DNA of 34,883 nt from a virus: the IMG/VR virus record IMGVR_UViG_3300033064_004879, positions 1-34,883 of that record. One strand, written 5' to 3'. The translations under genes and the position numbers were made by a program. Below are positions 1 to 34,883 of this stretch, piece by piece. The notes under the pieces were generated by a model, which saw nothing but the letters and a program-made list of their open reading frames with translations, was not told where the DNA came from and did not search any database. The stretch's first letter is position 1, and each line of letters begins with the position of its first letter.

Positions 1-1
1 C

Positions 2-337
2 CTGTCAGCTGGTCCCGTACATGATTCTGACTCTGTTTACTATATAGAAATAGTAAAACCGTACCATTCTGGCGATTTTAATGGAGTTACATTATTAAAT
101 GTAAATCTAGTTAACTCGCGCTATAATGAATATGTTGCGGGATATGAGAAGCGCGATTTGTTTGGTGTGTTTGAGTATTTTGATGATCTTGCTAACAGCA
201 AGCACTCTAGAGATGCCCATGATTCATCTGGCGTTTATCAATTATCTGGTGGGTCAAGAGCAGAATACTTAGAGTATTGGGGTGGAAATCACTCCGCGAC
301 GAACGGGATATATGGGTTTGTAGAAAATGAAAGGTAG
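2..337 (+). CDS. 3' end of a probable virion protein (partial)
   Basis: The gene begins before the window. Its visible 111 codons are open from base 2 to a TAG at 335-337, overlapping the next gene's ATG (327) by 11 bases, which suggests translational coupling. The peptide is rich in Tyr, Gly, Asn and Asp and carries no motif I recognise. Because the genes that follow as far as 10828 all look like tail or fibre proteins, a tail, baseplate or fibre role is the natural guess, but this rests on position only. Confidence 0.7.
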   Translation: MSAGPVHDSDSVYYIEIVKPYHSGDFNGVTLLNVNLVNSRYNEYVAGYEKRDLFGVFEYFDDLANSKHSRDAHDSSGVYQLSGGSRAEYLEYWGGNHSATNGIYGFVENER

Positions 338-3300
338 CGTTCAAATAATCCGAGAAGGTTCAGATGGAACTTCTGAGCTTCTGTTTAAAGCTGACAATAT
401 GTTAGTGGATGGTTTGCGCGAAACTATTGCCGACGCATTAACTTTTAAACCGAGTCCGTCCGGTTCGTATGCTCCAATGAATGGAGTCAGCTCCGTTTCT
501 AGTTATCAGATACAAGCATTCTCTCTAGGCAGCGCTAAGGATTATTACGATTTAAGGGATTCTAGATTCTATTTTAGCGCGCAACAAACCAGTAATTCAC
601 ATTATCATCTTTTAAAACCAACAGAGTCTGATAACCCTGAAGGTCTATTTTCTCTAACTGGAAAGATTTTTAATCAATGGAAGTATGAAAATTCTAATTT
701 GGTTGAGGATTTTCCCTACACTCGTTTTGAATTTTCAAGCGGTAAGGCTAGAACAGTGTTTCGTCGCGCCGTACCGATAAGGCTTGGGGGTGATTACTTC
801 GTGTACCTTAAGGGGAAGGCTGATAGAGCAACTTTGGATATTCGTTTTTGTCGTGGTAATAATAACACTCCAATGGAGTATTATGATTACAAGACGAATA
901 AGTTTGCAGCCCCTCTCGACACCACAAAAAGCGCTATTTCTAAAACAGTATTGCTGTCCGCTACGGAAGATGTTTACGAGTGGAAGGTAAAGCTGTATGG
1001 TGAGCAAGAGGACGCTATCTTTTCTGAATGGACTGAGTATTATGTTGAGTTGGAATTCCCATCTTACTCTTTTCGGGATGAGTGGTTTGCTCCGTGGGAT
1101 GCGAACTACAAGAATCCTTTTATTGAATTAAAGAGTTTTGAATTAATTGATTCGCGAAGCCAGATTTTAGGCAATCCTAGATTTCTTGAGGCTCAAAGCA
1201 AACTTCTCAATAGTGCATTTGAGCATACTACCTCTTTTGCTTTTGATTCCGTAAAGAACCTTCCCGCTTGCGAAGCAGTAGGTTTGAAGCGCATATCCGC
1301 TTGGACTCAGTATAATCCACTTGCGATCTATTCAATTGATCCAGGCACCACCGAAACTGCATCGGGTTTGGGTTGGGTTAAACCTGCAAACGCTGGCGTG
1401 TTTAAAGACACCGTGTTTTCATCTATGGTTGATGGAGTAGTTTTGTATGCTTCGTCTGTCGCGCTAGATTCGAGCGGAGCCTCGAACATATCACAGACAT
1501 TTTATCTACAATCAGACTTTAGAAACACTTATGCATTTGGGGATGGTCAATTCAAGAACACCCCCATTAATTTAAATGCTGCGCACGGACAGGCGGATGG
1601 GAACAAAACAGTTGTTTTGTGTTTTGACTCAATGGTTTCAGGAGAGGGTACTGCTGCCAATTGTGGGTATCTGCATATCTCATTTATTAAAAATAATGAT
1701 GGCACTAAGTATAATTTTTCTGCAAATCAAATTACTGGCAAGAAAAACTATTTCTCACCGGACGGCGCAGATCTGATATACTCATTTGCTGCAAAAGACA
1801 CTTGGTATAACGAAGGGGTGCCAATAAATCTTCCTGCCACCGCTGACAATCAAAGCTATACTATCCTAATACGAGGGAGCGGGCGAGTTGGTTCTGGCGG
1901 ATTTTGTTATTATGGTTTAAAAAATGTACGCGTAGCTGACATAGGCTGGGGCTTGTTTAACTACAACGCGTATTCTGTTGCTACTGTTAAATATGTGTAT
2001 CCAAAGGCTCCATTTGCGGTAAGTGGGGAACTGTGTAGTTCCATATATGTTAGTTCCAACGACAATTATGGCGCTATAAGTGTTTATACGAATTTGAGGG
2101 ACATTATAAATAACCCAGTGGACCCCAACAAAGTACAGTTCGTAAGACAGTTTACTGGTCTAGAACCAACCAAGAGTTATGTTGTGACGATCAAAGGTGG
2201 GTACAAAACAAAAGCTCCTGAGTTTTCTACCTTATTAAAAGCGAAGTCTAGAGGTGGCAGATCGAGCGGGTCTTATAATATTCTCGGATCTTGGTTTACA
2301 GATGCCAGCAACCCAAGCTCAACAAATATTGTTTCTGAACTAACACCATACTCCAACAGAACAGGTGTTACACGGTCTACCTTTCCATCCTTCCAAAAAA
2401 CACTAGACTCTCTGTCAGTAGCACCTACTGATTGGGGTGTCATTCTTGCCGCCTCCGCCTCTATATCAGAACAGGTCACTGCTAACACTGGTGAGTATAT
2501 TTTCTCAGTTGATGTGTTTAACGAGACAGCTGATGGTTCCTACTTCGTACTGAGTTCGTTACGAGCAGCTAACATCCATACTTTCTTTAATTGGGACGAT
2601 GGTGAATGGGAATCATTTACTCCCGCACAAGCTCCTTTCTATGGTGGCGAGACTTCTGGACCTTACTTTTTACAGTTACCAAGTACGCCGAGCAAAAATA
2701 GTTTCGACCACTATAAGTATGATGTGGTCATACCACTAAACACACAGTCTAATGTAGAGGTGTTTGGCAAACCAACATTGGATACTTATGGTTCCCGTGG
2801 GGATTGGAGACTAACAGCTTCTGTGTATGGTCCAACTTTTTCTGGGGCAGGAAAAGTTTCAATCTCAAATATCGCAATGCGGGGGTCTGGATTAAGTCCG
2901 TCCGTTGATATTTGGAAAGAGCTTTATTACGATTTTTCTAATCGTCGCTGGATACCACTGTTACCAGCCCCATTTAACACAACTACATTCAGTGCATTAG
3001 AGGGTCCGTCTGTAAACGGGTATATCCCGTTCGTTTATACAGTACAGAACCCAATAACAAATATGTGTGTGTCCGGGTTAGACCGAGACGCAGAATATCA
3101 ATTGAATGTGGTGGATATATCAGGTGGTGAGTATTTCATTAACAATATCAGCATAACTGATTTTTCCTTGTTAATGGATTCTGGTAAAGAGTCATGGGTA
3201 AGGGATCGAAGAATCTTTACCAGTGAACCTTACGCCGACAAAAAATTCTTTGGGTGGGGAAAATCAACTGTGGTTAAGTTGTTCAATAACGGATTGCTTA

Positions 3301-4649
3301 CTGACCCTGCTAACCCTTCCACTTTTAGTCTTGGGTTTATTCCACCTGGCGCATACCAGGCGCGGCTGAAAACACCAGTTTCATTTGCAGCCGCAACCTC
3401 AAATTACGCTCCTAGTTTTCAATTTCATTTGCTTAACAATTCGATTCGGCATAGCCCTTGGGTTATTCGAAATATTAAATTAGCAGACTATGAGTTAAAA
3501 AGAGGCGACTTCTTTTCCATTGGGTGGGATGCTGTCGCGTATGCTGATTCAGTCGGGTTTAATGTAAGAACATTTATACAGGCGACTGGCGACAAGGGGA
3601 TTTATTCTTTTAACACCAACACCAGTTCGTGGGAACCAGACTCAAACGCCAAGGAAGATTCATTCCTAGTGAAAGGATCACAAGCATCGTTTGGTCCCCT
3701 ATCCTCATCAAACGATACTTGTAGTTGGACTCACATCATAACACCAAGAATACCTTTCCTTGATTTGGGAAACACTACAATTATCGCTGGTTTACGGATG
3801 GTCAACCGAGACGGCGGCGGGAATGAGCAGATAAACTTGAAGGGGTTTAGGGTTTATAAGGTAACAGAAACGCCAGCATCAGATTATAGAGTGTCCGGTG
3901 ACACATTCCTTTTCCCAGAATTTCCATCCCCCACACACAGAACGCTGCAAGCTGTTGGAAGTGCAGGTGCTGAGTTAGGCCAATTTTTAAACAGAATTAA
4001 TTTCTTTGATTACACAGCCTTTAGCGGTGCAGGATTTTCTTCTACGGAGGAAAATAATAACCCTTGCAATCCATCTGTAACTGGGGAATTAACTTTTGAA
4101 CAGGCTGTTTCAATGGGGGCTTATTTACCATCAGGTGGCTTATGGTTTAGAGAGGGCTCTTTAGGACAAGCAGCAAATTTAGGCTTGCTGTCTGGCACTT
4201 TAAATTTATGGGGCGTTGTAAACAGTGACGGGTACATTTATCCTAACCCAGGTGCTGGATTAGCTGCTTTGGACGCATCCGCAGGTTTCATAGCCTCTTC
4301 TATTAGTGATGGTGGGTCATACCCTCAACAGAAACGCCTCAGGTATATTTTGAGGATTCACAAAGACGATTGGCGTTTTCTTGATACATACTATGGAGGT
4401 ATCGGCGCTTTGGGTCTTAATTGTTTAGACTATAAAAAGAGTTACGCCAAACTCGGCACTGATCTTCATTTAAGCGCGATTGGATCTTATGTGGCTGATA
4501 CTCCAGTGGCTCTATATAATTTAGATCCAACACGAAATCCAGTTTTCAAGTTGGTATCTAAGAAGGTTATGTTCCCACCAGGGCTACATATTGACTACGC
4601 GACCACGAATTTTTTGACCATCATTTGGGATTTTGACCCACTACTATAA
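327..4649 (+). CDS. Giant multi-module tail/fibre or baseplate-associated protein (1440 aa)
   Basis: A 1440-residue virion protein, probably a host-facing adhesin or tail decoration. The first ~38 residues (with DGTSEL at 13-18 and Asn24) align without gaps to the start of the 203-aa protein downstream, and the last ~30 residues (ending FLTIIWDFDP) resemble that protein's end. Between them lies a chain of aromatic, Gly/Ser/Asn-rich beta-sandwich-like modules, several ending in a similar strand: LKSFELID near 270, LKNVRVAD near 530, ISNIAMRG near 846, INNISITD near 940, IRNIKLAD near 1050 and LKGFRVYK near 1173. Such strands recall jelly-roll carbohydrate-binding modules; that is inference from pattern. 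No catalytic motif or signal peptide is visible. It overlaps the partial gene before it and ends one base before the next ATG. It could equally be a structural baseplate protein. Confidence 0.8.
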   Translation: MKGSVQIIREGSDGTSELLFKADNMLVDGLRETIADALTFKPSPSGSYAPMNGVSSVSSYQIQAFSLGSAKDYYDLRDSRFYFSAQQTSNSHYHLLKPTESDNPEGLFSLTGKIFNQWKYENSNLVEDFPYTRFEFSSGKARTVFRRAVPIRLGGDYFVYLKGKADRATLDIRFCRGNNNTPMEYYDYKTNKFAAPLDTTKSAISKTVLLSATEDVYEWKVKLYGEQEDAIFSEWTEYYVELEFPSYSFRDEWFAPWDANYKNPFIELKSFELIDSRSQILGNPRFLEAQSKLLNSAFEHTTSFAFDSVKNLPACEAVGLKRISAWTQYNPLAIYSIDPGTTETASGLGWVKPANAGVFKDTVFSSMVDGVVLYASSVALDSSGASNISQTFYLQSDFRNTYAFGDGQFKNTPINLNAAHGQADGNKTVVLCFDSMVSGEGTAANCGYLHISFIKNNDGTKYNFSANQITGKKNYFSPDGADLIYSFAAKDTWYNEGVPINLPATADNQSYTILIRGSGRVGSGGFCYYGLKNVRVADIGWGLFNYNAYSVATVKYVYPKAPFAVSGELCSSIYVSSNDNYGAISVYTNLRDIINNPVDPNKVQFVRQFTGLEPTKSYVVTIKGGYKTKAPEFSTLLKAKSRGGRSSGSYNILGSWFTDASNPSSTNIVSELTPYSNRTGVTRSTFPSFQKTLDSLSVAPTDWGVILAASASISEQVTANTGEYIFSVDVFNETADGSYFVLSSLRAANIHTFFNWDDGEWESFTPAQAPFYGGETSGPYFLQLPSTPSKNSFDHYKYDVVIPLNTQSNVEVFGKPTLDTYGSRGDWRLTASVYGPTFSGAGKVSISNIAMRGSGLSPSVDIWKELYYDFSNRRWIPLLPAPFNTTTFSALEGPSVNGYIPFVYTVQNPITNMCVSGLDRDAEYQLNVVDISGGEYFINNISITDFSLLMDSGKESWVRDRRIFTSEPYADKKFFGWGKSTVVKLFNNGLLTDPANPSTFSLGFIPPGAYQARLKTPVSFAAATSNYAPSFQFHLLNNSIRHSPWVIRNIKLADYELKRGDFFSIGWDAVAYADSVGFNVRTFIQATGDKGIYSFNTNTSSWEPDSNAKEDSFLVKGSQASFGPLSSSNDTCSWTHIITPRIPFLDLGNTTIIAGLRMVNRDGGGNEQINLKGFRVYKVTETPASDYRVSGDTFLFPEFPSPTHRTLQAVGSAGAELGQFLNRINFFDYTAFSGAGFSSTEENNNPCNPSVTGELTFEQAVSMGAYLPSGGLWFREGSLGQAANLGLLSGTLNLWGVVNSDGYIYPNPGAGLAALDASAGFIASSISDGGSYPQQKRLRYILRIHKDDWRFLDTYYGGIGALGLNCLDYKKSYAKLGTDLHLSAIGSYVADTPVALYNLDPTRNPVFKLVSKKVMFPPGLHIDYATTNFLTIIWDFDPLL

Positions 4650-4651
4650 TA
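4642..4651 (+). promoter_or_regulatory. TACTATAATA element at the start of the 203-aa gene
   Basis: TACTATAATA ends on the A of the ATG at 4651 and spans the stop of the 1440-aa gene. It is identical to the elements at 23226 (plus) and 24328-24337 (minus). Since it overlaps a start codon, a transcript from it would begin inside the gene; it may be chance or act on a downstream gene. Confidence 0.25.
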
Positions 4652-5262
4652 TGAATTTCTCTTTTCTTGAAAAACTTAACCCTCAAGGGTACTTGGAAGT
4701 TTGGAAACATTATCCTGACGGGACAAGAGAGTTGCACTATGCCGATAAAAATGTCATAACAAGTGGTATGGGTGCTACCTTGGCAGAACTCATGGACGCT
4801 GCTGAAACAGTCTCTGTTGAGAATTTTCAAATTGTGTATTTTAAAGCTGGGTCTTCCGGCAATAATGAGTTGCAAGTATCGGGGACAGGGGATCTGTCTG
4901 GCCCATTCACAGCGGTAGACTACGGTCCCAACAGTACAATGGATATAAAGATCCATAATCTAATTCGTGATGGGGCAAAGACTACTGGAACTGGTGGAGC
5001 AAACACATTTGGAGTGATTCCACACGCATACATCAAAAGGGTTAGCCCTACTAGATGCATGTGGCAAATAATTTTGGATGAACAAACCGCCAATGTCGGG
5101 GATGAAACTCCCGCTAGATGGATTGATGAGATAGGGTTATTCAGCAAAAACCCTTATCGAGAAGCAGTAGATGCATCTATGTTGTGCGCGTATCGTTGGT
5201 TCAAACCTGTGTATAAGACTGATGCTTTCACATTGGTCATTCGGTGGATTATTGACTTCTAA
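4651..5262 (+). CDS. Small tail/baseplate structural protein sharing both ends with the 1440-aa protein
   Basis: A 203-aa protein. I chose the ATG at 4651, one base after the TAA of the giant gene; an upstream in-frame TTG at 4633 would overlap that gene and adds no conserved residues. Residues 13-48 align gaplessly with residues 3-38 of the 1440-aa protein (DGT.EL at 23-28, Asn34, Gly39). The C-terminus (IDEIGLF followed by a last segment ending RWIIDF) also resembles the giant's end. The pair therefore looks like a minimal version and an expanded version of one scaffold. The likely role is a baseplate- or fibre-attachment protein in the tail tip, inferred from relatives' context and not from a motif. 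The next gene starts two bases after its stop. Confidence 0.75.
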   Translation: MNFSFLEKLNPQGYLEVWKHYPDGTRELHYADKNVITSGMGATLAELMDAAETVSVENFQIVYFKAGSSGNNELQVSGTGDLSGPFTAVDYGPNSTMDIKIHNLIRDGAKTTGTGGANTFGVIPHAYIKRVSPTRCMWQIILDEQTANVGDETPARWIDEIGLFSKNPYREAVDASMLCAYRWFKPVYKTDAFTLVIRWIIDF

Positions 5263-5264
5263 TC

Positions 5265-8200
5265 ATGGCAAGCTATAAAGACATTACTAGTTCGGGCGGC
5301 AATGGGATCCTACCTTTGGAGTGGGATGTTAATGTCCCTAAATATGACCCCAGTTCTTTTTATTCCTGGGAGCAAGACAATATACCCCTATGGTCTTTGG
5401 AGCGGCGTGGGAATATTTTGTACAACGCTATGGGCTTTCCTGGTGGAAACCCGGAGGGTATTACCTTCGTACTGTCCAGCGCAGGAAATGTTGATGAGAG
5501 CAATGGAGTTTATGATTCAATCGCTGATATTGTTGAGCGTATCCCAAAAAGGTTAAAATTCCCTGTCTTAGTGGAGATATGCACTTATGGGGATCTTGGA
5601 ACTTTAGACCTTGGTAACATTACATGTGAAGGAGATGGGATTCTTGAATTTAGAAACCGAGCCTTCTTCGAAGATACTCACGCATCCTCGCAAGGCATTG
5701 TCAGTCTTACTGGCGGTCCAGATGGTGCTAGTAATTTTATAAACAATGTTTATTCTTTAGAAGCGTCGTCTGATATGATAAACGCTTCCTCTACTCGCCT
5801 AGGTGTTATATTTGGCGATACTGTAAATTGGCAGACCCACGGTCGTTTCATTACGGCACAAGGACCAGACACAGATAGAGAAATGCATAACCTCACTGTG
5901 CATATCAGCAGCGGTACAGGCGTTACTCCATTCACTATAACTAATGGTGACAATGGTAAATTTAAATTTGACCCATACAGTCCATTCCAGGACAGGTCTA
6001 TTTCAGCTTTAGATGCTTCCGCGTACTACGGATCTTCAATCAATTCGTTCATGCGCGGTACAAAACGAGAAGTAACTTACACACAAGGACAGAGCACTTT
6101 AGTTGGGTATGGTAACTATTTCTCGAAGGTGCGGGTTAAGGATTGTCAAGGTAGTGTTATATTCCGAAATATTCTTGTGGATACTGCTTCTGGTGTGGAT
6201 AATGTCCACACTGACGGCACAATGCACATAGAAGAGGATGGTTGGGAAATAGATGGTAGCGAAGTCATCCTGGATAACACTGCGGCGTTTAGAGCTTTTG
6301 GTGTTGGCTACCATGTGAAAAATTCCCGTATTAAACTCACGGGTCATATGATCGCATGGCGAAACTATACCAAAGCAGGGAAAACTAACGCGGACAGAAC
6401 TGCGGACGGAACTGGAATGTTGGCAGTGAATACTGATATTCTATTTGATGCGACCGCATATCCACACAGCAGAAAATCACTGTTGTATTTTGGAAAGAGT
6501 AAGCGTGGAATGGATTTACGCAACTCTACTGTCCGTGGTGGTATTTATTGGGCGACGGCTTCTGGAATGCCCAACGGCGGATCTACAAAACTAGGAGCGA
6601 GTTACAACTCACACCAAGGAACGAGTTACGCCGCACTGTCTGGTGCTGGTGGAGACTTGCATACCACTATTCTTCATTTTTCAGAATGTAACGAGAATGG
6701 TCTACATTTAGAAGGCACCGACTTTGAATTCAAAGGAAGACTTAGTTCTTACCTTAACCAAGTTAACGGAATTGAAGCTCGGAGGTCACAACTCCGTTTA
6801 GCCCAATTTACTGTAAACCATAATTCTGAATTTGGCATTCGGCTTGAGGGTACGCAGCTCATATATGGCATAAATTCTGATCTTCTTCTTTCTAAGCCAG
6901 ATGCGTATGCTATTCATTTATACTGCAACACTTCGTTTGCTAATGGCGCAAATGACACCTCGAAACGAGTTCGAGCACGCGCTCAATTCCATGTAGATTC
7001 AAACAATCAAAATCTACTTGTTGATAAAGCTTCCTCAGTGTCCCCATTCCGCGTTAACGCTATACCAGTTAAATTTGGTCGGTGGGGTGGATCAGATTGG
7101 TTGTATGATACTTTGGGCACGGCGAGTAGTGCCTTGCCAGCCAACCATTATGGGGCTACTCCGTTCCGGGCTGGCAATAAGCCAGGTATTGTTGTTTCCA
7201 ACAATTCTTCCGCTGAAATAGTTCACTTGCAGTATGCTGTTAATAGCACCGACACTTGTAAAGGGAAGGTAGCAATTGCGTCAAATGGATCCACATTATT
7301 CCTTCGTGGTTCATCTGCTGCTGCAACAACTTTTAATTACTACCCTGTCAATACTGTCCTCACCCAATTTAGAAGTTGGCTAACAGCTGGTGTAGTCGCA
7401 ATTTCTAATTCTAAAGTCGAGATTACTGGACCAACAAAAACAGCGCGTTTTGGTGTGCCTTTCTTGGCGGAAGATAATTCACAGTTTGTTTGCAAACCGC
7501 CAACTCTTGTTGGCACAGACAATATCTTAGATATTTCTGGTTACACTTTACTCACCGTGTCTTCTAACCATACTTCGTTAGAGGTACATGCTACACGATC
7601 ATGTTTGGTCGCAAATAAAAAATCTGGAATCGTTTTCTATGCTGTCGGTGGAAAAACTAGATCCACTTCCAATGGATCCAATGTACTTAACTCTGTTGAT
7701 GTATTTTCTACGGAGTACGCTGATACCCTATTAGTTGGGGATCACTTTAATCAATTTTTACACGCTACCTCTGGTGGTTATGTAAAAATGTATCCCAACG
7801 CATTCACCAGCGCTGTCGCTACACTTCCTGCTGTACAGGTAGACATAGTAAATGCGTTTGACCCCACAAAGAGATTTATTCTTCCTGCGACTGAGCACGC
7901 CGCGCATACAACTGGTGGTATGTGTGTTCGCGCCGTGATGGATAGTTTTGTGGATGTAAACTTAGTGAACTTCCATATGTTCACTGCCCCAAGTTCATTA
8001 TCAGGAGCTTACTATAATTACGCTGGGTCTGGGTGTGAATATTGTCCCGATGCTGCTGGCGATTCAGGAGGTGGTAATACTACCCCGCCTGGGGGTACAG
8101 GGTTTACTGAAGTTCCAGCCCCGCCTGGGGGTGGTTTACCTCCAGGAATGTTTGAAGTCGGCGGTGGAGGAACAGGCGGAGGTCCAGGCGAATTAGAAGA

Positions 8201-9329
8201 TTGGACTGCTGGTCGCATCAAAGATAACCCAGGATCGACCAATACTTTTGGTACTAACTCTACCGCAGCCGGGGAAGGACATTCCACCTATATCACTGCG
8301 GGTAAAGGTAACAACAGTGCGTTCATGAATCTGGAACACCCCACTGATCCGACAGTTATAGGGGATGAGATGAGTACGGGTGCCCGCCGAGAATTGTATG
8401 GAACGGACGCAGACGGTAATGACATATGGTCCCAGATTGACTGGGAAACAGTCCAGCCAAGTTGCATGGGCAGCCAAATCCACATTTGGAATATCGCTGA
8501 TTCTTCTAGGATCCACGCAGCAAACTGCCTACTAAATGGTGTGGACCCAGAAACTCACTGTCTTAACACTGCAAACTACCACGGTCCAACGGGGAAATGG
8601 TTCAACGGCGTAGCCTTGGATTACTACGGGTTGGGTGGTCGCAGGACTAGTTATGGCGCTTTAGGAAACGCCCACCATAACAACGGAATCTTTAGGTTGA
8701 TGTTGTCCACTCGCGGGGACTTAAAAACATTCTACTCTGTGAGTTCTTTAAGTTCTAATACTAATGTTTGGAAAGACACTGAAGCATCTGGTGGATGCGC
8801 TTTGGATCAAATAAACGGTGCAGGTTATATGCACTGGACACAATGCGTTCGTCCTCTCGATGGATCTGACGAGAGGCGCTTGTTCAGGCAGGATAACGAC
8901 TACCCTGAAGGTGACTATCAGACCTCCTCTGCTGGCAGAGTGTTCGGGTGGGGATATCCAGCGCAAGCAATTTATAGCGGTGTAGGGACAATACAGAGCC
9001 GCATGAGTGGCTTCAGTGCTTACAACGCGCTTTCAAGTACGACTCCAGATACCGCGTTCTTCTACGCTTCCATGGCACCAGTAATGCCAATGCCTCCTTT
9101 ACACATGGAATGGCAGGGGTACTTGCGGAACTTCTTTGACCAGACCGCATCTAATGTATGGCAAAACACCAAGCATCTATCCGAGGATAAAGTTAACGGT
9201 GTGTCTATCTATAGATCCCACAGGGGTACATTCAACGGCGGCGAAGGCAGGGATGGTGACACGAAGTGGTCTTCTTTCGGGGTTGGAGTTAGATCTCTCA
9301 ACCTATTTGACCTAGATAGAGTATTGTAA
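5265..9329 (+). CDS. Large beta-helix tail fibre/tailspike-like protein (1354 aa)
   Basis: A 1354-residue virion protein. The N-terminus has the motif DNIPLWSLERR (about residues 38-48), echoed in the next protein (DNLPLKDL), probably a shared docking segment. Residues ~100-800 read as a right-handed parallel beta-helix, with repeated turns of the type NENGLHLEGT (~474), VNGIEARRSQ (~499) and EFGIRLEGTQ (~521). A Gly/Pro-rich hinge (about 930-975) separates it from a C-terminal domain rich in Trp, His, Asn and Gly that is probably the receptor-facing tip. Beta-helix proteins on phage tails often bind or cut surface polysaccharide; no catalytic residues can be named here. The stop overlaps the next ATG by one base (TAATG). 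The fold call is from repeat pattern only. Confidence 0.8.
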   Translation: MASYKDITSSGGNGILPLEWDVNVPKYDPSSFYSWEQDNIPLWSLERRGNILYNAMGFPGGNPEGITFVLSSAGNVDESNGVYDSIADIVERIPKRLKFPVLVEICTYGDLGTLDLGNITCEGDGILEFRNRAFFEDTHASSQGIVSLTGGPDGASNFINNVYSLEASSDMINASSTRLGVIFGDTVNWQTHGRFITAQGPDTDREMHNLTVHISSGTGVTPFTITNGDNGKFKFDPYSPFQDRSISALDASAYYGSSINSFMRGTKREVTYTQGQSTLVGYGNYFSKVRVKDCQGSVIFRNILVDTASGVDNVHTDGTMHIEEDGWEIDGSEVILDNTAAFRAFGVGYHVKNSRIKLTGHMIAWRNYTKAGKTNADRTADGTGMLAVNTDILFDATAYPHSRKSLLYFGKSKRGMDLRNSTVRGGIYWATASGMPNGGSTKLGASYNSHQGTSYAALSGAGGDLHTTILHFSECNENGLHLEGTDFEFKGRLSSYLNQVNGIEARRSQLRLAQFTVNHNSEFGIRLEGTQLIYGINSDLLLSKPDAYAIHLYCNTSFANGANDTSKRVRARAQFHVDSNNQNLLVDKASSVSPFRVNAIPVKFGRWGGSDWLYDTLGTASSALPANHYGATPFRAGNKPGIVVSNNSSAEIVHLQYAVNSTDTCKGKVAIASNGSTLFLRGSSAAATTFNYYPVNTVLTQFRSWLTAGVVAISNSKVEITGPTKTARFGVPFLAEDNSQFVCKPPTLVGTDNILDISGYTLLTVSSNHTSLEVHATRSCLVANKKSGIVFYAVGGKTRSTSNGSNVLNSVDVFSTEYADTLLVGDHFNQFLHATSGGYVKMYPNAFTSAVATLPAVQVDIVNAFDPTKRFILPATEHAAHTTGGMCVRAVMDSFVDVNLVNFHMFTAPSSLSGAYYNYAGSGCEYCPDAAGDSGGGNTTPPGGTGFTEVPAPPGGGLPPGMFEVGGGGTGGGPGELEDWTAGRIKDNPGSTNTFGTNSTAAGEGHSTYITAGKGNNSAFMNLEHPTDPTVIGDEMSTGARRELYGTDADGNDIWSQIDWETVQPSCMGSQIHIWNIADSSRIHAANCLLNGVDPETHCLNTANYHGPTGKWFNGVALDYYGLGGRRTSYGALGNAHHNNGIFRLMLSTRGDLKTFYSVSSLSSNTNVWKDTEASGGCALDQINGAGYMHWTQCVRPLDGSDERRLFRQDNDYPEGDYQTSSAGRVFGWGYPAQAIYSGVGTIQSRMSGFSAYNALSSTTPDTAFFYASMAPVMPMPPLHMEWQGYLRNFFDQTASNVWQNTKHLSEDKVNGVSIYRSHRGTFNGGEGRDGDTKWSSFGVGVRSLNLFDLDRVL

Positions 9330-10828
9330 TGGCTGACAGAATTTCCGAAGACATTCGTTTTTACCTTGCCGGGGATCCATACTACTTTGAAGTTGACAAC
9401 CTACCTTTAAAAGATTTGGTTGACAATGATAGAATTCTTCAGGCGCAAATTGACGAGTTGAGATCTGGCGGGACTAAAGTAACTCGATCAGGTATTTTAG
9501 AATTACAACCCTATATTGACCCCGCCTCCCCAGGCAGAGTATTTGTTCGTTCCGGCTCTTTTATTGGTCGCATTCAGAGAAGCGCAGATTCTGATTTAGG
9601 TGGGAGTCCTGTAAAGGGAATTAATGGTGGGACAAACGAAAAGAAATTTCCGCCCACCAAAGGAGCCGTGGGGAGCGTTGATTATTCTGTTGATATTGAA
9701 TCCGAGCAACTCGGCACGCTTGGGTATAAAGCAGAAACTGTTGGTCGGACTGCTGTAGTTACTTTTAATGGTGGCGGAATTGACATAGACCCTTTTGGTC
9801 CAGATGAGTTTGCAAACAAAGGGGGCGCATCAACAACACCCCCATTAGCGCGTATTGACTTGATAGGATTAACTACAGTTAACGGCGCTTTGGACGATCC
9901 GTACCTAAAGGGTCAAGCTTTGACTGATCTTATAACTGGCAACGGTTATGCAAAATTAGCAGTTGTACGAGGAGCGGGAATCGTACAAGGAACCACTTCC
10001 AAGATTCGCCAAGTAGTTAGAGGGGAGAAGTATGTTACTGTAGGAATCCCCCAAGAGGATTTAAATGCCCTAGGTTACAATTTAGATGGATCCCCATCAA
10101 GATCTCCACAGTTCGGAACTGTCCCTTTGCCAGACGATCTGGTAAATATTTGTTTTTCCAAACAAAGCATTACTGAAGCACTAAATGATTTTGCGGAAAG
10201 AAATCGCAATGCATCATTCTTTTTACCACTAGCATATGTATTTGTTCCCAACACATTCCAAGGGAACAGCCCAATCCCCTCTTCGTTCTTACGGGATATC
10301 CGCCCAATATTCAGAACTGCTGAGTTAACCTTGGATGAGCGACAAGCGATTGCTGCCTCTTTAAACCCAAGCATTACCAATCCGGTTATTACCAAAACGC
10401 ATCTTACCGAGGAATTGGGCAACATCGTTTCTTACAGAGGGAAAGTCATTGTGTGCCGACGAGCAAACAACTCGCCCGCAGTTTGTACAGCTGCGAGACT
10501 CTCCCAGGGTGTATGGACTTGTACAATAAATTATGAGTCGGACAATGACCAGCTTGGACAACATTTTGTTGATGTGAATACTGGAACTGGTCCGCCAAGA
10601 TCTGATCATATTGGAAGAACTTATGTTGGTGCTGGTGGGTTTGTTGCTGGGTCTTATACTTTCTATGAGGTCGTAGCAGAACCTCTCAAAACAGTATTCT
10701 TGTCATTACGAAGCGACACAACGGCGAGCATAGTGTTTCTCGGCAATATCCCCAACGCTTTTTCTGTAGCCGCGCTGTGGACTAAAATTAGTGACGATGT
10801 TAATGATATTGATATAATAGAAGCCTAA
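9329..10828 (+). CDS. Tail/baseplate structural protein with DN.PL..L N-terminal motif (499 aa)
   Basis: A 499-aa protein coupled to its neighbours by TAATG junctions at both ends. Near the N-terminus, YYFEVDNLPLKDL matches the pattern at the start of the beta-helix protein just upstream, so both probably dock at the same kind of site on the tail. The rest is Gly-, Thr- and Pro-rich with beta-strand-like segments and no enzyme motif. I do not recognise an individually named T4 homologue; proteins with this N-terminal motif are familiar as virion structural proteins in T4-like phages of aquatic bacteria, which is recollection and not a search. A structural role is likely, the precise location unknown. 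Confidence 0.75.
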   Translation: MADRISEDIRFYLAGDPYYFEVDNLPLKDLVDNDRILQAQIDELRSGGTKVTRSGILELQPYIDPASPGRVFVRSGSFIGRIQRSADSDLGGSPVKGINGGTNEKKFPPTKGAVGSVDYSVDIESEQLGTLGYKAETVGRTAVVTFNGGGIDIDPFGPDEFANKGGASTTPPLARIDLIGLTTVNGALDDPYLKGQALTDLITGNGYAKLAVVRGAGIVQGTTSKIRQVVRGEKYVTVGIPQEDLNALGYNLDGSPSRSPQFGTVPLPDDLVNICFSKQSITEALNDFAERNRNASFFLPLAYVFVPNTFQGNSPIPSSFLRDIRPIFRTAELTLDERQAIAASLNPSITNPVITKTHLTEELGNIVSYRGKVIVCRRANNSPAVCTAARLSQGVWTCTINYESDNDQLGQHFVDVNTGTGPPRSDHIGRTYVGAGGFVAGSYTFYEVVAEPLKTVFLSLRSDTTASIVFLGNIPNAFSVAALWTKISDDVNDIDIIEA

Positions 10829-11217
10829 TGAAATTCATTCTGCCTTTTTTACTTCTTGTCGCAACCACATTTAGTTGTGGTGCAATGACCAGATATTCCT
10901 CTACTGCCACGGGCGCTTTCATAGGCGCTATGGTTGGTGGTCCTCCTGGGGCTATGATCGGTGCCGCGATTGGTCTCGGTACTGGCGAAGCTGTTGTTGC
11001 TGAAGTTTTTCCTGTGGATGAACCTGAAGTTGTACCAACCACTGGTGCTGCCGGACTAATGTATCAAATAACACAGTTTATTTCAACCATTGGGTGGTGG
11101 TTCTTAATCTTGTTTTTCGTTCTTCCGCTCTTTTCGGTTAAAATAAGAGATTACTTAAAAAAGGTCTTTAACAAGTTAATCCCCGATAAAACAAAAAAAT
11201 CAAGTCGCACACGCTAA
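10828..11217 (+). CDS. Small membrane protein, candidate unimolecular spanin
   Basis: A 129-aa protein with an N-terminal hydrophobic signal-like segment (residues 3-15) ending at the only cysteine, Cys17 (context TTFSC, a poor lipobox). A glycine-zipper stretch follows at 29-53, then a short acidic/Pro linker, a strong membrane segment at about 84-103 (IGWWFLILFFVLPLF) and a basic tail rich in Lys and Arg. Lipoprotein N-terminus plus C-terminal membrane anchor and basic cytoplasmic tail is the layout of u-spanins such as T1 gp11, which are of similar length and fuse inner and outer membranes at lysis. The glycine zipper is not typical of them, so a pore-forming or tail-associated membrane protein is the alternative. 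Its start overlaps the previous stop (TAATG). Confidence 0.55.
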   Translation: MKFILPFLLLVATTFSCGAMTRYSSTATGAFIGAMVGGPPGAMIGAAIGLGTGEAVVAEVFPVDEPEVVPTTGAAGLMYQITQFISTIGWWFLILFFVLPLFSVKIRDYLKKVFNKLIPDKTKKSSRTR

Positions 11218-11220
11218 ATA
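11214..11220 (+). promoter_or_regulatory. CTAAATA element, candidate late promoter
   Basis: CTAAATA lies 27 bases before the ATG of the first putative head-core gene and overlaps the preceding stop codon. The surrounding CGCTAAATATTAAAGAG matches 15 of 17 positions of CGCTAAATACTTAAGAG at 17175-17191. It resembles the T4 late -10 element TATAAATA, and a gp55-like sigma factor is encoded in this window. No transcript data support it. Confidence 0.4.
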
Positions 11221-11237
11221 TTAAAGAGAGACTGCTC

Positions 11238-11248
11238 TACTATAAATA
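11238..11248 (+). promoter_or_regulatory. TACTATAAATA element overlapping a start codon
   Basis: TACTATAAATA includes an exact T4-type late core TATAAATA (11241-11248), but its last base is the A of the ATG at 11248. A transcript started from it would begin inside the gene, so it may not serve this gene. It is one of four related elements found at gene starts in the window. Confidence 0.3.
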
Positions 11249-11967
11249 TGAAATACTTAGTCCCCCAAGACACCCACGGCTTTAGTGATGAACTACGGAA
11301 TCAACTAATTGAGTCTTTGGGGTTTGATCTTACCGCCAAAACAAAAGAAATTGAAGATGAAGAGGATTCCTACCTCATTGAATCTGAAGATGGATTTTTC
11401 TTAGTGCAAGATGGTAAAGTTTATCTATTGACCGATGAAGAGGTCAATGACATAACCGAATCACACGATATGATCGACCTCGAAGAGAATGAGCGAGCCT
11501 CCCTTGAGGAAGCTTTCAACGACATGGAACCAGTGGAAAATGTTGAGGGTGATGATGAGGACTCCCTGGATGTAGACGCAATCTATGAATGTGATGGCAG
11601 TTTATACGCTGTCTCCGATTCTGTGCATGTTATTGACGACGAGTTTTATATTGTTGGAACAGAACTTGACACCACTGATTTGAGTGAGTCGGAAGTAGAG
11701 AATCTCTATATTAACGATATCACGATAGATGGAACTGATTTTGATTTGGAAGATGTATTTGAAGATGGTGTGGACGGTCAAGTTTATATCAAATTAGAAC
11801 GACGGTCTGAAGAGCCTGACAACGATGAGGTAGACGCTATCATGGGAAAGCCCAAAAAGGGTAAGGGCGGGATAACTCCTATCGGTGCCCGTAGCAAATC
11901 ACAAATCGCAAAGAGCGGCGCTAAGAAAGCCAAGTCTGATGCAAAGAAAGATTCGGATGACGAGTAA
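11248..11967 (+). CDS. Acidic protein with basic tail, candidate prohead core component
   Basis: A 239-aa protein, very rich in Asp and Glu over residues ~20-200, followed by a Lys-rich tail (KPKKGKGG and onward). Inside the acidic part, a pattern of the form DG-(F/Y)-V-x-D recurs, for example DGFFLVQDGKVYLL, DGSLYAVSD and DGQVYIKL, suggesting internal beta-repeats. It opens the cassette that continues with two small proteins, the prohead protease, scaffold and capsid protein; in T4 the genes before the protease encode small internal core proteins (67, 68). I therefore infer an internal head/core protein that the protease may digest. No sequence identity to gp67 can be claimed. Two late-promoter-like elements precede it. 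Confidence 0.6.
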   Translation: MKYLVPQDTHGFSDELRNQLIESLGFDLTAKTKEIEDEEDSYLIESEDGFFLVQDGKVYLLTDEEVNDITESHDMIDLEENERASLEEAFNDMEPVENVEGDDEDSLDVDAIYECDGSLYAVSDSVHVIDDEFYIVGTELDTTDLSESEVENLYINDITIDGTDFDLEDVFEDGVDGQVYIKLERRSEEPDNDEVDAIMGKPKKGKGGITPIGARSKSQIAKSGAKKAKSDAKKDSDDE

Positions 11968-11969
11968 CA

Positions 11970-12131
11970 ATGAAATTTATCGGCGTATTAGCAGAGACCC
12001 GCGATCCTGAAACGGGTCAAACCGCCTTATCGCGTGATCTTGATCAGGCGGATCAGTTCCGCAAAAAGAATAAACCTGCTAAGGTGCGCCTTCGCAAAAA
12101 GAGCATACTCCCGTTAAAGAATATAATGTAA
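11970..12131 (+). CDS. Small basic protein, candidate prohead core component (53 aa)
   Basis: A 53-aa open frame filling the gap between two head-cassette genes: ATG at 11970, two bases after the previous stop, and TAA at 12129-12131 overlapping the next ATG (TAATG). The N-terminal half is acidic/neutral (MKFIGVLAETRDPETG); the C-terminal half is strongly basic, with KKNKPAKVRLRKK. Tight packing on both sides and a non-random composition make it a real gene. Position suggests a small internal head or core protein like T4 gp67/gp68; its basic tail could bind DNA or the acidic partner. The function is inference. Confidence 0.6.
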   Translation: MKFIGVLAETRDPETGQTALSRDLDQADQFRKKNKPAKVRLRKKSILPLKNIM

Positions 12132-12556
12132 TGGCGAAAAGTATCATGCAAATGGCTGATGAAATTTTGGGTGGCTGTTTAACAGATCCCTCCAAGCCAG
12201 CTGCTTTAATTAGCCCACCCTCCGGCTTACACAAAAAATCACTATTTGAGTCAGCCTCCCCAATGCGCGGTAATGAAAAACTGGTAGATATAGATGATGA
12301 AATTAGAAACTCCTTCCTTAATTTGGTACTTCCTGAAAACAAAAATAAAAGGTCTATTGCTAAACCTGTGGAAGCCCCTGCTATTTTGTCTGAAGCTGAT
12401 CGGAAAGTTCTTTCGGAAGCGAAAGTAATTATTGAACGGCTTCTTGAAACCACAACTGTTGGGTGCATAGGTGTTAATTTTGCTGGCGCTGCACCAAGCA
12501 CCAAACAAAAAACTCGGTTTAAAAAGAAGTACAATCCAAAAGGTGAGAAAAAATAA
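12131..12556 (+). CDS. Candidate prohead core protein (141 aa)
   Basis: A 141-aa protein coupled by TAATG junctions to the 53-aa gene before it and the protease after it. It has a short N-terminal amphipathic segment (AKSIMQMADEILGG), a Pro-rich linker, a helical segment (SEADRKVLSEAKVIIERLL, about 87-105), a hydrophobic TTVGCIGVNFAGAAP stretch near 107-121 and a basic end. T4 gp68 occupies the same position and has about this length, but I cannot demonstrate homology. The best guess is an internal core protein processed by the adjoining protease. Confidence 0.6.
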   Translation: MAKSIMQMADEILGGCLTDPSKPAALISPPSGLHKKSLFESASPMRGNEKLVDIDDEIRNSFLNLVLPENKNKRSIAKPVEAPAILSEADRKVLSEAKVIIERLLETTTVGCIGVNFAGAAPSTKQKTRFKKKYNPKGEKK

Positions 12557-13152
12557 TGCTGCTTAGAGATTTTAATGGTTTCGCACCTCTCACTATTTTA
12601 GAGGAGTCTAAGTCTACCCGCACTATGCGGGTTCGTGGCATTTTTAGTGAGGCTGATATAAAAAATGGTAATGGTAGGATTTATCCTAAAACCTTACTTG
12701 AGCGTGAGATAAACAAGCTCCGCCCAATCATAGCACAGCGCCGTCTCCTAGGGGAATTGGATCACCCGGAAGGTGAACTTGTGCATCTTTCCAATGTATC
12801 GCATTTGATTACTTCTCTTTCAATGGATGGTAATCGTGTTATGGGCGAAGCGCAGTTGCTGGATACCCCATCTGGAAGAATCTTACAAGAACTATGTAAG
12901 TCAGGTGTTCGAATTGGTATTTCCTCTCGCTCTATGGGGTCAGTGGAATTGGATACTCAAAACGAAGCCTATGTTGTACAAGATAATCTGCGAGTGATAA
13001 CTTTTGATATGGTAGCAGACCCATCTTGCCAAGATGCTTTTCCTGAATTAATGGAATCAAATAGTAATTCAGAACCTAAGTTTCAAGAAATTCGTCGTCA
13101 TGATATTGATGAGAAGATCTTTTTAACAGCTTTTCGAAGATTATTAAAATAA
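12556..13152 (+). CDS. 21: Prohead core protease (T4 gp21-like)
   Basis: A serine protease of the herpesvirus-assemblin/T4 gp21 type that digests the scaffold and trims the capsid protein during head maturation. In 198 aa it shows the family landmarks: KNGNGRIYP at ~36-44, GELDHPEGE with the likely catalytic His70, and GISSRSMGS with the nucleophile Ser at 123 or 124. FDMVADPSCQDAF at about 150-162 closes the fold and supplies conserved Asp residues. The length is close to T4 gp21 (about 210 aa). It overlaps the preceding core gene at TAATG and is followed by a short spacer with a hairpin before the scaffold gene, the same order as in T4. Confidence 0.95.
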   Translation: MLLRDFNGFAPLTILEESKSTRTMRVRGIFSEADIKNGNGRIYPKTLLEREINKLRPIIAQRRLLGELDHPEGELVHLSNVSHLITSLSMDGNRVMGEAQLLDTPSGRILQELCKSGVRIGISSRSMGSVELDTQNEAYVVQDNLRVITFDMVADPSCQDAFPELMESNSNSEPKFQEIRRHDIDEKIFLTAFRRLLK

Positions 13153-13153
13153 A

Positions 13154-13174
13154 AAACCTAATTGTATTAGGTTT
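13154..13174 (+). terminator. Perfect 9-bp hairpin after the protease gene, weak terminator or processing site
   Basis: AAACCTAAT (13154-13162), loop TGT, ATTAGGTTT (13166-13174): a perfect inverted repeat starting two bases after the protease stop codon. It is AT-rich and lacks a following T-run beyond the stem, so it may only attenuate, or mark an RNA-processing site that raises scaffold and capsid expression over protease. Confidence 0.4.
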
Positions 13175-13204
13175 AGTTGTAGATACAACATATAGGGGTA
13201 TTGT

Positions 13205-13783
13205 ATGAAAACCATCCAAGATATTGCGAAGCTTCTTCCAGACGGTCTCTCCGAGGCTGGGCTTAAAGAAGTTTTAAGTCTTATTGAGTCTACCGTCGCG
13301 GAACGGGTGAAAAATGAAAAGACTCTTCTTGAGGCAAAAGTTACCTCATTCCTCCGCACTAAAATTGATGAGCTAAAGAAAGTAGCGCAGCAAGAACTAG
13401 AGTCCGAAGAATCCCTTATTAAGGGGTATCGCATTTTTGAACAAATCAAGCGGCTAGTAGCCGAAGAAGTTGATTCAAGTGATATTGACTCCCTCGTCGC
13501 TAAAAAGGACGCGGAGATCAAAGGACTCAAAGAGAACTTAAGTGTGCTTAACCTTAAGGTCACTGGGCTAGTTTCCCAGAACACCATGCTAAATTCAAGA
13601 TCGCGTGGTCTAATTGTTGAAAACAAAGATTTACTAACGGCTGCGAAACTTCCTTTCAAGTCGTCTGAAAAAGCTTATGTTATCACTAATGAAACTAACA
13701 AGCCAAAGCCAGAAAATACAAATGTATTTCTGACCGAGGAAATTTTAAGTCTTGCCCATGGTAGCAAGAGGCTTCAAGAATAA
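13205..13783 (+). CDS. 22: Prohead scaffold/core protein (T4 gp22-like)
   Basis: A 192-aa, mostly helical, charged protein between protease and capsid genes, the position of T4 gene 22. It reads as amphipathic helix plus coiled coil from about residue 15 to 140 (many Glu/Lys, heptad-like Leu/Val), and has a C-terminal segment FKSSEKAYVITNETNKPKPE resembling the gp22 tail. It would form the transient core on which the capsid protein assembles and be digested by the protease; SLIE/S at 25-29 and LLE/A at 41-44 fit the L/I-x-E cleavage rule. It is shorter than T4 gp22 (about 269 aa). An AGGGGT ribosome-binding site precedes the ATG. Confidence 0.85.
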   Translation: MKTIQDIAKLLPDGLSEAGLKEVLSLIESTVAERVKNEKTLLEAKVTSFLRTKIDELKKVAQQELESEESLIKGYRIFEQIKRLVAEEVDSSDIDSLVAKKDAEIKGLKENLSVLNLKVTGLVSQNTMLNSRSRGLIVENKDLLTAAKLPFKSSEKAYVITNETNKPKPENTNVFLTEEILSLAHGSKRLQE

Positions 13784-13785
13784 TT

Positions 13786-15384
13786 ATGAAATCCGAAATC
13801 GCTAATCTACTTTGCGAGAAATGGGCTCCAATTCTGGAAGGAATCAGTGACGAAAACGTCCGCCAGACCACAGCAGTTCTTCTGGAAAACCAAGCTAAAA
13901 GCATTGTTACTGACAATTCTTCACAAAGCTTAACTGAAGCAACTACTGTTGGCAACCTGGGCACCTTCCAAAAATTTGCCTTTCCTCTCGTTCGCAGGGT
14001 CTTCCCTGAACTCATCGCTAATAAGATCATTGGGGTTCAACCCATGCAAGGTCCAGTTTCCCAGATTTTCTATCTTGGTTACAACCGCGCTGGCCAGATT
14101 CCCGGTGGTACAACTGCTATCTCAGAAGTTGTGTACTCTAAGTACTCCATCGTATACGCTAACCGCGTTACTGGTACTCAGCATAACCTAGCTTCAATTG
14201 ATGGTTCTGATGCTGTATTGGGTAATGGTGTCTTCGCATACTCTGCGTTGTCGTCCGTATCCTACACTTCAGCTTTGTCCGCCACTCCTGGTGGTAAAAT
14301 TGCCGCATTCCCGAACAGCCGTTATGTGGGCGCGCAATACTTTGTATCCGCTGGTGAAGTTCTCGCTGGCTCTTCGATTCCTGAAATCAACTTCACAATT
14401 GAGCAACAGTCTGTTACTGCTCGGACACGCAAGTTCCGCGCCTTATGGACACTAGAAGCTTCTCAAGATCTTCGTGCGTATCACAACCTTAATTTGGAAG
14501 ATGAGTTAACTCAGCTTCTATCTAAGGAAGTTGCACTAGAGATCGACCGTGAATTGATTGAATCTCTGCGAAATATCGCGTATGATCTTCGTTCTGGGCA
14601 ACTAGACGGCGGTCTTCGTGCATATCAAAACCAGGCACAAGCAAATAACTTTGCTTCTGATGGTGCAAGTCCAACGACTGGCGCTCCTGGCGCGTTTGCA
14701 TATGATCAACCTTTCGGTTCCAACGCTGCGGAAGCACCCGCTGGTAAGGGCATGGGCTCTAACCCTGGTGATGGCGATGCGATGCCAACTGAAACTGTTG
14801 GATCGAACGTATTTTTCATTGACTTTGGTACTACTGCTCTCGGTCTGGCACCTCGCCATGTCGGTGAAGTATATGCCAACCTCGTTGCAGTTGTTAACTT
14901 TGCGGCACAAGATATATACCGTACCACTCTCCGTGGGGCTGGTAGTTACATCATCTGCTCGCCAATCATCGCTGCTATGTTGCAATCGTCTGCCAAACTT
15001 GAAGGAGGTATCCCCACTGATCAAGCTGGTCAGTTAGGCGCAAATATCAATTACAAAGGTAAGTGGATGGGCATGTACGATGTATATGTAGATCCTCTCT
15101 ATCCTGAGGATGAGATCTTAGTTGGTTACCGTGGCTCTTCGCCAATGGATTCTGGTCTAGTATACGCTCCGTATATCCCCCTCCAGATGCTCCCAACTAT
15201 CACTGATCCTAACACCTTCCAGCCTCGCAAGGGTTTGATCACTCGATACGCAACCGCGCAGGTTAATCCAGCAGGTCGCTTCTATCGAATAATTCGAATC
15301 GTTGGTGCTGATTCCCGTTATCTCTTAACTCCCTTCCGCCGTGCTCTCCGTAACACGCTGCAAGAAGGTGGAATCGCTTACTAG
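13786..15384 (+). CDS. 23: Major capsid protein (T4 gp23-like)
   Basis: A 532-aa HK97-fold capsid protein of the T4 gp23 family. The diagnostic segment FAFPLVRRVFPELIA, then GVQPMQGPVSQIF (about residues 65-97), is close to T4's own. The N-terminal peptide SQSLTEATTV fits the protease rule L-x-E, predicting maturation by a cut after Glu51. The C-terminus ends in the family-typical region with YRIIRIVGADSRYLL. It starts two bases after the scaffold stop and is followed directly by the strongest terminator in the window, consistent with very high expression late in infection. Folding may depend on the GroES-like protein at 29439. Length is similar to T4 gp23 (521 aa). Confidence 0.97.
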   Translation: MKSEIANLLCEKWAPILEGISDENVRQTTAVLLENQAKSIVTDNSSQSLTEATTVGNLGTFQKFAFPLVRRVFPELIANKIIGVQPMQGPVSQIFYLGYNRAGQIPGGTTAISEVVYSKYSIVYANRVTGTQHNLASIDGSDAVLGNGVFAYSALSSVSYTSALSATPGGKIAAFPNSRYVGAQYFVSAGEVLAGSSIPEINFTIEQQSVTARTRKFRALWTLEASQDLRAYHNLNLEDELTQLLSKEVALEIDRELIESLRNIAYDLRSGQLDGGLRAYQNQAQANNFASDGASPTTGAPGAFAYDQPFGSNAAEAPAGKGMGSNPGDGDAMPTETVGSNVFFIDFGTTALGLAPRHVGEVYANLVAVVNFAAQDIYRTTLRGAGSYIICSPIIAAMLQSSAKLEGGIPTDQAGQLGANINYKGKWMGMYDVYVDPLYPEDEILVGYRGSSPMDSGLVYAPYIPLQMLPTITDPNTFQPRKGLITRYATAQVNPAGRFYRIIRIVGADSRYLLTPFRRALRNTLQEGGIAY

Positions 15385-15407
15385 TCCTAACTAGGAGACT
15401 GATAATT

Positions 15408-15440
15408 AAGAAGCCCTGCTCTCAAAAGCAGGGCTTCTTT
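15408..15440 (+). terminator. Strong intrinsic terminator after the capsid gene
   Basis: A perfect 13-bp stem, AAGAAGCCCTGCT (15408-15420) pairing with AGCAGGGCTTCTT (15427-15439), with a 6-base loop CTCAAA and a short T-tract. It sits 23 bases after the capsid stop codon and separates head from neck/tail genes. Confidence 0.9.
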
Positions 15441-15455
15441 GCTATATAAAGTAGT

Positions 15456-16337
15456 ATGAGTAGCCAGCCAATAAAACCCAATTTCCAATGGGGACCATTT
15501 ATTGTAGACCGTAGAAGTTATACTACGGACTCCGATGCGTTTACTGCACCGTCTGGTGAGATTGACTACGATTCGTTAAACAAGCGCTTGTTTAGCGACA
15601 ATGTTCAAATGAGTCGATTTTATCGAATCATTAAAGATTTTGTTAAGGCGCACTTGGGTGCGCCAATTGTAAGAGTTGAGCTTAGTGACTTTCAAATTCT
15701 TACCGCAATTGATCAAGCTGTTGCCAAGTTAGATTACCACGCCCCTGATTTTTGTACAGCCATAGCCGTCTTTACAACTTCCGCTGGGTACAACATGTAC
15801 GAGCTACCAAAGTTCATGCTTAACAATTTCAAATATGCCGGATACAAAAAAAGCTTGTTGAGTTCGGCGTTTGCAAATGGCACTTTAGAGTTTGATTTCA
15901 TGCTCCGTTATTTCCAGGATAACTTCATGTTTAATGATATGAATGTTAGTGACTTGCTAATTATGAAGATGCATTTGAAATCTATTAGGAAGATTTTAGG
16001 TCGGGAAGGGTCATTTCAAATCGTCAATGGTAAGTACTTGATGATTTATCCAACCCCTGTTGATAGTGACCTCAATGATGTAGTCATAGAGTACCGTACT
16101 TTGAATTCGGATACGCTGCACCCTTATTTTATTGGGTGGCTGCAACGCTTTTCGCTCGCCGTGTCTAAAGGCATACTAGGAAATATCCGTGGTAAGTTCG
16201 CTGAGCTTCCTTCACCGCAAGGTGGAGCCAGACTCAACGGTGATGCTTTGATTCAGCAATCAGAAAACGAAACAAAAATACTTATTGAAGAATTACTGTC
16301 CGAGATCGAAGAGCCTCCCACCTTCTCAACTTACTAA
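15456..16337 (+). CDS. 13: Neck/head completion protein (T4 gp13-like)
   Basis: A 293-aa protein matching T4 gp13 (309 aa), which joins the portal region of the filled head to the tail. The clearest stretch is AHLGAPIVRVELSDFQI (about 65-81), parallel to RRLGAPIINVELTPDQI in T4. A second match is the C-terminal LPSPQGGARLNGDALIQQ followed by a Glu-rich helix, where T4 has MLPGGVTIDGQRLI. It starts 16 bases after the terminator behind a weak ribosome-binding site and overlaps the next gene at TAATG. In T4, gene 14 would follow; here the next gene is gp15-like. Confidence 0.88.
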   Translation: MSSQPIKPNFQWGPFIVDRRSYTTDSDAFTAPSGEIDYDSLNKRLFSDNVQMSRFYRIIKDFVKAHLGAPIVRVELSDFQILTAIDQAVAKLDYHAPDFCTAIAVFTTSAGYNMYELPKFMLNNFKYAGYKKSLLSSAFANGTLEFDFMLRYFQDNFMFNDMNVSDLLIMKMHLKSIRKILGREGSFQIVNGKYLMIYPTPVDSDLNDVVIEYRTLNSDTLHPYFIGWLQRFSLAVSKGILGNIRGKFAELPSPQGGARLNGDALIQQSENETKILIEELLSEIEEPPTFSTY

Positions 16338-17143
16338 TGGTTTCATTTTCAGGTCCACCATTTCACGAATACCCGCGCCTAGTGGATGGTGCGAGATCGC
16401 CCATAATGAGCGGGACAACTGTAACAAATATTTTTGATATTAAGAATAGAATATTTGAGTACGAACAGAATAATTTTAGGACGCTAGAATTTTATCGTCA
16501 AACTGGACGCAGGGTGATGGAAGTTTTTAGCGATGCCCAAATTTTAGACCCTGAAAAAGGAGTACGCTCGGTACCAGTTTGGTACGCCAATTATGAGCGT
16601 GCAATAGCCAAACTGTTTCAGGAGAGAACTCTCGCTTTGCCAGTACTTACGATTTCAATATCAGAACTGGAAGAAGATGAAACCAGACGGCGTCCAAGTA
16701 CATCTATTGAAATGTGGACTGTGAAGGATGTAAAAAGACGGAGATACACAAGGATAGCTGCCATAGCACCAAAAGCAGTCAACCTTAGCTTTGAGCTTAA
16801 TATTTGGGCAAAGTACACCGAGGATATGAACCAGATGACGGAATACATAATGGCAAAGTTCCGTCCATTTGTAAGAATAGAGACTGAATTCAATGAGTTT
16901 GCTCCGGCATTTCTTGTCTCTATATCTGATAATTCCGTTGTGGAGGCACCAGATCGTCAGGACAGGTTATTACGAAAGAAAGTAACTTTAATGGTGGAGA
17001 CCTATATGCCCACCCGCCAATACATGATACAATCTAATGGTGATATTGAAGAGTTTAACGCGGAATATTCAATAAGTTCAACTGGTGGTTTTGATGCCAC
17101 TGAAGTTGCTACTGGGTCTCTAAACTCTAGTTCAACTGTTTAG
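16337..17143 (+). CDS. 15: Tail completion/sheath stabiliser protein (T4 gp15-like)
   Basis: A 268-aa protein that should cap the finished tail tube and sheath as a hexamer, the role of T4 gp15 (272 aa). The match is in pattern: RSVPVWYANYERA (T4: RVPITYASKEH), LPVLTISISELE (T4: LPRINLHLVD), LSFELNIWAKYTEDMNQMTE (T4: IYELSIFTRYEDDMFQIVE) and FRPFVRIETEF. The N-terminal part (PPFHEYPRLVDG onward) is a little longer than in T4. It is not gp14: it lacks the features of that protein. It is coupled to the gp13-like gene by TAATG and followed by a short spacer with promoter-like sequences. Confidence 0.88.
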   Translation: MVSFSGPPFHEYPRLVDGARSPIMSGTTVTNIFDIKNRIFEYEQNNFRTLEFYRQTGRRVMEVFSDAQILDPEKGVRSVPVWYANYERAIAKLFQERTLALPVLTISISELEEDETRRRPSTSIEMWTVKDVKRRRYTRIAAIAPKAVNLSFELNIWAKYTEDMNQMTEYIMAKFRPFVRIETEFNEFAPAFLVSISDNSVVEAPDRQDRLLRKKVTLMVETYMPTRQYMIQSNGDIEEFNAEYSISSTGGFDATEVATGSLNSSSTV

Positions 17144-17176
17144 CTTAAATAAAAGCATTTTCCGATATAACATCCG

Positions 17177-17183
17177 CTAAATA
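17177..17183 (+). promoter_or_regulatory. CTAAATA element, candidate late promoter before the sheath operon
   Basis: CTAAATA 15 bases upstream of the 58-aa gene, inside CGCTAAATACTTAAGAG, which matches 15 of 17 positions of the element at 11212-11228. A similar TTAAATA lies at 17145-17151. A start six to eight bases downstream would leave the AAGAGGA ribosome-binding site (17187-17193) at the very 5' end of the message or lose part of it, so the exact start needs mapping. Confidence 0.4.
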
Positions 17184-17198
17184 CTTAAGAGGATCTAT

Positions 17199-17375
17199 AT
17201 GCAAATGCGTCTCGTCACTAATGTTTCTTCCCATGACATTGAAGTTGTTTTGGGAAAAAATTTGGGGTTTGAACATGTTTGCTTGAAGTCTCGAACCAGC
17301 ATATCTGTGCCGGAAAAGTGCCTAACAGATATTTGCTTTGAGTTAAAACGCCGGATGTTGATCACGATCATTTAA
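17199..17375 (+). CDS. Small protein between tail terminator and sheath genes (58 aa)
   Basis: A 58-aa open frame preceded by a clear ribosome-binding site (AAGAGGA, 17187-17193) and ending 7 bases before the sheath ATG. The peptide begins MQMRLVTNVSSHDIEVVLGK and has the alternating polar/hydrophobic pattern of a small beta-sandwich, with two cysteines in its second half (CLKSR and CLTDICF contexts give three in all). I do not recognise it. A minor virion or assembly protein is plausible from position. It is too well placed and too well initiated to be chance. Confidence 0.6.
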   Translation: MQMRLVTNVSSHDIEVVLGKNLGFEHVCLKSRTSISVPEKCLTDICFELKRRMLITII

Positions 17376-17382
17376 ATATACC

Positions 17383-19713
17383 ATGCCTAATTTTGTATCC
17401 CCAGGTGTCTATACCGTAGAAAACGACCAATCGGATTATGCTCCGTCATTAAACTCATCCATTGTTGGATTGGTGGGTTTTGCGTCAAGAGGTCCGACTG
17501 ATTCGCCTACCTTAATAACTTCCCCGGCAGATCTTATTCGTGTGTTTGGAACCCCGGATTTGGTTACTGGTGGACAGGGACTGTATGCGGCTCTAGAAAT
17601 TCTCCAAAAAACTAATCAGGTATATTTTGTTCGCGCTGCGGTTGCTGCGAATGCAAATGAATCTGATAACGGAATCCCCCTAGCAACTCACCCACACATC
17701 TGTATTGATGTTGCTGGGATGAACAAAGATTGGGCTTACCGTTTTGACGTTAAAGGTTTTGATTTGAATGGTTTGCAGAACGGAGAATTGGTATCACTCT
17801 ACGCGTATCGTGAACGCACATGGTGCCCCGCTGGTGATTCCCGCATGCCAACAACTGATCCGAATAGTTGGGGTACTGTAGATTGGCATAACGCGATTGG
17901 TGCTGGTGCCGCTCAAGCGGTAAGCCCTAAGGCTGGTCCGTTTTCTTACATTCCTAGTGCGCTAGGAGTAGCTAGTGGTTTGTTTGTAGCAAAAACTTTG
18001 GGCGCGAGCTTAAACAGTTGCTCCCGGTTGGAAATAACAGCATATGCTGCCTCCGCATCAGGGGAACTTCAGTTCACTGGCACATATCTTTCCGCTTCTC
18101 CAATTGATGCCACCGAGCTAACCTTTGTACAGTTACTTGGGTACAACACCGCCGCACATAATATGCTGGCGGGCGCGTCTTCTATTGAAGCATACTTCCC
18201 TCTGACTGGCACAATCAATTCAACTAACGCACCAAGTGGTGTTACCTTTGCTGTGTCTGGTGGGGCGGGCGCGTACCAAATCGCCTCCATGTATCCAGGT
18301 CTTGGATATAACTACTCCGCTATTGCATACCCCACTGGTATACAGTACCGTGGATTACAGACTCGCGTGGAAACAAATTCAGATGGAACTTTCGGAGTAA
18401 ATATTTACTCTGATGGTAATTTCGAAGAGTCCTACTTAATGGCGCTCGCTAAGCCAAGCAGCGAAGTTTCTGCCACTAGTCTATGGCCAGAAGATGTTTT
18501 GAATACTAACATCACAAACGCAGTTTCTCGCCATGTTAAAGGTAACCTTTATACTTTTAGTGACGAAACGGTTACTATCCCTGGTGGTGGATTGGCTACA
18601 AACGGAACTGGCGTTGTAAGTGGACTCTATCAGTTTACAGCCCCCTCATCTTTTGGTGGTGAAATAACTGGTCGTTTCTCTTATCTGTCTGGTAACGGGG
18701 CTATGCAAAATGGTTCCAACGCAACAAGCCAAACTTGGCGCTGCGTGTCTCTATTACCTGGAACTTACAATTTGACCACTGGCACCAATGGTGATGCAAG
18801 TGACTATGCTGGCAGCATGTCGAATGCAAATATTCGCACTGCCATAATCGGCTCCCCAGGAAGCAAAACAGGTTTGAATTCCCTTGATAGGGATGATATT
18901 CCGATAACTCTTGCGGCTGTCCCAGGTGTGACTGACCAAAGTATACAGAACGCGCTTATAACGCTCGCTGAGAACACGCAGAACTTCCTAGCGGTTCTAT
19001 CCCCTCCCGTTGGATTTAATGGCGCACAACAGGCTATAGATTGGTCCAATGGTAAAGGCACTGGTCGTACTGCTGCAATTAATAGCAGCTACGCAGCTGT
19101 CTACTGGCCTTGGGTGAAAGTATTTGATGCCTTTACAGGGAAAGATATTTATCTTGACCCAGCGTCTCTTGCAATTGGCCAAATGTGCTATACCGACCAA
19201 GTGTCGGATCCATGGTTTGCTCCAGCAGGTCTTACCCGTGGTCGTCTTACCAAACCAGTTGATGTGGAAGTGAAATTAAACCAAGGGGATAGGGATGCTT
19301 TGTACTCCCCCGGCAACATCATCAATCCCATAACTAAATTTACTAGTGATGGAATTGTTATTTACGGGCAACGCACAGGTCAACGCGCACCGACTGCATT
19401 GGACCGAATTAATGTTCGCCGCCTAATGATTTATCTGCGGAAATTAGTTTTAATTTCTGCTCGTAGGTTTGCATTTGAGCCAAATGATCCTGTCACTTGG
19501 CAAGCCATCCGAAACATCATAACCCCCGCGCTAGCGGATATCCAACAAAGACGCGGAATTACTGCTTTCCAAGTACGATGTGATTCCACTACAAACTCCC
19601 CCCTTCGGATTGATCGTAATGAACTTTGGTGTACTGTTATGATCAAACCAACAAAGACGGCTGAGGTTATTGTTTTCGAGCTTAACCTTACTAATCAGTC
19701 GGCTAACTTTTAA
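17383..19713 (+). CDS. 18: Contractile tail sheath protein (T4 gp18-like)
   Basis: The 776-aa sheath subunit that wraps the tail tube and contracts on infection. The N-terminus SPGVYTVENDQSDYAPSL, followed by VGLVGFASRGP, is the family signature for the first sheath domain. The C-terminal 150 residues contain NPITKFTSDGIVIYGQRT, ALDRINVRRLMIYLRK and FEPNDPVTWQAIRN, the conserved core that mediates subunit linkage. At 776 aa it is longer than T4 gp18 (659), with the extra length in the variable Ser/Thr/Gly-rich middle (about 190-500), which normally faces outward. It is followed 22 bases later by the tube gene, the usual pairing. Confidence 0.95.
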   Translation: MPNFVSPGVYTVENDQSDYAPSLNSSIVGLVGFASRGPTDSPTLITSPADLIRVFGTPDLVTGGQGLYAALEILQKTNQVYFVRAAVAANANESDNGIPLATHPHICIDVAGMNKDWAYRFDVKGFDLNGLQNGELVSLYAYRERTWCPAGDSRMPTTDPNSWGTVDWHNAIGAGAAQAVSPKAGPFSYIPSALGVASGLFVAKTLGASLNSCSRLEITAYAASASGELQFTGTYLSASPIDATELTFVQLLGYNTAAHNMLAGASSIEAYFPLTGTINSTNAPSGVTFAVSGGAGAYQIASMYPGLGYNYSAIAYPTGIQYRGLQTRVETNSDGTFGVNIYSDGNFEESYLMALAKPSSEVSATSLWPEDVLNTNITNAVSRHVKGNLYTFSDETVTIPGGGLATNGTGVVSGLYQFTAPSSFGGEITGRFSYLSGNGAMQNGSNATSQTWRCVSLLPGTYNLTTGTNGDASDYAGSMSNANIRTAIIGSPGSKTGLNSLDRDDIPITLAAVPGVTDQSIQNALITLAENTQNFLAVLSPPVGFNGAQQAIDWSNGKGTGRTAAINSSYAAVYWPWVKVFDAFTGKDIYLDPASLAIGQMCYTDQVSDPWFAPAGLTRGRLTKPVDVEVKLNQGDRDALYSPGNIINPITKFTSDGIVIYGQRTGQRAPTALDRINVRRLMIYLRKLVLISARRFAFEPNDPVTWQAIRNIITPALADIQQRRGITAFQVRCDSTTNSPLRIDRNELWCTVMIKPTKTAEVIVFELNLTNQSANF

Positions 19714-19735
19714 TACACTATATACATAAGAAACT

Positions 19736-20422
19736 ATGGCTGATGGCTCCTACTATGTTGGTCGCGCTGCTGAATTAATTGCAGATAGCCCGCGTATGTC
19801 TCACTCGCTTGAGTCATTCCGGTCTTACGGTTGGGAAATTCAAATCCCGACTTTTGCTGGAACTCTGGGTAATATTCCTGGATTAGATTCACAAGACCGT
19901 TTAACTTTGGCTGCTAAACAAGTAACTCAAATTGGGTTTACTGTTGAAGATATTGAAGCACATCGTGTGAATGAAAAATTCTTCTACCCAGGCAAACCTT
20001 CTCCTGATGAAGTTACAATTACTTTTGATAATCTTATTAAGGGTGATGTAGCCGATGCTTTGTTTGCTTGGATGCGAACCGTGTATGACCCAGTTTATGG
20101 TGTCCACTACGCGGGTCTAGGTAATGGCACAAGCCCTGTGAATCCTAGCCCGGAAGGTTTAGTTGGTATAACTGACGCCCCCATCTTTAAACGAACTGTA
20201 ACTGTGTGGCAATTGGATGCCCACCGTAACCCACGGTCCCATGTCAACCTTTACGGTGCTTATCCTAAAGGTTGGAAGCTTGGGGAATTGAATTACTCTG
20301 AAAATAGTTTTCACACGATAGAATTAACTCTTCGTTTTGATTTTGCTGTGCAGTTTAGTGAGCGCACTAACATTGATCTGGTACTATCCCCGGTCGCAAT
20401 TCCCCCAAATCTTATAAGCTAA
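19736..20422 (+). CDS. 19: Tail tube protein (T4 gp19-like)
   Basis: A 228-aa tube subunit that stacks in hexameric rings inside the sheath and conducts DNA. Family-like features are the WEIQIPTFAG strand near the start, KFFYPGKPSPDEVTITFDN (about 83-101), a middle section with FAWMRTVYDPVYG, and the C-terminal strand FHTIELTLRFDFAVQF. It is longer than T4 gp19 (163 aa), mainly through an insertion around residues 125-150. It lies directly after the sheath gene with a short spacer and is followed by a terminator. Confidence 0.92.
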   Translation: MADGSYYVGRAAELIADSPRMSHSLESFRSYGWEIQIPTFAGTLGNIPGLDSQDRLTLAAKQVTQIGFTVEDIEAHRVNEKFFYPGKPSPDEVTITFDNLIKGDVADALFAWMRTVYDPVYGVHYAGLGNGTSPVNPSPEGLVGITDAPIFKRTVTVWQLDAHRNPRSHVNLYGAYPKGWKLGELNYSENSFHTIELTLRFDFAVQFSERTNIDLVLSPVAIPPNLIS

Positions 20423-20441
20423 GAAGATATCTTTTATTATG

Positions 20442-20478
20442 ACTCCCCAAGTAAATACTAGGGGAGTTATTTTTATTT
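20442..20478 (+). terminator. Intrinsic terminator after the tail tube gene
   Basis: ACTCCCC (20442-20448) pairs with GGGGAGT (20461-20467); one A-A mismatch and two further pairs extend the stem, with a TAAATA loop. The T-rich tract TTATTTTTATTT follows and runs into the next start codon at 20479. It ends the neck-sheath-tube operon. Confidence 0.8.
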
Positions 20479-22767
20479 ATGGGCACTAGCGAAGGTCTTG
20501 AAATGTTTACCGCCTTTAAAAGTGCGTACATAGGTTCTGGTCGAAAGCTGTATGAGGTGGCGTTGGATTTGGAGAAACACCTTAAGTTACTCCAAGGTAA
20601 GTCTGCTAATGATATCCTTAGATTGCAAACACCACAGGAGACTTTGGAATGGACTGCTGCCGTTCAAAATGATCAAGATTACAAAGCTGGCGGCAAATCG
20701 TTTGTTTACCAGAAAAAGTCTAGAGACCAAACTCGGATGGTGTATTTTCACCATAGGAATAACAACTATTCCTTTACTGAAGCTGATTGGCAAACACTTT
20801 TAGCTACTTACCTTCAACAGATTGATGGGGAAGATCCCCAAGGTGAGAACCCATTAAGCCCCGAAGAGGAGTCACAACAACAAAAGGAAGCTCAAGACGA
20901 GGCTTTGCTTTCTCAAAGCATTGATGCTACTATGTTTCGTCTTAGTAATGCGTATGAGAGAGCGGGTCTAGCAAGTTCAGAAAAGCTCCTTGAGAAGTTT
21001 GCTACCCAGTTGCACGGTCAAGGTGTGCGCTCACCACTACGAGATGCTGCAAGGAAAGTATTGGACGCCCCAGATGAAGTCCCTATTGAGGAATTGTTAG
21101 AGCAGGTTACGCAGGTAACCGATACACTGGAAAAAATCACCACCTTGTTTAGAGATCACAAGGACGGAAAAGCCTTCTCCCCGGAAGATGTTTCGTTCGT
21201 CCGTGATAATTTTAGACTCCGTGGGGCTGGAATGAATAAAGGAGTTTATCTACGCCCAACAACTAAGAACAATGAATTACTATCTTTGGGCGCACAATTA
21301 ACTAAAGGTGGAGAAGTTTATGGCGTCAAAATTGGAAACGAAGATAGCCCTATTTATAATATTCTTGCCGAACTACACAAAGAGAATTGGATTGATGGCA
21401 AGCCAGTTGCGTTGTGGGGAAGAGCAGACTCCGCAAAAACAAACCAATATAATGCCATATTTGGTATTATCAATGAGCACATTCTAGCTCTTGTTGGTGC
21501 GGGCGATGAAAAGGCTTACAACAAGCATTTAGGTGTTTTAGTTGAAGCTCTTAAAAAATATAATGCTGGCGCGGTATTCCTCGCTGCCGCCAAGGAACAA
21601 GTATCGGATCTTGAAGTAGCCAACTTTGCAGAAGAAGGCACTACGCAAATTATCAATGATGTAAATTCGTTCCTTGGCGCACCTTCTAACGAGCAACAGG
21701 CACTCGCTTATGTAATTACCAAGGCGATTATCAAATGGAAACCCGTGGCGGAGTTATTTAAATCCGGGTTTCGCAACGCAAAGTTTGAATCTGTTGGTCA
21801 GCTCGTAACTGGAATTCAGGAGGATGGTAGTATAGTTACTGAGGATATTACTGTAAAAGGAAACATGGAAGAGGTTGCTAATTTCATGGCAACCAATACA
21901 AATAAGCCCAAATACTCTATCCCAGAAAAAGCAAAGAACTCTCTAGGTGTATCTGTTAAAGAATTAACTGATGCAGGCACTGGCATTCAAGCTGGTTCGC
22001 GCAGCTTACATAAGATATGGAATGAATCTCCTGGCGTGGCAGAAGCTGTGGAAAATGTAACCTCCATGCTGTCTCATTTTTCAAATCAAAAACTAGATTC
22101 CGGTGCGTTTCATAGAGTCCAGAAAGCAGAGAAAAAAAGTGTAGAGACTGTTTTTGCTGGTTTGGATCGAATGACCTCTCCCCAAATAAAAACACTCATG
22201 AAGAAACGATTGGAGTCAGCTGATTTTGGTGAGTATGAGGAGGCTGATAAAATGCTAACAACTATGTTAGATTATCGCAAAGAATCAGACCCTAAACTAA
22301 AGAAAAAGCTGAAGCAGAAGTTGTTTGCCAGTTTAAGTTGCGGGTATGTCTCTAAACTTGGAAACACTGCTGAAGCCAGACAGTATATTGCCACTCACAT
22401 CGCTATGACCGCCATGGGAACTTCACCAAAGGCATTAGTGATCACCGCTCCAGATGGCGCGTATATCGGCGCGGAAACGGATGTTATGGGCACCATCCTA
22501 GATGACTATCTTAATGGCAAGCTTAAGGTTAAATACACCCAACAAGGGGTATCCCTGACGGGGAAAGGCAAGAAGCCAATCCTACGCCTCACCAGACGCT
22601 CCCACAACGCCTCGTTGAAACAAATCGTTCAGATAGACTCGGATTACTCTAAGGCGCAGCTGCGTAAGCTAGAACCCGCCCTACAGACAGAAGCTTTAAT
22701 CTATAAAGATGTCATCCGGCAATTTAAGGAATTCTTCAAGCGGGTAGATAAAATACTCCCCGTTTAG
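20479..22767 (+). CDS. Large orphan protein after the tail tube gene (762 aa)
   Basis: A 762-aa soluble, largely helical protein with no signal or membrane segment. Visible parts: a Gln/Glu-rich linker at about 130-155 (PEEESQQQKEAQDE), a central stretch with DGKPVALWGRADSAKTNQY near 310, and a basic C-terminal region with GKGKKPILRLTRRSHN near 700. I do not recognise the family. It is not the gp20 portal that follows gene 19 in T4: length and motifs do not fit. Position right after the tail operon, with no ribosomal leader beyond the terminator, suggests a virion or injected protein, but an early takeover protein is equally possible. Its last 72 bases overlap, on the opposite strand, the end of the nuclease gene. 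Confidence 0.75.
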   Translation: MGTSEGLEMFTAFKSAYIGSGRKLYEVALDLEKHLKLLQGKSANDILRLQTPQETLEWTAAVQNDQDYKAGGKSFVYQKKSRDQTRMVYFHHRNNNYSFTEADWQTLLATYLQQIDGEDPQGENPLSPEEESQQQKEAQDEALLSQSIDATMFRLSNAYERAGLASSEKLLEKFATQLHGQGVRSPLRDAARKVLDAPDEVPIEELLEQVTQVTDTLEKITTLFRDHKDGKAFSPEDVSFVRDNFRLRGAGMNKGVYLRPTTKNNELLSLGAQLTKGGEVYGVKIGNEDSPIYNILAELHKENWIDGKPVALWGRADSAKTNQYNAIFGIINEHILALVGAGDEKAYNKHLGVLVEALKKYNAGAVFLAAAKEQVSDLEVANFAEEGTTQIINDVNSFLGAPSNEQQALAYVITKAIIKWKPVAELFKSGFRNAKFESVGQLVTGIQEDGSIVTEDITVKGNMEEVANFMATNTNKPKYSIPEKAKNSLGVSVKELTDAGTGIQAGSRSLHKIWNESPGVAEAVENVTSMLSHFSNQKLDSGAFHRVQKAEKKSVETVFAGLDRMTSPQIKTLMKKRLESADFGEYEEADKMLTTMLDYRKESDPKLKKKLKQKLFASLSCGYVSKLGNTAEARQYIATHIAMTAMGTSPKALVITAPDGAYIGAETDVMGTILDDYLNGKLKVKYTQQGVSLTGKGKKPILRLTRRSHNASLKQIVQIDSDYSKAQLRKLEPALQTEALIYKDVIRQFKEFFKRVDKILPV

Positions 22768-23223
22768 GTTCATATACTTCTTTATGCCAGGGAAGAATTC
22801 ATTTGTAACAGCTATTGGTATGCGGCGGGTTTGCTGGTAAACCACAACCCATTTCTTCTTGGCTAACTTAGCATCTAGCGCGGCTTGTTTTATAAACCCC
22901 AGTATAACATTATTGTGCCTGAATACATCTTCGAAGTGCATAGTGTATCCCGCTTTGCACTCGATAATGTATTTGAAATTTTTTGGTGTAATAAGGTCGC
23001 CGCGAACTCTTATGTGTTCGGGTAGGTGTTTATGAGATGTGGCAAATGCTCCAGATCCTGGCGTCCTGCAAAAATCTTTTGTACCAAAACGGACATTAAA
23101 ATGTTTGGCGACAGTTCTCTCAAATGTGTTACCTTTTCTTTTGCCATTAATTTTTTTAGTAGGGGATTGCAACCGAAGTAGACTATCATAGTCTACTTCA
23201 TTATCATTTAATTTTGTAACCAT
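22696..23223 (-). CDS. PD-(D/E)XK nuclease, probable Holliday-junction resolvase-like enzyme
   Basis: A 175-aa nuclease on the minus strand. The motifs follow the phage resolvase/PD-(D/E)XK order: GNTFERTVAKHF (Glu35), FCRTPGSGAFAT (52-61), RGDLITP (Asp76) and IIECKAGY (Glu88, Lys90). Such enzymes cut branched DNA before or during packaging; T4 does this with the unrelated endonuclease VII (gp49), which is not seen here. The N-terminus is basic (KKINGKRKG). It reads convergently into the 762-aa gene with a 72-base overlap of coding ends, and divergently from the next small gene across only 15 bases. Substrate is inferred from family resemblance. Confidence 0.82.
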   Translation of the reverse strand: MVTKLNDNEVDYDSLLRLQSPTKKINGKRKGNTFERTVAKHFNVRFGTKDFCRTPGSGAFATSHKHLPEHIRVRGDLITPKNFKYIIECKAGYTMHFEDVFRHNNVILGFIKQAALDAKLAKKKWVVVYQQTRRIPIAVTNEFFPGIKKYMNLNGEYFIYPLEEFLKLPDDIFID

Positions 23224-23225
23224 CG

Positions 23226-23235
23226 TACTATAATA
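23226..23235 (+). promoter_or_regulatory. TACTATAATA element in a 15-base divergent spacer
   Basis: The whole spacer between the divergent starts (23224-23238) holds TACTATAATA, containing a perfect -10 TATAAT at 23229-23234. Transcription about seven bases downstream would begin at or just inside the rightward ATG, giving a leaderless message. The reverse strand reads TATTATAGTA, a weaker -10 for the nuclease gene. Confidence 0.4.
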
Positions 23236-23238
23236 GGT

Positions 23239-23502
23239 ATGTCTGAAGAAGAACCAAAAGAAATTTTAAAATTCGATGCCATGAAATTTGGCAAATTTAA
23301 TCTTAATCAAGAAAACAGTAGACGCATGAAACTTTATATCAAACTAACAGGTGACGAAAGCAAACGCTGGGGTCAATTAAAAACAGCTATGGTTGGCGAC
23401 AGTATGTCGGATGACACTTTCGCCCGCATCTTGTTCTTCAAGGGGATTGACACTATCACACGCGAGATTAATGATCGTATTATGAGCATGACAGAAGAAT
23501 AA
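23239..23502 (+). CDS. Small protein, possibly ribbon-helix-helix-like (87 aa); may be truncated
   Basis: An 87-aa charged protein. The middle KLYIKLTGDESKRWGQLK, followed by SDDTFARILFFKGI, has the strand-helix-helix rhythm of ribbon-helix-helix DNA-binding proteins, but this is weak. There is no leader: the ATG is 15 bases from the divergent nuclease start. The stop TAA (23500-23502) is followed in the same frame by 38 sense codons to 23619; replacing TAA by CAA would give MTEEQKKAMLES, a very natural helix. The gene may therefore be the front of an interrupted 127-aa protein. Confidence 0.6.
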   Translation: MSEEEPKEILKFDAMKFGKFNLNQENSRRMKLYIKLTGDESKRWGQLKTAMVGDSMSDDTFARILFFKGIDTITREINDRIMSMTEE

Positions 23503-23511
23503 AAGAAGGCT

Positions 23512-23619
23512 ATGCTTGAGTCCGTTACAGACGAGGATGTAAATGAACTGCTAAAAGTAGCCGACGAAGAACTTTCTCCTGGAGCCGATACAGTCACACC
23601 ACCTTCTTTTGTGCGATAA
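23512..23619 (+). CDS. 35-aa continuation of the preceding gene, or separate small gene
   Basis: It lies in the same frame as the 87-aa gene, beginning with ATG at 23512 after an AGAAGG ribosome-binding site and ending at TAA 23617-23619. The peptide MLESVTDEDVNELLKVADEE is a plausible acidic helix ending in a Pro/Thr tail. It is either the detached end of the upstream protein (nonsense mutation, readthrough or sequencing error) or an independently initiated small protein. The next ATG is three bases downstream. Confidence 0.4.
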   Translation: MLESVTDEDVNELLKVADEELSPGADTVTPPSFVR

Positions 23620-23622
23620 GCC

Positions 23623-23934
23623 ATGCGCAATATCCACAGCGTCTCCGACGATGGCTCCTACAACACTTTGATTTTATCACGGAAGACTAGTTCCTTTTTA
23701 GTGCTGTACCATTCAACATGGGATCCATACTCCAAACGAATTGTTGAGAAGTTACTTCCAGAGTGGGTAAAACAAGATGGGGATGAGGTAATTTATCTTG
23801 TGAGCAGTTGGGATCTACCACACGCTTTTGGTACTTTCAATATTACTTCCGCGCCCTCCTTAGTTCGGTTTCATAAAAATGAAATTGAAGTTATGGTGGA
23901 GTACCCAAGCATTTATAGTTATTTTACTAAATAA
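23623..23934 (+). CDS. Cysteine-free thioredoxin-fold protein (103 aa)
   Basis: A 103-aa protein with the thioredoxin plan: strand FLVLYHSTW (25-33), helix after DPYSKRIVEKLLPEW, strand DEVIYLVSSW, a helix, then ITSAPSLVRFH with the cis-proline position at Pro78. Where active thioredoxins have WCGPC this one has WDPYS (33-37), and the protein contains no cysteine at all, so it cannot do thiol-disulfide chemistry. It probably acts as a binding protein. It starts three bases after the previous stop and ends nine bases from the convergent sigma-factor gene. The fold call is from pattern and would need structure prediction; the family A polymerase gene is 400 bases away. Confidence 0.6.
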   Translation: MRNIHSVSDDGSYNTLILSRKTSSFLVLYHSTWDPYSKRIVEKLLPEWVKQDGDEVIYLVSSWDLPHAFGTFNITSAPSLVRFHKNEIEVMVEYPSIYSYFTK

Positions 23935-23943
23935 CCTTCGTCC

Positions 23944-24318
23944 TTAGTCTTGATCTAAGAACGCTTTTATCTTACGATCCTTGTACTCTTGGGTTTTTTC
24001 CATGTAGCGCTTGTTCTTTGTGTAGATCAGCTTTAGGTTATTAACAATTACGGTTGTGAAGTAATTAAAAGCAGATCCCCTTTGTTGCGTGAAGTTTTTT
24101 AGCACTTTTAATGCAAGAACAAAACATTCTTGCTTGGCGTCTTCGTGATCGACTTTAAATCTAAAGGAGAGCAAGATGCTAGAGATCAATAGATCAAGTT
24201 GCTTCACTAGCATTTCTTCGTGCGCTCTAGGGTCAATCAAGTAGTCTTGAATTGTTTGTTCAAATACTTCATTGTCAATATAATGCTTACCCTTCTTTCG
24301 TATTTTTTTAACTCTCAT
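23944..24318 (-). CDS. 55: Late-transcription sigma factor (T4 gp55-like)
   Basis: A compact 124-aa sigma-like protein. The central part, from LDLLISSILLSFRF through HEDAKQECFVLALKVLKNF to GSAFNYFTTVIVNNLKLIY (about 41-99), follows sigma region 2, the part that binds the beta' coiled coil and recognises the -10 element. T4 gp55 has the same arrangement ([21 protein letters not shown] and HAYITQACFNAFVQRI), and is likewise limited largely to region 2. The basic N-terminus (MRVKKIRKKGKH) is unlike T4, and it is shorter than gp55 (185 aa). It should direct host RNA polymerase to late promoters such as TATAAATA-like elements. It is transcribed leftward, divergent from the polymerase gene across 18 bases. 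Confidence 0.78.
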   Translation of the reverse strand: MRVKKIRKKGKHYIDNEVFEQTIQDYLIDPRAHEEMLVKQLDLLISSILLSFRFKVDHEDAKQECFVLALKVLKNFTQQRGSAFNYFTTVIVNNLKLIYTKNKRYMEKTQEYKDRKIKAFLDQD

Positions 24319-24327
24319 AGCAACTAA

Positions 24328-24337
24328 TATTATAGTA
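24328..24337 (-). promoter_or_regulatory. TACTATAATA element (minus strand) before the sigma-factor gene
   Basis: Read leftward the 18-base divergent spacer gives TACTATAATA followed by TTAGTTGCT and the sigma-factor ATG; TATAAT ends 10 bases before the ATG, allowing a leader of a few bases only. Its outer end overlaps the polymerase start codon on the other strand. Confidence 0.4.
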
Positions 24338-25305
24338 TGGATCTAAACTTTATAACAAAAACATTTGGGAAGGAAGAACAACAAGAGGAATTCGAAAGAA
24401 CTCTTGGGGATCAACCCATAGTAATTATTAATTCTTCCCCCACACTAACTCGCGGCAAATTGGTAGAAATTACATCTGCACAATTAAAAGTGTGCGAGCC
24501 CCTAATTAAAGAAGCGCGCATCCCTGCGGACAAATATCAGTTTGTCCCAGCCATACCGCTTTCAAACTTAGACGAAAACGACATGACGACCGCACTGTAC
24601 AATGAGTACAGAGAGGAATTATTTGCCAAAATACGCCATATTAAGCCAAAGTTGATTATTGTGGCTGGTAACATCGCCCTGAAGACTTTATTAAAAAAAT
24701 CAGGCATTTCTAATAAGCGCGGAGTTGGTTTTGAATTTGAAGGTATACCTGTAGTTCCGACTCTAGCAATTGAAACTGTAGTGTTGGAACCCAAAGTGAG
24801 AGAGTTGTTTGTCCAAGATCTTACTAATGCTTACACCAAGTATATTCTTGATATACATAAGTTTCGTAACAAGGATTATAAAGTTGTAATGACCATGGAG
24901 GAAGTGGAAGAGGCTATTGCTGAGATAAGAAAGTATCCGGCACTTGGTGTGGATATTGAAACAACTGGATTAGACTTTATCAAAGATCGTATGCTGTCCA
25001 TTGCATTTGCATACGACGAAGGAAAATCTTTTTGTATTCCTATTTATCATAAAGAAAGCCCATTCACTGACATGGAAGTGCAGCACATCATGAGTTTGGT
25101 GGGAGAGGTGATGGCTTGCACACAAACTTGTAAAGTTTTTCATTCTGGGCAATTTGATATGAAATTTCTTATGGCAGCAGGAGTTAGAGTCTTTAATAAT
25201 ATTGGTGACACTAAGATACTCCACTCGTTGTTAAACGAGAACGCACCACACGGTTTGAAAGCTTTAATTAAAGAACGATTCCCAAAACAGTTAGAGAACC
25301 TATAA
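24337..25305 (+). CDS. DNA polymerase family A, N-terminal piece: UDG-like domain plus first half of 3'-5' exonuclease
   Basis: A 322-aa protein carrying the front of a Pol I-type polymerase. Residues ~28-165 resemble the uracil-DNA-glycosylase-like domain fused to several phage family A polymerases (IKPKLIIVAGNIALKTLL at 102-119, then RGVGFEFEGIPVVPT). From ~180 a DnaQ-like exonuclease begins: ExoI VDIETTGL with Asp206/Glu208, ExoII FHSGQFDMKFL with Asp274, then DTKILHSLL. It stops right after the helix HGLKALIKERFPK; the third exonuclease motif and the polymerase are in the next frame. The stop overlaps the next ATG (TAATG), so two subunits made by coupled translation are the simplest reading. 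The second frame is in -1 phase and a CCCAAAA heptamer lies at 25281-25287, so a frameshift fusion is an alternative. Confidence 0.85.
   Translation: MDLNFITKTFGKEEQQEEFERTLGDQPIVIINSSPTLTRGKLVEITSAQLKVCEPLIKEARIPADKYQFVPAIPLSNLDENDMTTALYNEYREELFAKIRHIKPKLIIVAGNIALKTLLKKSGISNKRGVGFEFEGIPVVPTLAIETVVLEPKVRELFVQDLTNAYTKYILDIHKFRNKDYKVVMTMEEVEEAIAEIRKYPALGVDIETTGLDFIKDRMLSIAFAYDEGKSFCIPIYHKESPFTDMEVQHIMSLVGEVMACTQTCKVFHSGQFDMKFLMAAGVRVFNNIGDTKILHSLLNENAPHGLKALIKERFPKQLENL
25281..25287 (+). other. CCCAAAA heptamer, possible -1 frameshift site joining the polymerase halves
   Basis: In the reading frame of the first polymerase piece it is C CCA AAA, the X XXY YYZ pattern. The -1 frame is open from 25272 (just after a TAA at 25269) straight into the second piece, so a slip here would yield one chain of about 815 residues. 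No stimulatory pseudoknot or upstream Shine-Dalgarno was established. Confidence 0.3.
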
Positions 25306-26810
25306 TGATCACTATAGCTGATGGAAAAAATAATGATTGGGCGGGCATGTCGCTTGAAGACTTAGCCTATGGCAATTCTATGGATGCCGATTTTACGCTC
25401 CGTCTATTTAAGGTGATGAAGCCAGAAGCCGATGCCACAGGTGTTTACCTAGTGTATGAGAAAGTTTTGCAAGATGCTCTGTCCATTTTATCCGAAGTAG
25501 AGTTTTTCGGGATAAAGATTGATGATCAAGTGGTTGCTGATTTGGATGTAAAATTACAATCAGAACTTAAAGATCTAGAGGTGCTGATACAAGAGGCTTC
25601 CCCGGTGAAGCCAATCAACATTAGCTCAAATGCGGATTTAATCCGCGTGCTATTCACTTCAGAAGGTTTTAGTGAAAAAGCATTTAAGCGCACGAAGAAA
25701 ACTAAAGCGCCCTCTACAAAGGAAGATCATTTGTTAATGGTCAAGCACGCAGCTAAAAATAATAAGACTGCTCCTTTTATTGATCTGGTATTGGCATACA
25801 AGGAGAGGGCAAAGCAGCATAAGACCTATGTAATGGGAGTGAAAGCGGCTGTTGCTTACAACGGTGAAAGCCGTGTGTATTCTAACTATAATTTTGGTGA
25901 TGTAGTAACTGGTCGCCTTAGCTGTTCCAAGTATTCAGTAAACGACGATGCTAAAGGTATTTCGTTCCATACACTACCAAGGAAGACTGGGGTTAACATT
26001 AGAGCCATGATGCGCGCTGATGGTGATATGTACTTCATAACTGCCGACTTCTCGCAAATGGAACTTCGTATTTTGGCTCAATGCAGCCGCGACGAGAATT
26101 TACTTAAAGCCTTTAATTCTGGTGAGGACTTACATAGTTTCACCGCGTCTTTAGTTTTTGGAAAACCAACATACCAAGTGACCGAGGAGGAAAGGCAGAT
26201 TGCAAAAAGTGTTAGCTTCCTTATTGTTTATGGTGGTGGTCCAAGGAAACTGGCAGAGCAGATAGGGCAATCAATGGAGTACTGTAAAGGTATATTTGAT
26301 ACTTATGAGAGCCTGTTTCCTCGCGTGTTTAAATGGATTGAGCAAGTCCATAAAGGAGTGCAGAAGAATAAACACGCAACTAGTTTGTTTGGTCGCCGCA
26401 GACACCTTAAAAATATTGATAGCCCAAATAAGTTTTACCAGTATAGGGCGCAAAGACAGGGGATGAACTTTGTTATCCAAAGTTCCGCATCTGATATCAT
26501 GTTACACTCTATTATTCAATTGGTACGCAAAATAAAACTTAGAGGGTTAAATGCACAAATGCTTGCCACCGTGCATGACTCTGTTGAGTTACAGTGCTCT
26601 GAAAAAGATTTAGACGCTGTATTGCAGTTGGTACGAGAAACACTAACTTCCACCAAAGAATTAAAAAGGGCTATTGGATTGGACTTTATTGTGCCTTTTG
26701 TCGTAGATATAGAGGTCGGTAGATCTTTCGGTTTTGGAGTACGGGCTAAATTTGATTCCGGCAAAATTTCCAACTTACCCCAAATTATAAAAGAGAATGA
26801 AGCATCCTAG
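25305..26810 (+). CDS. DNA polymerase family A, C-terminal piece: end of exonuclease plus polymerase domain
   Basis: A 501-aa protein with the Pol I polymerase motifs: motif A FITADFSQMELRILA (Asp248), motif B RQIAKSVSFLIVYGGG (Arg297, Lys301, Phe305, Tyr309) and motif C ATVHDSVELQ (His424, Asp425). The TGRLSC element sits at 202-207. Phe at the O-helix site suggests discrimination against dideoxynucleotides, as in E. coli Pol I. The first 35 residues complete the exonuclease domain of the preceding gene: SLEDLAYGNSMDADFTLRL aligns with E. coli ALEEAGRYAAEDADVTLQL, with Asp27 as the third-motif aspartate. Alone it would lack proofreading. It overlaps the previous gene at TAATG and the next by 14 bases. 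T4 itself has a family B enzyme. Confidence 0.93.
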   Translation: MITIADGKNNDWAGMSLEDLAYGNSMDADFTLRLFKVMKPEADATGVYLVYEKVLQDALSILSEVEFFGIKIDDQVVADLDVKLQSELKDLEVLIQEASPVKPINISSNADLIRVLFTSEGFSEKAFKRTKKTKAPSTKEDHLLMVKHAAKNNKTAPFIDLVLAYKERAKQHKTYVMGVKAAVAYNGESRVYSNYNFGDVVTGRLSCSKYSVNDDAKGISFHTLPRKTGVNIRAMMRADGDMYFITADFSQMELRILAQCSRDENLLKAFNSGEDLHSFTASLVFGKPTYQVTEEERQIAKSVSFLIVYGGGPRKLAEQIGQSMEYCKGIFDTYESLFPRVFKWIEQVHKGVQKNKHATSLFGRRRHLKNIDSPNKFYQYRAQRQGMNFVIQSSASDIMLHSIIQLVRKIKLRGLNAQMLATVHDSVELQCSEKDLDAVLQLVRETLTSTKELKRAIGLDFIVPFVVDIEVGRSFGFGVRAKFDSGKISNLPQIIKENEAS

Positions 26811-27828
26811 CATCGCCATTATTACTGATCTGCATCTTAGGGGAGACTACTATCCAGGATTCCTAGAGAAGCAAGTTGAGACCCTTCTCTTGCTGCTTAG
26901 CAAAAAACGCCACTCCCATGTAGTTATAAATGGTGACATTTTTGAGAAGAGAAATCCACGCGCAGAAGAATTGATGGCGTTCAAATATCTCTTGGATAAC
27001 ATAAAATCGGAAGTTATTATCAATAGAGGGAACCACGACACTCTTCGAAAGGACGGGTCATCGGATACCATCCTTTCCATATTTGAAGGGAAAGCAAAAA
27101 TTATACAAGATACGGAGTCTATTCAGATAGGGTCACATGTATTTGATTTCATCCCTCACTATGAGGATGACAAACAGATTATTGAGGCATTGAAAAAAAA
27201 TCCCGCTAACCCAGTGTTTGGGCATTTTGGTTTCCAGGGTTGCGCCTCTAACTCCACATACATGTACGCATCAGATGTGAAGTTAGCCCATCTTAAGAAG
27301 CACCCATATGTGTTCTTAGGACATATTCACAAACCACAGATGTTCGGGAAGACTGTGTATATTATGGGGACGCAGTATACAGTAACCTTCGGTGAGGCAA
27401 ACGCGCAAAAGTATTTCCATGAGGTTATATGCCACCCCGACCGTTTGGAAGTAATCAAAACACCCATAAATCATGGGATTAAACATCTATCTTGCAACAT
27501 ACATGAGTTAGATGACACGCTAAAACACCATAACCCAAAGAGCTTTTTCACTCTGCTCCGCGTAAAAATAGATAAGCTTGATGCACATGTCGAGGACACG
27601 CTAAAAGAAAAAATCTATTCACAGTACGCCATAAAGCATTTGGAATTGGTCTTTGACGATATATTGCCGAAATTCGATTCCGGGTTTCAACGCAAATCAA
27701 GCATTCTCTCACTAGACGACGCAGTGATTGAAGACTATGTGGAAAATAATAGGACTGTATTTTCTAAGTCTGAACTTTTCGCTGGGCTTGAGTTAATCAA
27801 AGGTAAAAATTCTAATGAAGTTGAATAA
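26797..27828 (+). CDS. 47: Recombination endonuclease subunit, metallophosphoesterase (T4 gp47/SbcD-like)
   Basis: A 343-aa Mre11/SbcD-family nuclease that, with the gp46-like ATPase encoded next, processes DNA ends to single-stranded tails for recombination-dependent replication and degrades host DNA. All metal-ligand motifs are present: TDLH (Asp11, His13), NGDIFEKR (Asp47), RGNHD (Asn79, His80), GHFGFQG (His143) and LGHIHKPQ (His176, His178). Length is close to T4 gp47 (339 aa). The ATG lies 14 bases inside the polymerase gene, and its own end overlaps the gp46 gene by 14 bases, so the three are translationally coupled. Confidence 0.95.
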   Translation: MKHPSIAIITDLHLRGDYYPGFLEKQVETLLLLLSKKRHSHVVINGDIFEKRNPRAEELMAFKYLLDNIKSEVIINRGNHDTLRKDGSSDTILSIFEGKAKIIQDTESIQIGSHVFDFIPHYEDDKQIIEALKKNPANPVFGHFGFQGCASNSTYMYASDVKLAHLKKHPYVFLGHIHKPQMFGKTVYIMGTQYTVTFGEANAQKYFHEVICHPDRLEVIKTPINHGIKHLSCNIHELDDTLKHHNPKSFFTLLRVKIDKLDAHVEDTLKEKIYSQYAIKHLELVFDDILPKFDSGFQRKSSILSLDDAVIEDYVENNRTVFSKSELFAGLELIKGKNSNEVE

Positions 27829-29446
27829 GATAACTATTTCAAATTTTCTTTCAATAAAAGAAGCAACTGTTGAGTTTGATAAAATGCATCCGTTGGTGTA
27901 TATCAAGGGTGTGAATAAGGATACCAAACCGCACAGTTCTAATGGTGCTGGAAAAAGCTCAATAATAGAAGCTATTTCATTTGTATTGTTTGGAAAGACA
28001 CTTCGCAAGACCAATGATAAAACTCTGGCTAACAATAAGACCGTAGGTCTATGCAAGGTTTCTTTAGTTGTAAACGACACTATTGAGATAGAGCGCACCA
28101 AACGACCTCCCAAACTTACTGTAACTATAGAAGGTAAGTCAGCCACTCAAGAGTCGGTAGCGGCAACGCAACAGTACCTGGAAAAGATTCTAAACATAAA
28201 CTTTCATGTGTTTATGGCGTCCATGGTATTTGGTCAGGAGAACAGCGTAAACTTTCTAACGGCAACACCAGAAGAGAAGCGTTCTATTATCCAAAACTTT
28301 CTGTCTGTTAGTGAAGTGTTTCGAAATCGCGGCACTATCAAAAGTTTGAAGTCTAATTTTCTTGCAGAAAAGAATCTCCATATCACGCTATTGAATGATA
28401 AGAATTCTCAAATACAAAAAGCTAAAGAGAAAATTAAAAGCCTGAAAAGCTTTACTGGCGATACCAATAAAATGCTTCGTGAGAAGAAATTGGCGGGTAA
28501 ATCATTCAGTGAGATACAGGAACAAGAGCGCACGCGAATGGAGGGCGATGTAGAGATTGAGCGTCTTGGGGCTCGTATTGATTTATTGACTGAACGAGGG
28601 GAATTTTCCCAGCAAAAAAGCAATAGGGCTCTATCATCTGCGTGTGAAGCTTGCGGGCATCTAAAACAAAAAGATCTCCAAGCCAAGACCTTAGCTGACC
28701 AAGAAATACTCGATACGGCTAAGGAGTTGGCGGGGCATAAAAAACAACTAACCCTTCTTCTAAAAGAAAAGCAGCCTGCTGTTTTGACCTCGGTCGAATT
28801 ATTTGCTATTGAAAAACTTTACAAGTCGCAAGCAGAAGTTAGTTTGCTCACTGAGCAGGTAAAAGAAGCAGAAGCTAAGGCTGTGTCCTATGGAGAGGTC
28901 GCTTCTAAAGCGCAACGCCAGTACGACATTATGAAGTTCTGGGAATCTGCTTTTTCTGAGACAGGGCTAATTCGATATGTTATTAGAAATATTTTGGAGT
29001 ATTTAAATTTCCGTTGTAATTTTTATATGAACCTTTTATCGAATGGAAACTTAGCGATAAATTTTGATGAGACGCTGGTTGAAACCATCTATAACAAGGA
29101 AGCCCCAGTTTCCTACGACTCCATGTCGGGTGGTGAGAAACGAAGATCCTCTTTATCGGTTATGTTGGGTCTGAATGACTTGTTTTTACTTTCCGGGAAA
29201 GACCAAGCTAATCTACTGTTTTTTGACGAGATTGCTGATTCTTTGGACGCTGAGGGTATAAAAAGCATTCTGAAACTTGTAAACTATATAATGAAGTCCA
29301 AGCGGCTGTGCGTCATTACTCACAATGAAAATCTCATCAACACTCTTGATGAGTACGCCGAGCCGCTTCTTGTATTTAAACGCGATGGCATTTCCGTCAT
29401 CAAGCAAACTTATAAAAAACCTAGAGGGAGATTAGACAATGTATAA
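27815..29446 (+). CDS. 46: Recombination endonuclease subunit, SMC-like ATPase (T4 gp46/SbcC-like)
   Basis: A 543-aa Rad50/SbcC-type ATPase, partner of the gp47-like nuclease. Walker A is SNGAGKSS (42-49), followed by IIEAISFVLFGK; a central coiled coil carries a zinc-hook CEAC (Cys277, Cys280). The signature SGGEKRRSS, Walker B NLLFFDEIADSLD and switch VITHNE lie in the last 130 residues. The short coiled coil and length match T4 gp46 (560 aa). It overlaps the gp47 gene by 14 bases and the cochaperonin gene by 8. Confidence 0.96.
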   Translation: MKLNKITISNFLSIKEATVEFDKMHPLVYIKGVNKDTKPHSSNGAGKSSIIEAISFVLFGKTLRKTNDKTLANNKTVGLCKVSLVVNDTIEIERTKRPPKLTVTIEGKSATQESVAATQQYLEKILNINFHVFMASMVFGQENSVNFLTATPEEKRSIIQNFLSVSEVFRNRGTIKSLKSNFLAEKNLHITLLNDKNSQIQKAKEKIKSLKSFTGDTNKMLREKKLAGKSFSEIQEQERTRMEGDVEIERLGARIDLLTERGEFSQQKSNRALSSACEACGHLKQKDLQAKTLADQEILDTAKELAGHKKQLTLLLKEKQPAVLTSVELFAIEKLYKSQAEVSLLTEQVKEAEAKAVSYGEVASKAQRQYDIMKFWESAFSETGLIRYVIRNILEYLNFRCNFYMNLLSNGNLAINFDETLVETIYNKEAPVSYDSMSGGEKRRSSLSVMLGLNDLFLLSGKDQANLLFFDEIADSLDAEGIKSILKLVNYIMKSKRLCVITHNENLINTLDEYAEPLLVFKRDGISVIKQTYKKPRGRLDNV

Positions 29447-29717
29447 ACCATTTGGAAACAAAATTCTTGTTAAGCGAATCACCGCATCAGAAAAAACTGA
29501 GTCGGGCTTTATCAAACCCAATGAGCGCGTAGAGAAAATTCTCACCGCTGAAATTATTAGTATTGGTAGTGGGGTGTTTGATGAAAATCTGGCAGCCCTA
29601 CAAAACCCGGAGCATAAGAATATTATGTTTTCCGCATTTGCTGGGCAGGAAATTAAACTAGATGGTGTTGATTATTTCTTGGTTCCTGTTGGTGATATTA
29701 TGGTGGTTGGGAAATAA
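29439..29717 (+). CDS. GroES-like cochaperonin (T4 gp31 analogue)
   Basis: A 92-aa protein with the GroES fold pattern: KPFGNKILVKRI at the start (compare the R/P-L-x-D-R-V strand of GroES), a mobile-loop-like segment EKTESGFIKPNERVEK, AEIISIGSGV, then a second barrel half ending YFLVPVGDIMVVGK. Phage cochaperonins replace host GroES so that GroEL can enclose the large capsid protein; T4 gp31 does this for gp23. Here the gene sits in the replication/nucleotide operon, overlapping gp46 by 8 bases and two bases before the reductase gene, so it would be made before the capsid protein. The sequence is closer to bacterial GroES than to T4 gp31. Confidence 0.88.
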   Translation: MYKPFGNKILVKRITASEKTESGFIKPNERVEKILTAEIISIGSGVFDENLAALQNPEHKNIMFSAFAGQEIKLDGVDYFLVPVGDIMVVGK

Positions 29718-29719
29718 GC

Positions 29720-31627
29720 ATGTATGAACTCGTAAAAGGTAGTTTAGCCGAGACTATTTTTCTCGACAAGTATGCTTACCCAGGTGAGACTGCGTGGAAA
29801 GACTGCGCTAAGAGAGTAGCCAAAACCGCCTCTGATTGTGAATTCCCAGAGAATCGTGAAGCAGTAGAGAAATCTTTTTATCAGGCCATATCCACTGCGG
29901 ATTTTTGCCCTGGTGGAAGAATTCTTTTCGGGGCAGGACGATCCAACCAGAACTTACTAAACTGTTATGTTTTAGACCCATCAGATACTGTCGGCAGTAT
30001 TGGGGACACTATCTCTGAAATGTACAAGATCTCTTGTGGTGGAGGCGGCGTTGGATTTAATTTTTCCAAAATACGCCCCAAAGGGGATAACATTCAGAAT
30101 ATACCAAATTCGGCTCCAGGCGCAATCTCTGTTATGAGAATGATTAACGAGATTGGCAACCATGTTCGTGCGGGTAAGAATCGTCGCACGGCTTTGATGG
30201 CAATTTTGGATATAACTCACCCTGAATTAATTGAGTTTCTAGATGTAAAACTAGACCGTAAAGAACTTACAAATTTCAATATATCTGTCGCCATCACCAA
30301 AAGATTTTTAGAGGCTGTAGACAAGGATGAAGAGTGGTACTTCACTTTCGCGGGACGCCAAAACAAATACTACATGTATTCGGTTCAGCGACTTTCCGTT
30401 GAAGATTCTACCACGAATTTTGTTACTCTCGTAGCAAAAAATGAGGATGACGCACTAGGTAGAGCAAAACATTTGCATCTGCAATCTCCATCTGATGTAT
30501 TTTCTAATGCCAAAAAGGTAGTGGTTATGGCGAAAGATCTTTGGAGGCGCATTATTGACTCCGCCATGGAATCTGGTGAACCAGGTATTTTTAATATTGA
30601 TTTTTCAAATGAGTATACCAACGTTTCGTATTTTGAATATATGCCAGCGACTAATCCTTGTGGGGAAGAGGTTCTTCCTGCGTATGGGAACTGTTGTTTG
30701 GGTCATGTCAATCTGGCGAACATGGTTGATTATGACGGCACCATTGATTGGCGTAAATTAGCACGAACAGTAAGGTTGGGAGTTCGCTTCCTGGACAACA
30801 TCCTTACTGTCAACCATTTCCCATTAGAAGAGTGCGAGACTGTTGGAACACGATCCAGACGGATTGGGCTGGGCGTAACAGGACTTCACTACTTCTTGAT
30901 TAAGGCGGGGTACAGGTACGGTAGTGAATCGTGTCTGGAGTTTATGGATCGCCTGTTTAGCACTATCAGAAATGAAGCATACAAAGCCTCCATGTATCTC
31001 GCAAAAGATCGTGGAAGTTTCCCTGCATATGATTGGAGTAAACTAAAAAACGAAAAGTTTTTCAAGACCTTACCCTCTAGAATACGCTCTGATATCAAAG
31101 GGAATGGGCTACGCAATGCTGTTCTCCTCACAGTCGCACCCACAGGAACGATAAGCATGGTTCTAGGCGTTTCTACTGGCATAGAGCCTATCTTTGCACC
31201 AGTCTATAAACGCCGCTGGAAGACCTCTACAGAGGGCGTGTGGAATGAGCGTTTAGTTGTAGATGAGTTATTTAAACAACTGTACCTTCGCGGGAGGGAT
31301 GTAGAGCACTGTGTAGGTGCGTACGATGTAACTCCTTTAGAGCATATTAAGACGCAAGCATTGGTGCAATCATATATTGATTCCGCCGTATCCAAAACAT
31401 GTAATTTACCATCCACTTTCAAACCGTCTTCACTATACGAAGAATTGCAAGCATTTGCTGGTGAGATAAAAGGATTTACTTTTTACAAGGCTGGCTCTAG
31501 AGGGAATGAACCTTTAGAAGCAGTAGACCATCATGAATTAGATTTACGAGAACTTATAGTGACAGGTGGCATTGAATCTGGTTTGGCTGAAATTAATGAT
31601 TGTGTCACGGGAGTCTGTGAGTTGTAA
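29720..31627 (+). CDS. nrdJ: Class II (adenosylcobalamin-dependent) ribonucleoside reductase
   Basis: A 635-aa enzyme making deoxyribonucleotides with B12 as radical source and needing no small subunit. Key residues: Cys82 (LLNCYVL), NPCGEE with Asn312, thiyl Cys314 and Glu316, second redox cysteine at 325 or 326 (GNCCLG), phosphate-loop-like APTGTISMVLGVSTGIEP, and C-terminal shuttle pair DCVTGVCEL. Its single-chain length and lack of a nearby NrdB favour class II over class I. An extra ~50-residue segment (about 212-262, KYYMYSVQRL to PSDVFS) lies between the usual FTF and the helix DLWRRIIDSAMESGEPG; it looks like a small inserted beta-alpha domain. The stop overlaps the zinc-ribbon gene (TAATG). 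It supplies precursors for the polymerase encoded in the same operon. Confidence 0.93.
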   Translation: MYELVKGSLAETIFLDKYAYPGETAWKDCAKRVAKTASDCEFPENREAVEKSFYQAISTADFCPGGRILFGAGRSNQNLLNCYVLDPSDTVGSIGDTISEMYKISCGGGGVGFNFSKIRPKGDNIQNIPNSAPGAISVMRMINEIGNHVRAGKNRRTALMAILDITHPELIEFLDVKLDRKELTNFNISVAITKRFLEAVDKDEEWYFTFAGRQNKYYMYSVQRLSVEDSTTNFVTLVAKNEDDALGRAKHLHLQSPSDVFSNAKKVVVMAKDLWRRIIDSAMESGEPGIFNIDFSNEYTNVSYFEYMPATNPCGEEVLPAYGNCCLGHVNLANMVDYDGTIDWRKLARTVRLGVRFLDNILTVNHFPLEECETVGTRSRRIGLGVTGLHYFLIKAGYRYGSESCLEFMDRLFSTIRNEAYKASMYLAKDRGSFPAYDWSKLKNEKFFKTLPSRIRSDIKGNGLRNAVLLTVAPTGTISMVLGVSTGIEPIFAPVYKRRWKTSTEGVWNERLVVDELFKQLYLRGRDVEHCVGAYDVTPLEHIKTQALVQSYIDSAVSKTCNLPSTFKPSSLYEELQAFAGEIKGFTFYKAGSRGNEPLEAVDHHELDLRELIVTGGIESGLAEINDCVTGVCEL

Positions 31628-32235
31628 TGTACGAGTGTATTCATTACCGGGAGATATTTGAAGAGGGTAAATGGGTTTGCAAAGATTGCAAGGAGCCCAT
31701 TAAAGATACAAGGGTTATTCCTGGTGGTATAAACCATACACGCCAAAAGCGTTTTCAATTTCAATGCCCCGATAGGAAATGCGTGGGCAAGTTTGGCTTC
31801 GCTCTAAAGATGAAAGATGTTCCTGAGTTAGTACCAGAAAGTGTTGTATGCCCATTCTGTGCAACCATGGAGGCTTTCTGGTGCATGGATATTGCAGGTA
31901 ATTTTATAGTGGTAGGCGCGGGTAACCCGTACTATAATAAGACGATGGCAGATGCCGAACACAAATGGCTTGGACTCCAAGTAGACGAAACAAGGAAAGC
32001 CGTTCGTGGTGAAGATCAATTGACTGGCACAGCCGCTTCCCCTTACTCACGCATCGAGATCAACCATGAAGCAATGGTGGAATTAGGAAGAGCGCGGAAA
32101 GTGGATTCGGAGACTGCCCGACAACGAAATGAAATTTTAGAAGCGAGAAGCCAAGAATTAGCAAGGCTCTCATTAGACCAACTTTCCGATTTACAAGTAC
32201 AACATGCAGTCAAAACAGATAATTTATACGAGTAG
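31627..32235 (+). CDS. Zinc-ribbon protein of unknown function (202 aa)
   Basis: A 202-aa protein with paired cysteines: CKDC (18, 21), CPDRKC (47, 52) and CPFC (75, 78), probably one or two structural zinc sites. The second half is a charged helix or coiled coil (about 145-190, RARKVDSETARQRNEILEAR). No enzyme motif is visible. It is coupled to the reductase by TAATG and overlaps the dUTPase by 32 bases, so it is made with the nucleotide enzymes; a nucleic-acid-binding or regulatory role is a guess from the zinc ribbons. I do not recognise a named family. Confidence 0.7.
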   Translation: MYECIHYREIFEEGKWVCKDCKEPIKDTRVIPGGINHTRQKRFQFQCPDRKCVGKFGFALKMKDVPELVPESVVCPFCATMEAFWCMDIAGNFIVVGAGNPYYNKTMADAEHKWLGLQVDETRKAVRGEDQLTGTAASPYSRIEINHEAMVELGRARKVDSETARQRNEILEARSQELARLSLDQLSDLQVQHAVKTDNLYE

Positions 32236-32638
32236 CCCAAACATTCCACAACAACAAACTCCAGGCTCTGCCGGATTTGATGTTGCCGCAGACACAAGGT
32301 ATACAATTCCCAGTAAGGGAACTGCAATAATAGGGACGGGTATCAAACTTGAAGCGCAATCCGCCATTTGGTATATGCTTGCTATTCGTTCCTCGCTGGC
32401 AAAAGAAGGTCTTAGCCTATTGAACGGGGTTGGTATTATTGATTCCGACTATACAGATGAGATTAAACTTATGGTGCACAATCGTACAGATTACACTATT
32501 ACTATTGAATTGGGTGAGCGAGTTGGACAGATAATCCCAATGCAGTTGGCGAATGTTTCCTTCAAATCACGCGCATCTAAAACCACCAAAACCAAAACCA
32601 AACCCCGCACTGGCGGATTCGGATCAACAGGAAAGTAA
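32204..32638 (+). CDS. dut: dUTPase (deoxyuridine triphosphate nucleotidohydrolase)
   Basis: A 144-aa trimeric dUTPase that turns dUTP into dUMP and pyrophosphate, keeping uracil out of DNA. All five motifs are intact and in order: I PGSAGFDVAAD, II RSSLA, III GVGIIDSDYTDEIKL, IV RVGQII, V RTGGFGSTGK at the C-terminus. The start at 32204 overlaps the zinc-ribbon gene by 32 bases and gives the normal family length. Together with the reductase and the UDG-like domain on the polymerase it suggests attention to uracil in this phage's DNA metabolism. Confidence 0.96.
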   Translation: MQSKQIIYTSSPNIPQQQTPGSAGFDVAADTRYTIPSKGTAIIGTGIKLEAQSAIWYMLAIRSSLAKEGLSLLNGVGIIDSDYTDEIKLMVHNRTDYTITIELGERVGQIIPMQLANVSFKSRASKTTKTKTKPRTGGFGSTGK

Positions 32639-32639
32639 A

Positions 32640-33920
32640 ATGTACCAATTTAGCGAATCTATCCAACAGGGGATCATATACCTTGTTAAATCCGAGTTGG
32701 ATTTTGCAGTTCAAGCACTGCCATTAGTAAAGGCTGAGTATTTTGAATACCCTTGCCACCAAAAAATATGGTCTGTAGTATTTGATTTTTATACACAGTA
32801 TAAGAAGTTACCTTCTAATGATCAAATCCTAGAAGGCGTTCGTCTGATTAAGGCGAACACAGAACTTCTCTCTGATTACATGGCAGAACTAAAATCAATT
32901 GATTTGATTGATGTTAAGTCTATTGAAAATGAAGAGTTCTATTTAGATAAGGTAGAAGAGTTTGCAAAAGAAGAGGCAATCAAAGAAGCCATCGTAGAAT
33001 CAATTGACCTTATAAAACAAAAGAAATTTTCTGCTATCGCGGACAATATCCGCAAGGCTTTGAATGTCAGTCGGGAAGTTAATTTAGGGTCTGATTATTT
33101 TGGTGGCGTAACTGAAAGGTACCATCGAATGCAGACTTCTGGATTGACAGAGTTCTTTCGCACTCCATTCCCCACCATCAATAGTGAATTAGAAGGAGGA
33201 CTTGCCCCAAAAGAACTCGCTATGGTTGTAGCCCCTCCTGGAGTGGGAAAATCGCTGTTCTTAGCCAATCAAGGCGCCCGTTGCATTTTGGATGGTGAGG
33301 ATGTTCTTTACATTTCATTGGAAATGTCCGAAGACCGCGTAGCAGGAAGGTTCGACAGCATATTCACACGAATTAAGCAGACTGAATTGAAGTCGAATGT
33401 TATTGGGCTTGAGAACCGTCTAAGTGAAATCAAAACTCTTTCGGCAAAACTTGGAAGACTTAAAATAAAAGAATTCCCTACGAAACGATTAACTGTGTCC
33501 GCACTACGCGCATATCTAAATCAACTTCGTAATTACGAATCGTTTGTACCTAAAGTTATCATATTGGATTACTTAGAGTTGATGACGACTACTGATTTCT
33601 CCATGGCTGAACATTCAGCACAAGAACGCGTAGCCCAAGAGTTGCGTGGACTAGCCGTAGAGCACAAGTGTCTTGTTTGGACAGCCACTCAAACCAACCG
33701 CAAGGGGAAAGAAGTGGATGTCATCACAGATGCCGAATTAGCAGACTCATACGGAAAAATTCGTGTATGTGATTTAGCTTTTTCTATCAATCAAAAAGAG
33801 GAAGAGTTTGATCGCGGTAAGGCTCGTCTATACATTATGAAGTGTCGTAATGGACGCGCCCGCTATATTGTACCAGTAAAAATTGATTACTCTCGTTTAG
33901 TTATATCACAGGAAAATTAA
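32640..33920 (+). CDS. 41: Replicative DNA helicase, DnaB family (T4 gp41-like)
   Basis: A 426-aa hexameric 5'-3' helicase. I chose ATG 32640 because an AGGAAA ribosome-binding site (32629-32634) precedes it; an earlier in-frame ATG at 32553 lies wholly inside the dUTPase gene and would add a Pro/Lys-rich peptide read from another frame. The N-terminal helical domain (1-150) is followed by the RecA-like core: Walker A APPGVGKS (198-205), LYISLEMSEDRVAGR with Glu228, Walker B VIILDYLELM (306-315), and WTATQTNRKG with the sensor Gln. The C-terminal KCRNGRARY matches the arginine-finger/motif 4 region. Length is near T4 gp41 (475 aa). It is the last AT-rich gene of the operon; a primase is not in the window. 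Confidence 0.94.
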   Translation: MYQFSESIQQGIIYLVKSELDFAVQALPLVKAEYFEYPCHQKIWSVVFDFYTQYKKLPSNDQILEGVRLIKANTELLSDYMAELKSIDLIDVKSIENEEFYLDKVEEFAKEEAIKEAIVESIDLIKQKKFSAIADNIRKALNVSREVNLGSDYFGGVTERYHRMQTSGLTEFFRTPFPTINSELEGGLAPKELAMVVAPPGVGKSLFLANQGARCILDGEDVLYISLEMSEDRVAGRFDSIFTRIKQTELKSNVIGLENRLSEIKTLSAKLGRLKIKEFPTKRLTVSALRAYLNQLRNYESFVPKVIILDYLELMTTTDFSMAEHSAQERVAQELRGLAVEHKCLVWTATQTNRKGKEVDVITDAELADSYGKIRVCDLAFSINQKEEEFDRGKARLYIMKCRNGRARYIVPVKIDYSRLVISQEN

Positions 33921-33923
33921 TAT

Positions 33924-34193
33924 ATGAACGAATCCACCACCAAGACCCCCGCCGAACTCCTCGCCTCCTGCTGCCGTGTGCGCGGCCCTCGGAGTGAGCG
34001 CATGATGGACCACCTGCCCAAACTCGAACTTGAACACGCGGCACTTGCCCGTGATATGGGTGCGGAATACCCGGACGGAATTGCTTACAGCTACGTAGGT
34101 AAGGCCCATTTCCAGGCTTGCAACAAGCGACTAGAGGCCCTGGAGGCGCAGATCGCCGCCCTCCGGCAGGAGTCCGAGAAGAAGGATGAGTAA
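33924..34193 (+). CDS. Small GC-rich hypothetical protein (89 aa)
   Basis: An 89-aa protein starting three bases after the helicase stop; its ribosome-binding site AGGAAA (33910-33915) lies within the end of the helicase gene. It has a basic start, a central LELEHAALARDMGAEYPDG section and a C-terminal helix (CNKRLEALEAQIAALRQESE) likely to form a coiled coil. I do not recognise it. Base composition changes abruptly at this gene: 42 of 60 bases at 33961-34020 are G or C, against 25 of 60 at 33841-33900. Confidence 0.7.
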   Translation: MNESTTKTPAELLASCCRVRGPRSERMMDHLPKLELEHAALARDMGAEYPDGIAYSYVGKAHFQACNKRLEALEAQIAALRQESEKKDE

Positions 34194-34422
34194 CTACCAA
34201 CTACCCAAGACCCCCACCGTCACCTTCCTCATTCGCTACCAGAACGAGGCCGCCGACAGCGAAACGCCGGGACGCCTCACCTTTGTCGATAGTTCCGCCC
34301 GCGACGGCGTTGGCATCCCCGAAGTCGAGGAGATGGCCTGCGAATCCGTCAAGCGGTTCATCAACGACTACTACGGCTGGGACTGCGTGGGTCGTGTTGA
34401 GATTGAAGTGGAGGATGCATGA
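34186..34422 (+). CDS. Small GC-rich hypothetical protein (78 aa)
   Basis: A 78-aa acidic protein overlapping the previous gene by 8 bases. It reads as a small alpha/beta domain: strand TVTFLIRYQN, strand GRLTFVDSS, helix EVEEMACESVKRFINDYYGW and a final strand GRVEIEVED. No known family is recognised. Overlapping starts and GC-rich third positions support it as genuine and part of the same foreign-looking block. Confidence 0.65.
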   Translation: MSNYQLPKTPTVTFLIRYQNEAADSETPGRLTFVDSSARDGVGIPEVEEMACESVKRFINDYYGWDCVGRVEIEVEDA

Positions 34423-34682
34423 ACGATACCGAACACCAACACTCGCTCCGCTCGCTGGCTGCTGCAATGGCGGCACAGCGTGTCGGCTACCAACAGGCCG
34501 CGATGGATGTGGCTGCCGCGCTCGCTCGCCTGGAGGCGCTGGCGGGGCGGTGGGCAGAGTACGGCTGTGGTTGCCGACCGTTCTGCGGGGAGGCCTGCTT
34601 GGTCAGGAGTGAAGTGTCCGGTGAGTTTGCGGACGAACTCCGCGCCGCCCTCGACGCGCCGCTGGCCGGGGAGGTGGTGTGA
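34419..34682 (+). CDS. Small GC-rich, Ala-rich hypothetical protein (87 aa)
   Basis: An 87-aa protein with an ATGA overlap to the previous gene and TGATG to the next. The N-terminal half is Ala/Leu-rich helix (QAAMDVAAALARLEALAG); a small cysteine cluster CGCRPFCGEAC around residues 50-60 may bind metal or be oxidised. No family recognised. Frames on both strands are open here because of high GC; this frame was preferred for its coupled start and stop. Confidence 0.55.
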   Translation: MNDTEHQHSLRSLAAAMAAQRVGYQQAAMDVAAALARLEALAGRWAEYGCGCRPFCGEACLVRSEVSGEFADELRAALDAPLAGEVV

Positions 34683-34883
34683 TGGGCGATATGGCTGACT
34701 GGTTTATCGGGCAAGGCTTCGATAGTAATATCGACAACGGTCTCAACGGGGAGGATGTCCCGCTCTACGAGTGGGAGCCAAAGACCTGTCGATACTGTGG
34801 CAAACCTGGGCTGGAGTGGACAAAGACTAGGGCTGGATGGCGTCTATGGGAACCCCACGATAGTCGTACTGTCCATGTCTGCC
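34682..34883 (+). CDS. Zinc-motif small protein (partial, runs off the window)
   Basis: The first 67 codons of a gene that continues past the end. The start MGDMADWFIGQGFDSNIDNG is followed by a cysteine pair CRYC, then GKPGLEWTKTRAGWRLWEP and HDSRTVHVC, a C-x2-C ... H-x5-H-x-C arrangement that probably binds one zinc. Small proteins of this layout occur in many phage early regions; that is recollection only. It overlaps the previous stop (TGATG) and shares the high GC content of this block. Confidence 0.65.
   Translation, partial: MGDMADWFIGQGFDSNIDNGLNGEDVPLYEWEPKTCRYCGKPGLEWTKTRAGWRLWEPHDSRTVHVC

Follow-up and report, generated by a model that had tools for sequence, protein, structure and literature searches.

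The right end of the 34,883-base window, which is the whole of a linear IMG/VR record and whose right edge is the contig end, carries a GC-rich block of small genes directly behind the replicative helicase of an AT-rich phage. We favor, at a probability of roughly 0.6, the reading that recent natural recombination placed a mosaic accessory module at this position. We consider a shuffled module that moved between unrelated phages a likelier origin of the block than a simple error of assembly. The initial annotation had offered two possibilities, a recently acquired cassette or an assembly chimera of two phages; the recurrence of parts of the block in an unrelated AT-rich contig and the placement of its borders at start codons favor the cassette and weaken the chimera. 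In the latter case, a short overlap near 33924 would have led, during assembly or library preparation, to a false extension of the AT-rich contig into a GC-rich phage from the same sample. We give this serious weight, although we hold it to be the less probable of the two.

A composition step behind the replicative helicase

The AT-rich part of the window belongs to a contractile-tailed phage and encodes a major head protein, tail sheath and tube, SbcC/SbcD-like proteins, a ribonucleotide reductase, a dUTPase, a DnaB-like helicase and a family A DNA polymerase divided between two genes. The exonuclease and polymerase genes of the latter abut in the window (24337-25305 and 25305-26810); in the related contigs G001 and G002 they stand about 1.2-1.4 kb apart, and the additional DNA may reflect the loss or gain of a mobile gene.

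Across 33924-33949 the GC content rises from about 43% to 61.5%, the biggest step in the window. In 500-bp intervals it runs at 36-52% until 33.9 kb and at about 60% beyond, and no 960-bp stretch outside the block exceeds 50.7% (mean 42.7%, sd 2.6%). Measured between 480-bp halves, the step is 0.206 at the junction and at most 0.125 elsewhere in the window, while GC3 is 0.35 in the helicase gene and 0.60-0.76 in the block. The second-highest composition peak of the window, with local GC of up to 52%, lies at 8001-8500 within a long gene (5265-9329). The fitted change point (Table 1) bears out the abrupt turn that the initial annotation had placed at 33924. Its GC counts, 42/60 for 33961-34020 against 25/60 for 33841-33900, were exact on recount, and both the ATGA/TGATG overlaps within the block and the ribosome-binding site of the first gene on the AT-rich side, an AGGA, are present in the sequence as it had described. 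With its sharp border and its difference from the resident genome, the block has the composition of a horizontally acquired phage gene module. It also shows no adaptation to the composition of the resident phage, a point that speaks for a chimera as well.

Gene order over bases 1-33917 follows that of contig G002 and, beyond about 18 kb, that of G001 as well, both being contigs of contractile-tailed phages. This synteny ends exactly behind the complete helicase, whose C-terminus (...SQEN) agrees with that of the relatives L032 and L079. A helicase scan returned 80 related contigs. In 67 relatives the 957 bp behind the helicase never exceed 48% GC (maximum 0.478), and the block was absent from this place in all of them. 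Because co-linearity reaches 33917 and the relatives stay at or below 48% GC, the breaks in synteny and composition coincide directly behind the helicase.

The gene that follows the helicase encodes an HExxH motif in 44 of 75 relatives, the rest having other AT-rich genes. In near relatives this gene begins at the helicase stop or overlaps it, and its product is a protein of 104-118 aa with a HEICH motif and a weak metallo-protease match. This conserved HEICH(I/V)G protein, a possible zinc metallopeptidase, is found behind the helicase in near relatives, for instance in L079 from 9273, and not in more distant ones. A search of the whole window gave no convincing match to the HEICH gene, and the absence of a gene that the relatives lead one to expect here counts in favor of a chimeric contig.

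Organization of the GC-rich block

The initial annotation had counted four genes in the block. The fourth is cut by the contig end, and the open reading frame at 33924 is probably not one intact gene; the block is better described as a relic start/end segment followed by a 63-aa gene, two complete genes and a truncated gene (Table 1). DNA identity with a GC-rich island of another phage contig, the sister island described below, starts at 33927, right behind the ATG. The segment beginning there matches the start of a 117-aa island gene, and a similar segment begins the GC-rich contig G010. The gene-end segment that follows reads, by comparison of the contigs, as a relic of the end of the same 117-aa gene with the body missing. 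Because the body is missing and the end is out of frame, the open reading frame at 33924 is probably a read-through of the relic into the 63-aa gene, which has its own ATG and is likely the true first intact GC-rich gene. The start segments of the module read ATGAACGATACCGAACACCA and AACGAATCCACCACCAAGAC.

Table 1. Features at the window junction, in the GC-rich block and in the sister island (window positions unless L093 or G009 is named).
Feature	Position	Strand	Evidence or remark
DnaB-like replicative helicase, complete, AT-rich; last resident gene and junction anchor	32640..33920	+	phrog_19 E 4.7e-85; PF03796 E 1.9e-20
AT-rich leader of the resident phage: AGGA ribosome-binding-like site, helicase stop TAA (33918-33920), ATG (33924-33926)	33907..33926	+	sequence
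AT/GC junction	33924..33934	.	maximum-likelihood change point 33934 (log-likelihood ratio 74; 2-log-unit range 33924-33949)
Window border	33924		start codon
Gene-start segment NESTTKTPAELLA(S/D)CCRV	33927..33981	+	blastn vs L093 8224-8278, 95%
Gene-end segment VCAALGVSA*, readable only in another frame	33974..34005	+	side-by-side contig comparison
63-aa gene (MMDHLPKLELEH...), ATGATG start	34002..34193	+	coiled-coil-like C-terminus
78-aa gene	34186..34422	+	single-sequence model of low confidence, pLDDT 53
87-aa gene	34419..34682	+	start MNDTEHQ and end ELRAALD.PLAGEVV common to L093, middle strongly diverged
Small CxxC...HxC protein, cut by contig end	34682..34883	+	88% protein identity to L093 8001-8189
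L093 left border	7346		start codon
L093 right border	9736-9749		ATGs at 9745 and 9754
Tad1-like anti-Thoeris/anti-CBASS protein, inside GC-rich island	L093 8568-8885 = G009 1278-1595		

For the 63-aa protein the sole match, to a coiled-coil family, is below threshold (PF16326, E 0.003), and the 78-aa protein has no relative in Pfam, PHROGs, the phage collection or IMG/VR peptide patterns. The 87-aa gene shares 24 of 24 bases with the island at its start and about 90% at its end, with 35% protein identity over residues 11-87. The last gene product is a possible zinc ribbon; the AlphaFold model of this 67-aa protein is poor (pLDDT 51). None of the four window genes matched Pfam, PHROGs, NCBIfam or PADLOC or a known anti-defence family. 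Likewise, proteins 1-4 found nothing in the phage collection, proteins 1-3 nothing in IMG/VR by peptide patterns, and an exact 27-mer of the block had no match in IMG/VR.

An integron-type cassette array or a transposon was also considered and rejected. Repeats such as these elements would carry are lacking: the block has a single 15-bp direct pair and a single 13-bp inverted pair, and its genes, joined by ATGA overlaps, have no sites between them.

A sister island in an unrelated AT-rich phage

Protein 4 found a single relative, in L093, a piece of contig G009 (IMGVR_UViG_3300033064_003894, 139,837 bp). At the DNA level, the 250 bp at the window's right end are 90% identical to part of a GC-rich island of about 2.4 kb (L093 7346-9750). 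The island has 57-65% GC (about 60%) save for one gene, and G009 outside it averages 40%. The exception, at 8942-9160, has 46% GC and a GC3 of 0.44, so that the island is compositionally mixed. Since only two weak protein matches are shared outside the island, the G009 phage is unrelated to the window phage. Related DNA in unrelated replicons, as for an acquired module, is thus seen in L093 of G009 and again in L106 of G010, described below.

The island is flanked by AT-rich DNA on both sides, which argues against a chimera; the return of resident DNA on the far side is seen for this island, and the window contig ends within the block. The final 85 bp of the window are identical to L093. Its contig therefore stops inside a stretch shared with another phage, an assembly-breaking repeat, and this, together with the terminal position of the block, is what a chimera would leave. 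The island itself lies within 3 kb of a contig end. Its source, IMG 3300033064, is given in PMC9723730 as a co-assembly, made with MEGAHIT, of samples from Arctic Lake A, and chimeras are a known risk in such assemblies (e.g. PMC7417191).

The island also encodes a 106-aa protein with an Acb2/Tad1 hairpin domain (PF24729, 28.3 bits against a cut-off of 27). It matches Tad1 chains in the PDB with an E value of 4e-12 and an annotated Bacillus phage Tad1 with 53% identity. The similarity starts near residue 21-41, and the N-terminal part may, from the alignment, be shorter than or different from that of Tad1. As reviewed in PMC12043709, Tad1 sequesters gcADPR and cyclic nucleotides that serve Thoeris and CBASS. 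In having a hairpin-domain protein, at no more than 53% identity, the sister island resembles clusters that carry Tad1/Acb2 sponges; the sequenced part of the window block differs from them in having no such gene. A gene of a known anti-defence family, of which an anti-defence cluster should have one or more, is thus present in the sister island only. The window genes may possibly have an anti-defence role as well, judging by the company that their relatives keep with the Tad1-like gene.

Shared gene starts and ends around different bodies

A pattern for TKTPAELLA led to L106, part of contig G010 (IMGVR_UViG_3300032736_000130, 24,625 bp). This Mu-like phage encodes Mu-type portal, F and gpT/capsid proteins and has 58-69% GC over the 14.6 kb profiled. 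Within its first 800 bp, one gene is 98.8% identical over 161 bp to a sister-island gene; other matches are 84.5% over 200 bp to the island and 89% over 64 bp to the window block, and the shared segments are overall 84-99% identical to the island. Named phages gave no useful capsid or portal match from which to assign a host to G010. L107 also matched by peptide pattern, but by chance: its 388-aa protein is unrelated, and the composition of its phage is even. G010 resembles the block and the island in its start and end segments and in GC range. It differs from the window phage in being GC-rich throughout, whereas the latter is AT-rich and contractile-tailed, with its DnaB-like helicase, family A DNA polymerase and own ribonucleotide reductase. 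For a chimera, a GC-rich phage like G010 would fit the composition and module content of the block.

Set side by side, the window, G009 and G010 have the gene starts MNDTEHQ, NESTTKTPAELLA and MSEHTKDTQ and the gene ends ELRAALD.PLAGEVV and VCAA.GV in common. These segments surround different bodies, and their order differs between contigs. One gene occurs in three forms: complete in G009, with 117 aa, lacking its body but in frame in G010, and lacking its body and no longer in frame in the window. In L093/G009, both of its segments carry the direct repeat GC[TC]GCCGTGTGC, a likely deletion site.

A C-terminal segment P(I/V)YGEDLED is common to an AT-rich gene of G009 (L093 4858-5109), 2.2 kb before the island, and a GC-rich partner gene of G010 (L112 370-825). 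The likeness extends to the DNA level, and the rest of the two proteins looks unrelated. This sharing suggests repeated exchange rather than one assembly accident, with exchange that would have preceded adaptation of composition.

Borders at start codons

All three AT/GC borders, one in the window and two in L093, lie at start codons within the resolution of the fit (Table 1). At the right border of L093, the start of the AT-rich gene, AAACAATGAGAGAAC, resembles the starts of two GC-rich island genes, AAACAATGAGTGAAC and GCACAATGAGTGAAC. Random chimeric joins are not expected at such places. In the window, the break falls 3 bp past the helicase stop, behind the ATG and in frame, where a random break would rarely land, and the same kind of border is found twice in the unrelated contig.

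Among exact matches between the junction region and the compared phage pieces, the longest to extend into the AT side has 12 bp, and an ordinary de Bruijn-graph join between those phages would need more than that. The GC-rich phage compared shares no k-mer spanning the junction that is as long as those an assembler uses. The actual donor was not found among the compared phages, and a longer shared stretch at the junction is possible with it. Moreover, a single chimeric library molecule would hardly yield 960 bp.

Against natural transfer stand the position of the block at the contig end and the fact that all three carriers end in or near the module, the start segment of G010 sitting at base 1, itself a contig end. 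Furthermore, the block was seen in none of the relatives of the window phage, and its junction in no independent contig. The initial annotation had proposed the same junction in independent genomes as a test, and a search of IMG/VR with the exact 30-mer up to the junction returned none, in a set that may lack near-identical records.

Acquisition of host chromosomal genes, the other source of such a step, is very improbable: GC-rich bacterial DNA would produce the same step and morons often differ from their own phage in GC, but the scan of genome contigs gave only short partial matches to the last gene (a Treponema MAG and Dyella flagellata), proteins 1 and 4 had no match in plasmids, the matches that were found lie in phage contigs with head and tail genes, and small genes that overlap are a usual trait of phage accessory regions.

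Discussion

Under natural transfer, we infer the direction of transfer, recombination at the shared segments and expression as follows. The module would come from a pool of small genes circulating among GC-rich (about 60-63% GC, Mu-like) phages, a pool that would also enter unrelated AT-rich phages. New members may arise by swaps of gene bodies between short shared start and end segments (20-60 bp). With the junction right behind a start codon, the first imported frame would use the resident ribosome-binding site, and the imported genes would be co-transcribed with the helicase. The module genes probably act early against host defences.

The block resembles phage ORFan accessory regions, such as the ORFanage region of cyanophage S-PM2 (PMC4503421) and those in the literature on modular shuffling in T4-type phages, in its short unidirectional genes that lack database relatives, are gained and lost and have borders at gene ends. 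Unlike in those regions, the same segments occur here in phages of 40% and 63% GC from unrelated lineages, and what is shared are coding starts and ends, not promoter cassettes.

Should the contig prove chimeric after all, it would serve as a warning that such repeats join contigs of different phages. If the transfer is real, one small-gene module, with start codons at its borders and a Tad1-like gene beside it, is shared by a GC-rich Mu-like phage and two AT-rich phages that are unrelated to each other. Its signature, shared coding starts and ends around swapped bodies, could be used to find accessory, possibly anti-defence genes. More tentatively, and with considerable doubt, we propose that GC-rich phages keep a pool of small, probably anti-defence genes that is rebuilt by body swaps, and that unrelated AT-rich phages capture modules of it at start codons, where they would be translated at once. 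In the usual view, separate gene pools serve phages whose base composition differs widely; if the proposal is true, there would be a start-codon-anchored route of gene exchange across large differences in GC content.
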